Shown: in pieces, positions 1 through 64,000 of the stretch
Position numbering within the stretch: the stretch's first letter is position 1
Layout: each line of letters opens with the position of its first letter
Source of the DNA: a virus
Virus record (IMG/VR): IMGVR_UViG_3300025120_000017
Location: 107,835-171,834 of that record
Length of the DNA stretch: 64,000 nt
Direction: 5' to 3' (one strand)
Translations under genes and position numbers: made by a program
The notes under the pieces: generated by a model
Databases searched by the model: none
Told to the model about the DNA's origin: nothing
What the model saw: only the letters and a program-made list of their open reading frames with translations

Positions 1-488
1 GGAGGTGGAGCTCCTGCCACTGCAAGACCATTATATAAAAATGATATAGTTTTTGCATGTCCGCTAAAGACATTAAATAATGCGCTTGTTATATTATCAT
101 AATCAGCGCTTTCTTCAAATAGAGGCAATGTAGGTGGTATTGGAGGTGTTGATATTGTGACTACTCCTGAATCAACTAAAGACATTCCAATTGTAGGAAT
201 AGCAGGTAGTTTAAGACTACCTGTTGCCCATGCAGCAATAAGAGATGCTTCTATTAAAGTAAATTGCATGTATGATCCTGGAATAGATTCAGATAATTTA
301 ATTTGTGCTACTATTGCACTTTTGATGAGTGTATAATTAATTCCACTCCATCTGTTCATATTTGAATCTTTACCATTGCTGACAGCATCTTTATAATTAT
401 CAACAATAAGACCAGCAACATCTACTATGCTGCCAGAATTATTTAAGTTATCTTTAAATGATTGTTCTAAATCAGATTTTAGGCCCAC
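1..488 (-). CDS. Partial virion-associated protein of unknown function (C-terminus off window)
   Basis: An open frame runs from a GTG at 488 to the left edge, about 162 residues, beginning VGLKSDLEQSF. The frame opens one codon after the TAA of the upstream gene and lies in the same reading frame as it. The visible part has a helical N-terminal half, then a hydrophobic Ala/Leu/Ile stretch, then a Pro-rich segment (STPPIPPTLP) and a Gly/Ala-rich end. I do not recognise a family. Its place just downstream of the baseplate spike genes suggests a tail or virion role. The GTG is chosen because no ATG precedes the conserved-looking N-terminus; a downstream ATG (MNRWSG) is the alternative. Confidence 0.6.
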   Translation of the reverse strand, partial: MGLKSDLEQSFKDNLNNSGSIVDVAGLIVDNYKDAVSNGKDSNMNRWSGINYTLIKSAIVAQIKLSESIPGSYMQFTLIEASLIAAWATGSLKLPAIPTIGMSLVDSGVVTISTPPIPPTLPLFEESADYDNITSALFNVFSGHAKTISFLYNGLAVAGAPP

Positions 489-491
489 CGT

Positions 492-1475
492 TTATTTAAG
501 TTTAGTTAATAAATCAGACCATAAATCAACTCTTGAAATATCAGGAAAGTTATATCCTGATTTTTTTCCTCTCATATCTTCAACACCGACTTCTTTTTCA
601 AGATGCTTTATAACCATTTTAGTAATATCTTTATCGTTAAAACGTATAATAGGCTTTTCCATTATAGGTGAATAAGGACCTCCATACATATTATATTGAC
701 CTTCTTGAATAGCAAATATTTCTTTACCAAATTTTGTTTTACCTTTTACTTTAAAAGTGTTGCTGCTCCACTCTATATAGCCTTCTAATAGATCCAACTC
801 AGCAGCAATTTGACTAGCTGCATCCTCTTCACTACTGTTATATTCTGCCCAAAGGGATCTATCAATATCATACTCTACGTTAATCTCTGCAGGAATCATT
901 ATTTTATCTCTTAAAACTCCTTCATTAACTGATTCCATTTTACCAGATGATAGGTCTTTAAGATCTTTATTAGCATTATCTATGTTTTTACTTTCTCTTT
1001 TGAATATTCCAATAAATTTCTTAACAACACTTTTTAAACCTTGTATCATTTTAGAAAGAATATTTTCATCGATACTTTCAGATTCATTTGTTCCTATTTC
1101 AAAAGAATGTCCTATATTGGTTATCTTTTTAGAAGCTGCTAAAGATTCTTCTAATATGTTTCTTGTTGCTGAATTAACTTTACCTAAAGCCATTTCAAAC
1201 GCATTCTTATACGAAGCTGAACTTCTCTCATGTGCAAATCTTTTAATCTTTATCAAATAATCATCAGTTTCTGCTAGCTTTTCACCAGTTTCCTGCATTG
1301 AATCCAATAAAGGTGTTATTTGCTTACCATATTCACCAAATTGTTTTTTAGCTTCTTTAAGCTTTGCTGATAGTTGATTAATCTCTTCTTGTAAAAGATA
1401 AAAATCATCCATTGATGCAACAATTGAAGGGTCTTCTATTTTAGATTCTTTTATAAAATTTCGTAAACTTTTCAT
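492..1475 (-). CDS. Candidate capsid-internal protein with N-terminal targeting peptide
   Basis: A 327-residue protein starting MKSLRNFIKE-SK. This opening resembles the T4 capsid-targeting sequence MKTYQEFIAE, with an I-K-E site after residue 10 like those cut by the gp21 prohead protease. Residues about 25-115 are charged and helical, likely coiled coil. A second candidate site (VNE followed by G) lies at 185/186 and would split the protein into a helical N-terminal part and a more globular C-terminal part (186-327). It sits downstream of the baseplate spike gene and apart from the main cluster of such proteins at 41-48 kb. No enzymatic motif is recognised. The targeting role is inferred from sequence likeness only. 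Confidence 0.8.
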   Translation of the reverse strand: MKSLRNFIKESKIEDPSIVASMDDFYLLQEEINQLSAKLKEAKKQFGEYGKQITPLLDSMQETGEKLAETDDYLIKIKRFAHERSSASYKNAFEMALGKVNSATRNILEESLAASKKITNIGHSFEIGTNESESIDENILSKMIQGLKSVVKKFIGIFKRESKNIDNANKDLKDLSSGKMESVNEGVLRDKIMIPAEINVEYDIDRSLWAEYNSSEEDAASQIAAELDLLEGYIEWSSNTFKVKGKTKFGKEIFAIQEGQYNMYGGPYSPIMEKPIIRFNDKDITKMVIKHLEKEVGVEDMRGKKSGYNFPDISRVDLWSDLLTKLK

Positions 1476-1501
1476 TTTAACTCATTTCTTTTTATATTTA
1501 A

Positions 1502-2245
1502 TCACTCAGGATCAATCGTAACCAATTTACTTTTAAAGTTTACAAAATCTGTTTTAAATTTGCTTGCTAATGCGGCCCAATTAGGCGATGAACCTATTGG
1601 ACCACTAGGTCCTGTGGGTGTTGGTATTGCTGATATCTTAGCCAATTCAGTTATAAATGAATTAAGTAACTCTTCAAGAGTATCTCCTAATACTGCAGGC
1701 TCTGCAGATATATCTTCAGAACCAATGCTAATGCCATTATCGCTAATATGAATAGATTTTTGCGTCTTTCCATTAGATAATAAAATACTTTCATCTTCAT
1801 TTTTAATTTGAATATATGTTAAGTTTTTTCTTATTATCAATCCTTGAGTTTCTGTATAAAAAATTTCAAGAGTCCTTTCTTCTCCTGGGGTACCTTCACC
1901 ATCTTCTCCTAGTTTTTTATCATACATTAATGACCATACTTTAGGATAATCTTCACCGTATTCCGCTAAGAGGTCTTCAGAGTTTTTTATAGTTGTAAAA
2001 TAAAATGGAACATAGTCATCATCATTCTCAAAAAACGTATTAATTATATCACCTACTTTAGGTATTATACAAGTTCCTGTGCTTAGTTGATTATATGGAA
2101 TAGCCCAAGGAATTACGCCCTCTTCAAGCTCATCATATTTAGAAAAGATTTTAATTTTAACTCTACCTAATTGAAGCGGGTCATCTGTTCTAATAACTTC
2201 TCCAATCCAAATAGTACCAACAAGGACATCTTTAAAATACTTCAT
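1502..2245 (-). CDS. Baseplate spike protein, gp5/VgrG-type OB-fold
   Basis: A 247-residue protein. Residues about 10-100 fit the N-terminal OB-fold of T4 gp5 / phage gpV: an I-G-x-V-x-R-x-DPLQLGRVKIKIF strand, then a P-W-A-I-P-Y segment, then a G-D-I-I-N-T-F-F-E strand. The middle (about 125-180) is beta-rich with short repeating strands (SILLSNG, SIHISDNG, ISIGSED), consistent with a short beta-helical spike. The C-terminus has a Pro/Gly-rich segment and a helical tail. I see no lysozyme domain, unlike T4 gp5. It probably forms the membrane-puncturing tip and sits next to the hub candidate. It overlaps the upstream gene by one base (ATG/TAA junction). Confidence 0.75.
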   Translation of the reverse strand: MKYFKDVLVGTIWIGEVIRTDDPLQLGRVKIKIFSKYDELEEGVIPWAIPYNQLSTGTCIIPKVGDIINTFFENDDDYVPFYFTTIKNSEDLLAEYGEDYPKVWSLMYDKKLGEDGEGTPGEERTLEIFYTETQGLIIRKNLTYIQIKNEDESILLSNGKTQKSIHISDNGISIGSEDISAEPAVLGDTLEELLNSFITELAKISAIPTPTGPSGPIGSSPNWAALASKFKTDFVNFKSKLVTIDPE

Positions 2246-3492
2246 TAATCATTTATATTTTGTATGAATGTAGGAGTTTCACCATCTAGTAAATTATTAC
2301 CTAATTCATCAATCTTACTTCTTACACCAGCAGCACCTGCACTTACTATACTTCCTGCACTAAATCCATATACATTTCCTAAGAACAATGAACTAAGCCC
2401 AGCTGTTACTGCATTTGTTACTGAAGCTAATGCATCTTTTTTAAGGTCTTCTATAAACCCTTCTGTTGCATTTTTAAGTTCATCTGCTGCTTTTGCTTTT
2501 GCTTTTGCTATTTCATCTTTTAAGTTAAATGCATCGCTAGCACCGTCTACATTAGAAGATGTTTGAATTCCACCTCCACCTAATAAGCTTTTATTAAATT
2601 CGCCTAGACCACCTCCGCTTAAATTTGTTATAATGTTATTTACATAATCTTTAACATACCAGAATTTTTTATCATCTGATTTATATAACATGCTAAGTAT
2701 TTTAAATAGATTACTTTCTTCTACTAATTCATAATCAAATATTAAACTTTGTTGAGCTGCTTCATTACCTCCATTATTAATTGAACTAAATAAATCTCCA
2801 CCTGAGCCCATGTTAATTTCAACAAATGAAAAATCAAACATAAATTGGCTATACTCAAATTCACTTTCGCCAAAAAATGTTTTATTTACTTCTTCTGAGT
2901 TTGAATTAGGTTTAGGTTCAACGCCATCAATCTTATCACCTGCAAGAGATTGCATAAATGTTCTATTATCATAAACCATCACGCCCATTTCAAAATGTCT
3001 TAGGTTATCTGTTAGTACTTCTCTCTTATGTACCCAATCATATGTAGCTTTTCTGTATAAATCAACTAGTGCACTCATTCTTAAGTCTAAAGATTCTATG
3101 CATGCTATTGTAATTTGTCCTTTAATTTCAGGTTTTTCTATTTCAGCTCGTCTTTTCCAACATTCATCTAATCCTGTTATTGATTGAAAGTACCACGGAT
3201 ATTCCTTATTAATCTTTTGTAGTAAATTAACAAAAGTATCAAGCATTTTAAACCTAGTAGTGTCTCCTATTTGATTTAAGTAATATCTAGCAGAATTTGA
3301 ATTTGATGCTGCGCCTAATAATCCACCATGATTAGAATCATTAATTCCTCTAAAAAATAACTTAAATCCTAAATATGTAGGGTCTTCAAACTGTGCTAAA
3401 GTATCTTTAGAATTAGTTCGAGTTTTAAACTTACTAAGATCTTCATTCTTTATATAATTAACGCCGTTTGTATTTTTACTCTCAATTCCCAT
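2245..3492 (-). CDS. Baseplate/tail structural protein, unknown family
   Basis: A 415-residue protein between the hub-like and spike-like genes. It opens with DPTYLGFKLFF and contains an aromatic-rich core around PWYFQSITGLDECW (about residues 99-112). A Gly/Asn-rich linker follows near 310, then an Ala-rich amphipathic C-terminal helix region (about 330-385). Gene order (gp53-like, hub-like, this gene, spike) points to a baseplate hub or wedge component. I cannot assign it to a specific T4 gene product. The start ATG is 4 bp from the upstream stop. Confidence 0.65.
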   Translation of the reverse strand: MGIESKNTNGVNYIKNEDLSKFKTRTNSKDTLAQFEDPTYLGFKLFFRGINDSNHGGLLGAASNSNSARYYLNQIGDTTRFKMLDTFVNLLQKINKEYPWYFQSITGLDECWKRRAEIEKPEIKGQITIACIESLDLRMSALVDLYRKATYDWVHKREVLTDNLRHFEMGVMVYDNRTFMQSLAGDKIDGVEPKPNSNSEEVNKTFFGESEFEYSQFMFDFSFVEINMGSGGDLFSSINNGGNEAAQQSLIFDYELVEESNLFKILSMLYKSDDKKFWYVKDYVNNIITNLSGGGLGEFNKSLLGGGGIQTSSNVDGASDAFNLKDEIAKAKAKAADELKNATEGFIEDLKKDALASVTNAVTAGLSSLFLGNVYGFSAGSIVSAGAAGVRSKIDELGNNLLDGETPTFIQNIND

Positions 3493-3496
3493 TTAA

Positions 3497-4957
3497 TTAT
3501 TTACTTTGATTTATATTACCTCCTGGATAAGGCATTGGCCATTCTCTTCTTATAAGGTATACAATTTGAGCAAATGAGCCATCTTTTTGCCAAACAATAT
3601 CATAATCTTTAACAACATACCACCCAGATAAGAAATTATCAATTAAGTATCCCTGTGGATCAGTGTATGCTTCTTCAGTTTTTTGCTCTCTCCCTGCTAG
3701 TTCATCACCTGCAGCTCTCCTATCTTTTGCTTGCTGACCTTGCTTAAATATTGATATTGGAATGCTTTTATATTTTAAAATACTACTTGAAATTCCATTA
3801 AGAGCAATAACAAGTCCCATTTTATTTATTTCTGTATTATTTTGATAGTTTTGTATTTTAGCATAGTGATAATTAGGATGTAAACTGCCTTCATTATCTG
3901 TACTATATCTTCTGCCAAAATATTTATATTTTATTTGATTTTCATAACTATTATCACCTGCTTTACCTTTAAGAATTACATTATCCGTTTCAGCACCTTG
4001 TGTTGTTAAAGGATCAACAAAAAAACTCTCAAATTCATTAGTGTCCATATTAAAAGAATCTGCAAATCTTTTATATCCATTTCTCATCCAAATATCTCCT
4101 GCATTGTTAAAAAGTGAATATGACATAATAAAAGATGAACTAGTTTGCATGTTTTTATGATTACTTAACATAAACTTTTCTTGTACTCCTTCAGGCCCAT
4201 CATTATCCTTGTCTTGATTTGAAAAAGTTGCCGCATCATAATCACCGCTTTGTAATGGGCCTTCTGTTTGAAAGCAACTATTTACATTTACAAAATTTAA
4301 GTAATACCATAAATCTACATAAGAAGTAAAAAAAGAATCCTCATCTTTATATGATGCATCAGTGGTCTTTTGTATAAATTCCTGTATTGTATTTTTTGCA
4401 TTAAATCTAGGCATCTGGTCAGCTGTATCAGTTACATTGCTGGCAAACCCTAACTGTAATGAATCACATATATCTAATAAATGATTATATGAGCTCCCAC
4501 TAGGAAACGATATACTAATATCACTTAATAAGTCAGGAATTTTCATTATACCTGACATTTTATAATTAGTCCCTTCTTTTCGTTGATTTGATTTAATGTT
4601 AAGAATATCAAAATCTATTCTTATTTTTTTAAATTTATCATTATTAGGACTTCTCATATATACCTCAATAAGATCACCATCTTTTGGAAAATCTGCATCA
4701 AGCATATCATCTGGATCCAAGAACTGGATCATAAGAGTTGGCCTAAATCCTATAGTACTTAGTTTAAATTTAATGATATTATTATATGTTAACCTATACC
4801 CATTAATTTTCACAAATGGGTTGGCATACCCTATAAGTTTAGAGTCATCAGGAGAGTCTCCACTTTTTTCATTATAGTTTTCCTTTATAGGAGAAGGCTT
4901 TAACTTAGGCTCTTTGACTGTAAGTACATTAGATGTATTATTTCCTAATATTGACAT
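3497..4957 (-). CDS. Probable baseplate hub protein (gp27/gpD-like)
   Basis: A 486-residue protein. The first half has the feel of tail hub proteins: a strand-rich domain (about 48-130) with FVKINGYRLTYNNIIKF and DGDLIEVYMR, then a helix with LLDICDSLQLGFASN (about 160-175). After that comes a segment that hubs use to pack domains, ending in YVDLWYYLNFVNVNS (about 218-232). The C-terminus carries GYLIDNFLSGWYVVKDYDI, like the closing beta-domain of hub proteins. It lies directly upstream of the OB-fold spike gene, as 27 and 5 function together in T4. Assignment rests on pattern and context, not on a signature residue. Confidence 0.6.
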   Translation of the reverse strand: MSILGNNTSNVLTVKEPKLKPSPIKENYNEKSGDSPDDSKLIGYANPFVKINGYRLTYNNIIKFKLSTIGFRPTLMIQFLDPDDMLDADFPKDGDLIEVYMRSPNNDKFKKIRIDFDILNIKSNQRKEGTNYKMSGIMKIPDLLSDISISFPSGSSYNHLLDICDSLQLGFASNVTDTADQMPRFNAKNTIQEFIQKTTDASYKDEDSFFTSYVDLWYYLNFVNVNSCFQTEGPLQSGDYDAATFSNQDKDNDGPEGVQEKFMLSNHKNMQTSSSFIMSYSLFNNAGDIWMRNGYKRFADSFNMDTNEFESFFVDPLTTQGAETDNVILKGKAGDNSYENQIKYKYFGRRYSTDNEGSLHPNYHYAKIQNYQNNTEINKMGLVIALNGISSSILKYKSIPISIFKQGQQAKDRRAAGDELAGREQKTEEAYTDPQGYLIDNFLSGWYVVKDYDIVWQKDGSFAQIVYLIRREWPMPYPGGNINQSK

Positions 4958-4959
4958 AT

Positions 4960-5466
4960 TTATAATTTAATTCCACCATTTTTAATTTCTAAATTACTTT
5001 CTCCTGTTTTTAATGCATTAGGAGCAACATTTTCTTTAGATCCATTTTTAGTACTTTTTGATATTTGTGCAATAGCTTTAAGCCTATTATCATCTTTCTT
5101 TGATTTTTTGCTTGGGTCTATGTACTTACTATTAATTTGTGAATTGATAGCTTCTTTAGATGGATTAACATAAAAGTTTTTTGCAGGTTGTAATGCAGGA
5201 ACTAAAATAAGCATGCCTTCTCTAATAGATAAAGGATCACTTATTTCATTGCATTTAAGTAATATATCAACATAATCATCAGTCCCATATAATGAAAAGC
5301 ATAATAGATCAGGTCTCTTATCATATTCATTAGTGACAATAATTCTTTTAGTTATTACAAAATCTTTAGTGTCATATCCAGGTACATATGTAGGTTCAGC
5401 AAAATCTATCATTTCTACATCATCTTTTATAATTTTAATTTTATTGTCTACTGTGTCTATCTTCAT
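4960..5466 (-). CDS. Baseplate protein with LysM-like segment (gp53-type)
   Basis: A 168-residue protein. Residues about 53-92 read RPDLLCFSLYGTDDYVDILL, then an N-E-I-S-D-P segment and a G-M-L-I-L-V-P ending. This is the usual LysM-like fold of T4 gp53 and of the small LysM tail proteins that bridge tube and baseplate. The N-terminus is beta-rich, and the last 60 residues are charged and low-complexity. It sits 2 bp from the hub-like gene and is probably translationally coupled to it. Confidence 0.6.
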   Translation of the reverse strand: MKIDTVDNKIKIIKDDVEMIDFAEPTYVPGYDTKDFVITKRIIVTNEYDKRPDLLCFSLYGTDDYVDILLKCNEISDPLSIREGMLILVPALQPAKNFYVNPSKEAINSQINSKYIDPSKKSKKDDNRLKAIAQISKSTKNGSKENVAPNALKTGESNLEIKNGGIKL

Positions 5467-5481
5467 TATGTAAATATTTTT

Positions 5482-7089
5482 TTAAGCAGTTTTAATTGCT
5501 GGAAACTTCTCTTGATATACTCCTGCTACGAACTTTGAAGCTGTTTCTGCTGTATCTATTGTATTATTAGCTGTTTGTAAAGGAGTAACCGTTTTACCAC
5601 CGCCACCTGATGCTGATCTATTTCTATAATATGACTTATCAGCAAAATCTACATCAGATCCATAATACCTATGACCACCATAATTAAACATTTTTTGTAT
5701 TGCATATTTATCTCTTGGCATAGCATGTTTAAGCTTACATGATACAATTATTGCACTAGGAACATCATCTATAGTAAAAGGACCTTCAAAACTAATTGAA
5801 GAATCTTCTAGAGCAAGGTTACCGATCATCATGGTTGGGTTAAAGGGATTACCTACTGTTAGATGCCACTCTCCTGTGCTTTGTGCAGTTAAAAGTGAAT
5901 GTAAGCTATGCATTTCAGGTCTTCCTAATTTATCAAGGCCACCTCCTACTAATTTAGCCATTGAATTACCTCCTAAAGTTTTTCCTAAGTTTCCCATGCT
6001 TTCCATAAATCCACCACTGAATGCATTTGTGAATGTACTCTTAAGATCTTTTGCAAATGATTTTAAAAAACCTACGGTATCCCCACTTCGTAATTTACTA
6101 AAATCTCCAATAGGAGTAGCAAATCCCCCACCTCCTGTAAATCTAACAGCTCCTCCCCAAAACGGCGCTTTACTAGAAGTCATGTTTAGTATGTTACCTA
6201 GAATATCTTGAAATGCTGCTCGTGTATTTATGCCATCATATGAACGAATCTTATACTTGAATTTAACATCAAGGTTATGTTCAAATTTTAATCCACGTGA
6301 TCTAGTATAAATAGAATCTATAACATCTATAGGACCCCATGTAAAATTATCTTGATGACTTGTATATGGGTCAAAGTCTGTTGCTGCCTGTCCTTGAAGC
6401 TTTTCTTTAGCATATCTACCATCTGAATTGAATAATCCTGCTATGTTATTTAGTTTTTTGTTACCAAATGCAGTTTTTCCTCTTTCTATTGTTTGGATTT
6501 CAGATTTGAATTCTTTCCAGTTATATCCTACAGAAAAACTAAACATAGATTCCATTGTATTATCTTCACCATCAATATAACTAATTAGCCTACTTACATC
6601 TCTTGAAGGATTTTCTAATTGATTTTTTAAATTATCTCCACATGGGTTACTAAACCTACGAAGAGTTATCATATAATTATTAGGTATTTTACCATATTTA
6701 GCAGGAAAAAGAAAATCACCTTCTTTATATTGCATTGCATGATCTACAAAATTTTCTCCAAATTCTTTTACTATATTACTGCCTGTTGGGTTTTTTAAAC
6801 CAGTAGCAACATTATTATTAAAGTAATCAGTTGGAGTTCCATAAAAATCAGAGTTTGCATTACCTTGATCATTAAATTTATTAAAGTGTATGACAGATAA
6901 GCTATGTAAAAGAGATTCTCTCCCTTTAATAGGAGGCATATTTTGATTTAGCTTTTCTCCTTTTTTACCATATTTCTTTCCTTCAGGTATATCCTTTTCA
7001 GGAGAATCTCTCCATTTCTGTCTTATTAGAGATCCTGATCCACTTTTATTTAATTTATCTAGGCTTGAATATAATACTTTAGTACTCAT
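5482..7089 (-). CDS. Baseplate/tail-tube cap structural protein candidate
   Basis: A 535-residue virion protein. It has a polar N-terminal region with a likely arm (residues 1-60), a central Gly/Phe-rich region (about 300-375), and a conserved-looking block TGEWHLTVGNPFNPTMMIGN (about 405-425) followed by strands ending in HAMPRDKYAIQKMF. This block resembles the tail-tube cap proteins of T4-type phages (gp48/gp54) and tube-like domains in general. The tail is Gly-rich. It lies upstream of the gp53-like gene in the same operon. The exact T4 counterpart is uncertain. Confidence 0.55.
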   Translation of the reverse strand: MSTKVLYSSLDKLNKSGSGSLIRQKWRDSPEKDIPEGKKYGKKGEKLNQNMPPIKGRESLLHSLSVIHFNKFNDQGNANSDFYGTPTDYFNNNVATGLKNPTGSNIVKEFGENFVDHAMQYKEGDFLFPAKYGKIPNNYMITLRRFSNPCGDNLKNQLENPSRDVSRLISYIDGEDNTMESMFSFSVGYNWKEFKSEIQTIERGKTAFGNKKLNNIAGLFNSDGRYAKEKLQGQAATDFDPYTSHQDNFTWGPIDVIDSIYTRSRGLKFEHNLDVKFKYKIRSYDGINTRAAFQDILGNILNMTSSKAPFWGGAVRFTGGGGFATPIGDFSKLRSGDTVGFLKSFAKDLKSTFTNAFSGGFMESMGNLGKTLGGNSMAKLVGGGLDKLGRPEMHSLHSLLTAQSTGEWHLTVGNPFNPTMMIGNLALEDSSISFEGPFTIDDVPSAIIVSCKLKHAMPRDKYAIQKMFNYGGHRYYGSDVDFADKSYYRNRSASGGGGKTVTPLQTANNTIDTAETASKFVAGVYQEKFPAIKTA

Positions 7090-7090
7090 A

Positions 7091-7131
7091 GAGAAAAGAT
7101 GTATTTATATTATTTATTATACATCTTTCTC
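7091..7131 (-). promoter_or_regulatory. Stem-loop immediately upstream of a baseplate gene
   Basis: Positions 7091-7104 pair with 7119-7131 (13 bp with a single bulged A), leaving a 14-nt AT-only loop. On the minus transcript the stem overlaps the stop codon of the upstream gene and ends one base before the ATG at 7089. There is no U-run after it, so it is a poor terminator. RNA processing or control of translation is more plausible. The loop also contains TATAAATA, the T4 late-promoter core, but in this AT-rich DNA that may be chance. Confidence 0.45.
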
Positions 7132-7920
7132 TCGTTTTCTTGTGTTGGTTGATTTCTTTTCAGTAAATGACTTTCTACTTTTAGTGAATTCCATTCTTCG
7201 GTATCTTCTATTTAAAATATAATCATCAAAAAATGTTGATAGTTTATCATTATGTATAAAATGCTCAAAATCAGGACCAAGCTCTTCAAGTAGGGATATT
7301 ATTAAAGGTCTTGCTAATTTAAAAAACTTAGAAGTACTTGGCGTGTATATTTTAGCATTTGACTGCCTTAATGCATCATTACACATTAGGTTATGTAAGT
7401 CTCTTAGCTTATTACATAATGTTATTGTAGACATTTTAGTGCAATATTCAGCACATATGTGTAGCTTATCAAATACAAATGCTTCATTTACTAAAAATGT
7501 AAATTTTTCACTGTGATTTCTAAAAAATGTACTATATTTTGAAAAGTCAAAATATTTATCAGTTTCTTCAACTAATTCATAATCAGTAAAGCTAAATTTT
7601 CTAGTGTACTCGTTTAGGTCTTTAGGATCATTTGAAGTAACTGATTTAAACCAATTATTATGAAAAAAATCTTTTAAGATTTCTCTCTTATCAAATCCTG
7701 TGTGTATTTTTATAGCATATTCAACAGTATAGTCTGTGTTATCTACATGATATAGAACTTCGCCTGAAAACATCTTAAAATTATCAGACTCATTAAACGG
7801 GTATAAAATAAAAAATACTTTATCACCTTTTTTAAATATAGTATCACTTAAGATTTCTTTAGTATAATAATTTTCTCTAAAAGTTTTAAGTTTCTTTGAT
7901 CCTTTAGTTGGTTTAGACAT
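7117..7920 (-). CDS. Hypothetical protein, 267 aa
   Basis: Family not recognised. The N-terminal part (about 25-100) is beta-rich (KGDKVFFILYPF, SGEVLYHV, YTVEYAIKIHTG). The middle is helical with several Cys/His (HICAEYCTKM), and the C-terminus is strongly basic (RRYRRMEFTKSRKS, then a KR-rich end), suggesting nucleic-acid contact or disorder. Its first 73 bases overlap the end of the upstream gene in another frame. Confidence 0.65.
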   Translation of the reverse strand: MSKPTKGSKKLKTFRENYYTKEILSDTIFKKGDKVFFILYPFNESDNFKMFSGEVLYHVDNTDYTVEYAIKIHTGFDKREILKDFFHNNWFKSVTSNDPKDLNEYTRKFSFTDYELVEETDKYFDFSKYSTFFRNHSEKFTFLVNEAFVFDKLHICAEYCTKMSTITLCNKLRDLHNLMCNDALRQSNAKIYTPSTSKFFKLARPLIISLLEELGPDFEHFIHNDKLSTFFDDYILNRRYRRMEFTKSRKSFTEKKSTNTRKREKDV

Positions 7921-8303
7921 TCTTGTTCTTTTTTAGTTATTTCTTCAATAGGTAAAAAGCATATTTCAGTATTTATAGAACCTGCCTTATATGCATTTAT
8001 TTTTTTACTTACTTCTGTTATTATGCTTTCAAAAAGATCTTTGTCTATACGAGATACGTAATAATATATAAAAAAACATGGAGTTCTTTTATTGGTAAGC
8101 ATATTCTTGACAGATGTATTTATCTTGGCAAATACATCTGTCTGTAATACTAGGTTACTCTGATCTTCATCAAATATTGTGTATTTTTGATGAGATGCTT
8201 GAATATCTTCATAGCTAATTAAAACACTGTTTTTTGATTTTTTTAAATATGTTTTAAACTGCTTATTGTTTTTAGCATATGTTATTATAAAAAACTTATT
8301 CAT
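7848..8303 (-). CDS. Hypothetical protein, 151 aa
   Basis: Family not recognised. Lysine-rich alternating strands and helices (FFIITYAKNN, PCFFIYYYVSRID, IEEITKKEQECLNQL) suggest a small alpha/beta domain, but no P-loop or metal motif is visible. The long 73-bp overlap with the next gene is unusual; both starts are ATG. Confidence 0.6.
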   Translation of the reverse strand: MNKFFIITYAKNNKQFKTYLKKSKNSVLISYEDIQASHQKYTIFDEDQSNLVLQTDVFAKINTSVKNMLTNKRTPCFFIYYYVSRIDKDLFESIITEVSKKINAYKAGSINTEICFLPIEEITKKEQECLNQLKDQRNLKLLEKIIILKKS

Positions 8304-8308
8304 ATTTA

Positions 8309-8530
8309 TTATGTGTCATCTTCTACACTATCATCTGTTTTAAGATCATGTAATTGCTCATCTGTTAGCGTAGAAGATTCTTCTGATTTTCTAAGCTGTT
8401 CAGAAACATGTCTTCTATGCAAATCTTTCCCGATTTTCTTAACCTCTTTCTTTGCTTTATGATATTCAGCAATATTAGTCTTTTTTAACCACTTAAGGTA
8501 CTCTCTTCTCTGTGCTCTGGTTGTTTTCAT
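8309..8530 (-). CDS. Small basic/acidic hypothetical protein, 73 aa
   Basis: The N-terminal half is strongly basic (MKTTRAQRREYLKWLKK) and predicted helical. The last 25 residues are acidic and Ser/Thr/Asp-rich. It overlaps the upstream gene by 38 bp. The charge split resembles small head or tail assembly factors, but no family is recognised. Confidence 0.6.
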   Translation of the reverse strand: MKTTRAQRREYLKWLKKTNIAEYHKAKKEVKKIGKDLHRRHVSEQLRKSEESSTLTDEQLHDLKTDDSVEDDT

Positions 8531-9047
8531 CTTCTGTTTTTATTAACTGTTCTATCCATGCATTAATAGTGTTATGTACATTTTCTTTTATATCATCTGA
8601 TATCTTATTTTTTATATACACGTTTAACTCATTTTTTAAATCTTCACCATATGCATCTATAAGTATTTCTAGAGCTGCTTTTTTAGGTAATGATACTGAA
8701 AAATTCATTTTAATATCAACACTTTCATATGATTTTATTTTATCTAATATATCTGTAAATATTGAATCGTTTTTAGGAGATGGGTAATCGCTAGGATTAA
8801 GTGATCCTGTTTTAATTTCTAGTTCCTTTACAAACTTCTCAGTGTCTTCTACGTCAAGTTCACTTATTTCAGCTATAAGAGATAAGTATTCTTTAGTTAA
8901 TGATTGATTTATTCGCCTTCCACTAACAAACTCAACAAATCTCATAGATCCTTGTGTTACTTCAGTGTTTTTAACAATTTCTTCTTGACCAAAGTTTTCG
9001 CCTTTAATCCATTCATATTTATTGCCAACCTTAATTCCTTGTAGCAT
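8493..9047 (-). CDS. Hypothetical protein, 184 aa
   Basis: Not recognised. The N-terminus (VGNKYEWIKGENFGQEE) is followed by helices, a strand block SVDIKMNFSVSLPKKAALEI (about 106-125) and a helical, acidic C-terminus. It is the first gene upstream of the baseplate block, beyond the fibre genes, so a tail-assembly role is possible but unproven. Confidence 0.6.
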   Translation of the reverse strand: MLQGIKVGNKYEWIKGENFGQEEIVKNTEVTQGSMRFVEFVSGRRINQSLTKEYLSLIAEISELDVEDTEKFVKELEIKTGSLNPSDYPSPKNDSIFTDILDKIKSYESVDIKMNFSVSLPKKAALEILIDAYGEDLKNELNVYIKNKISDDIKENVHNTINAWIEQLIKTEDENNQSTEKRVP

Positions 9048-9090
9048 ATTATTATAGTTTAATGATTATAAAATATATAATAGATAAAAA

Positions 9091-9756
9091 TTAACATATG
9101 ATTATTCTTCTTCTTGAAGAACCTCCACCACTTAGACCTTTTATTTCAACCCTATCTAAAGATACATTACCACTCGTAGATGTTGCTCTTAAACTTATTG
9201 TACCAGCACTATGTCCAGCATCAGCACTAATTGCACCAGTTGCTACTTGTCTGTTTGTATTGTGGGTAGTAAAAGTCCTATTTGTTCCTTGTGGAATTTG
9301 TTGTGTAAGGATTTGATTAATAGAACATGATGTAATCATTATTAGTGAATCCTCTTCAACTGTTAAATTTTGAGTGTTTGGTGTTGCTTGACCACCCGTT
9401 CTTGTGTATGCTCCAATACCACCGCTATCGGTAAAACTTCTTATGTGAACAGATACTGGATTCCACATGTTTTGATTAAAACTTACTACAACATTATGAG
9501 TTCCAGTAGGAGGGTCTACTAAATAAAAGAAAGACATTCTTTGTCCTAATCCACCTCTATTAGTGCTATGTAATTGTGTTAATGAAACTCCATTGTAAGT
9601 ACATGGATTACTGCCTAACCCAACATTATTTGCATGAGTTATTTGAACAACAAGTAATCTATTGTTCCCTGTATTTTGATTATGTGAATAACTTTTAGAA
9701 TATCCCGAAGGCGTAGCATTACTATTTGTTACATTTCCTTTAGTTGGAGCTGCCAT
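9091..9756 (-). CDS. Beta-rich adhesin/fibre-tip-like protein
   Basis: A 221-residue protein, almost all short strands rich in Asn, Thr, Gly and Ser, with few charged residues until a C-terminal Ser-Arg-Arg-Arg-Ile cluster. Segments such as NRLLVVQITHANN, CTYNGVSLTQL and LVDPPTGTHNVVVSFN resemble the jelly-roll-like repeats found in secreted and phage adhesion proteins of Bacteroidota. It lies at the end of the fibre gene series, so receptor binding or fibre capping is the likely role. This is inference from composition and context. Confidence 0.55.
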   Translation of the reverse strand: MAAPTKGNVTNSNATPSGYSKSYSHNQNTGNNRLLVVQITHANNVGLGSNPCTYNGVSLTQLHSTNRGGLGQRMSFFYLVDPPTGTHNVVVSFNQNMWNPVSVHIRSFTDSGGIGAYTRTGGQATPNTQNLTVEEDSLIMITSCSINQILTQQIPQGTNRTFTTHNTNRQVATGAISADAGHSAGTISLRATSTSGNVSLDRVEIKGLSGGGSSRRRIIIC

Positions 9757-9757
9757 A

Positions 9758-10042
9758 TTATAAATCGTTTATGTCTTTAATTTCAATTAAATTTCTTCCT
9801 TCTAGTGTATTTACTTCCGTTCTTGCCTCATTTACTGAATCAATATCATTAAAAAATGTATTTATTGATACCTCTCCCAGTTCTAACTTGGTTCTGTTTT
9901 CTCCTAAAAAAACTCCTAAAGTACTATCATATTGTTCATTTATTTCATTTGCGATGTTAACATCTTCGGTATATCCGACATCTGTATATTTAAGAGAATC
10001 GGTTCCTTCCAATTCTATTTTGCTGATTATATAGTATTTCAT
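9758..10042 (-). CDS. Hypothetical protein, 94 aa
   Basis: A small acidic protein (MKYYIISKIELEGTDSL) lying 1 bp upstream of the adhesin-like gene and within the fibre operon. It could be a fibre chaperone or attachment factor. No family recognised. Confidence 0.55.
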   Translation of the reverse strand: MKYYIISKIELEGTDSLKYTDVGYTEDVNIANEINEQYDSTLGVFLGENRTKLELGEVSINTFFNDIDSVNEARTEVNTLEGRNLIEIKDINDL

Positions 10043-10065
10043 TTTGTGTCGATTGTTATTTTAAA

Positions 10066-10461
10066 TTAATCTAAATAAGTTACTTCAACACTACCGACAC
10101 TAGGAAAAAATTCTTCAATGATTTGTTTACCGTAATTGCTCATTGCATAATGAAGAGCACTTAGTCCAGTTTTTCCACCATCAGAATATACATATTTGTC
10201 AGAACCATCTTCGTTTTCCATTTCAAAGTCTTGTCCCATAATATTTTTTTCTGAATCTGCAATTTTTAATTGAACGGTGTTATTAGAATTCCATTCATTA
10301 GCTTCTCCGTAACACCAATTAAAAGGTACATTAAAATTTTGAACAGTTTCTCTTCCTGTTCCTATGTTTCCTGGACAAGAAATTTTTCTTATTCCGGCTG
10401 CGTAAATATTAAGACCTCCGGCCTTAATTTCACAATCCTCTGTTAAAGTTATAGTTATCAT
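10066..10461 (-). CDS. Hypothetical fibre-operon protein, 131 aa
   Basis: A beta-rich N-terminus (ITITLTEDCEIKAGGLNIYA), two Cys, then an acidic region (GQDFEMENEDGSD) and an SALHYAMSNYGKQIIEEFFP helix. It lies between the long fibre and the adhesin-like gene. Not recognised. Confidence 0.55.
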   Translation of the reverse strand: MITITLTEDCEIKAGGLNIYAAGIRKISCPGNIGTGRETVQNFNVPFNWCYGEANEWNSNNTVQLKIADSEKNIMGQDFEMENEDGSDKYVYSDGGKTGLSALHYAMSNYGKQIIEEFFPSVGSVEVTYLD

Positions 10462-10485
10462 ATCTTATTTATTTTTATTTATTTA

Positions 10486-13400
10486 CTAATCTTCTGTATA
10501 TCTTATATCAACACTTAAATAAACACTTGTTCCACTTGCGGCACTTGTTTCTATCCAAACCCAACTATTTGCTGGAATAGTAGCATCACTTAATGATGCA
10601 ATATCTCCGGTTGTTGTACTTGTTGTTGCAGCACTTGTTGTTAATGCATTCCCGGCATCACTTCTAGTAGGATGATGTTTTAATTGATAAGTTGTATCTG
10701 GTGATGTTCCAGTTGAACAAGCAATTACTTCTTGTACTGTTATAGCAACATCAGTTCTAAAAATTGTAATATCATCAGAAGCTGTTGGTTCTTGTAAAGT
10801 AAATGTTTTACTTAAAGAAACTGGGGCACCTGTTCCTGTATCTCCTTTTTCTCCTTTAATACCTGAAGTCTTAGATATTCTCATACCTTGAGTAAAGTTC
10901 CAAGTACCATTTGCTGAGATAGTTGTTGTATTCTGATATGATTGCAATTTAATTTCAACTTCATCACCTACATCTAAATCAAGTGAAATACTACCCGATA
11001 CGCCATCCCAAGTAGAATCATCAACAGCATCCGACGCAGCAAAAGCACCATTTGGTGTTTTTATGCTTCCGTTAATAAATGCTTGTAAATTGTAATATGC
11101 AGAAGTACTATTTGTAGCAAATAAATTAACTTCAAATTGATAAGTTCCAGCACCACTTGTTGAGCTAACAACAAACTTTTTATTTGTATTATCCCAATCA
11201 CCGTTCTTGTCTATCGCTCCTGTTACGGTGTCATCAAAATTAATAGTAGTTGCGTTGTTAGCAACAGTAATAAGTTGGTTGGTACTTCCAAAACCTAAAT
11301 CAACAAGTAATCCACCACCTACGGCTGGCGTTTCTGATAAGTTTTTCCATTTTAATCCTGTTGCTTCCGTACTATCAGCTACTAATGCTTGTCCGTTAGT
11401 TCCAACTGGCAATCTTGCATCGGCAGTATCGTATGTATAAACATCTCCTTTTGTTGTTAATGGACTTGAACTACCAGCTGCTCCCCAAGAAAGAACTCCT
11501 GAACCATCAGTTTTCAAAAATTGTCCGTTAGAACCGGTGTCGTTTGGAAATGTTAAAGTATAACTTGCACCTGCAGAATGCGGTGGTGATTTAAGTTTTA
11601 TACCGTGATTATTATTCCAACAATTTAATTGAATATAACCATCTTGTGATGAACCATCTCCTTTTGCAATAAAAGCTGCAATAGAACTTGTAGAAGTACT
11701 ACTGACATTTCCTGTCATTTCTATTGCATTTGATGAACTAATCGTAAACGGTTCCGTTGAAGTTGTTCCGTTGTATATACGGAAAGTGCTATCGCTTTCG
11801 TTACCTATTGACCATTTAAAATTCCCTTGATTTAAAAATTTTATAAAAACTCCTGTATCAGCAGTCGTGTCTAGTGATATATTTGGGTTTGAGCTGAAAC
11901 TGCTTTTAAAAGTTAAAATATCTTTTACAGTAGAATTAAATGTAGTTGCCTGTCCTAAATGAACATTACCATCATTTCTAAAGTCCCATAACGAAGCATC
12001 ATTAATATCAGTAACTTTGAAACCACTTGTACTTGCTGAATTATCAGAACCTTTAACTAGTGTGTCGTCTTGTAGGCTAATTCCTTCGCTTCCTATGACG
12101 TTTGAACCGTTGGCAATTGTTTTTCCGTTCCTTATTCTAAAGGTTTCTAAATGCGCAAGAGTTCCAAAAATTAAACTCATATCATTTGAACCATGCCATA
12201 CATTTTGCATTCTACTAGAAAAATAACCACTAACATTAAAATCAATTGATGCTTTTTCTCCAGCTACTAAAGAGCCAGTTTTGTTTATTCTTAAAGCCGT
12301 ATGGTTTGCGCTTGTATTTTCTAAAGTTAACCCCGTAAAGGCATCACCTGCTAAACTTGAATGTATTTCTCCTGCTACATCTAAATCATAACTTGGAATT
12401 ATTTGTTTTATTCCTACTTTTCCATTCCTAATTCTAAAAGTTTCTAAATGCGCTAAAGTTCCTAATGTTAAACTAATATCATTTGAACCATGCCATACAT
12501 TTTGCATTCTACTAGAAAAATAACCACTAACATTAAAATCTATAGAAGCTTTTTCACCTGCAACTAATGAACCAGTTTTATTAATTAAAATACCTGTATG
12601 ATCTGTATTTGTGTTTTCTAAAGTTAGAGAAGGAATAGTAGAACTTGCATTTTTAAAAGTTAAATCATTACCATTTAAATCAAGTATTCTATCTCCTGTT
12701 AAAGTTCCATCAGCAGTATAAATAGAACTACCACCAGTTCCGCTAGTTCCTATTCTAACTACTCCGTTTTCATTCCATAAATCGCCAGCTGATAAACCAC
12801 TTGAGCTAGTAGGCATATTAACATTTATAGTGTTAGTTTTAACTGCTACTTTAGTTGTTACCGTTCCACTATCTGCCACCCTTAACTCTAATCTTCCCGT
12901 ATGACTACCTGCTGTATTGCTTTCAATTATTGATACAAATCTTGCATAAGTTGCCTGAGCACTGCTTGAGTTATGTAAATCAATATTGAAACCTGCTCCG
13001 TAGCCAGTTGGATTTGCTGGTCTACAAAATGTAAAAGTAGATGAGGTATTAGAATCACCTATGATATTAACATCTTGGCCTACTAGTATATCTCCGTTAT
13101 TTCTAAAGTCCCATTTAGAATCATCATTTGTATCAACTATTTTAAATCCACTTGTACTTGCTGAATTATCAGAACCTTTAACAAGGGTATTGCCTTGTAA
13201 AGAAATACTTTCACTTCCTACAACAGCATCTTCACCTACTATAAATTTATGTGTTGCTAAAGCACCAGCGGCAGCTAAAAAGTAATGCGGAACATTTGCG
13301 CCTATCTTAGTGTGTGCTCCACTCCATTGGTCAGAAAAGTGCATGTAACTTGTTGTTCCTGATCCTCTTCTTAGTTGTATTGCTTTTTGTGGTCCGATAT

Positions 13401-13851
13401 CTAAACCTAAATAATTAAAGGAAACTCCATTAACATAATTACCAGCGTTATCAATATTTATTGCGTTTTGTCTAGTTCCCCATCTATCATAATATTCTGT
13501 AACTGGAATACCAATAGAACTATTATAATAATGATCTATTCTATCAGTTGTACCTGTTAGTCTACCCTTAAAAGTTAATTTATTACTATCAAGTTCAAGT
13601 TCTCTATCACCCGTTAAAGTACCATCAGCGGTATAAATACTAGAACCCCCACCGCCCCCACCGGCTTCATTCCATACGGCTGCTCCGGCTGTTGCATCAA
13701 CACAATTATATGCTTTATCATTCGTAACATCTATCCATGTTGAACCTACTGAAAATCCAGTAGAAGTATCATCATTTACAGTCGGTGCTGCGGTTGCATC
13801 GAATTTATTTCCTTGTATCTTTAAAAGATTAATATTTGGTGTAGCACTCAT
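10486..13851 (-). CDS. Long tail fibre with tandem repeats
   Basis: A 1121-residue fibre. The N-terminus (about 1-100) carries the small Trp/Asn-rich module often seen at the virion-proximal end of such proteins, followed by a poly-Gly linker. The unit [14 protein letters not shown] occurs twice (near 93 and 375), and [11 protein letters not shown] occurs twice. A 70-plus-residue block beginning LTLENT and ending FRIRNGK is duplicated in tandem. A short [12 protein letters not shown] collagen-like element lies near residue 1000. The C-terminal 100 residues form a distinct beta-rich domain, probably the receptor-binding or trimerising end. The repeats and likely trimeric architecture fit a host-recognition fibre. 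Confidence 0.8.
12121..12626. repeat. Tandem direct repeat inside the long fibre gene
   Basis: Two copies of about 209 bp at 12121-12329 and 12418-12626, about 297 bp apart. They share an uninterrupted identical stretch of roughly 63-65 bases (12181-12243 versus 12478-12540) that encodes the [17 protein letters not shown] segment. The flanks have diverged mainly at third codon positions, so the duplication is not brand new but has been kept close by selection or gene conversion. Confidence 0.85.
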
Positions 13852-13858
13852 ATATTAT

Positions 13859-14035
13859 TTAATTATTTTCTTCTTGTGATTCTAACCATTCTGTGTATTC
13901 TTTGGGCGGTTCATCACTCCAAAACCAACCATTTTTTTCAATCTTATTATCTTTTGTGATAATCGTTCCGTCTGAAAATCCCACTCTACCTGCTGAATTC
14001 CATTCATCATTTTCTTCGTTGTATATATAGAACAT
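13859..14035 (-). CDS. Small acidic protein between fibre genes, 58 aa
   Basis: A complete ATG-to-TAA frame encoding 58 residues that begin MFYIYNEENDEWNSAGR and end in a Glu/Asn-rich tail. Trp-rich elements (NGWFWSDEPP, YTEWLES) suggest a small folded domain like the Trp-rich segments at fibre ends. It fills the 200-bp gap between two fibre genes with the same strand and spacing as its neighbours. It could be a fibre chaperone or accessory subunit. Function unknown. Confidence 0.65.
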   Translation of the reverse strand: MFYIYNEENDEWNSAGRVGFSDGTIITKDNKIEKNGWFWSDEPPKEYTEWLESQEENN

Positions 14036-14054
14036 AATTTTAATTTTTATTTTA

Positions 14055-15686
14055 TTATGTAATTGCTACCGTCCATCCTTTTGCTGTTGCTATTGCTATC
14101 TCTGCACTTGTAACTGAAGATGAGCCTGGATTGTCTTGAACATTTATAGTTTGTGTTCCATTAGCTGTACCTAAATTGTTAAAAATAACTACGATTTGTG
14201 CTTGTTCTAAATTACAATATCTATATGAATGTCCTACAGTTAGGTTGGTTATTAATACTTCTTGTAAAGCATAACAGCCTTGAAACCAGTTTCCACAGCT
14301 TGTTATATTTGCACCATCCCATGCGGGTATTTTTACCAAACTCTGACAATTATTGAAGGCAGCACTAAAAGAAGTAGTTGTTGTATTAATTACAATGTTA
14401 GGCAATTCCTCCAAAGAAGTATTGCTTAAAAATACTCTAGTCATTGATGTTGGAGGGGTGCCATTAAAGGTACCCCACTTTTTTATCTGATTAGCATTTT
14501 GAGCAAAATATGGATGTATTCCTGTTCCTAATTGCGCAGGACTTTTTCTAAGACCACTATATATAAACATATACTGCATACTGGTAGATGAACTAAAATC
14601 AAATGCGCTTAAATCATCTATCCTATATGTGTTCCTAAACATAAATTGACTATTAGTTACATTACTGCAATCAAAGACCTTTACTTCTTCTAAATAAATG
14701 CATTGGTCAAACATATAATCTGTCCTAGTTAAGTTGTTTGGGAATGTGGCATTGCAGCTTATTAGATTTGTACAGCCAATAAACATACTTTTGACGTCCG
14801 TTGCACTTGAACAGTCTAAATTAAAGTCTCCACCCCACTTATTTCCTGAAAATACAGCAGTAAAGACTTGAATATTGGAACAACTTGTAATCGGACAAAC
14901 CATTAGTGTACTACAAGCATAAAACATGTTTTGAATGCTAATAAGGTTAGGGGCATCAGCATCTAAACTCCAAGGTTCTATGTATTCTATCTCATAGCAA
15001 TTGTAAAACATTTCCGTAACTCCTGTAGCACTAGATAAATCTAATTTTGGAACTTCTAATAATAATACACATTGACGAAAACACCTATAAAAATTAGTAA
15101 CATTAGAAGTATCTATTCCAACTACCTTTTGTAATCTGTAACTTAAATAAAATGCTTGCGACATGTTTGTAACATTACAAGTTCCCACAAATTCAAATTG
15201 CTCTAATCCCGAATTATTGTAAAAACTACTTGCTAATGATGTGATATTAACACTTGCCATTTTGCAATCAATGATATTATTATTTGCTGAACCTGCACTA
15301 GCATCATTAGGATTTAATAAATTACCCATAACAAAGGAAGTAAGGTTTTGCCCAGATTGAGGTGTTAATGTAACTATTGCCTGTCTGTATCCTTCAGTAG
15401 TTTGTGTTGTTGCTGAAATATGTGTAAAGTCAATAGAATAGTCTGCAAATGCTCCCGAAGAATAATTTACTGAACCCTGCCCATCACCCCAATCAACAGT
15501 ATAATCACCTGCCGCTTGTAATCTTATGTGATTGCCAAACTTTTCATATATCTTAACTAGTAGATAAACTTTTTGGTCACCATCAGATAATACAGGTAAA
15601 TCTAAATATTCAGGATTCCGAATATACTTTCTGAAAGATTTTTGCCCTCCTAATAATCTGCCGTTATTTATTATTATATTTGCCAT
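14055..15686 (-). CDS. BspA/DUF285-type leucine-rich repeat surface protein
   Basis: A 543-residue protein. After an N-terminal region with DWGDGQGSVNY (a PKD-like turn, about 86-96), residues about 130-480 are serial 22-25-residue repeats of the form N-I-T-S/x-M-F-x-x-C/S-x-x-L (for example SIQNMFYACSTL, VKSMFIGCTNL, TRTDYMFDQC). These are the BspA-like or DUF285 leucine-rich repeats known from bacterial and mycoplasma adhesins. No signal peptide is present and it lies between two fibre genes, so it is best read as a tail-fibre adhesin rather than a host surface protein. C-terminal strands follow the repeats. Confidence 0.75.
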   Translation of the reverse strand: MANIIINNGRLLGGQKSFRKYIRNPEYLDLPVLSDGDQKVYLLVKIYEKFGNHIRLQAAGDYTVDWGDGQGSVNYSSGAFADYSIDFTHISATTQTTEGYRQAIVTLTPQSGQNLTSFVMGNLLNPNDASAGSANNNIIDCKMASVNITSLASSFYNNSGLEQFEFVGTCNVTNMSQAFYLSYRLQKVVGIDTSNVTNFYRCFRQCVLLLEVPKLDLSSATGVTEMFYNCYEIEYIEPWSLDADAPNLISIQNMFYACSTLMVCPITSCSNIQVFTAVFSGNKWGGDFNLDCSSATDVKSMFIGCTNLISCNATFPNNLTRTDYMFDQCIYLEEVKVFDCSNVTNSQFMFRNTYRIDDLSAFDFSSSTSMQYMFIYSGLRKSPAQLGTGIHPYFAQNANQIKKWGTFNGTPPTSMTRVFLSNTSLEELPNIVINTTTTSFSAAFNNCQSLVKIPAWDGANITSCGNWFQGCYALQEVLITNLTVGHSYRYCNLEQAQIVVIFNNLGTANGTQTINVQDNPGSSSVTSAEIAIATAKGWTVAIT

Positions 15687-15701
15687 AATTTATGTTATTT
15701 A

Positions 15702-18700
15702 TCATCCTCTAATTAATCTAATCCAAGTATTATCTGCAACTGCAGTAAACCAATAGTTTCCATTGTAATGTGATTGTCCTTGATAGGTTCCTGTTATTGT
15801 ACTTCCTGTATAATTACCATTAACATCCCAATTAGATGTTGTTTCTAATAATGTTGCTACTGCTCCTGCTGATAGATAGGCTTCAATTATTGGAATTTCT
15901 GAAACTTGTCCAACTCCAGCACTAGTTTTACCTAACATACAGGGCTGAGTAACATCTTGCATTTTATCGTAAGTAACTTTATCAGCTCCAATGGTAACCA
16001 CTCCAGTATTACTTATTGTAGTGTCTCCACTCATTGCTACCGAAGTTGCAGCGTTTGAAGAGTTACCTACAAATATTTGTCCATTATTTAAAGTTGGTGT
16101 TCCACCTCCACCAGCTTCAGATACACCATAACATTCCCATTTACTTGTGTCGGTGCTATATCTAAATCTCGCAGCTACTACATCACCAACTATAGTTGTG
16201 TTTGGAAGGGTTATACCATTAATTCCAGTGTAAATAGCATTCCAAGTAATTGCTCTAGCAGTGCCATCATCATCTAATCGAAACTCAAGTCTTTGTCCAT
16301 TTCTAGGAGTTCCTGTTGGAGCATTTATACCTACTGCACCACCTAGTGCCTGATAATCAACAAAGTCTGTGAAGTCTCCATCCCAACTTGCCGATGTGCC
16401 TGTATTTTCAAAAGTCCTTACAATCTTAGTATAATCTCTAAGATTGTCCATTTCTACCTTTTTCTTATTATTAGAATCAAATATATCCTCAATAAGCATT
16501 ACTTCCCCGCCAACAAGAACTGTCTTCTGTGTGATAGGAGTAATTTCTGAAGCTTTATTGCTATGTATTGCAGTATCAAATTCAGTATAAAAATTTAAGT
16601 ACTTAATAGCACCTTGATTTGCATCATCTCTTATCATTACTTGTGCTGCTGTACTTCCGCTATATAAAGGAAGAGTTTGGGTAAGTGACCATGCTGGGGA
16701 ATCTAATACTACACTAGATTCATTAATTGTAATGCTTGATGTATCACCGCCAGTGCCTCCATAATGTTCAAGTTTTATAGATGCATCTTGTAAACTAATT
16801 TTTCTATGAGATGCATCAGATATTTTAGTTTGTTTCCAAAACGCTGAACCTGTCCCAAAAATATTTGATTGGTCCCATTCTACAGTATGAAATTGGCTAT
16901 TATTTTTAATATTACTTTTATATGCATCAAAATAGTAGTCTTGAGCATATAAGTTTCTTGTAGATGTTCCTTTATTTAATGCATATGGTACTGCAGTTGG
17001 TCCGTTTATCCAACCTGAAAATAATTTAGATCCACTTACAGTAATGCCTGGTGTTCCTGGGTTTGTTGCTCCTGGAGTACCACTATATATTTCTAAGTAT
17101 ACTGGCTTTCCTGTAGATGTAGCGCCTATCTGGTCAGTCTTTGCTCTTGCGCTTGAATCCGTTGCACCTGAGTAACTATCATTAACAACACTTTGCCAAT
17201 CTTGCACAGATCCTGAAGGGCCTGTTGGTCCTGGTACAGTGCTTTGTGCACCTGTATTACCTTGAACTCCTTGAACTCCTTGAATTCCTTGAGATCCTTG
17301 TGGTCCTGTAACTCCTATTAGTCCTGTAGGACCAACTACCGTACTTGCGGCTCCTGTTGGGCCAGCAACACCTTGGGCTCCTGTTGGTCCTATTGGCCCT
17401 TGAGCTCCAGTAGTTCCTATTGTACCTACAGGTCCCTGTGGCCCAGTAGCTCCAATAGCTCCAGGCGTTCCGGCCGATCCTGTCGGTCCTTGTGCACCTG
17501 TTACCCCAGTTCCCAATACGCCAGTTGGCACAATCGTCCAATCAGAATTTGTACCTCCTAAAGAAGATACATAAAAAGGTGTATCTAATGTTATATCCCC
17601 GCTTCCTGGACTATATCCAATAACTTTACAATCTGCAAATTGATTAGGAATGTTGTCATTTATAATTCTAGCAAACTGACCTGGTGCAAATGCTTGACCT
17701 GATGGAAATGAAGTAATAGTAAGAGGGTTAATATCAATTAATCCAAATGATTGTGTACTTCTTATTATTGCGCCTGCGCCTGTTAGCCCTTGTGCACCGT
17801 TAAGACCATTAAATCCAGTTACTCCTGTCGCTCCTTGACTTCCTTGGAGTCCTGAGATTCCTTGAGCTCCTGTAGGTCCAGCAGGACCTACAGGACCACC
17901 GCTTGGTCCTGTTGGGCCAATTGCAGTAGCACCTGTGGCACCTATTGGCCCAGTTACTCCTTGAGGCCCTGTTGGTCCTGGTAAACCAGTACCTGTAATT
18001 ACCCAGCTATTTGATGGGTTGGTATCAGCACCTGGATTTATATAAAAAGGTGCATCAAATTGTAATGCGCCAGTATTGTTATTAAATGAAGATACTCTAC
18101 TTACTTGAAAATCACTAGGTGATAAAGTTTTTGAAATCTGTACATATGAGCCTACCACGAATGCAGTACCATATGAATTGGTTCCAATATTAGGTACTAC
18201 ATTAAGTTGAGATGTACTTCCGTTATTCAATGAAAATAGAGTTGCAGATGTTGCATATAATCCAGGGCCACTAGCACCAGCTGCACCTGTTACTCCTATT
18301 CCTGTAGGTCCTGCTGGTCCTGCTACTGTACTATTTGCACCTGTTGCTCCTGTTACTCCAGTACCTGTAGCTCCTATCGGTCCTGTAGGTCCTATTGGTC
18401 CTGGAACAGTAGATTGAGCTCCTTGAGTTCCTTGAATTCCTTGAATTCCTTGAGCTCCTGTAGGTCCTGCCACTGTACTATTTGCACCTGTTGGTCCTGT
18501 TACTCCAATTCCTGTTGCTCCAACAGGTCCAATATTACCTTGACTACCTGTAGCTCCAGTAGGTCCTGTAACACCAGGAACGCCACTACCACCTACGCCT
18601 ATTTTTGTCCAATCTAATGGATCAAATGTTGCTTTCTGTGTATCGAATTTTGCTATGTAATTGTAGGGTCCTAGTCCATCATCATAAAGAACTACCATAT

Positions 18701-18815
18701 CTTTTTTATATGGATAGTTAGCTGACCACTGTTCTTTATACCTAAAGTTATTATCTAACTCTGTATGAGTTAGTGGCCTATTTTTGTTACCTCTATAATT
18801 AATTTTATCTGCCAT
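15702..18815 (-). CDS. Collagen-like tail fibre
   Basis: A 1037-residue fibre. The N-terminus (1-75) is the probable attachment module (TELDNNFRYKEQW, WTKIG). Three blocks of Gly-X-Y triplets follow, at about 76-183, 276-348 and 431-536, rich in GPTG, GAQG and GIQG, which should form collagen triple helices. Between them sit two related globular inserts (184-275 and 349-430) that share the pattern DxPFYI/V...WxI...TG, an internal duplication. Residues after 536 form a long beta-rich shaft and a terminal knob ending NTWIRLIRG. Triple-helix blocks imply a trimer. Apparent frames on either strand inside the triplet blocks are artefacts of the repeats. Confidence 0.85.
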   Translation of the reverse strand: MADKINYRGNKNRPLTHTELDNNFRYKEQWSANYPYKKDMVVLYDDGLGPYNYIAKFDTQKATFDPLDWTKIGVGGSGVPGVTGPTGATGSQGNIGPVGATGIGVTGPTGANSTVAGPTGAQGIQGIQGTQGAQSTVPGPIGPTGPIGATGTGVTGATGANSTVAGPAGPTGIGVTGAAGASGPGLYATSATLFSLNNGSTSQLNVVPNIGTNSYGTAFVVGSYVQISKTLSPSDFQVSRVSSFNNNTGALQFDAPFYINPGADTNPSNSWVITGTGLPGPTGPQGVTGPIGATGATAIGPTGPSGGPVGPAGPTGAQGISGLQGSQGATGVTGFNGLNGAQGLTGAGAIIRSTQSFGLIDINPLTITSFPSGQAFAPGQFARIINDNIPNQFADCKVIGYSPGSGDITLDTPFYVSSLGGTNSDWTIVPTGVLGTGVTGAQGPTGSAGTPGAIGATGPQGPVGTIGTTGAQGPIGPTGAQGVAGPTGAASTVVGPTGLIGVTGPQGSQGIQGVQGVQGNTGAQSTVPGPTGPSGSVQDWQSVVNDSYSGATDSSARAKTDQIGATSTGKPVYLEIYSGTPGATNPGTPGITVSGSKLFSGWINGPTAVPYALNKGTSTRNLYAQDYYFDAYKSNIKNNSQFHTVEWDQSNIFGTGSAFWKQTKISDASHRKISLQDASIKLEHYGGTGGDTSSITINESSVVLDSPAWSLTQTLPLYSGSTAAQVMIRDDANQGAIKYLNFYTEFDTAIHSNKASEITPITQKTVLVGGEVMLIEDIFDSNNKKKVEMDNLRDYTKIVRTFENTGTSASWDGDFTDFVDYQALGGAVGINAPTGTPRNGQRLEFRLDDDGTARAITWNAIYTGINGITLPNTTIVGDVVAARFRYSTDTSKWECYGVSEAGGGGTPTLNNGQIFVGNSSNAATSVAMSGDTTISNTGVVTIGADKVTYDKMQDVTQPCMLGKTSAGVGQVSEIPIIEAYLSAGAVATLLETTSNWDVNGNYTGSTITGTYQGQSHYNGNYWFTAVADNTWIRLIRG

Positions 18816-18831
18816 TTAAGCAATTTTATTT

Positions 18832-19374
18832 TTATTCTAATCCGCTGTTATCAGTAGCAGGGTCATTAGGATTATATCCTAATACTCCAACATATCCTGG
18901 GTCTACATAACATACATCAACAGATGCATCTTCTCTAGTTGTCTTAAGAAGAGTATTTTTATTAAAGTATGTAATTAAAGAATCTTTTAAATATGCAACA
19001 CTTTTATTAGTGCCTGCAATTAATGAAGCATTCTTATAATTATTATATTCTGTATCTGTTTTTGACTTTGGATTCCCATCTGCTATATTATAAAAACTTA
19101 TATTACTTTTATACGAAACTGTGTTATTAATAAACCTAATGTTCTCTAAAAATATAAAATCACCTACTATACAATATTTATTAGGCTTTGTATCGTTTAT
19201 TAGGCTTGAATATCTAGCAAGAAAATCTGCTAAATCATTATAACTTATATAAGTTTTTTTACCAGATAATTTAGAAATAATCTTAAATGATAAATCATAA
19301 GAAATAAACCCTTGAGTTTCTAAGTCTTTTAGAAATAGATATGTATATTCAAGAGTAGTAATATCAAGTTCCAA
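18832..19374 (-). CDS. Hypothetical protein upstream of fibres, 180 aa (TTG start)
   Basis: Family not recognised. It begins with TTG (MELDITTLEYTYLFL), since no in-frame ATG exists nearby, and is alpha-helical to about residue 60 with a mixed C-terminal half rich in Asn and Tyr. It lies 16 bp upstream of the collagen-like fibre, so a fibre connector or baseplate role is possible. The start codon falls inside the 3' arm of a strong stem-loop (19368-19419), suggesting controlled translation. Confidence 0.6.
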   Translation of the reverse strand: MELDITTLEYTYLFLKDLETQGFISYDLSFKIISKLSGKKTYISYNDLADFLARYSSLINDTKPNKYCIVGDFIFLENIRFINNTVSYKSNISFYNIADGNPKSKTDTEYNNYKNASLIAGTNKSVAYLKDSLITYFNKNTLLKTTREDASVDVCYVDPGYVGVLGYNPNDPATDNSGLE

Positions 19375-19419
19375 CAGTACATATATTATTTTTATTATTT
19401 AATAGAGTACTATTGGAAC
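19368..19419 (-). promoter_or_regulatory. Stem-loop covering a TTG start codon
   Basis: Positions 19368-19380 pair with 19407-19419 (13 bp, with one position that is G-U in RNA), with a 26-nt AT-only loop. In the minus transcript the TTG start of the next gene lies within the 3' arm. No U-run follows. It may sequester the start or be a processing site, or be a weak end signal for the glycosyltransferase operon. Confidence 0.45.
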
Positions 19420-19432
19420 TTATAATCAAAAA

Positions 19433-20677
19433 TTAGAATAATGATTTTGTTTTTATAATGTTTAGCTTCTGTTCTGTTGATTTGTTAGAAACTATTTCTA
19501 TATTCTTAGAGAGTGCTTTAAATAGGCTTGATGCATATTGACCGTTAAAATATACATCATCAAGATACTTCTTATATAAATGAACTCTAAGCTGTTTGTA
19601 TTTTTCTGGATTTTGCTCCAATGCTTTTATTTTAGTGTGTAGCTCTTTAGAGTTTTTAACTCTTAAAAAGTCATGTAAATCTAGGTTATTCTGTGTATCA
19701 TAAGTTTCATGAACAAACGGTATCATACCATGATAAACAACTTCTCTAAATTTTGTAGTTACTGGACCTTTTGTGTTTCCTACAACAAGAGTATACTTAA
19801 ATTTTTGAGCCAATGGATCTAATTCATGAAATTTAACCACTCCTTTGATTTGAGAATGTGCATTAAGAACTTCTTCTTTCCAATTTCCATAAATATGAGC
19901 TTCTTGATTAACATCATAATCTAATACATATTCTTGTAAGATTTTTAATCTATCTTGAGATGATGCATTCCCTTGATTAAGAATTAGCCCTATCTTTATT
20001 GGTTTTTCAATGGATAACCATGAATCAAGATCTAGTTTATTCTTATCATATAATATTGTAGCATCTAATTTAGAGTAAATTTCTTTAACTTTATCAACCT
20101 TTTTAGTATTATCACCTTTTGCAATTATACTCTTTATTTCATGCTCTTGTTCCCAAACACTGATGCATCTTCTAGGTGGATTAATTAAATCAACTGATGC
20201 ATATGGAAAGTAGTTTTTATCTACACATAGCATATCAAAAGTTATCTTACTTTCATTAAGATAAGAAAACATTGGACCTACATAATTCTTTAACATATCA
20301 AGAGGTGTACCCATTTTATTAGAATCACTCTCAAGAGGCGTATGATTAGGAATATTTGTTCTTCCTACAGGACCTGTGTATATTAATCCATAATCTATTG
20401 TAATATTCATTCTTTTAAAGAACTCATATGGAAATCTCCACATATCACAATGATAGTCTTCAGTGTTATAGAATTGCCAAATATCAATTAAATTATCTGC
20501 TATATTTAACTTTTTTCTTGTTAAGTCATTTTTACCTATACAATAAAAAGTAATATTTGGATTAGCTTTAATTATTGGGTAATATATGTTATATGCATCA
20601 CAATCACCACCTTTTCCATTCCATGATTTAGTATCAAATGATAAAGATTTACCTATTTTACCTATTACTACGTTCAT
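19433..20677 (-). CDS. Glycosyltransferase-like protein (GT-B type), copy 1
   Basis: A 414-residue protein with a two-domain layout. The N-terminal half contains KGGDCDAYNIYYP and a Rossmann-like series. The C-terminal half contains KIGLILNQGNASSQDRLKIL, then AHIYGNW, then FREVVYHGMIPFVHE and FLRVKNSKELHTKIKALEQN, the pattern of the nucleotide-sugar-binding half of GT-B enzymes. Its last 100 residues resemble those of the 21956-23311 protein (LRVKNS-x-E, then QNPE), so the two are likely paralogues. It lies 1 bp downstream of the cytosine methyltransferase gene. The acceptor may be DNA or a glycan; the sequence does not decide. Confidence 0.6.
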   Translation of the reverse strand: MNVVIGKIGKSLSFDTKSWNGKGGDCDAYNIYYPIIKANPNITFYCIGKNDLTRKKLNIADNLIDIWQFYNTEDYHCDMWRFPYEFFKRMNITIDYGLIYTGPVGRTNIPNHTPLESDSNKMGTPLDMLKNYVGPMFSYLNESKITFDMLCVDKNYFPYASVDLINPPRRCISVWEQEHEIKSIIAKGDNTKKVDKVKEIYSKLDATILYDKNKLDLDSWLSIEKPIKIGLILNQGNASSQDRLKILQEYVLDYDVNQEAHIYGNWKEEVLNAHSQIKGVVKFHELDPLAQKFKYTLVVGNTKGPVTTKFREVVYHGMIPFVHETYDTQNNLDLHDFLRVKNSKELHTKIKALEQNPEKYKQLRVHLYKKYLDDVYFNGQYASSLFKALSKNIEIVSNKSTEQKLNIIKTKSLF

Positions 20678-20678
20678 T

Positions 20679-21959
20679 CTAAAATAACTTTTTGCTTTTT
20701 ATAGCAGGTTCAACATCGCCTAAAACAATTTTTTGAGCACAATTATCTTGCATTAAATATCGGGTATTACTTAATGGTAATTCACCGTTTAAAAATTTAA
20801 CAACCTCATGAGTCCAATCAGCTGCAGTATTTACTGGGACATTTTGAGTAATTGCATGAATTTCAGATTTACCTTTAATTTCAAAATCATGAGGAAATCC
20901 CATTAAGTGTAGCATTTCTCTAACATTTAGATACCTATTTTCATTTGGATTAATAAAACTTGCTACAGATTTTGAAATTAACGCATTCATACAATCTCCA
21001 TTAAACTGTGGAGATTCATCCCAATATCCACCTGCTTGTCTAACTTTTACTTTATCCCAAATTCTATCAATCTTTGCTTTGATTCTACGTTTTCTATCTT
21101 TTTCATCTAATGTATCATATCCTTTCTTTGAAAACCATTGACAGAATTCATCATATAATTCTTCTTCTAATATAGTTTCAACAGTAGAGAATTTTTTACC
21201 ACCAGTTTTCTTTAAGAAGTCTGTATAGCTTAACCCACTCCTTTCAATAAGAAACTCAAATGTAGGAAATGCATCAGTTGGTGATAACTCGTTTGAATAT
21301 AAATCTCTAAGAGATGCAGTATCAGGAATATCATTTAAGTATTCTATTAAGGATTTTCTTTCTCTATCATAATAACCTAATATTGGAGATGCATCAGATT
21401 TCCAGAAAAAATAAAAACTTCTTGTTCTATTTTGTGGTATTCCATGTAACTTTGTACTTGTTTTAATAACACTATAACTATAATTATGCTTTTCAGCAAT
21501 AAGTCTTAGTCTTTCACGAACACCTGCACCTAGTTTTGTAAAAAACCCTGGAGCATTTTCTCCAAACATTACTTTAGGTTTTACTGTACCTAAAACAAAC
21601 TCAGTACTTTTATACATCCATTCGTTTTGAGCAGCATCTGATCCTCTACTACTTGCACTTTTGCCATTTGATGCATTAAGCATTGATAAACCTGCACATG
21701 GACAAGTACTACTTACAATATCAACATCAGTAAGTCTTTCCCCATTATTTGCATCTATTAATTCATTAGTTTCTGCATCGATAGTAATATATGGAATATC
21801 AAGTCCTTTATTTTCATAATGTCTTAATAATAAACCATCATTAAAACCAAATGCAGGATAAGATAAGATATATTCAGGAGGAGTTCCTAATTCTTTCTCA
21901 ACTCCTATAGGTAATCCTCCTATAAGTGGAATAATTGCAGCATGCTTGTATTTTTTCAT
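20679..21959 (-). CDS. C5-cytosine DNA methyltransferase
   Basis: A 426-residue Dcm-family enzyme transferring methyl from S-adenosylmethionine to C5 of cytosine. Visible motifs: a degenerate SAM loop IGGLPIGVEKELG (13-25), the catalytic motif IV STCPCAGLS with Cys88, motif VI GENAPG (133-138), motif VIII QNRTR (176-180) and motif X QNVPVNTAADW near the C-terminus. About 150 residues between motifs VIII and X form the target-recognition region. It overlaps the upstream gene by 4 bp and is 1 bp from a GT-B-like enzyme. It may protect phage DNA from host restriction or supply 5-methylcytosine for further modification; the latter is inference. Confidence 0.88.
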   Translation of the reverse strand: MKKYKHAAIIPLIGGLPIGVEKELGTPPEYILSYPAFGFNDGLLLRHYENKGLDIPYITIDAETNELIDANNGERLTDVDIVSSTCPCAGLSMLNASNGKSASSRGSDAAQNEWMYKSTEFVLGTVKPKVMFGENAPGFFTKLGAGVRERLRLIAEKHNYSYSVIKTSTKLHGIPQNRTRSFYFFWKSDASPILGYYDRERKSLIEYLNDIPDTASLRDLYSNELSPTDAFPTFEFLIERSGLSYTDFLKKTGGKKFSTVETILEEELYDEFCQWFSKKGYDTLDEKDRKRRIKAKIDRIWDKVKVRQAGGYWDESPQFNGDCMNALISKSVASFINPNENRYLNVREMLHLMGFPHDFEIKGKSEIHAITQNVPVNTAADWTHEVVKFLNGELPLSNTRYLMQDNCAQKIVLGDVEPAIKSKKLF

Positions 21960-23311
21960 AACTTTAATTTTTTCAGAATGTATTTTTTAATGCTATCTTT
22001 ATTGTTTAAATCATTAAATCCCATGTATTGTTTTATTTCATCAATAATTTCTTGAGCTTCTTCAGGATTTTGATTAAAATATTTTATCTTTTGATTAATT
22101 TCACTAGAATTTTTTACTCTTAAAATATCATTAAATTTAGATGGCAACTGTTTATTTAACGGGTCATAATCGTGAGCAACAAGAGGTAAATTATTTAGAG
22201 ATACTGCCTGTGCAATTCTTCTATGATAACTATTATTAATTATAGGAGATGGAACAAAAGAATACTTATGTCTAATAAATTGTTTTGTACATTCATCATA
22301 TGTTACTTCAATTCCTTTATGAAACTTGTTGTTTAATATATGTTCATAAGTACTTGGTGCTTTTAGTTCATTACCTTTAATCTTTTTATAATATAAAGAA
22401 TGTGGCCCATCAGCTATATTCATAATATAGTCTTCATACATTTTTATCCTAGATTCGTTTCTTTCACTTGATACGGTGCCACAAAAAAGTAAATCCATTT
22501 TCTTATCCTTAAATTTTAATAGTGGATTATTAAATAAGCCTGTGCTTAAATGGCTTTGTGTAACATACCCATGTTTAATAACATCAACTTTAAAATCTTC
22601 AGTAATTGGATAATACATATCATCAGCTGCAAATGTATAAAGGTTTTCTCTGTATAGTTTACTATACCTAGGATCAGGTGAAAATATATGCACAGATTTA
22701 CCTAACCTATTAAGAATATACATTGTACATCTATATAAATTCATAGATAGTCCAATATATCCACCTAAATTAAAACCAGGCTCGTGACTATTCCATAACT
22801 CTAAGAAATCTTTTGCGCCTCTGGCATTTCTTTTAATTCTAACACCTCCTTTAAATTGTTCAATTCCTTTTACATTATTATATGCAACATAAGATTGTGC
22901 AAATGTAAATGTTGACCTACAACTAAAATCAACTACTAATGTAATGTTAAGAGGGTTAATAACGTTTTCTATAATATTGAAAATGCTTTCACGATGTTCA
23001 GCGAATTCTTCTTTAAGAATTAAACTATCACCTTCAAGCTTAATTAAGATAATTCCATTTCCATGATTTTTTAATTTATCACTATTGTATGTAGTGATAG
23101 ATCCTGTTATAAAGATAATATTATAATCATCTTTTATAAAAGGTAAAATACAATCAGTAAAGTCTTCATGATGCTCAGATTCTAAATCTAATTGTTGATA
23201 TACTTTACTATATCCTAAAGGAAATAATAGAGTTTTCTTACTATTAAGAGAGTTAAGTTCTTTATATTCAACAATTAATCTGTCTAATGGGTTTTTAATT
23301 ATCGTTTTCAT
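21956..23311 (-). CDS. Glycosyltransferase-like protein (GT-B type), copy 2
   Basis: A 451-residue protein. The C-terminal half has MDLLFCGTVSSERNESR, then SFVPSPIINNSYHRRIAQAV and LPLVAHDYDP, then ILRVKNSSEINQKI. This order resembles GT-B enzymes, including the layout of T4 DNA beta-glucosyltransferase (GGSF...RESKM, then RVWETMASDAVMLIDEEFD). The N-terminal half is unlike known families but keeps Rossmann-type strands (NIIFITGS, LVVDFSC). It overlaps both neighbours (4 and 17 bp). It is a paralogue of the 19433-20677 protein at its C-terminal end. Confidence 0.6.
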   Translation of the reverse strand: MKTIIKNPLDRLIVEYKELNSLNSKKTLLFPLGYSKVYQQLDLESEHHEDFTDCILPFIKDDYNIIFITGSITTYNSDKLKNHGNGIILIKLEGDSLILKEEFAEHRESIFNIIENVINPLNITLVVDFSCRSTFTFAQSYVAYNNVKGIEQFKGGVRIKRNARGAKDFLELWNSHEPGFNLGGYIGLSMNLYRCTMYILNRLGKSVHIFSPDPRYSKLYRENLYTFAADDMYYPITEDFKVDVIKHGYVTQSHLSTGLFNNPLLKFKDKKMDLLFCGTVSSERNESRIKMYEDYIMNIADGPHSLYYKKIKGNELKAPSTYEHILNNKFHKGIEVTYDECTKQFIRHKYSFVPSPIINNSYHRRIAQAVSLNNLPLVAHDYDPLNKQLPSKFNDILRVKNSSEINQKIKYFNQNPEEAQEIIDEIKQYMGFNDLNNKDSIKKYILKKLKL

Positions 23312-23804
23312 TAATGTATCCTACATTCAGGTTTTTGTTATTTTCTTCTAATTGACATCGCTTTCTTAAATCAGATGAACTGTATGGATGTCTTCTAGTA
23401 TTGTATTTTATTTCAATTTCATTGATATACTTACCTGTGAAATCTTTATCTCTATATTCTTCTCCAACTAATCTGATTTTAGGTAATAGAGTAAGTAATG
23501 CATTTTCTAAATCTTTCTCTGAATCAAGCGGAATTACCTCATCTATATATTCTACTGAGTTTAATTGTCCCCACCTTTCAAATAAGCTCTGTACTGGTTT
23601 ATTCTTTGTTTCTGGTCTATCAATCGTTGCATCATTAATTAAACCAACAACAAGATAGTCTCCAAGAGACCTTGCTTTATAATAAAGATCAATATGTCCT
23701 ATATGGTTTAATTCACCGCAAGTGCTAGTAAAAATAATATCAAGTTCATTAACATTCTTTCCTAGCTCTTTAGCACGCTTTTGTAATAATTTAAAGTTTA
23801 GCAT
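23295..23804 (-). CDS. Cytidylyltransferase-family nucleotidyltransferase (TagD-like)
   Basis: A 169-residue protein of the HxGH nucleotidyltransferase superfamily. It has FTSTCGELNHIGHIDLYYKA with HIGH at 34-37, DYLVVGL at 49-55, an FERWGQLNSVEYIDEV segment like the R-x-x-x-I/L-x-x-x-x-x-V-D of TagD, and YSSSDLRKR at 141-149 in place of the usual (I/S)STTxIIxR. Such enzymes activate alcohol phosphates or sugar phosphates with CTP or ATP. With the adjacent HAD-kinase and glycosyltransferases it suggests synthesis of an activated precursor for a glycan or modified base. It overlaps its neighbours by 17 and 14 bp. Confidence 0.75.
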   Translation of the reverse strand: MLNFKLLQKRAKELGKNVNELDIIFTSTCGELNHIGHIDLYYKARSLGDYLVVGLINDATIDRPETKNKPVQSLFERWGQLNSVEYIDEVIPLDSEKDLENALLTLLPKIRLVGEEYRDKDFTGKYINEIEIKYNTRRHPYSSSDLRKRCQLEENNKNLNVGYINENDN

Positions 23805-24879
23805 TAATAAGATCTTTAGTTATATTTAAGTATTTTTTAAAATTAGGATCATTTGTATGATATTTTAAGATTCTAACCCATTGAGTTGTTTCAAGAATTT
23901 TTAGTACTTTATTCAATAGAGATTTATCAAGATCATCGGTATATCGCTTCATTACATACCTACAGTATGATTGTAATCCGCTATTATTATGTTTTCTTCC
24001 ACTATGTGATAGTTTCGCAATATCAAGATATACTGATGAATACAGGTCTTTTATATAGATAGGATCAATTAAAACAAGACCTTTAGTTTTATTAAAGATC
24101 ATATTTTCTATTGAGAAATCACCATGCATAAAAGATTTGTGCATATTCATAAAAGGAGTAATTCTATGCATATTTTCTAATAATAACATTCTTTCATCAT
24201 TTAATAAATGCCCAGACTCAACATTGATCTTTAGATGTGAATCTATTCTATCTATATATGTAATAAAATCAGATCCTAGTGATGGAGTTGATGCAATACA
24301 GTTTAGTTCATTGCCTATTGCATGGAAATTAAGAATATCATCATGTTTAATGTATTCCATTCTTAAGGTATTTCCTACAAGACTTTTAATTTCCGGAATA
24401 CTTAATCCTGCTGACTCTGCTTTAATGTACCATTTACTAGCTTCTCTGCTATCTGTATGTGTTTTGTAAATTTCATTGCCATGTTTTTCAACTATTGCAC
24501 CACTCTTACCTCTTTTAATAGGAGTTATATCAATGTTTAAAAACTCTTCAGGAAGAATTCCTTTATCATCAATGTAATATGCAGCAAGTGGCTTATTGAA
24601 ACTTAACTCATTATAAATAAGACCATGAAAGTTTAAGAATTGTTCTATGTTCTTTCTATATTTTTTATCAGCTTCTTTTCGACTATCGCATGAAATAGAC
24701 CCTCTTGCTGTTAAAACAAGAATATACCAACCATTCTTTTGTAATTCATTCAGTCTTTTAATAAGTTCTTTATTAACATCAGCGCTTTCCCAGTTTCGGG
24801 TTTTAGTAAAGCTAAGAGTATCATCAAAATCAACACATATGATTTTACTCATGTCTTGTGGTCTTTCTTTATAAAACAT
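23791..24879 (-). CDS. HAD phosphatase / APH-type kinase fusion
   Basis: A 362-residue two-domain protein. Residues 10-120 form a HAD domain: CVDFDDTLS with nucleophile Asp17, VLTARG (55-60) and YYIDDKG (101-107). Residues about 128-330 resemble aminoglycoside/choline-type phosphotransferases: FMHGDFSIENMIF with the Brenner-type HGDxxxxN at 252-259, and VLIDP with Asp272. Linked to a cytidylyltransferase, it would phosphorylate a small substrate and perhaps remove a phosphate from another, giving a nucleotide-activated group. The frame starts at ATG 24879, overlapping the upstream stop; ATG 24852 (MSKIICVDFDD) is an equally good start. Confidence 0.75.
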   Translation of the reverse strand: MFYKERPQDMSKIICVDFDDTLSFTKTRNWESADVNKELIKRLNELQKNGWYILVLTARGSISCDSRKEADKKYRKNIEQFLNFHGLIYNELSFNKPLAAYYIDDKGILPEEFLNIDITPIKRGKSGAIVEKHGNEIYKTHTDSREASKWYIKAESAGLSIPEIKSLVGNTLRMEYIKHDDILNFHAIGNELNCIASTPSLGSDFITYIDRIDSHLKINVESGHLLNDERMLLLENMHRITPFMNMHKSFMHGDFSIENMIFNKTKGLVLIDPIYIKDLYSSVYLDIAKLSHSGRKHNNSGLQSYCRYVMKRYTDDLDKSLLNKVLKILETTQWVRILKYHTNDPNFKKYLNITKDLINAKL

Positions 24880-25408
24880 TATAAGAATTCATTAAGTTAA
24901 GAATGTGTATTTGTTTTAAGATTGATGCAATTCTTTTTGCCATATGATTTTTAGATATAGCAATACGTTCTTCGGTCATTTCAAGACCTAAATATATTTT
25001 ATAAATATCATCACCTTTTAAATTAAGCTGGGTTAAGCTATTTATAATATCTACATCAAAAGAGTTTTCATACTTAATACTTCCTGTTGTTTCTATATAT
25101 GCTTTATTAAACTCTTCAATAGTAAAAGATGCATATCCATTATCTTCTAAGATTGCATTAATTTCAGAAATCCTATAAGCAATTGCATCTAATAAATTGT
25201 CTTCTTTATGGTTATATTTTTGCCTACTTAGTTTTAATCCATATAAATATCTAAAGCTATTTAATTGAGATTCTTTATCGCATTCAATATTTAAGAATTC
25301 TGAAATATTAGTAGCTGCTTTCATTCCTTCTATCATAGGACCATATTGCCTAGTTTTCTCTTCAGATCTAGAATTAATGATCTGATTTGCTTTTTCTACT
25401 AATGACAT
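24869..25408 (-). CDS. Phage DUF6378-like protein
   Basis: A 179-residue helical protein. The N-terminal half, RSEEKTRQYGPMIEGMKAA, then LYGLKLSRQKYNHKEDN and LLDAIAYRISE, fits a phage helical family that looks MazG-like in its arrangement of acidic residues (D/E-x-x-x-D in helices). The C-terminal half is helical without clear motifs. It may act on nucleotides, but this is only a likeness. It sits upstream of the HAD-kinase gene in the modification operon. Confidence 0.5.
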   Translation of the reverse strand: MSLVEKANQIINSRSEEKTRQYGPMIEGMKAATNISEFLNIECDKESQLNSFRYLYGLKLSRQKYNHKEDNLLDAIAYRISEINAILEDNGYASFTIEEFNKAYIETTGSIKYENSFDVDIINSLTQLNLKGDDIYKIYLGLEMTEERIAISKNHMAKRIASILKQIHILNLMNSYNVL

Positions 25409-25435
25409 ATTTTTTATTATTAAATATGATGTATG

Positions 25436-25699
25436 TTAATATTGTTTAATTAATGCGATTAAAAATCCAGATTTTCTAATTAACCTATGATAATTTTCTT
25501 TAAATACAAAGCATTTAATTCCTATTGATAATTTTTTAGGAAGCTCATTATCATATTGAAATAGCCATTTGCCAAAAGGAAAGAAAAAAATTTCACGATG
25601 TTCATTATCTCTATGCCATTGATAGAGCATTTCATCTTTTTTGTAGAATATTCTAATTACATATCCACATATGTTTAGTTGCTTAAATGGATTTACCAC
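25436..25699 (-). CDS. Hypothetical protein, 87 aa (GTG start)
   Basis: Starts at GTG (MVNPFKQLNICGYVIRIF), overlapping the TGGTAA end of the upstream gene. Aromatic- and Lys-rich strands (FYKKDEMLYQWHRDN, FFPFGKWLFQYDNE) suggest a small beta domain. Not recognised. Confidence 0.55.
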   Translation of the reverse strand: MVNPFKQLNICGYVIRIFYKKDEMLYQWHRDNEHREIFFFPFGKWLFQYDNELPKKLSIGIKCFVFKENYHRLIRKSGFLIALIKQY

Positions 25700-26202
25700 G
25701 GATAGTCACTTTTTAGTCCAAGATGCTTTGCAAATAAATGAATATTACAACTCCAAAAGCCTGCTTTATTAACATCTGTTTTACTATCACATCTATGCCT
25801 TGCTTGAAAACTATCAGCAGCCTTTTTATCATGATTTTTTATTGATAGATTAGGATCACCAAATCTTATTATATTTGCTATAGGTAATCCACTATCTTTA
25901 TCTTTTTTACCGCTATCTAAATAAACTCTAAGTTTTTTAGTTTCAGTTTTAGCATAATCAGGTAAATGTAACTTAATCTTCTTTCCTTTATAAATACCAG
26001 GCTCTCCAGTTTTTAAAGATGCGATTGCTTTATCTCTACCTTCAAGAAGCAGTTTACCATTATTGTAAAGTTCTCTAACTTCAATAATTAGATCACAAAA
26101 CTTTTCAGACCCGTACATAAATACGCATTCAGAAATTCCAATACCATTATTCAAATGATATTCTAGTTCTTGTGACATTTTAAATGATGATAGCGGTTTC
26201 AT
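25693..26202 (-). CDS. Marine-phage conserved protein with RHRCD motif
   Basis: A 169-residue protein. Residues about 108-160 read FGDPNLSIKNHDKKAADSFQ, then ARHRCDSK, then AGFWSCNIHLFAKHLGL. This Cys/His/Asp-containing block resembles a short domain I recall from many marine phage proteins of unknown function (pattern FGDPNM...K...NFRARHxCD...WSCKMW). The N-terminal helices contain LYNNGKLLLEGRDKAI. Function unknown; the conserved Cys, His and Asp could bind a metal. Confidence 0.55.
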   Translation of the reverse strand: MKPLSSFKMSQELEYHLNNGIGISECVFMYGSEKFCDLIIEVRELYNNGKLLLEGRDKAIASLKTGEPGIYKGKKIKLHLPDYAKTETKKLRVYLDSGKKDKDSGLPIANIIRFGDPNLSIKNHDKKAADSFQARHRCDSKTDVNKAGFWSCNIHLFAKHLGLKSDYPW

Positions 26203-26225
26203 ATAATGTAAATTCTTTATATTAT

Positions 26226-26432
26226 TTATTCCATTATTTGCATAAAGAAATCTTCAAGATCTTGAATAGTGCTATTATTTTCTATAAGTGATGCTTCCCC
26301 ATTAACAGATTCATACCAAATTATTTCATCAGGTATTTTAATATCTGCAAATTTTGAAAATTGTCTTATGTATGTAGACTCTTTATGTTGTATTGTGTAT
26401 ATTGCATTATATTGGGCTGTTATGATTTTCAT
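26226..26432 (-). CDS. Hypothetical protein, 68 aa
   Basis: A small acidic protein starting MKIITAQYNAIYTIQ, overlapping the GT2 gene by 4 bp (ATGA). No family recognised. Coupling suggests it is co-translated with the glycosyltransferases. Confidence 0.55.
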   Translation of the reverse strand: MKIITAQYNAIYTIQHKESTYIRQFSKFADIKIPDEIIWYESVNGEASLIENNSTIQDLEDFFMQIME

Positions 26433-27127
26433 TTAAAAACTCCTATTATTTTTTTTATTTTGTAATTTTTATGACCAGGTAATCTGCTACTATTAACAAA
26501 CAATTCCTCTTTATGATATGATGTTGATACGTTAGTATCATGAAGAAAGTATACATATAACTCAGGATCTTGATATGAAACTGCCTTATGTTTAGTAAAT
26601 AGCTCTTTAAGTACAGGAGTATCTTCATATCTCTGCATGTTTGAATATAATGGCATAATATCTCTTCTACACATTAATGATCCTTCCCAACCTTCAAGAC
26701 GGTCAAAGCTTAACCTAACTTCATCTTTAGCTGATGAAAATAATAAAAGACTTCTTAATGTACATCCATCTAATCCATCTTCAAGTATTTTATTAAGTTG
26801 TGATTCAATACGGATAGGTGAATAGTAATCATCATCGTCCCATATTATAACATAATCACCACTTGCCTTACTTATCAAGTGATTTCTTAATGATCCTAGG
26901 TAGATTCCATCTTGTGGTATATGCTTAAATATTCTGATATTATTTTTATTTCTCCAAAACTTATCTAAGCTGTTTAAATATTTCATGGTTTCACTATCAT
27001 TACTGTAATACATTATTAACATTTCTTTGTTAATATGAGTTTGATTAAGATAATGATTTATAGATGTTTTAAGAAATTCACACCTATTTTTTGTTACTGT
27101 TATTGTACTTACTTTAATGCTTTTCAT
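26429..27127 (-). CDS. Glycosyltransferase family 2
   Basis: A 232-residue GT-A enzyme. VSTITVTKNRCEFLKTSI (6-23) is the family 2 N-terminal strand-helix, and YVIIWDDDDYYSP (92-104) is the metal-binding DxD region. YLGSLRNHLISKASGDY just before it is typical of the nucleotide-sugar fold. A short C-terminal half is present, so it may be a minimal transferase. It overlaps the GT32 gene by 4 bp. The likely substrate is a nucleotide-sugar; the acceptor is unknown. Confidence 0.85.
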   Translation of the reverse strand: MKSIKVSTITVTKNRCEFLKTSINHYLNQTHINKEMLIMYYSNDSETMKYLNSLDKFWRNKNNIRIFKHIPQDGIYLGSLRNHLISKASGDYVIIWDDDDYYSPIRIESQLNKILEDGLDGCTLRSLLLFSSAKDEVRLSFDRLEGWEGSLMCRRDIMPLYSNMQRYEDTPVLKELFTKHKAVSYQDPELYVYFLHDTNVSTSYHKEELFVNSSRLPGHKNYKIKKIIGVFK

Positions 27128-27804
27128 ATCTTAGGTCTATGTATTCCAATTAAATTACGTCTTGGAATTGTTGCTGGGTCTACATTTAGAGGAAACAAGT
27201 GCACTACATCAGATTCAATAAACTTAAGTTTATTACTATTGCTGCTTATAGTGCCATTCCATTCATTTGTTAAAATACAGTCTTCATATACAATAGGTAA
27301 AATTCTAAAAAGTACCTCATTATCCCCCCAACAGTTAAGAAATAACTCACGTTCTGTCCATTCATTATAATCAGGATTAGCTTCTTTAAATAATTTCATG
27401 ACATTATGATATGAAGAGCATTCTTTAATATATGCTTTAACGCCTTTATTTTTTTTAACTGAACCCATAAAGCCATTTTGTAACCACCATGTATCAGTCC
27501 TACTCACAAAAAAATCACAATTAAGAAGGTCTTCATTCATTCTTTTGTATGGCTTAATATCAACATCAATGTATATTCCACCTTCTTGATATAAAATATT
27601 AGCCCTAACCCAGTCACACACAAACCTATATTCATTAAGTTCTATCGCAGCTTTAACAAACGCATTTTCGCCAAAGTCGTTTTCTCGCCATAATTTATAT
27701 TCAAAATCTGGATACTTTTCTTTCCATTGATTAGCCCATTCTAGACATTGAGCAGGCGGCTCTTTATCTCCTAACCAAACTTGATGAATCTTTTTTGGTA
27801 TCAT
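27124..27804 (-). CDS. Glycosyltransferase family 32 (Och1/capsular type)
   Basis: A 226-residue GT-A enzyme with the family signature: IPKKIHQVWLGD (2-13), WREND (39-43), and GGIYIDVDIKP (75-85) with the DVD metal site at 80-82, preceded by CDWVRANILYQEGG. Family members transfer hexoses onto capsule, LPS or protein glycans. It overlaps GT2 and UvdE by 4 bp on each side, so the three are probably made from one message. Confidence 0.88.
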   Translation of the reverse strand: MIPKKIHQVWLGDKEPPAQCLEWANQWKEKYPDFEYKLWRENDFGENAFVKAAIELNEYRFVCDWVRANILYQEGGIYIDVDIKPYKRMNEDLLNCDFFVSRTDTWWLQNGFMGSVKKNKGVKAYIKECSSYHNVMKLFKEANPDYNEWTERELFLNCWGDNEVLFRILPIVYEDCILTNEWNGTISSNSNKLKFIESDVVHLFPLNVDPATIPRRNLIGIHRPKI

Positions 27805-28715
27805 GCATGTATAGAATTATAGTCGTTTAGATATTTAATTAGAGCCAATTCTTTAGCTTTTGCTTCTAATACAACATCAAATTCATATATGTCAGTATAT
27901 GGAATATGGTCATAAAGATAATCTGCATGTGCAACAACTTTTACATTACCATCTTCGTAATTTTTACGAGAGCTGCTATAATGGGTCATTGGTTTTATGC
28001 CTTTTGGCCATGTATGTATCGCATATCGTAATGCTTGTTCTTTTGATAAATTACCTGGATGGCAATCATGGTGATGAAAATCAAATACTATAGGAACTCC
28101 TGTCGATTCTGATACATATAATAAGTCTTCAACTGCGTACATGCTTGGCTTATCATCGTTTTCTATAGTAAGTCGCTTCTTTGTGGATTCTGAAAGTCGT
28201 TTGAAATTAGTAATCCACCTATCCATAGCAGAAGACTTGTCGCCATATGCACCGCCTATATGAATATTTATCTTATGTGTATTATTAATAGGTAATCCCA
28301 TACAATCAAGAATGAATGCATGCTGTCCTAATTCTTTGATAGTATTTTCTACAACATCTTCTCTAGGAGAACATAAAATATTAAAAGGCCCTGGGTGAAA
28401 TGATAGTCGCATATTACTTTGCATTGCTAGGGTACCAGCATTAAGTAACATATTACTAATTTCTTGCCAATCAGGCAAATCAGAAATAGTATATTCAGAC
28501 ATCCACGGAAATAGATCTGATGACATCCTAAATACTTTTATGTTGTTTTTAGTATTCCATTCAATTATAGTATGGAGATCTTGTACATTCTTTAGTGCAA
28601 GCTCAGATGCATATAATAAACCACGTTCTTGAAATGTTTTTTTAATCATTCCTCGGTTGGTAGTTATCTTATTTTGTTTTAGTGTATTATTGATACATGC
28701 GTAGCCTAAATCCAT
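27801..28715 (-). CDS. uvsE: UV damage endonuclease (UvdE/UVDE)
   Basis: A 304-residue TIM-barrel nuclease that nicks 5' of UV photoproducts and abasic sites. Family features: GYACIN at the N-terminus, FRMSSDLFPWM, RLSFHPGPFNIL, NIHIGGAYGDKSSAM, RLTIENDD, VPIVFDFHHHDCHPG and VVAHADYLYDHIPY. The His, Glu and Asp residues are those that bind the metal cluster in this family. ATG 28715 is taken as the start; a TTG 6 bp upstream is unlikely. It may repair phage DNA in sunlit surface water. Confidence 0.92.
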   Translation of the reverse strand: MDLGYACINNTLKQNKITTNRGMIKKTFQERGLLYASELALKNVQDLHTIIEWNTKNNIKVFRMSSDLFPWMSEYTISDLPDWQEISNMLLNAGTLAMQSNMRLSFHPGPFNILCSPREDVVENTIKELGQHAFILDCMGLPINNTHKINIHIGGAYGDKSSAMDRWITNFKRLSESTKKRLTIENDDKPSMYAVEDLLYVSESTGVPIVFDFHHHDCHPGNLSKEQALRYAIHTWPKGIKPMTHYSSSRKNYEDGNVKVVAHADYLYDHIPYTDIYEFDVVLEAKAKELALIKYLNDYNSIHA

Positions 28716-28760
28716 ATTCAAATATATATAAAATATACATAAAATAATTAATTCTGTACA

Positions 28761-28801
28761 TAAAAATTAATAGAGAAGGGCTTTTAATCCTTCTCTATTA
28801 A
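28761..28801 (-). terminator. Intrinsic terminator downstream of nrdA
   Basis: Positions 28767-28779 and 28789-28801 form a 13-bp perfect stem with a 9-nt loop. In the minus transcript the stem is followed by a U-run (AATTTTTATG). It lies just after the nrdA stop codon, so it ends the nrdB-nrdA message and separates it from the uvsE operon. Confidence 0.85.
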
Positions 28802-28805
28802 ATGA

Positions 28806-30512
28806 TCATCCATCACAACTAGAACACTCCATTAAATTACGTTTAAATTCTTGTGCTGCATTAACGTTATTTTGATAATATAGTGACTTAACACCCATGT
28901 CTGCAGCTTCTAAATATAATGCATTTACATCTTTTGTTGGAGTTCGTGGGTCAATTGTTAAATTTAAACTCTGGCCTTGACAGATATATCTTTGTCTTTG
29001 AGCAGCTTGTTGAATTATTGTTAGTTGACTGATTTCTCTAAATGTTTTAAAAACATTCTTTTCATGTTCAGATAGAAATTTTAAATGCTGTACAGATCCA
29101 TCCTTTTCAAGTATTGATAGCCATGTTTTTCTATCATTTTTATTATTTAACTTAAGTACTTTTTCTAAATAAGGATTTTTAAAAGTTGTCTTTATTTTAG
29201 CAAGATCTTTTACATAAATATTACTTGTAAAAGGTTCTATACCTAAAGATGCTTGACCCATTATAAAGGCGCTTGATTTAGTTGGAGCTATTGCAAGTAG
29301 TGTAGTATTTCTTCTACCATATCCTTCTAATACATCAGGCTCACCATATATCTCTGCTAATTTTTCTGAAGCAGTATATGCGGTTTCTTTTAAATTTGAA
29401 AATATTTGATTATTTAACTGCATTGCATCAAAGCTTTCAAATGCTAAGTTTTTACTTTGTAATAATGAATGCCATCCTATAACACCCATTCCTAGTGCCC
29501 TATGCCGCTTTGCAAAATTATAAGTTCTTTGCATAAAATACCACACATGCTGATCCTCTCTGCTGCTGCTAGATTTATAGGCTTCAAGCTTTTCAATAAA
29601 CTCTGACATAACAGCATCTAAAAAGAAAGTCATAACCTCCACAGCATCAGTGTCTTTCCACTCATCATAATAAACTAGGTTTAATGAACTTAAACAACAA
29701 ACAAAACTTTCTTCAGAATTACTAGGCAGCATAATTTCACTGCAAAGATTAGAAGCATATATCTTCATATCTTTATCCTTATAAACATCTACAGTGTTTT
29801 CATTTGCATTATCTTTAAATAAGATATATGGAGCACCAATTTCACCTCTCACAGTTAACAGCTTTGCCCATACCTTTCTTTTAGCTTTATCACCTGCTTT
29901 CATTTCTTCAAGCCATTGTTTCCCTACACAAACTCCATAAAACATTAATTGAATTGGGTTACCTTCAAGCTGTATCTCTAACCATTCATTAATGTCATCA
30001 TGTTCAATGTCTATATAACCAGCAAACTGGCCTCTACGTGTAGTTCCTTGGCTAATAACATCTATTGATGTATCAAATTTCCTAGCAAATGGAAATGATC
30101 CATTACTTTCTCCATTACCTGAAATAGATTTTCCTCTACCTCGAATGTGTCCAAAATATCCTGATGCACCGCCGCCCATTTTTGACATCATATCAACTTC
30201 GCTATTTGCATAACTAATACCACCTACACTATCTTCAATATAACTACCAAAACAGCTAATAGGTAAACCACGCTTATTTCCAAAGTTTGACCATATCGGA
30301 GAGCTTAAAGAAAACCATCCTTTACTCATATAATCTTTAAACTTATCAGCATAATTATAATCTTTTAATTGTAAGATCTTTTCTGCATGTATTGCTATTT
30401 CATTAAGCCTATCTTCAGGTGTTTGATTACTACCTAAATACCCACCATTTAAGAATGTTCTACTATGCTCGTTTAACCATTGATATGGTTCTCTATCTTT
30501 AGAATAAGTCAT
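28806..30512 (-). CDS. nrdA: Ribonucleoside-diphosphate reductase, large subunit
   Basis: A 568-residue class I NrdA, shorter than the usual 700-800 because the N-terminal ATP-cone is missing. It keeps the catalytic barrel: GRGKSISGNGESNGSFPF, SQGTTRRGQFAGY, NLCSEIMLPS (active-site Cys and Glu), RALGMGVIGWHSLL, PTKSSAFIMGQASLGIEPF, and near the end SLYYQN with the paired Tyr of the radical path. It ends in ECSSCDG, the redox-active C-terminal Cys pair. It reduces NDPs to dNDPs with NrdB for phage DNA synthesis. The nrdB stop overlaps its start by 14 bp. Confidence 0.95.
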   Translation of the reverse strand: MTYSKDREPYQWLNEHSRTFLNGGYLGSNQTPEDRLNEIAIHAEKILQLKDYNYADKFKDYMSKGWFSLSSPIWSNFGNKRGLPISCFGSYIEDSVGGISYANSEVDMMSKMGGGASGYFGHIRGRGKSISGNGESNGSFPFARKFDTSIDVISQGTTRRGQFAGYIDIEHDDINEWLEIQLEGNPIQLMFYGVCVGKQWLEEMKAGDKAKRKVWAKLLTVRGEIGAPYILFKDNANENTVDVYKDKDMKIYASNLCSEIMLPSNSEESFVCCLSSLNLVYYDEWKDTDAVEVMTFFLDAVMSEFIEKLEAYKSSSSREDQHVWYFMQRTYNFAKRHRALGMGVIGWHSLLQSKNLAFESFDAMQLNNQIFSNLKETAYTASEKLAEIYGEPDVLEGYGRRNTTLLAIAPTKSSAFIMGQASLGIEPFTSNIYVKDLAKIKTTFKNPYLEKVLKLNNKNDRKTWLSILEKDGSVQHLKFLSEHEKNVFKTFREISQLTIIQQAAQRQRYICQGQSLNLTIDPRTPTKDVNALYLEAADMGVKSLYYQNNVNAAQEFKRNLMECSSCDG

Positions 30513-31473
30513 CTTCTGTTATACTTTTTGTTTTTTTACTGTATGCAGTGCTTCTTTTAACAAAGAAATCATTTTCTTTGGTTCCTATCATTTCTTCATC
30601 AAACCAAACAGTTTCATTTAGTAGTTCTTCACTAACTTCAAAAATTGGTTCAATGTCTAATGATGCTAATGCGTTATTAAACCTGTTTTTAATAAAGTTT
30701 TTTACTATGTCTTTTGACATAAACTCTAGTTCGCCTTTTTCAAATATCCAATCTAATATTTTACATTCAGCCTTTTCTGCTTTTTTACAAGCTTTAACTA
30801 TATCATCAGTAAGATCTCCATCAAACCAATCAGGAAATTCATTTTTGATTATCTTAACAATTTCAACACCAAATTGACCATGAATCTCCTCTTCTTTACT
30901 AGTTGCTTCAACTATATTAGAAAGTCCACTAAACATTTTCTTATGCTTATTAAAACTCATCATAATTAAGAACTGTGAAAACAAGGAAACATGCTCTATA
31001 AAAACTGCAAATAGCAATACTGATAGCGCATACTTTTTGTTATCTCTACTTCTAGAACCACTTAAATACTTAGTTAAATAATCAACACGGTCTTTAATTG
31101 CTGGAACTTCCATAATAGATCTAAACTCATCATTTAGACCAAGTCTTTCTAATAAAAAAGCATATGCATCAGCATGTCTTACTTCACTTTCAGCAAACGT
31201 CATTCCAACTGCGCCTATTTCTGGCTTTGGCATTCTCTTGTATATATCAGCCCAAAAAGTTTTTACTGAAATTTCAATTTGTGAAATAGCAAGCATTGCT
31301 CTCTTTATTGCCTCTCTTTCACTATTACTTATGTTCACTAAAAAATTTTGTACATCTGATTCTACATTAAATTCTGTATGTAACCAATATGAATGCCGTA
31401 TAGCATCTTTAAATCTTAATAATTCAGGATATTCATTTGGTTTATATGCAACTCTCTTATCAAAAATTCCCAT
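30499..31473 (-). CDS. nrdB: Ribonucleoside-diphosphate reductase, small subunit
   Basis: A 324-residue ferritin-like radical subunit. The metal and radical site ESEVRHADAY holds Glu97 and His100, with Tyr104 at the spacing of the E. coli radical Tyr122. The second site is FIEHVSLFSQF and KEEEIHGQFG. The presence of Tyr104 predicts a tyrosyl-radical, class Ia/Ib-like enzyme. The C-terminus (SITEDDLF) is acidic, as needed for binding NrdA. It overlaps nrdA by 14 bp and is transcribed first. Confidence 0.95.
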   Translation of the reverse strand: MGIFDKRVAYKPNEYPELLRFKDAIRHSYWLHTEFNVESDVQNFLVNISNSEREAIKRAMLAISQIEISVKTFWADIYKRMPKPEIGAVGMTFAESEVRHADAYAFLLERLGLNDEFRSIMEVPAIKDRVDYLTKYLSGSRSRDNKKYALSVLLFAVFIEHVSLFSQFLIMMSFNKHKKMFSGLSNIVEATSKEEEIHGQFGVEIVKIIKNEFPDWFDGDLTDDIVKACKKAEKAECKILDWIFEKGELEFMSKDIVKNFIKNRFNNALASLDIEPIFEVSEELLNETVWFDEEMIGTKENDFFVKRSTAYSKKTKSITEDDLF

Positions 31474-31487
31474 TCTGTTTTTTATTT

Positions 31488-31730
31488 TTATTTTAAGCTT
31501 TTTAAGATTTCATTAATCACAATAGATTCATCTACATTTTCTCTTTTTGATATTTTAGTAACAAATAATTGCTCCGCTTCTCTAATATCACGTAACTCTT
31601 TAGCACTTTCATCTAATTCTTTACTAAGCTTTAGTATTTCATCTTGCTTTATTTTCAAAATACGTCTAGCTTCACTATATGAATTTATAAGACTATGTAA
31701 TTCATGCTGATCTTTTTCAGTTATTTTCAT
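31488..31730 (-). CDS. Small coiled-coil protein, 80 aa
   Basis: Starts at ATG 31730 (MKITEKDQHELHSLINS); a TTG 9 bp upstream is less likely. Nearly all residues are predicted helical with heptad-like Leu/Ile (LKIKQDEILKLSKELDESAK), so a coiled-coil dimer is expected. It overlaps the nuclease gene by 14 bp and lies 14 bp before nrdB. Function unknown. Confidence 0.6.
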   Translation of the reverse strand: MKITEKDQHELHSLINSYSEARRILKIKQDEILKLSKELDESAKELRDIREAEQLFVTKISKRENVDESIVINEILKSLK

Positions 31731-32568
31731 AATATTCAAATATTGCGTTTACTTCTTTATCTACATTTGCACATTCGATATACACATCTTCGCTTCTACC
31801 ATATTCAAGATTCTTTGTGCTTATTATCCAACATTCACCTGGTTTAAGACCACTTAACCTACAGGCTAATTTTTGGTATATCCTTAATTGTATGCTATAA
31901 TGCATAAAACTGCAATCAGGAAGATGCCCTAAAAAATGTTTAAGTCTTTGGTCATTGAATGCAGTCCTATCAATTTTTTTATTTGTTTTAAAATCGTGTA
32001 TATGAATATACCCTTTATCAAAAAGTGGCAAATCTGCAAGTCCTCCTAATTTCATGCCATGATCCCATAACAATATCTCGGGTATAGCACATATGTCATT
32101 TTTATCTACTTGCAGTATGTTCTTATTTGAGCTTGGATAGTATTTATTATCCCAAGTGAATCCGTTTTTGATGATTTCTGCTTCTCTTTTGCCATGTTCT
32201 ATAGATCCTGCAAGCGCAGCATCATTTCCACTCTTAGCCCAATCATTTAAAAATTGTTTCTGTCTTTGCTCTAGAGAATTCTTAAGCTTATCACTATGAT
32301 TTAATAGAGAATCCCAATAATTTTTTACTTTATCCCAGCCGCCTGCCTTACGCTTAAGCTTATTAAAAGAATCGGGAGATAAGACTTCCTTAATTGATTT
32401 ATATCTACTCATGCCTTTACTATCAAATGAATTCTTAAATTCACCTATAATTCCAGTAGATGATTTATATATTTCACCATTTGCATTTGAGTATATATGA
32501 TTTTCCTCATCAAACTTAACACCTCCTATGTCAGTAAGATCATAGCTCCTGTTTTGTAATTCAGACAT
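31717..32568 (-). CDS. PD-(D/E)XK nuclease, Cas4/RecB-like
   Basis: A 283-residue protein. GLADLPLFDKGYIHIHDFKT (about 195-215) supplies the G-x-x-D and D-F-K catalytic strands, SIEHGKREAEI supplies the upstream His/Glu helix, and FMHYSIQLRIYQKLACRLS supplies the QxxxY motif. This is the RecB-family or Cas4-like exonuclease arrangement. I see no four-cysteine cluster, so it is unlike typical Cas4. It could process phage DNA ends or degrade host DNA. It overlaps the next gene by 8 bp. Confidence 0.75.
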   Translation of the reverse strand: MSELQNRSYDLTDIGGVKFDEENHIYSNANGEIYKSSTGIIGEFKNSFDSKGMSRYKSIKEVLSPDSFNKLKRKAGGWDKVKNYWDSLLNHSDKLKNSLEQRQKQFLNDWAKSGNDAALAGSIEHGKREAEIIKNGFTWDNKYYPSSNKNILQVDKNDICAIPEILLWDHGMKLGGLADLPLFDKGYIHIHDFKTNKKIDRTAFNDQRLKHFLGHLPDCSFMHYSIQLRIYQKLACRLSGLKPGECWIISTKNLEYGRSEDVYIECANVDKEVNAIFEYYENN

Positions 32569-32839
32569 TCAGTTCTTTCTTTATGTCATTAATATCTTTA
32601 TCTATATCAATAACAACAGATTGACCTAAAGACTGTTTATGGTTTACAAAACCTGTATATAAATCCTTAATAAATGTATCTAAATTTTCTGGTGATACTT
32701 GATGAACTACGCCTTCACCGTGAGCAGATAAGAAGGTATAAACATAATGAGACCCACTCCTTTCAATATAATGTACTTCAGATTCATCGCTTTCTTTTAA
32801 AATTTGAATCTTCTTTACATCATTTCTTACTTCTATCAT
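32561..32839 (-). CDS. Hypothetical protein, 92 aa
   Basis: A small mixed alpha/beta protein (MIEVRNDVKKIQILKES). It overlaps the nuclease gene by 8 bp, suggesting coupled synthesis. An acidic, helical C-terminus (DIDKDINDIKKELNV) is visible. Not recognised. Confidence 0.55.
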   Translation of the reverse strand: MIEVRNDVKKIQILKESDESEVHYIERSGSHYVYTFLSAHGEGVVHQVSPENLDTFIKDLYTGFVNHKQSLGQSVVIDIDKDINDIKKELNV

Positions 32840-32891
32840 ATTTTTATTTATTGAATTATGACAATGCTTATTTAGTTTAAAAAATAATAGA

Positions 32892-33119
32892 TTATTTAGT
32901 TAATCTATCAGAATATACTTTAATAGCTTTATGAAAAAACTTCATAGAATAATTAAATGACATGCTTTCATATGCTTTTTTATTATTGATATTTTTAGCA
33001 TCATCTGTTATAATAACACTATACAAATTATTTTTTCTGTATATCTTAACACTAAATATATCCGTACCATTGCTTTCAAATGACATCAATTCTTTTATTT
33101 CTGTTTTAGAGTTTTTCAT
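32892..33119 (-). CDS. Hypothetical protein, 75 aa
   Basis: A small protein with a beta-rich start (FSVKIYRKNNLYSVIITDD) and a helical end. It overlaps the next gene by 4 bp. Not recognised. Confidence 0.55.
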   Translation of the reverse strand: MKNSKTEIKELMSFESNGTDIFSVKIYRKNNLYSVIITDDAKNINNKKAYESMSFNYSMKFFHKAIKVYSDRLTK

Positions 33120-33442
33120 TTTTTTAAAAAAGTTTCAGGATCATTGATTACTTTTCTTAAATCAGTAGTATATTTTTTAAAAGATTCTTGCAAGTCATCA
33201 ACCATTACAATATTATTATCTGTTAATAGTTTTTCCATTAATATTACAGATGCTTCTAATTGAGATGTCATTATAATACTTAAGACATCTGGAACATTAA
33301 CAACCTCAGCTTCATCAGATTTACCCATTTCATCTACTGTATGTATCGTATATTTACTGCGCTCTAGTAAATCATATGGAGTTGTTGATTTAACTATAGG
33401 TGATATATATGTTGTTATGTTTTTATCTGTCTTGTCTGACAT
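33116..33442 (-). CDS. Hypothetical protein, 108 aa
   Basis: The first minus-strand gene left of the divergent junction with terL. It has a polar N-terminus (MSDKTDKNITTYISPIVKS) and a helical remainder (PDVLSIIMTSQLEASVILME). Not recognised. Confidence 0.55.
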   Translation of the reverse strand: MSDKTDKNITTYISPIVKSTTPYDLLERSKYTIHTVDEMGKSDEAEVVNVPDVLSIIMTSQLEASVILMEKLLTDNNIVMVDDLQESFKKYTTDLRKVINDPETFLKK

Positions 33443-33624
33443 ATTGTTTAATTTGTTTTATTGTTTAATCGCTATATTATTTAATTTGTTTAAATATTAA
33501 AATAAACTTCCATATGTTAAACAAATCTCTGGATTGTGTATTTAATATATTGTAAAAACTTTAAGGAAGTTGAGACTCTGATTCTTTTAGAGAACACTAG
33601 AGTAATTAAAAATAATATACTAGT
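33443..33624. promoter_or_regulatory. Divergent intergenic region between early-type genes and terL
   Basis: A 182-bp, very AT-rich gap between a minus gene (start 33442) and the plus-strand terminase. Promoters for both directions must lie here. I could not find a convincing Bacteroidota -33/-7 pair or T4 late TATAAATA box. No ORF is supported. Confidence 0.35.
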
Positions 33625-35526
33625 TTGGCTAAAAAAGGAGAAAGTAGATTCTTTGATGATAAGCTAATTACATTTGCTAACCAGTTCTCAGATATAAATG
33701 AACCAGATTTTGATTCTACTATATGGACAACTGAATTAGTTGAAGATCTTCGTGATAAAGTACAAAACGCAGGACTAAGTCTTAGCGATGTGCGTCACCC
33801 ATTCTTTATGAATGATATTTCAATTAGGCGAGGGAACACATCGTTTCAATACACTGAAGAAGAGATTAATGAATTTAAAAAATGTAAAAAAGATATAATA
33901 TATTTTGCAAACACTTATGTAAAAGTTATGCAAGAACATGGTATTGATCATATTACTTTATATCCATACCAAGAAACGATGTTATTAAACTATAAAAAAG
34001 ATAGATATAATATAGTTGTAGGATCAAGACAGATTGGTAAAACTGTTGTTGCTGGTGTATTTCTTGTATGGTATATGATGTTTCATTTTGATAAGAACAT
34101 AATGCTTGCAGGTAATAAAGGAGTAACGGCTAAAGAAATTCTTGATAAAGCAAAAATGGTAATACAGAACTTGCCATTCTTTTTAAAACCTGCAATGACT
34201 GTATGGAATCAATTCAGTATTAGTTCAGATGCAAATAGTAGAATATTAGCCACAACTACCACTGATAAAGCAGCTATTGGTTTTACAATTCACTTATTAT
34301 TCTTAGATGAATTTGCCCATGTTAGAAACAATATTCAGCATGACTTTTATAATAATATATATCCTGTAGTTTCCGCAGGTGAAAATACTAAAATAATTGT
34401 AACAAGTACTCCTAATGGATATGATTTATTTCAAGATATTTTTGATAAATCAATGAAAGGAAAGAATGAATATAAATCTCTTGAAGTTCCTTGGTGGAAA
34501 GTGCCAGGAAGAGATGATGATTGGGCTAAGAAGCAAATTTCTAACATGGGAGATGAAGCTTTTAATGAACAATTTAATTGTAGTTTCTTGAGAAGTGATA
34601 CGTTATTACTTAGCGGTGAACAGTTGAGAATTGTTGAAAGCAGTAAAAAGAAATACACTCAAAGAATAATACCATTACTTGATGATTATATGCTAGACCA
34701 TGATGGCTTGGTATGGGATAATGAGTTTGACCTAGAAACTATTCAAAATGATTCTGCATATTTCTTTTTAAGTATAGATTTAGCAGAAGGAGTAGGAAGA
34801 GATCATACAGTAATGCAAATCTTTCAAATAGTTGCTAAAAACGAAGATGGTATTAAAGAATTAAGTAATGAAAGATTTGAGCTCTATAAATTCTTTAAGT
34901 TTAAACAAGTTGGTATGTTCAGAAGAAACGATATGCCTATTGATGAGTTTTGTAAAATATGTTACTTATTATTTTATTCTGATAAATTTTTTAATATTGA
35001 TAGGCTAAAAGTAGTTCTTGAGTGGAATACATATGGCAGCTTTTATATTGAAAAGATTAAAAATTTATTTGGAGGTGGTGATTATGATGAATCAATATTT
35101 GTTAGAAGCTATCATAGAAAAGGTGCAAGATCAAGAAGAATAGGTATAAGACAAGATAAAGAAAGTAAACCAAGAAATTGTGTAGAGCTTAAATCACGAA
35201 TATCAAAAAGAGATATTGAAATATCGGAGGAATGGACTGCTAAGGAATTAGGGTTCTTTAGTCGTAATAAAAAAGGCAGCTATGAAGCAGTTACAGGACA
35301 TGATGACACTGTTATGGCTTGTGTAAACCTTATGGAAAGTTATAGAGGAATTGAATATCAAGATACTATAGCAGAAGCATTTGATAAGCTGCCTGCAGAA
35401 ACTCAAAATATGATTCTTGAGACTATGGGAAGAGGGTCAATTTCTGATGAAAGTACTGATTTTCTAGCAGATGGCTTTAATGAAATTTTTAATAGAGAAA
35501 CTGATGATCCATTATCATTTATGTAA
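33625..35526 (+). CDS. terL: Terminase large subunit (T4 gp17-like)
   Basis: A 633-residue DNA-packaging motor. The ATPase domain has Walker A GSRQIGKT (133-140), Walker B LLFLDEF (224-230) and the coupling motif VTSTPNG. The C-terminal nuclease domain has LSIDLAEGVGRDHTV with its catalytic Asp, and GHDDTVMACVN near the end. PYQETMLLNYKKDRYN before Walker A is typical of gp17 homologues. The only sensible start is TTG at 33625, preceded by an A-rich leader. It is the sole gene on a short plus-strand island. Confidence 0.95.
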   Translation: MAKKGESRFFDDKLITFANQFSDINEPDFDSTIWTTELVEDLRDKVQNAGLSLSDVRHPFFMNDISIRRGNTSFQYTEEEINEFKKCKKDIIYFANTYVKVMQEHGIDHITLYPYQETMLLNYKKDRYNIVVGSRQIGKTVVAGVFLVWYMMFHFDKNIMLAGNKGVTAKEILDKAKMVIQNLPFFLKPAMTVWNQFSISSDANSRILATTTTDKAAIGFTIHLLFLDEFAHVRNNIQHDFYNNIYPVVSAGENTKIIVTSTPNGYDLFQDIFDKSMKGKNEYKSLEVPWWKVPGRDDDWAKKQISNMGDEAFNEQFNCSFLRSDTLLLSGEQLRIVESSKKKYTQRIIPLLDDYMLDHDGLVWDNEFDLETIQNDSAYFFLSIDLAEGVGRDHTVMQIFQIVAKNEDGIKELSNERFELYKFFKFKQVGMFRRNDMPIDEFCKICYLLFYSDKFFNIDRLKVVLEWNTYGSFYIEKIKNLFGGGDYDESIFVRSYHRKGARSRRIGIRQDKESKPRNCVELKSRISKRDIEISEEWTAKELGFFSRNKKGSYEAVTGHDDTVMACVNLMESYRGIEYQDTIAEAFDKLPAETQNMILETMGRGSISDESTDFLADGFNEIFNRETDDPLSFM

Positions 35527-35537
35527 TTCTTAAAGTG

Positions 35538-35999
35538 TTATTTAAAATATCCTACAGTAGAAAAGATTTCTTCTAAATCACAGTATCTTAAATCAATAAC
35601 TTTATTTGATTTATTTAGTTCTATTTGATAAAGATCTATTAATTTTTTAAGACAAGCTAATTGCGCTTCTTCGTAAGTATCACACCAAATAGTAAAATCT
35701 GAATTTTGAATGTAACCATAATGTTTACTATGTTTAAATTCAATAGCATGGTACAACTTATGTTTTTCTCTAAACCACTTAAATGCTTGTTGGTAAAGTG
35801 CAGCTGAGCAATATTCATCTGATGTGTAATTCTTAAGCTGTTGATTAGTGCAAGTACTAAACTGATTATCATTATGTGTATTGCATGCACTTAAGATGCT
35901 ATAATTACTTCTATTACTATAAAATGATAAACAAGGTTCATTAAATCCTAATTCTTTAAGTGATATTGATTCTGAGTGCGGTACAAATTGAGTTTCCAT
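35538..35999 (-). CDS. Conserved phage hypothetical protein (YQQAFKWFREKH family)
   Basis: A 153-residue protein of a small family I recall from Bacteroidota phages. The core CSAALYQQAFKWFREKHKLY is followed by a Tyr/His-rich strand and TYEEAQLACLKKLIDL, a C-terminal helix. The same TYKEAQ...L-L-D-E-L helix ends the protein at 56701-56982. Function unknown. It converges on terL, the two stop codons being 11 bp apart. Confidence 0.6.
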   Translation of the reverse strand: METQFVPHSESISLKELGFNEPCLSFYSNRSNYSILSACNTHNDNQFSTCTNQQLKNYTSDEYCSAALYQQAFKWFREKHKLYHAIEFKHSKHYGYIQNSDFTIWCDTYEEAQLACLKKLIDLYQIELNKSNKVIDLRYCDLEEIFSTVGYFK

Positions 36000-36006
36000 A
36001 CTTTAT

Positions 36007-36492
36007 TTATTTTGAGTTCAGAAACTTAATTATTTTCATTATAAAATTTATTGTAGACTCAGTAGGTATCTTACCTATTTTAGATTCTCTAGGACCTGCG
36101 ACATTTAATATTTTAATTTTATGGTTCTTTATCCATTCAACTGTTTCATATAATGCAAGAGGATCTTCTATATTATCTATCACAAAGTAATGTGCTCTGT
36201 TTTTAATACATAGTGATTTTGTTAATGCAGTTCCAGGTGATTTTAAACCCCATGAAATTATTAATGTACCATCAGCCGCATCAATATTACTTTCTGTTCT
36301 TATTTGATATGTGCTGGTATCATATCGGTCTGCTATTAAATTGTATTTTTTTAATAAACCTTCTCTTGGACCATCTTCAGTCATCCAATTATAAGGTGCC
36401 CAACCTCCTGTAGGTACTTTCATTAGCGTAGATGCTTTTAACGCTGCTTGGTCAACTCCTGATTGCCCTCCTGATATAATTCTTTTAATCAT
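36007..36492 (-). CDS. SLOG-type Rossmann protein (putative molybdenum carrier/YspA-like)
   Basis: A 161-residue protein beginning MIKRIISGGQSGVDQAAL, the signature of the putative molybdenum-carrier or SLOG fold. Next come GGWAPYNWMTEDGPREGLL, an IRTESNIDAADGTLII strand and a C-terminal NVAGPRESKIGKIP. The family is thought to bind nucleotide-like ligands. A longer frame from TTG 36552 would add a hydrophobic segment, but the family start is at this ATG. It lies downstream of the 36566-37690 gene. Confidence 0.75.
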   Translation of the reverse strand: MIKRIISGGQSGVDQAALKASTLMKVPTGGWAPYNWMTEDGPREGLLKKYNLIADRYDTSTYQIRTESNIDAADGTLIISWGLKSPGTALTKSLCIKNRAHYFVIDNIEDPLALYETVEWIKNHKIKILNVAGPRESKIGKIPTESTINFIMKIIKFLNSK

Positions 36493-36565
36493 CTCTTTGT
36501 TTTTAAACACTAGTATAGTAACAAATATAACTAGAAAAAATACATAATGCAAATTATTTTTTTAT

Positions 36566-37690
36566 TTAATTTACTTTTATATAGATACTTGAGCTTTGTA
36601 TTCTTGATGATGCATGGTTAAAAACCTTTTCAAAGATCTCATCAGATGTTTCTCCTTTATGTGTTTCGAGAATGTCTATAATTAATAGATTATAGTATTG
36701 CGAAAATAATCTATAAGGATCCTTATTTATTTTTGAATAGAACTTATCATATGACCAAGTCTTTTTACAATATTTTATAAAAATATCATAAATCATATTA
36801 ATAAGTTTGTCTATATCAGTTTTCGCTATGCTTGAAATTTCTTTATATCCAGGTAACCCACTTCTATTAGTAAATTCTTCAATAAATGATCTGATTATTG
36901 TCCATCCTACTTTACCGCCTGCTGCGGAACTTCCCATTACTTCTAATGCATATGCAGTAAATTTAGTACTCTCAAAAGTACGTCCTTGCATTTTAACTGG
37001 AGCTTTTTCTTTACCAAACAAATACATATGCTTATTTCCAAAAAATGCATCATCATGGTCTACTTTACCTTCTTTGTATGAAAATCCTGTATAATACATA
37101 GGTGTAATAAAATCATCTACATTAAAAAGTTGTAGCCTAGGTGATTTTATTGATTTAGGTTTCTTTAAACTTATTCCTATAAGCTCTTTACTTTCAAATT
37201 TATCTTTAATCCACTTATTATAACTTTCTATTGAATCAACCGGAACATGCTTAAGGTTTAATGTAGGTGAACTAACCCAAATATCGCCTGGATTCCACTT
37301 ATCATCATTAAGTGCACCCATTCCACTATTTTTTGCGGCTATTCTAGCTTTCATATAAATCGCTTGCATGAACTTATCATTTCTATGATATATTCCATTA
37401 GGTATAGAATATCCTTCATTTAGTAACTTGTTTGCTATTGAAACAATGATGTTTTTCCAATCATCTGAAAGAGATGTAATTATAGGCTTTCTATTTTGTG
37501 ATTTAACAAACATTTTAGCTTGTTTAATCATATCATCATTTATATCACTTACCGTTATTTTAGATTTTTTTATGTTTGATGCAATGGCACATGCATAACA
37601 TTGAGCAAGCTCTGCTATTGTAGCAACATCTTTTCCTCCTCTTACGCTCTTTTTTTCTAATAATTGATAGAATTCAGATAGACTTCTCAC
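36566..37690 (-). CDS. Capsid-targeted candidate protein, possible nuclease fold
   Basis: A 374-residue protein starting at GTG with MRSLSEFYQLLE-KK, so it carries the shared targeting peptide and a candidate L-L-E site after residue 12. The body has NPGDIWVSSPTLNLKHV, then ELIGISLKKPKS. A D-(x)n-G-I-S-L-K arrangement like this recalls the core strands of PD-(D/E)XK nucleases. SAAGGKVGWTIIRSFIEEFTN and a helical C-terminus follow. If it is packaged and injected, a DNA-acting role is attractive, but the nuclease reading is weak. Confidence 0.7.
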   Translation of the reverse strand: MRSLSEFYQLLEKKSVRGGKDVATIAELAQCYACAIASNIKKSKITVSDINDDMIKQAKMFVKSQNRKPIITSLSDDWKNIIVSIANKLLNEGYSIPNGIYHRNDKFMQAIYMKARIAAKNSGMGALNDDKWNPGDIWVSSPTLNLKHVPVDSIESYNKWIKDKFESKELIGISLKKPKSIKSPRLQLFNVDDFITPMYYTGFSYKEGKVDHDDAFFGNKHMYLFGKEKAPVKMQGRTFESTKFTAYALEVMGSSAAGGKVGWTIIRSFIEEFTNRSGLPGYKEISSIAKTDIDKLINMIYDIFIKYCKKTWSYDKFYSKINKDPYRLFSQYYNLLIIDILETHKGETSDEIFEKVFNHASSRIQSSSIYIKVN

Positions 37691-37768
37691 GATATAAATA
37701 ATTTAATATATTTAATCAATTCTTAAACAAAATCTATAAAAACCTAATTAAATTAAAAAGATCTGAAT
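37691..37768. promoter_or_regulatory. Divergent promoter region
   Basis: A 78-bp AT-only-like gap between a minus gene (start 37690) and a plus gene (start 37769). Both directions need a promoter here. No clear box can be named. Confidence 0.3.
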
Positions 37769-38917
37769 ATGGCAAGTAAATATGATTACTTAAGGCCAGA
37801 AATAGATGTAATGGCAAAACAAGGCAAAAATGCTAATGCTATTGCGGTAAAATTATCATCTATACATGGACTTAACAAAAATAGCTTATATGATTGGATC
37901 AGAAGAAAGGCTTTAGTAAAGCTAAATACTTTTGAAAATCATCTTGAAGATAACAACTTTACACCTCCTGAAAACTGGGCATATGGGTGGTTAAAAACAG
38001 AAAAAGGATCTATCTTTATTAAAAATCAACAAAGCCTAATTTCTTATGATGAAATAAGAGATGAAATCATAGAAGAAATGAAAGTCCATTCACCTTCATA
38101 TGATAAAATTGAAAGGAAAGATACAAACGCTGAAAAACATTCATTAACTATTGATATTGCTGACTTGCATATAGGAAAGCTTGCAGTTAAATCAGAAACA
38201 GGTGAATCATATAATATCAAGAAAGCTATTAAGAGAGCACTTGAAGGAGTATCTGGTATTTTAGAAAAATCAAGTGGCTATCATATTGATAAGATATTTT
38301 TTATTATTGGAAATGATATTCTACATATTGATAAAACTAATAGGACAACAACCGCAAACACTCCACAAGATACTGACGGCATGTGGTATCAATCATTTAC
38401 AGCAGCAAGAAAGCTATATGTAGATATTTTAGAAAATTTATCTCAAATAGCAGATGTACATGTTATACATTGCCCAAGCAATCATGACTTTATGAGTGGA
38501 TATATGTTAGCAGATTCCATTGCAAGTTGGTTTAACAAAAATCCTAATATTAGTTTTGATGTTTCAAATAATCATCGAAAGTACATTAAGTATGGGAAAT
38601 CATTATTAGGATTTTCTCACGGTGATGGTGCAAAGATGGCAGATATGCCACTGTTAATGGCAAATGAAAGTAAATCATTATGGGCTGAAACTGATCATAG
38701 ATATATTTACCTACATCACGTGCATCATAAAGATGTTAGAATATTTCAAAGCGGTAAAGATTATCAAGGAGCTACTGTTGAATATTTAAGAAGCCCATCT
38801 GCAACAGATTCATGGCATCACAGAAATGGATATAGTGGAAACACTAAGGCAATTGAAGGTTTTATACATTCAAAGAAACATGGGCAAGTTGCAAAACTTA
38901 CTCATATCTTTAAATAG
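37769..38917 (+). CDS. Calcineurin-like phosphoesterase with N-terminal HTH
   Basis: A 382-residue protein. Residues 1-45 form a helix-turn-helix-like segment (NANAIAVKLSSIHGLNKNSL, YDWIRRK). The rest is a metallophosphoesterase: DIADLHIGK, IGNDILHID, CPSNHDFMSG, GFSHGDGAKM and LHHVHHKDV carry the usual Asp, His and Asn metal ligands. It ends near KLTHIFK. DNA-repair or phosphatase roles are both possible; the fused HTH favours a nucleic-acid substrate. It is first in the plus-strand island. Confidence 0.8.
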   Translation: MASKYDYLRPEIDVMAKQGKNANAIAVKLSSIHGLNKNSLYDWIRRKALVKLNTFENHLEDNNFTPPENWAYGWLKTEKGSIFIKNQQSLISYDEIRDEIIEEMKVHSPSYDKIERKDTNAEKHSLTIDIADLHIGKLAVKSETGESYNIKKAIKRALEGVSGILEKSSGYHIDKIFFIIGNDILHIDKTNRTTTANTPQDTDGMWYQSFTAARKLYVDILENLSQIADVHVIHCPSNHDFMSGYMLADSIASWFNKNPNISFDVSNNHRKYIKYGKSLLGFSHGDGAKMADMPLLMANESKSLWAETDHRYIYLHHVHHKDVRIFQSGKDYQGATVEYLRSPSATDSWHHRNGYSGNTKAIEGFIHSKKHGQVAKLTHIFK

Positions 38918-38924
38918 TAAATAA

Positions 38925-39665
38925 ATGAAAATAAAAATAGCGTGTATATCTGATACCCATTCTTTACATGACAAATGGCATGATAAATTAAAATATGATG
39001 AATTTGGATATGAAACATATTCAAAATGGAAAGATGCTGATATTATATTACATGCAGGCGATTGTACATCATCTGGGTATATGCATGAAGTTAAAGCATT
39101 CCTAGATTGGTTTAATACATTGCCAGCACCTTCTAAAATTTTCATTGCAGGAAATCATGACTTCTTTTTTGATACTGGATATAAATACCAAAGACCTATT
39201 CCATGTACTGATGCTGAAGAAGTTAATGAGCTCCTTAAGCCATACCAAAACCTTACTTACTTAAATGAAAATACTACAAATTCATTCGGGTTAAATATAT
39301 ACGGTACTCCTATTCAACCATGGTTTAATAATTGGGCATTTAACAAAATGAGAGGAGATGAAATTCAATTACATTGGGATAAGATACCTAGCAATACTGA
39401 TATACTTATAGTTCATGGTCCACCGTATGGCATTCTTGATTTAATAGATCATAAGTTTAGAAAGTATAATGAAAGCCCTAACGTAGGTTGTGAATTGCTG
39501 CTTAAAAAAATACAAGAAGTAAAGCCTAAAGTTGTTGTGTTTGGTCATATACATGAACAGTATGGAGTTATTGAAAAAGATGGCATTACATTTATTAATG
39601 CAAGTTGCTTAAATGAAAATTATAAACCTATTAATGCGCCGCAATTTATAGAAATAGAAATATGA
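38925..39665 (+). CDS. Calcineurin-like metallophosphoesterase
   Basis: A 246-residue enzyme with all family blocks: ACISDTHSLHDKW, ILHAGDCTSSG, FIAGNHDFFFD, ILIVHGPPYGILD and VVVFGHIHEQYG. This is the class often acting on nucleotides, phosphodiesters or tRNA ends. It starts 7 bp after the previous stop and overlaps the next gene (ATGA), forming an operon with the HTH-phosphoesterase. The target is unknown. Confidence 0.9.
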   Translation: MKIKIACISDTHSLHDKWHDKLKYDEFGYETYSKWKDADIILHAGDCTSSGYMHEVKAFLDWFNTLPAPSKIFIAGNHDFFFDTGYKYQRPIPCTDAEEVNELLKPYQNLTYLNENTTNSFGLNIYGTPIQPWFNNWAFNKMRGDEIQLHWDKIPSNTDILIVHGPPYGILDLIDHKFRKYNESPNVGCELLLKKIQEVKPKVVVFGHIHEQYGVIEKDGITFINASCLNENYKPINAPQFIEIEI

Positions 39666-39859
39666 ATGTTAAAGATTTACAGCATCCTACTGAATTATCT
39701 ACTTATAAAGCAAGTGACATATTAGCAATGGATATTCATCAAATACATATGTTAACTTCAGTATTTAGAACAAAATGGGCATTAAAATTTATACGTGAAA
39801 ATACAAAAATAAGTGCAGCTCAAATTTATATTGATAACATTTTAACAGACAAAATATAA
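39662..39859 (+). CDS. Hypothetical protein, 65 aa
   Basis: A small helical protein (MNVKDLQHPTELSTYKASD) overlapping the upstream stop by 4 bp and the next start by 1 bp. Not recognised. Confidence 0.6.
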   Translation: MNVKDLQHPTELSTYKASDILAMDIHQIHMLTSVFRTKWALKFIRENTKISAAQIYIDNILTDKI

Positions 39860-40131
39860 TGGAAATATTTTTAGATGTAATACAAGAACATGTACATGAA
39901 GATTTTTATAAATACTCTAATCCGTTTACAGGAAAATCTGAATATGCCTTAGGTAAAAAGAAAGATCTTCTTTTAAATGAAGAATTTCCTATAATTACAT
40001 TTAACCCTATAAGCACTGAGGCCAGCTATGGATTTGGCAGTATTAATAAAAAATGTAAAGGGCCTGATGATCTAAAATGCTTTATTGAGGCTATAGATTT
40101 TTTGTTCAACACAGGATTAATAAAATTATGA
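39859..40131 (+). CDS. Hypothetical protein, 90 aa
   Basis: A small protein with an N-terminal helix (MEIFLDVIQEHVHEDFYKY), a Gly/Lys turn region and a C-terminal helix. Overlaps its neighbours by 1 and 4 bp. Not recognised. Confidence 0.6.
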   Translation: MEIFLDVIQEHVHEDFYKYSNPFTGKSEYALGKKKDLLLNEEFPIITFNPISTEASYGFGSINKKCKGPDDLKCFIEAIDFLFNTGLIKL

Positions 40132-40337
40132 AAGCAAAACTAGAATTCGATTTAGAGGATTTAGATGACGTAATGGCTCATTTAAGATGTGTTAAATCAT
40201 TAGATATGGCAAAGACATTGTTTAAAATACAAGGTATAATAAAAGATAAGTGGGAATACAATGCAGTTGAAATACAAAGTAAAATAAGAGATGTATTTGA
40301 AGAGTATGATATTAACTTGGAAGATTTAATACAATGA
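40128..40337 (+). CDS. Hypothetical protein, 69 aa
   Basis: An acidic, all-helical small protein (MKAKLEFDLEDLDDVMAH). Overlaps the upstream gene by 4 bp (ATGA). Not recognised. Confidence 0.6.
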   Translation: MKAKLEFDLEDLDDVMAHLRCVKSLDMAKTLFKIQGIIKDKWEYNAVEIQSKIRDVFEEYDINLEDLIQ

Positions 40338-40372
40338 TTAATTAAAAATAAATACACATTAAATAATAAATT

Positions 40373-41053
40373 ATGATACAAGAAGAAATCAAAGACACTT
40401 TTAACGAATCTGTTGAGTTAAGAGAAAGAATACAAAATGAACTAAGAGAGGATCAAAAAAATCTTAAGAAGTTAGTAGAAATCATCAGTAATGATAGCAT
40501 TTCAGGTAATGAATTCAACAATGTAGTAAATATGTATCACTATAGAGAAGGCGGGTACCCAAGTCCTAATAGTAAACCAAGACACGTTGAATTTGTTAAG
40601 AAATTTGTTAGCTTATATAAAATACTTAATTTTCTTGAATTAGATGACTTCTTATGCATGGAATTATATGGAGCCAGTGTTGTAATTCATGAACCTATTG
40701 AAGATTTTACAATAAGCGGAGATAGTCTTGAAACAATTAAGGAAAGAGGATATACTGCTACTACGTTTAAAGAATTTTTAACAGAAGCACTTCTTAGAGG
40801 AGATCATATACTAACATCTGTATGTAATTGTGCTGATATTATTAAGGAAAAGGCAAAAGAAATTGAAGAAACTGCAAATATTAAAAAGAAACATTATGGA
40901 TCTGCTGTAATGACAGAAGTAAAAAGACGAAATGCAGGAGCAGAAGGAAATGTAAAAAGAGCTAATAAAATTGAGGAATCTATTAATGAAGATTATGAAA
41001 GTTATGTACAATCATTAGGATTACTTGAAATAGATCAAGAAAATGGAAAATAG
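40373..41053 (+). CDS. Hypothetical helical protein, 226 aa
   Basis: A long charged-helix protein with an N-terminal coiled-coil-like region (ERIQNELREDQKNLKKLVEI) and a C-terminal Lys/Glu/Asn-rich helix. The middle (about 95-150) has a compact segment MELYGASVVIHEPIEDFTI. Not recognised. Overlaps the next gene by 11 bp. Confidence 0.6.
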   Translation: MIQEEIKDTFNESVELRERIQNELREDQKNLKKLVEIISNDSISGNEFNNVVNMYHYREGGYPSPNSKPRHVEFVKKFVSLYKILNFLELDDFLCMELYGASVVIHEPIEDFTISGDSLETIKERGYTATTFKEFLTEALLRGDHILTSVCNCADIIKEKAKEIEETANIKKKHYGSAVMTEVKRRNAGAEGNVKRANKIEESINEDYESYVQSLGLLEIDQENGK

Positions 41054-41402
41054 AATAAAAATAGGAGATGTCTGGTATGTCAAAGAAGCTAAAGATGATA
41101 TATCTATTAAAAAAGATTTTGCATATAGCCGAAGCATAACATATGAATGTGATAATTTTATGATTGAGGCACATGTACTAGAAGATAACGAAAAATTCAC
41201 TATGCCAACTTTAAAATATGTGGATAAAAAATATCCTGAATGCTCTTGGGTTGCAAGCAACCCAGCATATCTTATAGGAGTTGCAGAGCGAAATCCTAAA
41301 TGGATGACTATTATAAATGCTGAGAGCCCTGAATTAATATCAGCAGTTAAAGAAATAATAGATGAAATGAAAGATTCTGGGTGGCTATCAAATAATACTT
41401 AA
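41043..41402 (+). CDS. Hypothetical protein, 119 aa
   Basis: A mixed alpha/beta protein (MENRIKIGDVWYVKEAKDD) with an aromatic-rich middle. The last gene of the plus island. Its TAA and the TAA of the opposing gene overlap in TTAA at 41399-41402. Not recognised. Confidence 0.6.
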   Translation: MENRIKIGDVWYVKEAKDDISIKKDFAYSRSITYECDNFMIEAHVLEDNEKFTMPTLKYVDKKYPECSWVASNPAYLIGVAERNPKWMTIINAESPELISAVKEIIDEMKDSGWLSNNT

Positions 41403-41629
41403 TTCTTACTCCCAAAGTTTTTAGGATATGGTCCACCGCCTTCAATGATGTCTAGCATATTAGATTCTTTATCTGAAATGTGGACCATTTTTTTATTACC
41501 TCCGCGAGCAATCCAAGTATTTACAAATTTCTTTGCGGACTTATTACTTATATTTTTAAGAAGACCTTTAAGATACTGAACAGATACATTTCTTTCTGAT
41601 TCATTTAAAAACTCTTTATAGCTTTTCAT
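41399..41629 (-). CDS. Small capsid-targeted candidate protein, 76 aa
   Basis: Begins MKSYKEFLNE-SERN, the closest match in the window to T4 MKTYQEFIAE, with an L-N-E site after residue 10. The remaining 66 residues would be the packaged product: a basic, helical KGLLKNISNKSAKKFVNTWI stretch and a Gly-rich end. No enzyme motif. It is the downstream-most gene of the targeting cluster. Confidence 0.75.
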   Translation of the reverse strand: MKSYKEFLNESERNVSVQYLKGLLKNISNKSAKKFVNTWIARGGNKKMVHISDKESNMLDIIEGGGPYPKNFGSKN

Positions 41630-41918
41630 CTTTTATTTCTTTTTTTGATTTGATTTTATTGACAACATCTATAAATTTACCGCCAAACGTATATCCACAA
41701 AATAATAGCATAGCGCTATATAAACCTTGAGATATTAATCTAAGTATCTCTACATTTACATCATATGATTTTGGGCTATATGCTTCAAGAGCCATAAGTA
41801 CGTGAACTGTAAAATAAAAAAACACAGAGCAAAATGTATATACTCTTGCTTGTGAATATTTTTTACTACCATCTTTTTTAGTTTCTTTAAGTATATCACT
41901 TAACATTGTAATTTTCAT
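41616..41918 (-). CDS. Small membrane protein, 100 aa, possible holin
   Basis: Two hydrophobic segments, about 28-47 (YTFCSVFFYFTVHVLMALEA) and about 61-80 (ISQGLYSAMLLFCGYTFGGK), with a charged N-terminus (MLSDILKETKKDGSKK) and a Lys/Glu-rich C-terminal tail. The size and topology suit a class II holin, but no lysin is visible in the window. Its start resembles the targeting peptides only loosely. Confidence 0.6.
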   Translation of the reverse strand: MKITMLSDILKETKKDGSKKYSQARVYTFCSVFFYFTVHVLMALEAYSPKSYDVNVEILRLISQGLYSAMLLFCGYTFGGKFIDVVNKIKSKKEIKDEKL

Positions 41919-41933
41919 CTATATTTACTTATT

Positions 41934-42266
41934 TTATTCTTCGCTATCATAATCAGAATCTTCATCTTCTTCACTATCAGTGCCTTTATCAATATCTTTA
42001 TTTATACGCTCTTTATCAGCATTTGCATCTTTTTTAATAATATCTTCAACATCACCTTCTTCTTCTGATGCTTTTGTATCTAATGCACTTCGTAAGCCAC
42101 TCTTTTCATCCCAAGAGCAATCTATAAATCTCCTACCAAATTTGGATTTAGCCATTTTATCTAATTCTGCTTTTTCTTTAGGATCCATATCACTATATAC
42201 TGATTTGCTGGTTGAAGCATTATAATACATAGAACCTGTCTTGTAATATTCTTTTAATGATTTCAT
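41934..42266 (-). CDS. Capsid-targeted candidate, 110 aa
   Basis: Starts MKSLKEYYKTGSMYYNAS: the shared N-terminal peptide but no clear (I/L)-x-E site. A helical middle (KEKAELDKMAKSKFGRRF) is followed by a very acidic C-terminus rich in Asp/Glu/Ser. The acidic tail may help pack with DNA or other proteins. Not recognised. Confidence 0.65.
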   Translation of the reverse strand: MKSLKEYYKTGSMYYNASTSKSVYSDMDPKEKAELDKMAKSKFGRRFIDCSWDEKSGLRSALDTKASEEEGDVEDIIKKDANADKERINKDIDKGTDSEEDEDSDYDSEE

Positions 42267-42273
42267 TTAAGAT

Positions 42274-42801
42274 TTAAGCTTTTTTTAATTTTTTATCCTC
42301 ACCTCTCTTAATAACTTCTCTTGCCATATCAGCATCTGCCTTACCCCATGTACCATCACCTTTAGTTAAAAATGCGTTAACTCTGGCTAATGCCCATTGT
42401 TCTTGACCTGCACCTTTTCTATGGCTTGAGTTCCATGCTGCTAATCCTCGCCTTGCAACTGCTCTTAATATACCAATATATACACCAGTTTCATCTGACT
42501 TATTTTTAAGAGCTTTTTCCATCTTTTGGCTTTTAAGAGGTCCTTCTGAAATCTGCTCTTTATTATTCTTATCAGATTCTTTTTCTGCTTCATCAACATT
42601 ATCACCATATAAATCATGGTAATTTTTTGTATGTTTACTCTTTTTTACCTTTCCTGATTTTCTAGCAGCTTCATCGCCTGGAGCATCTTTATATGCATCA
42701 GGATTACTATCTGATAATTCATCATTCTTTTTAAAAAAATCAGCTCTCTTTTTACTTACTGATTTTTTCTTTTCATTTAAAAATTCGTTAAGGCTTTTCA
42801 T
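42274..42801 (-). CDS. Capsid-targeted protein with DUF5824-like domain
   Basis: 175 residues from ATG 42801 (an upstream ATG at 42813 adds four residues). The start MKSLNEFLNE-KKKS carries an L-N-E site after residue 10, followed by a charged linker with a possible second site ISE-G. The last 80 residues (ETGVYIGILRAVARRGLAAW, then HRKGAGQEQWALARVNAFL) resemble a domain widespread in marine T4-like phages and called DUF5824. Function unknown. It overlaps the upstream gene by 14 bp. Confidence 0.75.
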   Translation of the reverse strand: MKSLNEFLNEKKKSVSKKRADFFKKNDELSDSNPDAYKDAPGDEAARKSGKVKKSKHTKNYHDLYGDNVDEAEKESDKNNKEQISEGPLKSQKMEKALKNKSDETGVYIGILRAVARRGLAAWNSSHRKGAGQEQWALARVNAFLTKGDGTWGKADADMAREVIKRGEDKKLKKA

Positions 42802-43441
42802 CTTCTTTATCATTTATTTCATAAAAGTATCCTTCGTCAGCAGCCCACTTATGGCCATTTTCACAAAAGAACTCGTGTGTACTAACTTTAAAGTCAGGTT
42901 TTCTTAATTTATTAGGTGTAAGAGATTGGTCATAAAATAAAACTCTGTTATTAGGCTGAGCAGCAAATTGACCATTATCCATTTTTAGTATATTAAATGA
43001 CTTATGCTCATTAGGTGTTTGTGATAAACTAACATTGAGTTCATTTGGATCTGAATGACAACTATCAATAGTAAAAAGATAATATCCTTTATGCCACTCT
43101 TTATCTTTCATATACACTTGGCAATCTATATTTTTTAATATAGTTTTTTCTATAACCGTTATGTTATAACTAAAACAATCCCAGATTTGTAGAAAATCTA
43201 AAGGTAAAAAATCATTTTGATTAACGTCTTTATCCCAAACAAATGCAGATAAAGGTAACTTATCATATAGAGCACCATACTCAGTTAAATATGCTTCTAT
43301 GTATAATGCTTTACCTAATATTGATTTGGCGCTTACCCAATAGCATGGTTCATATTCACCATGACCTTTTTCAAAATCATAAAGATATTCTTTACGTACA
43401 TAACATTGTATTTGTGGTAAATTAGTTACTAAATAGCTCAT
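42788..43441 (-). CDS. Conserved T4-like phage protein, 217 aa
   Basis: A 217-residue protein that resembles a conserved protein of marine T4-like phages: YLVTNLPQIQCYVRKEYL, GALYDKLPLSAFVW, FLQIWDCFSYNITVIEK, YYLFTIDSCH, EHKSFNILKMDNGQFAAQPN and PDFKVSTHEFF. Function is not known; the beta-rich, Trp/Tyr-rich composition suggests a virion or head-linked role. No targeting peptide, although it sits among proteins that have one. Confidence 0.7.
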   Translation of the reverse strand: MSYLVTNLPQIQCYVRKEYLYDFEKGHGEYEPCYWVSAKSILGKALYIEAYLTEYGALYDKLPLSAFVWDKDVNQNDFLPLDFLQIWDCFSYNITVIEKTILKNIDCQVYMKDKEWHKGYYLFTIDSCHSDPNELNVSLSQTPNEHKSFNILKMDNGQFAAQPNNRVLFYDQSLTPNKLRKPDFKVSTHEFFCENGHKWAADEGYFYEINDKEDEKP

Positions 43442-43465
43442 ATTAATTTATTGATTAAGGTTCTT

Positions 43466-44416
43466 TTATATTTTACTACCAACATCTGCATTATCATAAT
43501 CTTTTAAAGTGATTTTCCAATTTCTAACTTGGCCTACAGGAACTCCAAGCTCTTTTGCCTTTTGTCTAACCTCCATCTTAAAGAGCTTAAATATTTTTTT
43601 AACCTGTGCTTCATATTTTCCATCAGGTCCAAATAATTCTTTTGTAGTAGCAGAGACAACTTTATTACTATTTTTCATTCTTTTAGTTTGTCTTATACGT
43701 CTTTCAAAAAGAATTCCTTCATCTAGGTCAACAAACGCATGAACTGTATTATCATCAGGATCATCAGTTACTTTAACTTTAAATCCTCCAATAATAACTT
43801 CTTCACCATTAGAAAGCTTTTCAACATCTCCTAATGTTATTAACATTAGTGGCCAAAAAGTATCACCAAGTTCTTTATGTTCATTAGTTGCCTCTTTCTT
43901 TATTAATTCTAAAAAATAATCTAATGCTCCTTTTCTTCTTTTATCTCTAATCTTTTTATATAAATCTTTAGCAAGCTTTATAGGATTTGCTGCCTTTATT
44001 AACATATCATGTAAATCTGCATGTACTGCCCAAAAGTATTGTTCATCTCTTGTAATGTTTTCAACGATAGATGAATTGCTTCCTAGTGATTTTTTTATAT
44101 TCGATAATGCTCTTTCTTTAATGTATTTTTGATTATCGTTTAATAAACTCTCAATAAGCTTTTCACATGCCTGCCTGAATTGCTCCATATGTTTCTTAGC
44201 TGCATTAATGTCATCTTCCTCAATTGCATCAATTGCCATCATAAGGTGCTCTGCTTCTTTATGATAATTAACATCTACGAAGCTATTATATAATTTCTTA
44301 AGATCTTTATCTCCCATTGATATATCAGAGTTAGTTGCAATTTTAAGCATACCATCATAATCAAAGTTGCTTTTATACTTATCTCCTAATTTGTAAAATT
44401 CATATAATGATTTCAT
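43466..44416 (-). CDS. Capsid-targeted candidate, 316 aa
   Basis: Begins at ATG 44416 with MKSLYEFYKLGDKYK; a longer frame to 44521 overlaps the upstream gene and is not credible. The site after residue 12 is L-G-D rather than x-x-E. The body is helical (about 20-210), then a beta-rich part with GEEVIIGGFKVKVTDDPDD and a basic, helical C-terminus ending VGQVRNWKITLKDYDN. No enzyme motif recognised. Confidence 0.7.
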   Translation of the reverse strand: MKSLYEFYKLGDKYKSNFDYDGMLKIATNSDISMGDKDLKKLYNSFVDVNYHKEAEHLMMAIDAIEEDDINAAKKHMEQFRQACEKLIESLLNDNQKYIKERALSNIKKSLGSNSSIVENITRDEQYFWAVHADLHDMLIKAANPIKLAKDLYKKIRDKRRKGALDYFLELIKKEATNEHKELGDTFWPLMLITLGDVEKLSNGEEVIIGGFKVKVTDDPDDNTVHAFVDLDEGILFERRIRQTKRMKNSNKVVSATTKELFGPDGKYEAQVKKIFKLFKMEVRQKAKELGVPVGQVRNWKITLKDYDNADVGSKI

Positions 44417-44417
44417 A

Positions 44418-44789
44418 TTATGCGTCTTTATATTTGAATGTTCTAGGGTAAAAGCTTTTAGCTTGATATTCTTTAAACTCACCTTCTTTATTAAAGACAG
44501 CATAACCGTCATTTGTAGCAACTAATACAGTTGGCTCAGTATGTAAATTAGAGAAAGCAAGATATTGTTCTGCTTTGGCTGCTGGTGCAAACATTTTTCG
44601 GTTAGCATCCATATATTTCTGTATTTTTTTAACATCAATATAGTCTTTAAGAAGTTTAGCATTCTTTGCTTTCATCTTTTTAACTTTAGCAGATGTGTTT
44701 GGTATTTCGATGATTTCCCACCCTTTAATGTCAACAGCATCTGGTGTAAACTTTTCATCTAATTTATAAAATTTATATAATGATTTCAT
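44418..44789 (-). CDS. Capsid-targeted candidate, 123 aa
   Basis: Starts MKSLYKFYKLDE-KFT with an L-D-E site after residue 12. A basic, helical middle (KVKKMKAKNAKLLKDYIDVK) and a C-terminal strand set with PTVLVATNDGYAVFNKEGEF. Its stop is 2 bp from the ATG of the next gene and it overlaps the upstream stop by one base, so the three are tightly coupled. Confidence 0.7.
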   Translation of the reverse strand: MKSLYKFYKLDEKFTPDAVDIKGWEIIEIPNTSAKVKKMKAKNAKLLKDYIDVKKIQKYMDANRKMFAPAAKAEQYLAFSNLHTEPTVLVATNDGYAVFNKEGEFKEYQAKSFYPRTFKYKDA

Positions 44790-45649
44790 TATCTTGATAT
44801 TTTTTTAATTTTAGAAGAAACTTGTTTAAAATGCTTATCAAATAATTTCTTATATTCTCTGATATAATTAGTTTTATCTAATTTAGCTTCAAGGGATTCG
44901 ATTGAAGTAATTATAGTTGTACCTTCTTCATCATCTTCAATCTCTTCTTCATCAGGATCAAAATCAGTTTCAGTTAAAGATTCTTCACGTCTTTTAGATT
45001 TTTCAGATTTATATTCGTTTTGCCTTTCTTTAGCAATATCTAAATCTTCTTTTATATCATCAAGAATTCTACTCTCAGCTGAAAATAATGATTCAATTGC
45101 AGTTTCAACTATAGTTCTTTTATTTTCTTTTGTATTATCTAAAACATCTCTTATTACTTCATGATTATAATTCTTATCCCAATCATCAAAAGATTCTTCA
45201 TTAATTTTAGATTTAATCGCTTCAATAATATAATCATTTATGGTAGATGTCATTACTTCATCATGGTCATCAAAATACGACTCAATCTCCAACTCCAAGT
45301 TATCAATAACATCTTCAAGCGCTTCAGGGTAATTTTCCTCTTCAACCGTTTCTTTAATCTTTGGCGGCTTTGCATACTTCTTTCCTTCATTTATAGATTC
45401 ATTTACATTCCAAGAAGCTGGTAATAAGTTAACCTTTCCCATTTCTTTAGCTCTTTTGATAACCCATGCTTTTGCACGATCTTTATCTTTAGCTCTTCCG
45501 TAAGCTCTTATTGCATTTTTAAGATCTTCCTTATTTTCAATAGGAAATGAACCATCAGGTAATGCCATTCCTTTATCAGCTAACTCTCTTCGCTGTGCTG
45601 TAGAAAACTTTCGCTCTATTATTTTATAATACTCAAAAAGAGATTTCAT
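44789..45649 (-). CDS. Capsid-targeted protein with DUF6582-like domain
   Basis: A 286-residue protein starting MKSLFEYYKIIE-RKF with an I-I-E site after residue 12. Residues about 17-72 (LADKGMALPDGSFPIENKED, then AIRAYGRAKDKDRAKAWVIK) match a domain common in phage head-related proteins and called DUF6582. Next comes NVNE-SINE-GKKY (81-91) with two further candidate sites, then a long helical, acidic C-terminal half. The sites would release the DUF6582-like domain and a separate tail. Confidence 0.75.
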   Translation of the reverse strand: MKSLFEYYKIIERKFSTAQRRELADKGMALPDGSFPIENKEDLKNAIRAYGRAKDKDRAKAWVIKRAKEMGKVNLLPASWNVNESINEGKKYAKPPKIKETVEEENYPEALEDVIDNLELEIESYFDDHDEVMTSTINDYIIEAIKSKINEESFDDWDKNYNHEVIRDVLDNTKENKRTIVETAIESLFSAESRILDDIKEDLDIAKERQNEYKSEKSKRREESLTETDFDPDEEEIEDDEEGTTIITSIESLEAKLDKTNYIREYKKLFDKHFKQVSSKIKKISR

Positions 45650-45681
45650 AATTACATATATTTTTTCATATCAGCCATCTG

Positions 45682-46884
45682 CTAATTAGATTTATTAACT
45701 GGTTTCATACCTGTTCGGCGTTTAACATATTCCATTATTTCAGTATAAGAAACAGATTCAGGATATTCAGGTTTTCCAGTAGTAGTTAAAGATTTCTTTT
45801 TGAAATCTGCAGTTATTGTAAAGCTTCCTGATGCCGGTGTAATTTTTAAAATATCACCGCTTACTGATGCAGTAAATCTTTTAGGCTTTAAAAATGAACT
45901 AAAATGTTTAGATTCTTTATTTAAGAAATCTCCAAGAGCTGATGGAGATTTATCATGTTTAGATTCATTAACCATTGATTCTTTTAATTTATCATAAAAT
46001 CCAGAATATTCATCAGCGATGTCTTCACCATAATATTTATCCCATAGTTCAGCTATTTCACTTTTAGTAATACCTGCTTTATAATTTTTGCTGATGTCAT
46101 CTATAAAAGATCCATACTCATTAGACATGTCTTCAGCATAAACTTCATCCCACACATTGAAGAGTTCTTTTATTTTATATTTCTTACCTTCATTAACCTT
46201 TGATTCATATGCACTGGTTCTTTTAAGTTTAACATTTTTAAAATATATAGGCAATAAATTATCATAGTCCCATACATCATAATCAATAATTTCACGCTTC
46301 TTTTTATTAATAACTAAGAATGCATTCTTTGTATCATCTCCGTAATCTTCATATCCTGAAACTAAAATATGTTTAGGAGTTTCAGCCATTGGATTTTCTA
46401 TTTGGCTATTATATGCATAAACAAATGTTCCTTTACGTTCATTTCCCCAGTATCTCTGTATTCCAGTGTCATATTCATCTCCGTCACCAAATTCTCTATT
46501 TAAGCCTTTTATATTATTATATCTTTTTTTGGCTTCATTAACATTTGATTCTTTGACTTTAGCATTTTTAAAATATATAGGCAATAATTTATCATAGCCC
46601 CAATGTTGATAATCAATGATATTACCTTTCTTTTTGTTAATGACTATATATACGTTCATTTCATCATCCCCGCCTTGGTCAAATCCTGAAACTAAAATAT
46701 GTTTAGGAGTTTCTGCTATAGGCTCTTCTATTGACCACTTAGACGCATAGATTCCACTATTACCTAGCCGTAATTTACCTGTGTATTCATCTTCATAGTC
46801 AACTTTTATGGTTTTGAGGCCTTCTATATCACTATATCTTTTTTTGGCTTCATTAATTAGTTTATGCTCGTCTAAACTTCTCAT
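45682..46884 (-). CDS. Capsid-targeted polyprotein candidate with four cleavage-like sites
   Basis: A 400-residue protein built of modules. MRSLDEHKLINE-AKKRY opens it, and near-identical junctions recur: VNE-AKKRY at 117/118, VNE-GKKYK at 232/233 and VNE-SKHDK at 307/308. Modules 1 (13-117) and 2 (118-232) are duplicates sharing AETPKHILVSG, VINKKKxxIIDY and LLPIYFKN. Module 3 (233-307) has an internal repeat (WDEVYAEDM... and WDKYYGEDI...). Module 4 (308-400) is distinct, beta-rich and basic. Cutting at the four sites would give fragments of about 105, 115, 75 and 93 residues. This reads as a prohead-protease-processed set of internal proteins; cleavage itself is inference. Confidence 0.8.
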   Translation of the reverse strand: MRSLDEHKLINEAKKRYSDIEGLKTIKVDYEDEYTGKLRLGNSGIYASKWSIEEPIAETPKHILVSGFDQGGDDEMNVYIVINKKKGNIIDYQHWGYDKLLPIYFKNAKVKESNVNEAKKRYNNIKGLNREFGDGDEYDTGIQRYWGNERKGTFVYAYNSQIENPMAETPKHILVSGYEDYGDDTKNAFLVINKKKREIIDYDVWDYDNLLPIYFKNVKLKRTSAYESKVNEGKKYKIKELFNVWDEVYAEDMSNEYGSFIDDISKNYKAGITKSEIAELWDKYYGEDIADEYSGFYDKLKESMVNESKHDKSPSALGDFLNKESKHFSSFLKPKRFTASVSGDILKITPASGSFTITADFKKKSLTTTGKPEYPESVSYTEIMEYVKRRTGMKPVNKSN

Positions 46885-46905
46885 TTTATTTGTTTTGTTT
46901 TGTTT

Positions 46906-47355
46906 TTAATATCTACCACGGTTAGGTCTAAATTTACCAACTTTTCTATCACCTTCTAAGTGTGCAATTAATTCAGCCTCAGTTTCAAAATCAGTATATC
47001 CTAAAGGACTGGAATGATGTAAGATTGTGTATTGACCATTATCATCTATTCTTGCAAACCAATGTTCGTCACCAGCATTTATTGTTAATGTATCTCCTAT
47101 TCTATCTTTATGTTTAGAGACCCGCTTACCTTTAGTTGCTTTACTATTTAAAATATTCTTCATATCCTTAGATTCTAATACCTTAATGTTTCCATTAATA
47201 TATTGTCTAATATCATCTAATTTAGCAATAATTTCAAAAGATTTTGATTTATCTAATCCTGACTTTCTTAATACTTTCTCTACATTATCTATAGATTCAT
47301 GCAAATCAAAGAATTTAGATTCATTAATTTCTTTATGTTCATTTAATGACTTCAT
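46906..47355 (-). CDS. Capsid-targeted candidate, 149 aa
   Basis: Starts MKSLNEHKEINE-SKFF with an I-N-E site after residue 12. The following 50 residues are helical, and a compact beta-rich domain (DTLTINAGDEHWFARIDDNG, then TILHHSSPLGYTDFETE) fills the C-terminal half, with a basic RPNRGRY end. Shares the MKSLNEH start with the 45682-46884 protein and is its upstream neighbour. Confidence 0.7.
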   Translation of the reverse strand: MKSLNEHKEINESKFFDLHESIDNVEKVLRKSGLDKSKSFEIIAKLDDIRQYINGNIKVLESKDMKNILNSKATKGKRVSKHKDRIGDTLTINAGDEHWFARIDDNGQYTILHHSSPLGYTDFETEAELIAHLEGDRKVGKFRPNRGRY

Positions 47356-47378
47356 TTTCTTTATCTATTTTTTTGTAT

Positions 47379-47966
47379 TTAATCAATTTCTTCACTATCT
47401 GTAATATCATCATCTAAATCCTTTAACATATTTTTAGCATTAAGATATGTATTAGGTTTTACTTGATTAACTTCGACATTTTGCGATTGCTGTTCAGAAA
47501 GTGGTAATTCTTGCTTAACTCTTTTAAAATCTTCTTGCATTGAAATTATATGTAGCTGAGTGTTCTTTAATAGTTCTATTATCGTGTTTTGGACACTGGT
47601 TGCAACTTCAAACATTCTTGGCTGCATATTTCCATTATCCATTTCATTAATGAGTTTGTTCATCATATGTTCACTCATTTTCAATTGCTGAAAAAGTGTC
47701 ATTATGTTACTTGTTGCTACTGCGCTCTTTGCTTGTAAGAATTCATTCTTATTAATCATCTTTTCATCAAAATATAGCTTAAGACAACTAATAACTGTTT
47801 TTTGTGCTTTCTTTCTTGCTTTATCTGTAATATCTCCAAGATTTAATGGTGCAACTGTAGTTACTTCAATATCAGGCAACTCATTATCATTACTTGCAAG
47901 ACTTTGGTTTACTAAATCGTCTAAACTATCTTTAAGTTCTTTACCTAAGTCGTTTTTATTACTCAT
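47379..47966 (-). CDS. Terminase small subunit candidate (gp16-like)
   Basis: A 195-residue helical protein. The central part (ARKKAQKTVISCLKLYFDEK, then MNKLINEMDNGNMQPRMFEV and VQNTIIELLKNTQLHIISMQ) resembles the paired helices of T4-type small terminases (gp16), which form a ring that regulates gp17. The N- and C-terminal ends are acidic and polar. It lacks the targeting peptide of its neighbours. It is encoded about 12 kb from terL, on the opposite strand. Assignment is tentative. Confidence 0.45.
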   Translation of the reverse strand: MSNKNDLGKELKDSLDDLVNQSLASNDNELPDIEVTTVAPLNLGDITDKARKKAQKTVISCLKLYFDEKMINKNEFLQAKSAVATSNIMTLFQQLKMSEHMMNKLINEMDNGNMQPRMFEVATSVQNTIIELLKNTQLHIISMQEDFKRVKQELPLSEQQSQNVEVNQVKPNTYLNAKNMLKDLDDDITDSEEID

Positions 47967-48042
47967 AATTTAATATTTGTATATTTAATTTAATTCATAT
48001 CTAGAGATATATTAGATATGTATTAAAGTACTTTTATTCATG

Positions 48043-48594
48043 TTATAATAATTCTATCAATCCTAGCTTAAACGCCTCATTAACAAGCTTTTCTTGATTA
48101 TCTCTAATATCTTTAATATCAGCAGCTGTGATAATTCCGCCTTTCATTGCACTATCGCTTTCATTATAATTAGATTCAGCAGTTCTAAAGAAACTTCCTG
48201 TAAAACTAAGTTCTTCAATATTAGCGGTTTTAAATAATCGCCAAACTTTTTTTGTATTTTTACCTAATGACTTACTATTTCCTTTTAAATGAAATGCTCT
48301 TAGTAGGTTTTCATCATCTGCGTTTTTACCAAGAACCATAGGTTGAATAGTTCTTTTGGTTTTTACACCATCTTTTTCATAAGTCATTTCAAGAATCATT
48401 CCCCATTGTATTGCATCATATAATATCTGTTGATTATATCCAAAGTTTTTACCTACAGGCCAATCTTTAAAAACTCTATGATTAGTGTTTTTTGGTTTAA
48501 ATCTAGGTACAAGTATTTTATCACCTTCATTAGTTTCATATACCTCAAACGCTTCAAGTAATAAATACTCTTTATATTCTTTTAAGCTTTTCAT
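48043..48594 (-). CDS. Capsid-targeted candidate with WYL-like segment
   Basis: A 183-residue protein starting MKSLKEYKEYLLLE-AFEVYE with an L-L-E site after residue 14. The core DAIQWGMILEMTYEKDG, then KRTIQPMVLGKN, LLRAFHLKG, VWRLFKTANIEELSF recalls the strand order of WYL ligand-sensing domains. A second candidate site VNE-A lies 10 residues from the C-terminus (173/174). If packaged, it could act on host factors at infection. The WYL likeness is moderate. Confidence 0.65.
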   Translation of the reverse strand: MKSLKEYKEYLLLEAFEVYETNEGDKILVPRFKPKNTNHRVFKDWPVGKNFGYNQQILYDAIQWGMILEMTYEKDGVKTKRTIQPMVLGKNADDENLLRAFHLKGNSKSLGKNTKKVWRLFKTANIEELSFTGSFFRTAESNYNESDSAMKGGIITAADIKDIRDNQEKLVNEAFKLGLIELL

Positions 48595-48842
48595 TTATTC
48601 TTTTTTGATTTGATAAGATAGCATATTCCATTTATAATTGCTCTTATAAACCAATACACTGCAAATAAAACTAAATATATAACTCCTATATAATAAATAA
48701 CATCCCAAAAGTTTACCATTGATTCTATTTCTAAAACTCCATCAGTTCCTAACACTGCTCCAATTATAAACATAAAGGAAAATACCTGAAGTCTAATAAA
48801 ATGATTTATCCAAAATGCTTTAAAAATGTTTTTAATTTTCAT
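48591..48842 (-). CDS. Small two-helix membrane protein, 83 aa
   Basis: ATG 48842 is used (MKIKNIFKAFWINHF); a TTG further up lies in the neighbouring gene. Two hydrophobic stretches (VFSFMFIIGAVLG and VIYYIGVIYLVLFAVYW) and a basic tail. Overlaps the upstream part of the next gene by 4 bp. Not recognised; a holin or inner-membrane role is possible. Confidence 0.55.
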   Translation of the reverse strand: MKIKNIFKAFWINHFIRLQVFSFMFIIGAVLGTDGVLEIESMVNFWDVIYYIGVIYLVLFAVYWFIRAIINGICYLIKSKKNK

Positions 48843-48849
48843 AATACTC

Positions 48850-50589
48850 TTATTTATTTGATAAATATCCAAGATAGCTTAGCGGATAGCAATCATCAAT
48901 AATGTATCCTTTACTATCTTCTCTGAATATTAATTTATTAAATGATGTTGGTTGATTTTCAACTGTCATCACGTCTTTTAAAAATCTTATACTTGCAATT
49001 TCATCGTTACTTGCATATAAGCCTACATCCCATTTAGGTCCAAATGCTGTAGGCTTAATAGTTGATTCATATACTATAGACATTTTTGTGGTTTTATTTA
49101 CAAGATCTTGTCTTTTCCAAATTCTTAAAGTAAGTTCATCATATGTTACATTATTACCTATATATATGCCATACCATTCATTATTAGGTAAGTTAAATGA
49201 CCATGTGTTACTGCCAATCTCTAATCCTGTAAATGCTGTTTCTGTTCCTATTACATTAACAAGAGTTTGGCCACCAAATAACTTAACAGTAGCAGAAGGT
49301 TGATATAATGTCCCAGTAACTCTAGGTTTCATATAATACCAAAACATTAAACAAAAATTACTGCTAGTATCTATAGAATTTTGATAAGTTATTAAAGGAT
49401 CACTTACAGTAGATGCAGTTGCACCTGCCATGCCTGTTGCTCCTATTCCACTACTTTCATTAACACCTTTACTCAGTGATGATTTAGGAAATGATAAATC
49501 ATATTGAAATTTACTAAATACTGTATAATAATTATTTAGGTTTCTTTCTATAACACCTACTTTTTCCCAATCTGTGTTAATAGTTTCCCTGCAATTATCA
49601 CTATCACCAATTCTTCTAACCGTGTATTGTTGTGGCTTAACTATATCTATTTCTTCAGCTGCTTTAATTGTATCAAATCCAACATCTTCAAAGTTTAATG
49701 TAAGATCATCAATTGCTTTTTGTGTATCACTATCTTTTACTATGCTATCAGACTCAGTCCATTTTATTAAGCTTGCTTTCCACCACTGTACTTGTCTCAT
49801 AAATCCTTTGTGAGATTGTACTGAATTTAATCTATACATTCTACGCTCTAATGGAAAATACAGAAAATCTTTTTCAGCAGGCTGTTCACCTGCTCCAAAT
49901 GATGCCCAAAAACTTTCCTTATGTATTTGGATTTCTAACTCATCCGCAAAGTCTACATCAAACTCGGTAAATTGAAATTCACCAGACCCGAAATCATTAT
50001 CAGGCACAATTACTTTAATTTTTTTACAGTCTCTAACTTTTAATAGTGACCATTCTTTAAAAATAACATCTCGACTTTCTTCTATTTCATCAGCTTTAAA
50101 ATATAATACAGGCCATCCCATATTATTAAACACTGAGCATGTTAAATTTTCAAACCAAGGTAATCCACTTAATGCTGTGCTATATAGTGCAGATGTATTA
50201 CAATTAGCAAGAAATGAATTATCTCCACTATTTGTTCCACATGCAGTTATAGTACAAGCGCATGATCCATTTTCACCTAATTTACCTCCTTCCCATTCAA
50301 TTTTTAAAGAAGTTACGGTTATATCAACATCAGATTTAACCCTAAATCCAAGCCAAGTAAATTCATTAGTAAATGCAGGAGAGTTAGGTGCAGGCCATGA
50401 TTTCCATTCTGTCCATGTATCACCATCTTTACTAAACCTATATTCAGTGGTTAAAGTAGATGATGTAGGAGTAACAGCAAATCCTATATTAAAAAGCGAT
50501 GTTAAATTTTGAATTGCTTCGGTTAGTTCAATAACAAGCCATTCATTAGCTTTAATCGCTTTGCTTATATCAATTATATATGAATTCAT
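48850..50589 (-). CDS. Large beta-rich virion protein, 579 aa
   Basis: Alternating strands with many Trp, Asn and Gly residues (ITVTSLKIEWEGGKLGENG, NNMGWPVLYFKADE). Short loops rich in Ser/Thr and two Cys-containing stretches (SCACTITACGTNSGD) suggest a virion structural protein such as a neck, whisker or decoration component. A short collagen-like GIGATGMAGATAS segment lies near residue 385. I cannot name a T4 counterpart. Confidence 0.65.
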   Translation of the reverse strand: MNSYIIDISKAIKANEWLVIELTEAIQNLTSLFNIGFAVTPTSSTLTTEYRFSKDGDTWTEWKSWPAPNSPAFTNEFTWLGFRVKSDVDITVTSLKIEWEGGKLGENGSCACTITACGTNSGDNSFLANCNTSALYSTALSGLPWFENLTCSVFNNMGWPVLYFKADEIEESRDVIFKEWSLLKVRDCKKIKVIVPDNDFGSGEFQFTEFDVDFADELEIQIHKESFWASFGAGEQPAEKDFLYFPLERRMYRLNSVQSHKGFMRQVQWWKASLIKWTESDSIVKDSDTQKAIDDLTLNFEDVGFDTIKAAEEIDIVKPQQYTVRRIGDSDNCRETINTDWEKVGVIERNLNNYYTVFSKFQYDLSFPKSSLSKGVNESSGIGATGMAGATASTVSDPLITYQNSIDTSSNFCLMFWYYMKPRVTGTLYQPSATVKLFGGQTLVNVIGTETAFTGLEIGSNTWSFNLPNNEWYGIYIGNNVTYDELTLRIWKRQDLVNKTTKMSIVYESTIKPTAFGPKWDVGLYASNDEIASIRFLKDVMTVENQPTSFNKLIFREDSKGYIIDDCYPLSYLGYLSNK

Positions 50590-50635
50590 TTAAGGGCTAT
50601 TCTTTTATTATTTAATAAGTGCCCTAGAAAAAGGA

Positions 50636-51178
50636 TTATATTTTTTTTGCTCTATTAAGTTTATTCTTCTCAATAAATTGTTTAGCAATATCAGGCTCAG
50701 TATGTGGAATTTTTAAAAATTCCTTGTGTGAAGTAAATAGGCTATACATATAACATTCTTCATTGGATATTACATGATGATTAACATCTTTAGGTATTAT
50801 ATAAATATCTCCTTTATTTAAGGTAACTTTTGATATTCTATCATATGCTTGACCTTCAAGAATCTTAATTACTTCCCATTCTTTTGAATGTACGTGTGGT
50901 GCAATATATGAATTTTTTGAATAATATGTTAACACAGATCGGTATTCATCAGATAAATGTAATCCCATAGTAGATACGCCTCTTGATACATTTAACGGCA
51001 AATCTGTCCATCTATTTTTTACTATATTAAAATCTAATGAAGTTACGTCTTGAAAATTTGCATTAATATTTTGAATTGCATTTTCTATCCTAAGACATGA
51101 TGCAACTGCCTCTGCATATGTAGCATTACATTGCTTTCCTGTTAAAATATTCCAAATGTTTTTTGCAAATATTCCCAT
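50636..51178 (-). CDS. Cupin-domain protein
   Basis: A 180-residue protein. Residues about 85-160 form a cupin barrel: SYIAPHVHSKEWEVIKILEG (metal-binding His/His/Glu pattern), then KVTLNKGDIYIIPKDVNHHV (Gly-Asp turn and second His). An N-terminal helix region (about 12-60) precedes it. Cupins act as sugar isomerases, dioxygenases or sensors; the substrate is not given. It lies between a virion protein and small membrane proteins. Confidence 0.75.
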   Translation of the reverse strand: MGIFAKNIWNILTGKQCNATYAEAVASCLRIENAIQNINANFQDVTSLDFNIVKNRWTDLPLNVSRGVSTMGLHLSDEYRSVLTYYSKNSYIAPHVHSKEWEVIKILEGQAYDRISKVTLNKGDIYIIPKDVNHHVISNEECYMYSLFTSHKEFLKIPHTEPDIAKQFIEKNKLNRAKKI

Positions 51179-51182
51179 TTTA

Positions 51183-51443
51183 TTATTTATTTCCTAGCTT
51201 TATCTTAATCTCGTTAAGTAATGCTAATGCCTCTTTTCTAAACTGTTTTTCTTCATCACTCTCATTGCCTAATTCATTTGCTTTTGATTCCCAAAGAGTT
51301 GTTAGCTTTATAACTGCATTAGATAAAGCAGTTTTATCTTCCTCTGATTTAATAAGACGCTTTTGTAACCACCATATCACTATTCCCATTATTACAATAA
51401 CAGGCGCTTGATCTAATAACCACCCTAGTATGCCTTCATTCAT
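51183..51443 (-). CDS. Small membrane-anchored coiled-coil protein, 86 aa
   Basis: One membrane segment at about 13-26 (APVIVIMGIVIWWL), then a charged helical tail (KSEEDKTALSNAVIKL onward) that would lie on one side of the membrane. The anchor-plus-coil build is like phage spanin, holin-antiholin or XhlA-type proteins. Function not certain. Confidence 0.55.
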   Translation of the reverse strand: MNEGILGWLLDQAPVIVIMGIVIWWLQKRLIKSEEDKTALSNAVIKLTTLWESKANELGNESDEEKQFRKEALALLNEIKIKLGNK

Positions 51444-51480
51444 CTGTTAAAAGATTTTTAATATTTAATAAAGAACTGTA

Positions 51481-51669
51481 TCATGAAAATATCTCTATTA
51501 AACAAAGTGCACCCATGATTGATATAAATGCGCCTATCCCATTAGCAATAAATGTAGCCATAGGAGAATCATCTGCATCTTCTTGGTATCTTGATACGTT
51601 ATAACCTAAGTATATACATATTATAAAAAAAATAAATTTAAAAGCATTGAAAATAATTAAACTAGTCAT
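51481..51669 (-). CDS. Small two-TM membrane protein, 62 aa
   Basis: Hydrophobic segments at about 3-24 (LIIFNAFKFIFFIICIYLGY) and about 40-61, separated by a polar DADDSP turn. A short holin-like build. It overlaps the upstream gene by 4 bp. Confidence 0.5.
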   Translation of the reverse strand: MTSLIIFNAFKFIFFIICIYLGYNVSRYQEDADDSPMATFIANGIGAFISIMGALCLIEIFS

Positions 51670-51956
51670 ATTAATTCTTTTTTAAGGTTTCTGAAGCTTT
51701 TTAATAACCAAATCCTAAAGCCTTGACTAAAAATAGGTTCATATATTTGAAGTGCATCATAAAAATCTACGCTTTGCTTATCAAATATTTCAATTAATTC
51801 ATGGTGAGGTAAGCCTTTACTATTTTCTATAAGTTCTTTAGTTTTAATTACATATAGACATATCTTCATTATAAATGCGCTTGATACTACCTCAGTTTCT
51901 TCTAATAAATTTAATACTTTATCAAAAGATGTCCCTGTTTTATGCTTAAACTCCAT
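51666..51956 (-). CDS. Hypothetical protein, 96 aa
   Basis: A helical protein (FDKVLNLLEETEVVSSAFIM) with no membrane segment. Not recognised; it sits at the head of the small membrane-protein group, after a stem-loop that may end the dnaQ-like message. Confidence 0.55.
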   Translation of the reverse strand: MEFKHKTGTSFDKVLNLLEETEVVSSAFIMKICLYVIKTKELIENSKGLPHHELIEIFDKQSVDFYDALQIYEPIFSQGFRIWLLKSFRNLKKELI

Positions 51957-51972
51957 ATATTATTTATTACAC

Positions 51973-52006
51973 TGAAAACTCTGCCTATTTTTAGACAGAG
52001 TTTTCA
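51973..52006 (-). terminator. Stem-loop downstream of the DnaQ-like gene
   Basis: An 11-bp perfect stem: 51973-51983 pairs with 51996-52006, with a 12-nt loop. It sits 19 bp after the DnaQ-like stop and 17 bp before the next start. In the minus direction no clear U-run follows, so this may be a processing hairpin rather than a strong terminator. Confidence 0.55.
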
Positions 52007-52024
52007 ATATAATAAATATTTTAA

Positions 52025-52831
52025 TTAGTGTGCTTTAAGACTAGATTCTTTATTAGCCTGTAATAGCTTACCTTTTAATGTTAATGCAACTAATTTAGTA
52101 TGAGAGCTCATAGAATCAGCTTTTTCACCAATCCAAGATAAATATCCTATAACATCATTATGTGATATATTCTTTAACAATTGACCATTATATTTACCTT
52201 TTGCAAATGCTAGGCCAGTAGGTAATAGTTGAAAAAATCCATCAACATCAACTTTAGTAGACTTAACTGGAGTTATTTCATCATCTACTTTAAAAAGCTC
52301 TTCAAGAATTCTACTTGTTGCATATATATCTGACTGTGCCTCGTGAGCATTTGACATAGATTCACCTGTAGTTCGTTCAAATACTGATGTAAGATCATTA
52401 GCATTTATTCTACGATATTCAATTAATACATCAATAGTTTCTCTCTTAAGTAATGATGCTGCTGATTTTATTCCGCTTCTTAATAAATTTTCTATCAGTA
52501 TAGGTATATCAAACCTAACATGATTATATCCACATATAACTGAATCGCCTTTAAAAAACTTAAATACTTCAGTAGATCTTTCTTTAAAATATGGCTTATC
52601 TTCAATATCACTTTTAGATATACCATGCTTTTCTTGAGCACCTGGTGCAATTAGTCTATCAGTGTTAAAATATTCATTTATTTCTGATAGTCCATTATTA
52701 TCATATGTGGCTATGTATATTTGAATAATATCATCTTTTGATATTTCTAATCCTGTAGTTTCACAATCAAAAAATGTAACTGGTTTTTTTACTTTTTCAA
52801 AAACCTTTTTAAGAGTACTTTCTATATTCAT
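52025..52831 (-). CDS. DnaQ-like 3'-5' exonuclease (DEDDh)
   Basis: A 268-residue protein. The exonuclease motifs are FFDCETTGLEI (Exo I, Asp/Glu), NHVRFDIPIL (Exo II, Asp) and NAHEAQSDIYAT (Exo III, His/Asp), so all four acidic residues and the His are present. About 90 more residues follow, containing GFFQLLPTGLAFAKGKYNGQ and YLSWIGEK, a module found after many exonuclease domains. Likely a proofreading or repair exonuclease. It may also act on RNA. Confidence 0.88.
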   Translation of the reverse strand: MNIESTLKKVFEKVKKPVTFFDCETTGLEISKDDIIQIYIATYDNNGLSEINEYFNTDRLIAPGAQEKHGISKSDIEDKPYFKERSTEVFKFFKGDSVICGYNHVRFDIPILIENLLRSGIKSAASLLKRETIDVLIEYRRINANDLTSVFERTTGESMSNAHEAQSDIYATSRILEELFKVDDEITPVKSTKVDVDGFFQLLPTGLAFAKGKYNGQLLKNISHNDVIGYLSWIGEKADSMSSHTKLVALTLKGKLLQANKESSLKAH

Positions 52832-52876
52832 GTCTTTTTTTAATTAAATAAATGAATCTTGAAAATTGTTTTAATA

Positions 52877-53074
52877 TTAAGTCTTTTTATCTGCAGAATA
52901 AACCATTATCTTTATTAAGTTTCTATCCCACATATGCGCTATTCCTCTAACTAACCAAGGACCTTTCTCCATTATAATAATTTCTCCAATAGATGGTAAA
53001 AAAGGTATTTTAGACGCATCATCAATCTTAAATACTAATTTATTTGTGTCAATTTCAATTACTTGAAGTTTCAT
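52877..53074 (-). CDS. Hypothetical protein, 65 aa
   Basis: A small beta-rich protein (VIEIDTNKLVFKIDD, then SIGEIIIMEKGPWLVRG), possibly an SH3-like barrel. It overlaps the neighbouring gene by 20 bp. Not recognised. Confidence 0.55.
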   Translation of the reverse strand: MKLQVIEIDTNKLVFKIDDASKIPFLPSIGEIIIMEKGPWLVRGIAHMWDRNLIKIMVYSADKKT

Positions 53075-53240
53075 GAATTCCGCTTTTTACATCATTAATC
53101 ATTGAGCGCATTTTATCTAAGATACACTCTTCTTCTTTTAAATAATCACTTGATACATAATCTCTCATTGAATTTAATGTATCTAGCCTTTTATTATATT
53201 CAATATCCCATTTTTTTATAATAATTCTTATGTTCTCCAT
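53055..53240 (-). CDS. Hypothetical protein, 61 aa
   Basis: An all-helical, charged protein (IIIKKWDIEYNKRLDTLNSM). Overlaps the next gene by 20 bp and ends 6 bp from ndk. Not recognised. Confidence 0.55.
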   Translation of the reverse strand: MENIRIIIKKWDIEYNKRLDTLNSMRDYVSSDYLKEEECILDKMRSMINDVKSGIHETSSN

Positions 53241-53246
53241 GATTTC

Positions 53247-53636
53247 TTAAGGGTATAATCCCCAAATTTTTAGTTCTCTTATTGCATGTTCAGGTGATTC
53301 ACTTGCATGAATCGTATTATATGTAGTATTAATCATGTTAAGAAGCTTATAAGAATCACAAGCTTTTTTTATATGAGCAATAGGTTCATTACTATGAAAT
53401 GATGTTAGTGCCATTACAATTATTGGACCAGCTTTCATATGATTAAGTAATTTAGGATACCAATCATTTTCTAGATGATCTTCATAGTGTGAATTTATTT
53501 TAAGAGTGCTAGGATTTTTGATGTATTCATACTCATCAACTTCAATGTCTTCACTCTTAATAAAATCACAAAAATCTCCAAATAGATCTCTATGTAATGC
53601 ATCAGGTTTTAATATTACTAGGCTTCGGTTATTCAT
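53247..53636 (-). CDS. ndk: Nucleoside diphosphate kinase
   Basis: A 129-residue NDK that moves the gamma-phosphate of ATP to NDPs or dNDPs via a phospho-His. It has LVILKPDAL (Lys10) at the start, KAGPIIVMAL in the core, and NTIHASESPEHAIRELKIW with active-site His110, the family's N-x-x-H-x-S signature. It is slightly short compared with typical 130-150-residue bacterial enzymes. Together with NrdA/NrdB it supplies dNTPs. Viral NDKs are known but uncommon in phages. Confidence 0.88.
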   Translation of the reverse strand: MNNRSLVILKPDALHRDLFGDFCDFIKSEDIEVDEYEYIKNPSTLKINSHYEDHLENDWYPKLLNHMKAGPIIVMALTSFHSNEPIAHIKKACDSYKLLNMINTTYNTIHASESPEHAIRELKIWGLYP

Positions 53637-53641
53637 TACAT

Positions 53642-53827
53642 TTATCTTGACATTCGTTTTACTACTTTATCTGGGCTTTTTGCTATTCTTCTATGTACTA
53701 CATCATTTGTATGATATGATGATAAATGCCATTTTCCATTACTGTCAATATACATAGGGGCTTCTTTATTATCTCTAATACATAAATACCACCCTTCGGT
53801 TACTTTAATTTCTATTTCGTTTTTCAT
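53642..53827 (-). CDS. Hypothetical protein, 61 aa
   Basis: A small beta-hairpin protein (EIKVTEGWYLCIRDNKEAPM) with a Lys/Arg-rich end. It lies 6 bp upstream of ndk. Not recognised. Confidence 0.55.
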   Translation of the reverse strand: MKNEIEIKVTEGWYLCIRDNKEAPMYIDSNGKWHLSSYHTNDVVHRRIAKSPDKVVKRMSR

Positions 53828-53846
53828 TATTATGTTATTTAATAAA

Positions 53847-53878
53847 ACTCCTAGATCTTTTTCATCAATCTAGAGAGT
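53847..53878 (-). terminator. Bidirectional-type hairpin downstream of the nitrogen operon
   Basis: A stem of ten base pairs with one bulged A: 53847-53856 with 53868-53878, loop of 11 nt. In the minus direction it is followed by GTTTTATT, and in the plus direction by seven T. It fits an intrinsic terminator for the glnB-amtB-porin message and possibly a barrier in both directions. Confidence 0.65.
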
Positions 53879-53879
53879 T

Positions 53880-53990
53880 TTTTTAATTGGTTTATCAAAG
53901 GGAGCGCTAAATGATAATTATGTCCGTAATAGTCTTACCTATCCATCCCTTTACAGGCTACAAATCCCTCGTATTGAACACCAATTTTAA
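53880..53990 (-). other. Non-coding stretch after the porin gene, candidate host-derived DNA
   Basis: About 110 bp between the porin stop and the terminator. It is richer in G+C than its surroundings. The inverted repeat AATTGGT (53885-53891) / ACCAATT (53980-53986) would close a large stem-loop around it. It contains no credible gene; one short frame reads YEGFVACKGMDR. It may be leftover host sequence carried in with the operon, or a structured 3' region. Confidence 0.4.
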
Positions 53991-54995
53991 TTAATTAAAT
54001 GAATATATTGCAGCCACAACAATGCTGCTTAAATTATCCTTTTGTTCAAATACATTTTCACTTGTTTTATCAAATCTATATTCTACTTTTAGGTTTAAGT
54101 TATCATCAACTGTATAATCTAAAGTAGTTGTTAAATTAATAACATCTGCGTCTGTTCCAATAGCACCTACACCAGCACCAGTTTCTGCAAAATATTCTGC
54201 TCTAACACCAGCACTTAATTTACCAAAATCATATTGAGGATATAAAGCAACTCCGTAAAACCCACTTCCTTCAGTATCATTATATGTAGAGTTAACACCT
54301 AAATAAAACTTTTCTGATAAATCATAACCTGCTGTTAAGTCAATTTGAAAAGTATGCGTTAAACTAGGATCTTGTTTTCCATATAACACATTTAAATAGG
54401 TATTTTTATATCCTAACTGAGCCCCTAACGTGTTTAAATTAGATGGATTATATTCTGTAACATCAGTAGCATTTAAGATTGCTAACATACCTGTAAAGTT
54501 TTTAGACAATTTAAAATCAGCTTTTAAACCACTGTGAGAAAACGGCCCATAACTAAACATGTAAGAAGTTGAATAGTTAAAGTTTCCTGTTGGGCTAATA
54601 ACCTCATAACCTAAAAATGTATTGAAATTACCCATAGTTAAAGTAATGTTATCACTAACATCCCAATAAGCATAAAGTTGGTTTATAATATTGGAACTAC
54701 CATTTGATAAGAATACTGCATCTTCACCTCTTGGTCCGAAAACCAGGTCAGCTACAAATCCAGTATTATCAGTATCATAAGAACTGATTAGGTTAAACAT
54801 TCCTAAACTAAATCCGTTGCCATTTGCAAATGAAGTAGTAGGCGCTATATCTGTATTTGATGTACTTAAGTTATTTCTAAAGTAGATGTCTGCACTACCT
54901 TCTAATGATAGTTTTGATTTTTCTGTAGCTAGGCTATCCTGGCTATAAATAAATGTTGTACTTAGTACAAATAAAAGTGTAAATATACTTTTCAT
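53991..54995 (-). CDS. Outer-membrane beta-barrel porin, flavobacterial AmtB-linked type
   Basis: A 334-residue outer-membrane protein. A signal peptide (MKSIFTLLFVLSTTFIYSQ) is followed by about 14-16 amphipathic strands, typical of OmpL/BBP2-like barrels (GFSLGMFNLISSYD, LTMGNFNTFLGYEV, FYLGVNSTYNDTEG, LNLKVEYRFDKT). It ends VVAAIYSFN with a C-terminal Phe-Asn close to the usual aromatic end. It is the last gene of the P-II/AmtB operon, so it likely lets ammonium or small nitrogenous solutes cross the outer membrane. The sequence style looks host-derived rather than viral. Confidence 0.85.
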   Translation of the reverse strand: MKSIFTLLFVLSTTFIYSQDSLATEKSKLSLEGSADIYFRNNLSTSNTDIAPTTSFANGNGFSLGMFNLISSYDTDNTGFVADLVFGPRGEDAVFLSNGSSNIINQLYAYWDVSDNITLTMGNFNTFLGYEVISPTGNFNYSTSYMFSYGPFSHSGLKADFKLSKNFTGMLAILNATDVTEYNPSNLNTLGAQLGYKNTYLNVLYGKQDPSLTHTFQIDLTAGYDLSEKFYLGVNSTYNDTEGSGFYGVALYPQYDFGKLSAGVRAEYFAETGAGVGAIGTDADVINLTTTLDYTVDDNLNLKVEYRFDKTSENVFEQKDNLSSIVVAAIYSFN

Positions 54996-55018
54996 AATTA
55001 AATTCTTTTTTTAGTGTA

Positions 55019-55083
55019 AAATAAAAGGGCACAAGGCCCTTCTATTTAAAATTTAAAACCCATGATACTTTAAATATCGTGGA
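55019..55083 (-). terminator. Two hairpins between amtB and the porin gene
   Basis: Hairpin A: 55060-55067 with 55075-55082 (8 bp, one G-T), followed by a run with TTTTAAATTTT in the minus direction. Hairpin B: 55025-55030 with 55036-55041 (6 bp GC-rich), followed by TTTTATTTT. Together they look like a partial terminator or attenuator after amtB, reducing porin expression relative to amtB and glnB. Confidence 0.7.
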
Positions 55084-55097
55084 TAGTTTATTAATGC

Positions 55098-56315
55098 TTA
55101 TTTAGTTTTAGGATATGCATCCATACCATGCTCAGCATTATCTAGTCCATTTACCTCTTCTTCTCGTGAAACTCTAAGTCCTATAATTTTCTTGATGGTA
55201 AATAATATCAAGAAAGATGTGATTAAGCAGAATCCTGCTATTGTCACAACTCCAAAGAATTGTTTAATAAATTGACTAACTCCTGCCATGTTGCCAAAGA
55301 TACCTACTGCTAAGGTACCCCATACTCCACAGCCTAAATGTACTGCTATTGCACCTACTGGATCATCTAATTTAAGCTTATCCAATAATGTAACAATGTA
55401 CACAACAACTACTCCGCCAATAAGTCCAATTATAACAGATTCATTTGGACTCATTTGATCTGCTCCTGCTGTGATAGAAACCAAACCTCCCAATATTCCA
55501 TTTAAGAACATTGTTAAATCAAAGTTTTTATCTTTAAGAAGCGTAGTAAATGCAGATGCAACTCCTCCTGCCGCAGCAGCAAGACAAGTTGTTACTAAGG
55601 TTAATGATGTTAATGCAGGATCTGCGCTTAATACAGAGCCACCATTAAACCCAAACCACCCAAGCCATAATATCAATACTCCTGCCGTAGCAAAAGGGAT
55701 ATTATGTCCTAAAATAGGAATGGATTTACCATTTTTAAATTTACCGATCCTAGCTCCAAGTAACCATACAGCTACAAGAGCAGCCCAACCTCCGACAGAG
55801 TGTACTAAGGTTGATCCAGCAAAGTCATAGAATCCTAGATTGTCTAAGAATCCCCCTCCCCACTTCCAGCTACCTACAATCGGATAAACTAATCCAACAT
55901 AGATTAAACTAAAAATCATAAAACTTGTTAACTTCATTCTTTCAGCCACTGCACCTGATACAATAGTTGCTGCGGTAGCTGCAAACATACCTTGAAACAG
56001 AAAATCTGTCCACCAAGTATATCCTCCTGAAGCATATTCAGCAGTCATTCCATTTACAGGAGCATCAATTCCAAATCCTGCAAATTTAATAACTCCCAAA
56101 CCACCTTCTTCAAAGCCAGGGTACATAAGGTTGAATCCACCTATGTAGTAAATAAGCAATCCCATGCAAATGATGAAGATATTTTTGAATAGGATGTTAA
56201 TGGTATTTTTTTGTCTTGTTAGTCCTATTTCTAACAAACTAAATCCGAGGTGCATAAAAAACACCAAACCTGTACAAACCATCATCCACAGGTTATTAAC
56301 TGTCAACATTTCCAT
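55098..56315 (-). CDS. amtB: Ammonium transporter
   Basis: A 405-residue, full-length Amt channel with about 11 membrane segments. Key residues: the twin histidines of the pore (His172 in GSTLVHSVGG, His326 in GAIAVHLGCG), the Phe gate region FQGMFAATAATIVSGAVAER, and WGGGFLDNLGFYDFAG. The C-terminal cytoplasmic tail LRVSREEEVNGLDNAEHGMD is intact and would bind P-II. No premature stop or frameshift. It starts 8 bp after the glnB stop and is followed by the porin. It passes ammonium/ammonia into the cytoplasm. Confidence 0.97.
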   Translation of the reverse strand: MEMLTVNNLWMMVCTGLVFFMHLGFSLLEIGLTRQKNTINILFKNIFIICMGLLIYYIGGFNLMYPGFEEGGLGVIKFAGFGIDAPVNGMTAEYASGGYTWWTDFLFQGMFAATAATIVSGAVAERMKLTSFMIFSLIYVGLVYPIVGSWKWGGGFLDNLGFYDFAGSTLVHSVGGWAALVAVWLLGARIGKFKNGKSIPILGHNIPFATAGVLILWLGWFGFNGGSVLSADPALTSLTLVTTCLAAAAGGVASAFTTLLKDKNFDLTMFLNGILGGLVSITAGADQMSPNESVIIGLIGGVVVVYIVTLLDKLKLDDPVGAIAVHLGCGVWGTLAVGIFGNMAGVSQFIKQFFGVVTIAGFCLITSFLILFTIKKIIGLRVSREEEVNGLDNAEHGMDAYPKTK

Positions 56316-56323
56316 CTCTCTTT

Positions 56324-56662
56324 TTAATTTAAAGTTTGATTTCCACGATCCGACGTTCGGATACGGTATGCTTCTTCGATATTACTAACGAAGATTTTAC
56401 CATCACCTACTTTGCCTGTTTTACCAGACTCCAAGATGGCTTTAATTGTTCTATCCAAGAATTCGTCTGAAACGACTATGGATAAGTACCTACGTTGAAT
56501 ATCGTTAGTACTGTGTTCTACCCCTCGATAGCTTATACCGAGTTTCTCATTGCCGTGCCCAGTGCAGTCCCAATAACTAAAAAAAGTTACCTTAACATTC
56601 ATGAGTGCGGCTTTCACATCATCAAACTGAGATTTTCTGATAATGGCTTCCACTTTTTTCAT
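56324..56662 (-). CDS. glnB: P-II signal transduction protein (GlnB/GlnK type)
   Basis: A 112-residue P-II regulator that senses ATP/ADP and 2-oxoglutarate and blocks AmtB. Family blocks: MKKVEAIIRKSQFDDVKAAL, YLSIVVSDEF, then KTGKVGDGKIFVSNIEEAYR and IRTSDRG. The T-loop reads GHGNEKLGISYRGVEHSTND: the position of the usual uridylylated Tyr51 is His50, and Gln39 of the E. coli protein is Glu. So it is probably not controlled by uridylylation, though some non-proteobacterial P-II proteins also differ here. It is the first gene of the operon. Confidence 0.95.
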   Translation of the reverse strand: MKKVEAIIRKSQFDDVKAALMNVKVTFFSYWDCTGHGNEKLGISYRGVEHSTNDIQRRYLSIVVSDEFLDRTIKAILESGKTGKVGDGKIFVSNIEEAYRIRTSDRGNQTLN

Positions 56663-56700
56663 AGTGTTTATTTAAGTTAAAAATTAATATACTGTATTTA

Positions 56701-56982
56701 TTAGTCTTTAATTTCTTCTAATATTGTTATCAATTCATCAAGAAGGTTTTTTTGGGCTTCTTTATAAGTTTTACAATGTGGCCAATGATTTATAGGATGC
56801 TTTGGTCTACGATATACACCGTTAGAGTATATTTTATAAATAAATTTATTACCGCATTTTTCTATCCATGTAAAATATCCTTTTTCTGTTCTAGACCATT
56901 TAAAAATTTTATATGGAGTTGGGATGTTATAATATCCTAATTTTATAATTCTTAAAATAAGATTAAACGGTATTAAATCCAC
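56701..56982 (-). CDS. Hypothetical protein, 93 aa (GTG start)
   Basis: Starts at GTG (MDLIPFNLILRIIKLGYYN); no alternative ATG exists. The C-terminal helix (KTYKEAQKNLLDELITILEE) resembles that of the 35538-35999 protein, and Trp/Tyr-rich strands (GYFTWIEKCGNKFIYKIY) precede it. Possibly a shorter relative of that phage family. Not recognised. Confidence 0.55.
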   Translation of the reverse strand: MDLIPFNLILRIIKLGYYNIPTPYKIFKWSRTEKGYFTWIEKCGNKFIYKIYSNGVYRRPKHPINHWPHCKTYKEAQKNLLDELITILEEIKD

Positions 56983-57019
56983 TTTAGATAGTGTTTAATT
57001 TATATAACGTCTAATATGC

Positions 57020-57330
57020 TAAAATTTTTAATTTGCGAATTAAAAACAAACACTTAGGTTCATGGTGCTCTTCTGACTAAAGGTTTCCTTTAGTTAAACA
57101 GTGAATTAACACAACCCGTATTACCATATGTTTGTTAAATTTAAAAACTCTCCAAGTCCTCCAAGTAGGAATAACGAATTGTCATGTTGCGAACATCTAC
57201 AATACAAATTATCTTCTGTCAAAGCTAACACTTCTTGGTAGTGTTGTGATACCTGAGTTGTTTCCTCCTGAGACAGCCTAGCACTGTAAGCGTATTCACT
57301 TGCTCATCCATTAGCTTGGAGAGTCTTATC
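57020..57330 (-). ncRNA. Candidate structured non-coding RNA in a 350-bp gap
   Basis: The gap 56983-57333 has no credible ORF but several inverted repeats. An outer 10-bp stem pairs 57147-57156 with 57315-57324, closing about 160 nt; in the minus direction a TTTTT tract follows. Inside, 57178-57203 is a stepped hairpin (5 bp, small bulge, 5 bp, 3-nt loop). Downstream, 57076-57094 is a perfect 8-bp hairpin with a TTT loop, and 57025-57046 is a 9-bp AT stem. The region is less AT-rich than its flanks. The compact nesting suggests a folded RNA. I do not recognise a family (not tmRNA, RNase P or a common riboswitch by eye). Confidence 0.5.
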
Positions 57331-57333
57331 TTT

Positions 57334-57666
57334 TCATTTTGATTTTAATTCCTTAACAAATTCACTTAATTTAGATTCCCATTTCTTAGGAAACTTTTGG
57401 CCTCCATTAACGGCTTTTAGCAATGATGTTTCAGGCAGCCCAGCAGCCTTTTCAATTCCAGCAATACTCAAGAGTTCTTTATTGTCTCTAATCCAAACAA
57501 TATCTTTATTTCTTTCAGAGTTTTTAAAGTTTTCTATAGCTTTAAGTAAATACAAATTGCTAATACTTTGTCTGGCTCCAAGTGAAATGTTTTCTTTCAC
57601 AAAATCCATAACCATTTCATCTGTCCACTTAAATGTGTGAACTGACTTTCTTCTTTTCTTTTCCAT
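57334..57666 (-). CDS. Small HTH-like protein, 110 aa
   Basis: Basic N-terminus (MEKKRRKSVHTFKWTDEMVM), then helices. Residues about 70-105 (IAGIEKAAGLPETSLLKAVN) fit a Cro/XRE-type helix-turn-helix with a following helix. Could be a DNA-binding regulator. The family is not certain. Confidence 0.6.
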   Translation of the reverse strand: MEKKRRKSVHTFKWTDEMVMDFVKENISLGARQSISNLYLLKAIENFKNSERNKDIVWIRDNKELLSIAGIEKAAGLPETSLLKAVNGGQKFPKKWESKLSEFVKELKSK

Positions 57667-57668
57667 AA

Positions 57669-58037
57669 CTAAAATAAAGAATATTGAATAGGTTCTTGGT
57701 TAAATCTTGCTTTATACAATTGCATAAATGGAATGTCTGAAATTAATCTAGGTTTCCATATTACATTATCGCTAATTGGAGATAATTGTAACACATCTTT
57801 GTATAAGTCAATGTATTTTACAATGTACTTTACTGTAGATCCTTCACCTAATGTAATAACATCATTTACTTCAACGTTAAGCCAATTAGGATTTCTTAAT
57901 TCAATCCAATACTTCATAAATACTGATACATCAGAAAATTCATCAACTTTCTTATATGTTAATGTTTCTGGGTGCTTTTTATATGTTTCAAATATAGCAC
58001 GATCATTTTTTGTCTCTGGTACTTTCATAATTTTCAT
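57669..58037 (-). CDS. Hypothetical protein, 122 aa
   Basis: A mixed alpha/beta protein (MKIMKVPETKNDRAIFETYK) with a strand set WLNVEVNDVITLGEGSTVKY. Not recognised. It starts 3 bp before the next gene end. Confidence 0.55.
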   Translation of the reverse strand: MKIMKVPETKNDRAIFETYKKHPETLTYKKVDEFSDVSVFMKYWIELRNPNWLNVEVNDVITLGEGSTVKYIVKYIDLYKDVLQLSPISDNVIWKPRLISDIPFMQLYKARFNQEPIQYSLF

Positions 58038-58040
58038 AAT

Positions 58041-58280
58041 TTAAAATGGTAAATCCTCCTCAGGCATAAATATTGTTTTACTGTATTTTTCTAATGTCTT
58101 TAATTTATCATCAGCATCTGTTAACTTTTGTAAAGCCTCTTCTGCGTTTTTATAAAAATCTTCAGTTGAATGATCTCCGATTCCAGCAGGATGATTACAT
58201 AATAGAGATAGAGTTGTTTTAGCCTCTTCCTTCTCAGCCTCAGCTTTACTTTTCAATAGTTTAAATAGTCGAATGTGCAT
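58041..58280 (-). CDS. Hypothetical helical protein, 79 aa
   Basis: An all-helical charged protein (LFKLLKSKAEAEKEEAKTTL). It overlaps the DnaA-like gene by 20 bp. Not recognised. Confidence 0.55.
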   Translation of the reverse strand: MHIRLFKLLKSKAEAEKEEAKTTLSLLCNHPAGIGDHSTEDFYKNAEEALQKLTDADDKLKTLEKYSKTIFMPEEDLPF

Positions 58281-58683
58281 AAATGTAAGAATTATATATT
58301 TTTTTAATGTTTTTTAATTTTTTTGCTAATTCATCATCACCAGAATCAACTAAATTAGTTAATTGCTTATAGCCGTTAATTGCTGTTGCATGATCTCTGT
58401 TTACTTTTTTTGCTATCAATGTATATGGCGCATCAGTAAACAGTCTTGCTAAATAGTAATAGACTGCTCTAGCATCAACTACCTGTCTTCCTCTATAATT
58501 TGTCTTAAATGAATTCTTACTTATATTAAAGTCATTTGATACTGCTTTAATAATCATATCAAGCTTTTCAACATCGCTTGTTTTACTATTTTGGTTTTTG
58601 AAATATAAGATAGTGTCTTCATAATCAAAACCTTCTCTGAATAGTAAAAATGCTTTTTTTAAATCTTCTTTACTGAATGTCAT
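58261..58683 (-). CDS. Stand-alone DnaA domain-IV-like DNA-binding protein
   Basis: A 140-residue protein. Residues about 65-130 match the C-terminal DnaA-box-binding domain of DnaA: VVDARAVYYYLARLFTDAPY, then NRDHATAINGYKQL, with the DHAT variant of the GRDHSTV signature. The AAA+ ATPase portion is absent. The N-terminal 60 residues are helical and unlike DnaA. It could compete with host DnaA for boxes or recruit host factors to a phage origin. Confidence 0.8.
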   Translation of the reverse strand: MTFSKEDLKKAFLLFREGFDYEDTILYFKNQNSKTSDVEKLDMIIKAVSNDFNISKNSFKTNYRGRQVVDARAVYYYLARLFTDAPYTLIAKKVNRDHATAINGYKQLTNLVDSGDDELAKKLKNIKKIYNSYIYAHSTI

Positions 58684-58774
58684 GTTTTATGTTTAGTACG
58701 TTTCAAATATAAAAAAAGAAACTTTAATATTAAACTAATTTAGGTTTTTTAATTAAATATTTTCACATATGAGA

Positions 58775-59023
58775 TTAATTAAAAACAGAACGTAAAATAC
58801 CTATCTTAGGATGTTCTAATTCATAATATCGGCAAACCTTTGAATAGTTTCCATTTTCAAATCTAACCAAGTAAACCCATAAACCAATACTCTCCAAAGA
58901 TTTTATACTATCTAATCCCCAAATTTGCTTAGATTTTGGGTTAGGTTCCTTAAATACCACAGTCCCCTTAACACCATCAACTATTACTGAATCGCCTATT
59001 TGATATAATATTTCACCATTCAT
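58775..59023 (-). CDS. Hypothetical SH3-like protein, 82 aa
   Basis: Begins MNGEILYQIGDSVIVDGVKG with a strand pattern of an SH3/KOW-type barrel (GTVVFKEPN, WVYLVRFENG). Not recognised. It is preceded by a 90-bp gap with no visible gene. Confidence 0.55.
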   Translation of the reverse strand: MNGEILYQIGDSVIVDGVKGTVVFKEPNPKSKQIWGLDSIKSLESIGLWVYLVRFENGNYSKVCRYYELEHPKIGILRSVFN

Positions 59024-59030
59024 TAAGATG

Positions 59031-59123
59031 CTACTTTTTTCTAATAAACTCTATGATAATAAGAACTAAACCTATGATAAGAATTGTTCCTGTTATAGTA
59101 AACACATGGTCATGCATTCTCAT
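59031..59123 (-). CDS. Micro membrane protein, 30 aa
   Basis: ATG-to-TAG frame of 30 residues with one hydrophobic helix (VFTITGTILIIGLVLIII) and a basic tail. The short length makes this less certain, but it overlaps the next such gene by 14 bp and belongs to a set of similar micro-proteins. Confidence 0.45.
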   Translation of the reverse strand: MRMHDHVFTITGTILIIGLVLIIIEFIRKK

Positions 59124-59241
59124 GCCTACTTCTTATTTTTTTAATAATAATCTGAAAACTTGTTACAACTAATCCACATATTGAAAAGCCAACAGCAGTC
59201 ATTATAATAATTGGGATTATCCATGCTAATACTCCACTCAT
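59110..59241 (-). CDS. Micro membrane protein, 43 aa
   Basis: 43 residues (MSGVLAWIIPIIIMTAVGFS), one membrane helix and a basic C-terminus (KKIRSRHENA). Second of three in tandem; starts 7 bp after the previous gene end. Confidence 0.5.
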   Translation of the reverse strand: MSGVLAWIIPIIIMTAVGFSICGLVVTSFQIIIKKIRSRHENA

Positions 59242-59248
59242 ATATTAT

Positions 59249-59326
59249 TTACTTAATTTTACTAGTTATTATTAATGTAGCTGTTAATGCAAGCCACCAT
59301 ACTCCTATTCCAATTGCAGGTACCAT
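59249..59326 (-). CDS. Micro membrane protein, 25 aa
   Basis: 25 residues (MVPAIGIGVWWLALTATLII) forming a single hydrophobic helix. Weak as a gene on its own; supported only by its place in the tandem set. Confidence 0.35.
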   Translation of the reverse strand: MVPAIGIGVWWLALTATLIITSKIK

Positions 59327-59329
59327 ATT

Positions 59330-59623
59330 TTATTTAATAAATTTAGACATATGTTTAATTTGAAATCCCATAGAGAGAAAGTTTGCTTCAATTCTCTTCT
59401 TACCTTTAAATTTTAAAACAAAAAACTCTAAAAAACTTTCAATTTTTGAGTTATCATAAAACGGGTCTAATAACTGATTATTAATATCTGACATTAATTT
59501 ATTTGATGAATGATAAACTTCATATAGTTGATTTGAAAGTGCTTGCCCAGTTCTTAACTCAGGATGCTTATCTAGCATGGCTGATGAATCAACAATTAAT
59601 TTCTTAAACTTTTTAATATCCAT
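59330..59623 (-). CDS. Hypothetical helical protein, 97 aa
   Basis: A helical protein (MDIKKFKKLIVDSSAMLDKH) rich in Lys and Ser with a C-terminal hydrophobic/basic end. Overlaps the next gene by 11 bp. Not recognised. Confidence 0.55.
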   Translation of the reverse strand: MDIKKFKKLIVDSSAMLDKHPELRTGQALSNQLYEVYHSSNKLMSDINNQLLDPFYDNSKIESFLEFFVLKFKGKKRIEANFLSMGFQIKHMSKFIK

Positions 59624-59834
59624 AATTTACTTTTATAGCTGTTGATTGATATTTGCCTTCTTCTCCAAAGTCTTCCATTACATTTATTGCAACATCAGTA
59701 TCTAATTGGCATATTATAGAAGATATATCTGATAAAAAAGATTCTTTATCAACTATACTATGTTCTGATAATAAGTTTCTTAAATCAGACTTAATGGAAT
59801 TTGCCTTTCCTTGTCTTTCTTTATCTAATTTCAT
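59613..59834 (-). CDS. Hypothetical protein, 73 aa
   Basis: ATG 59834 (MKLDKERQGKANSIKSDL) is preferred over a TTG upstream, and it overlaps the previous stop as ATGA. Helical then a short strand region (CQLDTDVAINVMEDF). Not recognised. Confidence 0.55.
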   Translation of the reverse strand: MKLDKERQGKANSIKSDLRNLLSEHSIVDKESFLSDISSIICQLDTDVAINVMEDFGEEGKYQSTAIKVNYGY

Positions 59835-60106
59835 ATAGATTCTCTTAACATTTCTAACCAAGATTCTCTTTTCATCATGCTATGTAGAGTATGCATGTTT
59901 TTAATTAGGTCATCATAGTCTTTCCCAGTAATTAACTGGCTTTCTGGGTTAGGAATATTTGAATATGCATCTAGGCCTTGCATCACTGTTCCATATTGCC
60001 TGCTCTCCATTACTTCAATTCCTTTATCTGTTAAATGACAAAGATATAAAATGCTTCTTGCTTTTATATGTACATCTACTCCATCTGCGGTTTTTAATTC
60101 TAACAT
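59831..60106 (-). CDS. Hypothetical protein, 91 aa
   Basis: A mixed alpha/beta protein (MLELKTADGVDVHIKARSIL) with a C-terminal helix. Overlaps neighbours by 4 and 7 bp. Not recognised. Confidence 0.55.
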   Translation of the reverse strand: MLELKTADGVDVHIKARSILYLCHLTDKGIEVMESRQYGTVMQGLDAYSNIPNPESQLITGKDYDDLIKNMHTLHSMMKRESWLEMLRESI

Positions 60107-60231
60107 ATTTCTTTAATTGTTTTAACGGTTTTACATGCTATTTTTATTGATACTAATAGGATAAAAAATAATCCTATTATACTAAGTATTAAACCACCTA
60201 GTAATGATAATATTATTAGTAATATGCTCAT
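60100..60231 (-). CDS. Micro membrane protein, 43 aa
   Basis: 43 residues with one long hydrophobic helix (MSILLIILSLLGGLILSIIG) and a basic tail (KIACKTVKTIKEIC). It overlaps both neighbours by a few bases, consistent with a real gene in the packed series. Confidence 0.55.
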   Translation of the reverse strand: MSILLIILSLLGGLILSIIGLFFILLVSIKIACKTVKTIKEIC

Positions 60232-60524
60232 TTTCGTTTTGTATAATAAGGTTCCCATCCAATTTCTTTAACATAGTCATCTTTAAATATACCATTAGCA
60301 CCTTCAATATAAACAGCATAAGGTACTTCTTTATCTTTATTCATAGCTTCTCTATAATCAATCTGACAGCCGTTCCATGTATTTATAAAATAATCAGCAT
60401 CTTCTTGATTGTGAAATCCAAGAGTCTTATTCATTTCTTCCCAAACAGTAGTATGATTGTTAAGACTCTCAAATGCGCTTTTTCTAATTCTTGCAGTATT
60501 CTTATGTACTATTACTTTTATCAT
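60228..60524 (-). CDS. Hypothetical protein, 98 aa
   Basis: ATG 60524 (MIKVIVHKNTARIRKSAFES); an upstream TTG would overlap the next gene and is rejected. A helical start and a Tyr-rich end (YVKEIGWEPYYTKRK). Not recognised. Confidence 0.55.
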   Translation of the reverse strand: MIKVIVHKNTARIRKSAFESLNNHTTVWEEMNKTLGFHNQEDADYFINTWNGCQIDYREAMNKDKEVPYAVYIEGANGIFKDDYVKEIGWEPYYTKRK

Positions 60525-60535
60525 ATCTTTATTAT

Positions 60536-60739
60536 TTAGTAATCTAATCCACAATATTCTAAAATCTGTGATACTTGTATATTATCAATTCCTAGTTTTT
60601 TTGCAATTACATTAATTGAATCTTCATTTAGATAATATTGAACTACCTTTTCATTTAATGTTAATTCTTTAGACTTTTTAATCTTTACTTTACTTGATCT
60701 TATACTATCTCTAAGATCTTCAAAATCTTCTTTACGCAC
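60536..60739 (-). CDS. Small HTH-like protein, 67 aa (GTG start)
   Basis: Starts with GTG (RKEDFEDLRDSIRSSKVKIK). The C-terminal half (NVIAKKLGIDNIQVSQILEY) reads as a helix-turn-helix. Overlaps the upstream gene by 8 bp. Could be a small regulator. Confidence 0.55.
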   Translation of the reverse strand: MRKEDFEDLRDSIRSSKVKIKKSKELTLNEKVVQYYLNEDSINVIAKKLGIDNIQVSQILEYCGLDY

Positions 60740-61175
60740 GTTCCATATAGTTTAATAGTTCTTTTGCTAATTCTCTGCATTTATTAATTAAGAAAGTAGT
60801 TTCCTCAGTGTGATGTTTTTCCAATTTATTATATAGGTCCATTGGGCTATTTACATCTGTTAAATCCTTAGGATCAAATCTATCTATTTTAATCCATTTA
60901 TACGAATTTAATATCTGTTTTAATTCATCTTTTTTGGATTTATTAATTTCTTTTAATTTAATTGAATATGATGCAAAGTTTGGAACATTTTTTCTTACAT
61001 AATCATCAAATAATTTATCCCACTTTTCATAATCAATCGAGTGAATATCCTTAGTAACATAAATATCTAATGTAACATCATTATAAACATTATTACCTAC
61101 GTATGCTCGACATTCGATTGTTACTAAATAATATGCTTGATCTTTTTCAATTCTATAGTCTTCTAATTTACTCAT
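60732..61175 (-). CDS. Hypothetical protein, 147 aa
   Basis: A protein with a strand-rich N-terminal part (YYLVTIECRAYVGNNVYNDV) and a helical, Lys-rich C-terminal part. The start carries the shared leader AACCAAAAAGAAG. Not recognised. Confidence 0.55.
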   Translation of the reverse strand: MSKLEDYRIEKDQAYYLVTIECRAYVGNNVYNDVTLDIYVTKDIHSIDYEKWDKLFDDYVRKNVPNFASYSIKLKEINKSKKDELKQILNSYKWIKIDRFDPKDLTDVNSPMDLYNKLEKHHTEETTFLINKCRELAKELLNYMERA

Positions 61176-61187
61176 CTTCTTTTTGGT

Positions 61188-61490
61188 TTAAACCCATTTA
61201 ATAAAATTATTATCTGACTCAATATCTTTTATTTTTTCTTCGTTTGGTCTAATTACAACAGCCAATGATTGAACCTTATTATCTTGTTTGAAGTCTTTCA
61301 TTAAGTTTTCCCATCTTTCAATTTCTTTTGCTCTCCATTGGTTTAATGTTGTATCTTCATCAAACACTAGAAAGTATCCTTTGTGTAAATCTGTTCCAAC
61401 ACCAGTTTCCCATGTAAATTCTCCATGTGTTTCTTTTGGGTGTCGTGGTTCATTATATCCCCACTTTAAATAAAATCTTTCTTTGCTCAT
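61188..61490 (-). CDS. Hypothetical protein, 100 aa
   Basis: A Trp-rich small protein (RFYLKWGYNEPRHPKETHGE, then NQWRAKEIERWENLMKDF). Overlaps the next gene by 4 bp. The leader is a variant (AAAAAGGAAAAAAG). Not recognised. Confidence 0.55.
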   Translation of the reverse strand: MSKERFYLKWGYNEPRHPKETHGEFTWETGVGTDLHKGYFLVFDEDTTLNQWRAKEIERWENLMKDFKQDNKVQSLAVVIRPNEEKIKDIESDNNFIKWV

Positions 61491-61729
61491 CTTTTTTCCT
61501 TTTTATGTTGTACTAAATAACTTGCTGTTAATATTTTATATGTATGCTCAAAGCAAATCTCATGCTCCCATATGTTATCAGAAACGTTGTATTCAGAAAT
61601 AACCTCTCCTACTACATTCAATATACCAGCTTCTACACATTTAATACAATCTTTTCTATTCATTAAAGATGTATCTATCTTAACTTTATCACCGATATTA
61701 AATTTATAATCCGCTATTAATTTACTCAT
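61487..61729 (-). CDS. Hypothetical SH3-like protein, 80 aa
   Basis: Begins MSKLIADYKFNIGDKVKIDT with a KOW/SH3-like strand start, then CIKCVEAGILNVVGEVISEY. Two Cys are present. Leader TTAAACCAAAACAAAG. Not recognised. Confidence 0.55.
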   Translation of the reverse strand: MSKLIADYKFNIGDKVKIDTSLMNRKDCIKCVEAGILNVVGEVISEYNVSDNIWEHEICFEHTYKILTASYLVQHKKEKR

Positions 61730-61741
61730 CTTTGTTTTGGT

Positions 61742-61927
61742 TTAATAGTTCTTTATAATCCAATGAACCATTTCCTTATAATTAATTGTAGTCTGCTCCA
61801 AATTACCTTTACTATCTCTTGTAAATAATTGGTCTTCGTTGTACCACTCAGGTTTTATCTCCACAAACTCTTTAGCTTCTTTACCTTTACTTTGTGCCCA
61901 TTCTCTAAATAATCTTCTTCCGTTCAT
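61742..61927 (-). CDS. Hypothetical protein, 61 aa
   Basis: A small basic then mixed protein (MNGRRLFREWAQSKGKEAKE). Its stop lies inside the next gene's leader. Leader ATCAAAACAAAG before its own ATG. Not recognised. Confidence 0.55.
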   Translation of the reverse strand: MNGRRLFREWAQSKGKEAKEFVEIKPEWYNEDQLFTRDSKGNLEQTTINYKEMVHWIIKNY

Positions 61928-62102
61928 CTTTGTTTTGATTTAATGGTTCTCTCGTATCTACAAAATCATGTGGGTCTCCATCTAGATTATTTTCTTGTAT
62001 CCAGGTGTTGAGATTTTTATAAAGACTGTTTCTTAAAGGGCCTTTTAGTTCTTTTAATTCATACATAAACTGGTCTAGTTTGTATAGTACTTCTTTACTC
62101 AT
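61905..62102 (-). CDS. Hypothetical helical protein, 65 aa
   Basis: A helical protein (VLYKLDQFMYELKELKGPLR). Its last codons (LNQNKDERKKII) are written by the next gene's leader and start, so it overlaps that gene by 23 bp. Not recognised. Confidence 0.55.
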   Translation of the reverse strand: MSKEVLYKLDQFMYELKELKGPLRNSLYKNLNTWIQENNLDGDPHDFVDTREPLNQNKDERKKII

Positions 62103-62337
62103 CTTTGTTTAAATTATCTTGAATATATTCTATTATCATTTTAGGTGTTATATTACAACCACCATGTTCAATTTCATATTCACCGAATCCAAGTTCACTA
62201 AATTCTACTCTCTTTATAATTTGTTTAGTTCTGGGATTATATATTCTCACCTCTGCTTTTCTATCCATATCATGCTCTATGATATATTTCCATTCTACCC
62301 CTTTTACATTTATATTTCTGAGTTTTCCTTTACTCAT
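62095..62337 (-). CDS. Hypothetical protein, 80 aa
   Basis: A small beta-rich protein (LRNINVKGVEWKYIIEHDMD, then RKAEVRIYNPRTKQIIKRVE). Leader TTAAACCAAAAATAAG. Not recognised. Confidence 0.55.
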   Translation of the reverse strand: MSKGKLRNINVKGVEWKYIIEHDMDRKAEVRIYNPRTKQIIKRVEFSELGFGEYEIEHGGCNITPKMIIEYIQDNLNKDE

Positions 62338-62338
62338 C

Positions 62339-62515
62339 TTATTTTTGGTTTAATTCTTTAATCTCAAATACTTTACAATCTTCAACATCTACACAATTTG
62401 ACATTTCTTTTTTCCATTTTAACATTTTCTTTATGTTAGTTGAAATGTTATACCCTATTGTAAAGTCATCATTTCTCTCATCATGAATTAACCCTATGTA
62501 TCTTTTTTTACTCAT
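62339..62515 (-). CDS. Hypothetical protein, 58 aa
   Basis: A complete 58-residue frame (MSKKRYIGLIHDERNDDF) ending ELNQK. It fits the one-gene gap between two cassettes, carries the shared leader, and its end is written by the next leader. Confidence 0.6.
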   Translation of the reverse strand: MSKKRYIGLIHDERNDDFTIGYNISTNIKKMLKWKKEMSNCVDVEDCKVFEIKELNQK

Positions 62516-62526
62516 CTTAGTTTTGA

Positions 62527-62802
62527 TTAGTATTCGTGTATAATAGTTTCTTTCAATTCTTCAGGTGTTCGTTGTTTAATATCCATTTCTATACATTTTC
62601 TTGCTTCAGATAGAGATATATAAACATCTCTTTTCAGGGCACCTTTTTCATTCCAACTCTGAAAATATTGATACTCTGATTTAATAGTATTACCATTTTC
62701 ATGTTGACCTAAAGTATAATAAACTACACTTTCATCTTTATATTGTGGGTAGAAATAACTTACATGTTCGTACTTTTCTTCTATGATTCTATATTTTCTC
62801 AT
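62527..62802 (-). CDS. Hypothetical protein, 91 aa
   Basis: A Tyr/Glu-rich protein (IIEEKYEHVSYFYPQYKDES) with a helical end. Overlaps the neighbouring small gene by 4 bp (ATGA). Leader TATTAAACCAAAAAGAAG. Not recognised. Confidence 0.55.
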   Translation of the reverse strand: MRKYRIIEEKYEHVSYFYPQYKDESVVYYTLGQHENGNTIKSEYQYFQSWNEKGALKRDVYISLSEARKCIEMDIKQRTPEELKETIIHEY

Positions 62803-62963
62803 CTTCTTTTTGGTTTAATACTAATAATAAGTTCTTTTAACCAAACATTAAAAACTTGTCTTGGTTTTTTTCTTTTACCTACTTCTTCTTGCACCATCAT
62901 ACCTCTCATGTAAGATTGGGTGGCTATTTTTTCTACTTCTTCTGTTGTATATGTTTTACTCAT
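62799..62963 (-). CDS. Hypothetical basic protein, 54 aa
   Basis: A complete 54-residue frame (MSKTYTTEEVEKIATQSY, then KRKKPRQ and a VWLKELIISIKPKRR end). The stop overlaps the next ATG. Carries the shared leader. Helical and basic at the C-terminus; not recognised. Confidence 0.6.
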   Translation of the reverse strand: MSKTYTTEEVEKIATQSYMRGMMVQEEVGKRKKPRQVFNVWLKELIISIKPKRR

Positions 62964-62986
62964 CTTTGTTTTGGTTTTTTAACTAT

Positions 62987-63262
62987 TTATATACATGCTA
63001 AATATTCAAAATTTGATAGAGTGAACTCTTCTGTTCTTCCAGGTGTAGAATGGAGATATTCAACAATAACTTTATCGTTTTTTATATCTTTAACAATTAC
63101 AGATACAGGGGATGATGAACCTAAATCTAAATTAAATTGTTTTCCTATTATATCTTCTTTACTCATCTTAGTTCCTGTTGTAACAAATTCTGCTATTGGA
63201 ATAGTTTTAGGAAATACTCTTTTAAGTATTGGTAATGATGGTCCTTTCTTTTCCTTACTCAT
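62987..63262 (-). CDS. Hypothetical protein with internal MSK start, 91 aa
   Basis: Starts MSKEKKGPSLPILKRVFPKT. A second ATG at 63166 reads MSKEDIIGKQF and is preceded by ACTAAG, a copy of the cassette leader, so a 58-residue C-terminal product could also be made. The C-terminal part is beta-rich and SH3-like (VIVKDIKNDKVIVEYLHS). Not recognised. Confidence 0.55.
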   Translation of the reverse strand: MSKEKKGPSLPILKRVFPKTIPIAEFVTTGTKMSKEDIIGKQFNLDLGSSSPVSVIVKDIKNDKVIVEYLHSTPGRTEEFTLSNFEYLACI

Positions 63263-63275
63263 CTTTGTTTTGATT

Positions 63276-63386
63276 TTAATCTCTTGTTACTATACAACCC
63301 ATATTTTCAAGTTGTTCTAATATTGCCTCAAACTCTTCTTTACTAAAATCATCTAATAAGGAAGTATCTATTATTATATTACTCAT
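63276..63386 (-). CDS. Hypothetical protein, 36 aa
   Basis: A complete 36-residue frame (MSNIIIDTSLLDDFSKEE) with the ACTAAACAAAG leader, filling the gap between two cassettes. Acidic and helical. Not recognised. Confidence 0.5.
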   Translation of the reverse strand: MSNIIIDTSLLDDFSKEEFEAILEQLENMGCIVTRD

Positions 63387-63392
63387 CTTTGT

Positions 63393-63674
63393 TTAGTTCT
63401 TTTTTACACTATCAACAAACCACTTTTGTTTAAAATCTTCATCAATAGTACATTTATTAATAAATTCTTCTTTTGATAAATGCCATTCATTATTTTTTCT
63501 ACTTTTCCAATAATTGAAGTATCTATTATACGCTACTTCTTGTTTATAAAATGAACTGCTATTTGAATCATCTATTTGTTTTTGTAATAACAAATTGTTT
63601 TTTTTAATTAAAATGTAAGACTGTCGCATTACATGTAAAGAAATTATTATTATTATAAGTAAAAATATTGTCAT
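63393..63674 (-). CDS. Small membrane-anchored protein, 93 aa
   Basis: A signal-anchor helix (MTIFLLIIIIISLHVMRQSY) followed by a polar, Lys/Asn-rich domain ending FVDSVKKN. Type II-like inner-membrane topology is expected. Not recognised. Confidence 0.55.
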   Translation of the reverse strand: MTIFLLIIIIISLHVMRQSYILIKKNNLLLQKQIDDSNSSSFYKQEVAYNRYFNYWKSRKNNEWHLSKEEFINKCTIDEDFKQKWFVDSVKKN

Positions 63675-63877
63675 TGGTTTAGTTCTTTTAATAATTTTAC
63701 ATCAATAGATAAAACATTAGCTACATCATTTTTAGTATAAGACTTTGAGTATATTCGCAGTTCTTCTGTTAGGGTATTACCATAAGCAAATTTACCTAAA
63801 TATCTTTCTACCCATTCAGTTTCACTTATAGGTATTCTTAGTAAACCTATGCTTGATATTTCTATTCTATTGTTCAT
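63671..63877 (-). CDS. Hypothetical protein, 68 aa
   Basis: A small protein (MNNRIEISSIGLLRIPISET) with a Tyr-rich middle and helical end. Overlaps neighbours by 4 and 11 bp. Not recognised. Confidence 0.55.
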   Translation of the reverse strand: MNNRIEISSIGLLRIPISETEWVERYLGKFAYGNTLTEELRIYSKSYTKNDVANVLSIDVKLLKELNQ

Positions 63878-64000
63878 CTTCTTTTCCTTTTAATTCTTTT
63901 TCAATTATCTTTACCATTTCATCAAATGTAACTCCTTCTTCGTCTGCTCGTTGTTGTATGAATTTTGCTGGTAGATGTATATAATTTGCTTGACCTAATC
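63867..64000 (-). CDS. Partial hypothetical protein (5' end off window)
   Basis: The last 43 residues of a frame entering from the right edge: YIHLPAKFIQQRADEEGVTF, then DEMVKIIEKELKGKEDEQ. The start lies outside. It ends in a helical, charged tail and overlaps the next gene by 11 bp. Not recognised. Confidence 0.6.
   Translation of the reverse strand, partial: LGQANYIHLPAKFIQQRADEEGVTFDEMVKIIEKELKGKEDEQ

Follow-up and report, generated by a model that had tools for sequence, protein, structure and literature searches.

Why do eleven genes with otherwise unrelated products begin with nearly the same peptide? The question is raised by a 64,000-nt stretch (positions 107,835 to 171,834 of IMG/VR record IMGVR_UViG_3300025120_000017; hereafter the window) from an uncultured T4-like phage. 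A sequence-only reading had described eleven window ORFs with a common N-terminal peptide, and all eleven are present on the minus strand with the starts that it quoted (Table 1). It had also placed a cleavage site at residues 10-14 in nine of them, which agrees with the [IL]-x-E that we find ending at residue 10, 12 or 14, and both exceptions are as described, with the site absent from 41934-42266 and replaced by L-G-D in 43466-44416. Going by sequence, we predict that the peptide is very probably a T4-type capsid targeting sequence (CTS), and that the phage carries a greatly expanded form of the T4-type internal-protein system, which is itself known in principle.

Table 1. Tagged genes of the window, with predicted cuts marked by a slash.
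Gene (strand)	Length (aa)	Tag	Tag position	Features
492..1475 (-)	327	MKSLRNFIKE/SK	1446-1475	T4-type pattern match; ATTAAATA upstream
36566..37690 (-)	374	MRSLSEFYQLLE/KK	37655-37690	GTG start; phrog_1462; ATTAAATA upstream
41399..41629 (-)	76	MKSYKEFLNE/SE	41600-41629	T4-type pattern match
41934..42266 (-)	110	MKSLKEYYKT	42237-42266	No cleavage site
42274..42801 (-)	175	MKSLNEFLNE/KK	42772-42801	DUF5824 protein
43466..44416 (-)	316	MKSLYEFYKLGD	44381-44416	P1 = Asp
44418..44789 (-)	123	MKSLYKFYKLDE/KF	44754-44789	
44789..45649 (-)	286	MKSLFEYYKIIE/RK	45614-45649	Internal sites VNE84/SINE88/; P1 codons 45398-45400 and 45386-45388
45682..46884 (-)	400	MRSLDEHKLINE/AK	46849-46884	Polyprotein-like; internal sites VNE117/, VNE232/, VNE307/; P1 codons 46534-46536, 46189-46191, 45964-45966
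46906..47355 (-)	149	MKSLNEHKEINE/SK	47320-47355	Late-promoter-like ATTAAATA upstream
48043..48594 (-)	183	MKSLKEYKEYLLLE/AF	48553-48594	

The tag peptide and its distribution

Searching the rest of the 172-kb genome for the peptide, as the earlier reading had proposed, yielded approximately 16 further tagged genes outside the window. This gives ~27 tagged proteins with unrelated bodies, or roughly one gene in seven and ~10% of the DNA. The pattern M[KR]x[LYF]xx[FYHI], which was picked post hoc with examples already known, occurs genome-wide at the starts of 25/180 predicted genes compared with 6/887 internal methionines (Fisher p = 3e-15), and [LIVM]xE falls within residues 8-14 in 19/25 pattern-bearing genes compared with 15/155 other genes (p = 9e-12). 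Considering the excess over internal methionines together with the [LIVM]xE enrichment, the tag marks true N-termini and is not a chance occurrence. A T4-type 10-residue pattern had 12 matches in the genome, as opposed to 1 for a reversed control. As a consensus, the N-terminal propeptide has 10-14 residues and reads M-K-S-[L/Y]-x-x-[F/Y/H], after which comes [L/I]-N-E or a comparable site. Across the 27 proteins, residue 4 is Leu (19) or Tyr (8) and nothing else, and residue 7 is Phe (20), Tyr (3), His (2) or Ile (2). The [LIVM]xE site is present in 22/27 genome-wide and absent from residues 8-14 in the other five; its P1 Glu is at residue 10 in 15 proteins, 12 in 5 and 14 in 2, and P2 is Asn in 15 of the 22 (background 12.5%, p = 2e-9).

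Two of the starts lie inside slightly longer open frames, 44416 by 35 codons and 42801 by 4 codons; for the latter the inner start is supported because homologues of 42274-42801 begin directly with MKSF. In related contigs, homologous bodies retain their own tag, including the two exceptions: homologues of 41934-42266 in contigs L055, L030 and L093 have the normal-site tag MKNYRTFLTE, and the C-terminal domain of 43466-44416 is 63-65% identical to 129-aa proteins that open with MKSLNEFLYES, also with a normal site. Tagged homologues of 42274-42801 were found in G009 and L030. More widely, the exact peptide occurs in at least 120 IMG/VR stretches and 67 body families (partial scan), with 119/125 matches at ORF N-termini and zero matches for a scrambled peptide. 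A literature search for the tag peptides themselves found no mention of them.

Correspondence with T4 and other head-targeting systems

The tag aligns to the T4 CTS position by position (Leu or Tyr at residue 4, then residue 7, then [LIVM]-x-E), with an identical 10-residue register (MKTYQEFIAE in T4, MKSYKEFLNE here). The T4 peptide is a proven targeting signal in which residues 4 and 7 target and residues 8 and 10 govern cutting, and Asp at residue 10 blocks cutting while targeting is kept (PMC9026906). As T4 propeptides span 10-19 residues (PMC9026906), tag sites at 12 and 14 are inside the known variation. The T4-type pattern also picks up T4 ipII and ipIII. Like IPI, IPII, IPIII and Alt of T4, the tagged proteins combine an N-terminal MK[T/S][Y/F/L]xxF on unrelated bodies with an [IL]xE site and an S77 protease, which in T4 is gp21. 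However, T4 has three IPs plus Alt (with 10 or more ip genes reported from T-even relatives; PMC12373910), and the bodies here are not basic, contain internal cleavage-like sites and belong to a phage whose capsid protein has its nearest counterparts mostly in Bacteroidota phages.

The earlier reading had also named a gp21-like protease as something to look for, and the genome encodes a Peptidase_S77 (PF03420) head protease (E = 1.6e-13; also phrog_207 'head maturation protease', 1e-41). Its gene is placed between those for the portal and the gp23-type major capsid protein, and the protease is joined at its C-terminus to a coiled, scaffold-like part. The capsid-protein site that aligns to the maturation site of Sphingobacterium phage PAU is S-L-N-E/N, with L-N-E as in the tags. 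In PAU itself, whose capsid protein is related (33%), N-terminal sequencing found maturation from 585 to 520 residues (PMC5646251), which puts the maturation point at, or at most one residue from, A-L-M-E64/N. PAU also has a single N-terminal peptide on many proteins, in its own dialect: MKTLxxLYE (fuller pattern MK[TS][LI]xxL[YF]E) on 17 genes, many of them with another LNE at residues 12-14, and 12 of the 17 cluster in 13.5 kb around the head genes (p = 1e-11). Several of these proteins carry the database annotation 'internal capsid protein'; PAU gp70, annotated likewise, is without the peptide.

N-terminal head signals are found in other systems as well. In phage P1, one directs the cargo protein DarB into the head, although DarB is a single very large cargo and its signal is not presented as a peptide common to many proteins (PMC9024508). 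phiKZ and SPN3US have many head and ejection proteins with N-terminal propeptides cut by a prohead protease, but the SPN3US propeptides have 20-254 residues and an A-x-E site. Regarding expression, the late-promoter-like ATTAAATA was observed ~25-29 nt upstream of starts 28 times compared with 5.8 expected, 6 tagged and several large genes being among those preceded by it, and there is a weak match to a gp55-like sigma factor at L004:3784-4689.

Under the preferred reading, the ~27 proteins would be made during head assembly with a common propeptide whose first half would bind the prohead core; the S77 protease would then cut after the Glu, which would remove the tag and keep the mature protein alongside the DNA in the head. 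From its genes, the phage probably packs some two dozen different proteins in this way and perhaps also injects them. T4 internal proteins are ejected into the next host and act ahead of phage gene expression, and by analogy the same early action after ejection would be the most likely fate of the tagged proteins, although some might instead be short-lived core components.

Bodies of the tagged proteins and internal cleavage-like sites

The domain assignments of the sequence-only reading were partly borne out: DUF5824 is present in 42274-42801 (residues 74-158; Pfam PF19141, 9.8e-12), but Pfam at E up to 1 gave no DUF6582 in 44789-45649 and no WYL in 48043-48594. Residues 13-81 of 44789-45649 do match a domain that other phages have in their capsid maturation protease genes, with homology starting at residue 13, immediately past the predicted cut. 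The body of 48043-48594 is 35-42% identical to untagged 300-418-aa proteins from 630-735-kb megaphages and contig L140. A basic cargo as in T4 was considered and rejected, as the tagged bodies have a median pI of 6.7 with 12/27 above 8, the same as other genes. The three cargo families compared as profiles with solved structures had no significant match, PADLOC gave weak, probably compositional matches only, and single-sequence structure predictions of 48043-48594 and 36566-37690 were set aside (mean pLDDT 36 and 38). Apart from IMGVR_UViG_3300001460_000053, which is another assembly of this phage, a search for related loci with four cargo proteins returned nothing.

The tagged bodies contain 17 [LIV]NE[SAGDN] sites, compared with 1.6 expected. 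Several of these are at borders between repeated or shared modules and are not scattered; in 45682-46884, module 13-117 shares 54% identity with module 118-232. This enrichment, new relative to the known systems, suggests from sequence that some products are polyproteins cut in the head. We give about even chances to capsid-targeted polyproteins, in which one tag would import a chain of modules, to be cleaved within the prohead by the same protease at [LIV]xE/SxVNE/[SAG]-type linkers ([LIV]NE/[SAG] in simpler form). A single tag would then bring in several mature effectors, with modules shuffled among chains and cut sites serving as borders. Internal sites are not in excess in PAU, in the IMG/VR set or in G009 when all of it is counted, so this reading is limited to the present phage and possibly near relatives such as contig L117. 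The implication is that the processing done by head proteases may extend to imported polyproteins.

Alternative explanations and cyanophage relatives

The tagged proteins could instead be prohead core or scaffold (as T4 gp22, gp67 and gp68) that the protease chops and clears, rather than cargo that is retained or injected. The PAU form of the tag on scaffold gp152 and adjoining genes, a small tagged MA9V-1 gene with the capsid assembly gene on one side and the protease gene on the other, and the internal-site enrichment itself all favor this. We nevertheless think it rather unlikely, considering that several internal sites mark module borders, that the cargo includes enzyme-like families (ATP-grasp-like and acetyltransferase-like here; ART and AAA/zeta-type kinase elsewhere), and that the number of tagged families and their rapid turnover are unlike core genes. 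It is much harder to credit that the tag addresses another place, such as a replication compartment or a membrane-bound assembly site, with LxE as part of a docking helix: some tags do lack the cleavage site, but the fit to the T4 map, the S77 protease, the L-N-E-type capsid-protein site and the clustering with head genes in PAU all speak against it.

That the shared start is an mRNA feature, a common leader favoring initiation, would suit the A-rich first codons, yet we give this next to no credence, as the constraint is on amino acids 4, 7, 8 and 10 while synonymous codons vary (Ser3 is AGT, AGC, TCA or TCT), neither the conserved Glu nor the P2 Asn has an obvious part to play in initiation, and the same peptide in T4 is a proven targeting signal. 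Recent paralogy, with the N-terminus common by descent, is equally improbable. An 88% identical block is common to two tagged proteins; however, all-against-all BLAST of the bodies found only one real pair (with a module in common) and one marginal pair, upholding the earlier claim that the tagged proteins differ in sequence and ruling out tandem paralogy, and the 67 IMG/VR families add to this.

To our knowledge, the proteins carried in the head and injected have been worked out in only a handful of phages. Should a short peptide mark such cargo, candidates for injected proteins become readable from the sequences of uncultured phages across several lineages, with a yield here of ~27 in one genome and those 67 families in a partial scan. 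The tag also offers an explanation for the recurrent NMNAT-like enzymes in cyanophage virions. A homologue of 36566-37690 and its NMNAT neighbor were identified by mass spectrometry in virions of cyanophage S-SCSM1, which favors the CTS reading. Other phages, however, have untagged homologues of 48043-48594 and 36566-37690; as the untagged homologue of the latter is still found in cyanophage virions, the tag is not the sole route. The neighbor (ORF91, NMNAT/cytidylyltransferase) opens with the CTS-like MKSFLQFLKEAAES, which goes unremarked in the consulted passages on S-SCSM1. In HTVC008M, DUF5824 is fused to a cytidylyltransferase, whereas here it stands alone behind the tag.

Extent of the tagged set

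The sequence-only reading of these N-terminal tags (MKSLxEF-type peptides, usually ending [LIVM]-x-E) as capsid-targeting sequences is supported in its essentials, and the tagged set is larger than it described. All eleven window proteins it named are present with the N-termini quoted, and gene prediction over the full 171,834-base IMG/VR record (180 genes, simple codon model; the window is bases 107835–171834) revealed about 16 further tagged genes outside the window, starting, for example, MKNLNEFLNEAS, MRDLNEFINEAK, MKGYREFLNESK, MKSYKSFLNEN or MKSLNEFLNEAK. The roughly 27 tagged proteins make up 10% of the genome. With starts chosen mechanically, M[KR]x[LYF]xx[FYHI] heads 25/180 genes versus 6/887 internal methionines (p = 3e-15), and [LIVM]xE falls at residues 8–14 in 19 of these 25 versus 15/155 other genes (p = 9e-12); as the pattern was chosen after the first examples were known, less biased tests weigh more. 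A T4-type 10-residue pattern matched 12 times in this genome (reversed pattern, once) and four times in T4, where ipII and ipIII, both proven cases, are among the hits. Scanned against IMG/VR, the exact peptide MK[ST]..EF[LIM]NE matched at least 120 stretches, whereas a scrambled version of equal composition matched none in the same scan. Among the matches listed, 119/125 are open-frame N-termini (115 of them heading frames of at least 50 residues), with 67 unrelated bodies behind the peptide. Within the studied genome, the tagged bodies are mutually unrelated, except for one block-sharing pair and one marginal pair, and the tag codons vary synonymously.

In T4, residues 4 and 7 are the chief determinants of targeting and residues 8 and 10 of processing, Asp at residue 10 stops processing with targeting unaffected, and propeptides reportedly span 10–19 residues (review, PMC9026906). 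Residue 4 of the 27 tags is only Leu or Tyr and residue 7 is Phe in 20/27; the Glu lies at position 10, 12 or 14, and given the T4 range the longer forms are within known variation. The two proteins set apart earlier for lacking a regular site agree with the T4 map.

That internal proteins are targeted to the capsid is already known from T4, whose ip genes were identified via their signal. At least ten ip genes are reported in T-even relatives (PMC12373910). Judging from the sources searched, the novelty lies in the scale of the system in a single phage from outside that group, in the spread and dialects of the tag across other lineages, and in the putative polyprotein-like architecture.

Protease and maturation sites

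The gp21-like protease that the tags call for was sought and found: the gene of an S77 protease (PF03420; phrog_207) has the portal gene (phrog_213) on one side and that of a gp23-type capsid protein on the other. The nearest relatives of this capsid protein are from an uncultured megaphage (48%), Lak phages, Sphingobacterium phage PAU, and phages of Tenacibaculum, Chryseobacterium and Flavobacterium. N-terminal sequencing reportedly shows that the 585-residue PAU capsid protein is shortened to 520 residues on maturation (PMC5646251). The site nearest its maturation point is A-L-M-E64↓N (↓, predicted cut), one residue away from the simple length difference, and the aligned position in the studied phage reads S-L-N-E↓N. 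The tags carry this same L-N-E tripeptide, and their P2 residue, two before the cut, is Asn in 15/22 (12.5% expected). We infer that the protease would be specific for tag-type sites.

Internal sites and probable cargo

Across the 27 tagged bodies, the motif [LIV]NE[SAGDN] occurs 17 times (1.6 expected from 500 shuffles, none of which reached this count); other genes, capsid protein included, have it 26 times (13.2 expected). The internal sites are often paired, as [LIV]xE↓SxVNE↓[SAG], at the edges of repeated or shared modules in four proteins (Table), and a homologue on related contig L117 has three of this type. This arrangement suggests that such proteins may be polyproteins processed within the head; alternatively, they may be core components that are chopped to pieces. 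The excess behind the polyprotein reading is absent from PAU, related contig G009 and the IMG/VR set, so it is a feature of the studied phage's lineage.

Among the bodies, the expected DUF5824 domain was found, which is fused to a cytidylyltransferase in Pelagibacter phage HTVC008M. One body is ATP-grasp-like and one acetyltransferase-like; most match no known family. In other IMG/VR sequences, the same tag is borne by ADP-ribosyltransferase-like proteins and by AAA/zeta-type kinases, the former (with Tpt1-like proteins) being analogous to T4 Alt. Genome-wide, ATTAAATA lies about 25–29 nt upstream of 28 gene starts (5.8 expected), preceding six tagged and several large genes; taken with a weak gp55-like late sigma match (Table), it is suggestive of a candidate late promoter, with part of the tagged set perhaps expressed late.

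Features of the studied phage and its relatives
Source	Coordinates	Strand	Observation
Window	36566–37690	minus	Body has untagged homologues in cyanophages
Window	41934–42266	minus	No [IL]-x-E site; homologues have normal site
Window	43466–44416	minus	Asp at P1 (before cut); homologues have normal site
Window	44789–45649	minus	VNE84↓SINE88↓ after first domain
Window	45682–46884	minus	Modules 13–117 and 118–232 (54% identity), each with AKKRY right behind NE↓ at start and VNE↓ at end; additional site at residue 307
Window	48043–48594	minus	Body has untagged homologues in 630–735-kb megaphages
Studied phage, L001	268–1902	minus	Head protease; long repetitive coiled C-terminal part (GIENWSEHVTETVS-type repeats), probably a protease-scaffold fusion
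Studied phage, L004	3784–4689		Weak gp55-like late sigma match
Studied phage, L005	4770–5774; 6529–7143		Common block of ~57 residues with IGE↓/ITE↓ and VNE↓ flanking it on either side
Studied phage, L006	14997–16526; 16553–18214		Adjacent large genes, identical N-terminus (MGKIIVLKGTGSILADRESINKNFKHLH), probably duplicated
Related contig L055	3741–5093		450-aa tagged protein with another MKALNEFLNEKK in its interior, resembling a fusion of two tagged genes
Uncultured phage, L090	5171–5893		ADP-ribosyltransferase-like or Tpt1-like, T4-type tag; alone of these three passes Pfam cut-off
Uncultured phage, L048	3675–4856		ADP-ribosyltransferase-like or Tpt1-like, T4-type tag
Uncultured phage, L077	4170–4844		ADP-ribosyltransferase-like or Tpt1-like, T4-type tag

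Tags in PAU and other relatives

PAU has its own form of the tag, MK[TS][LI]xxL[YF]E, with 17 matches (LNE often next) and a single match in the 19 other records searched (MKRLDKFFE, at 74676 of the studied genome). Twelve such genes, starting MKTLxxLYE, lie within 13.5 kb (100248–113735 of JQ362498.1; p = 1e-11) surrounding the portal, protease, scaffold and capsid genes; the scaffold gene itself bears the peptide, as do, exactly or as a close variant, 4/5 PAU proteins annotated 'internal capsid protein'. The 39.7-kb contig G009 has 11 T4-type tags, and homologues of several cargo bodies there and in other contigs retain a tag, either drifted in sequence (MKSLNEFLNE to MKSFRHFLKE) or placed on a shortened body. 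The 44789–45649 protein shares homology with a domain that Gordonia and Microbacterium phages encode in their capsid maturation protease genes; in the best cases this homology starts at residue 13, the first past the predicted cut. In virions of cyanophage S-SCSM1, a homologue of 36566–37690 and the neighbouring NMNAT were detected by mass spectrometry (PMC9602691). The N-terminus of this NMNAT is MKSFLQFLKEA.
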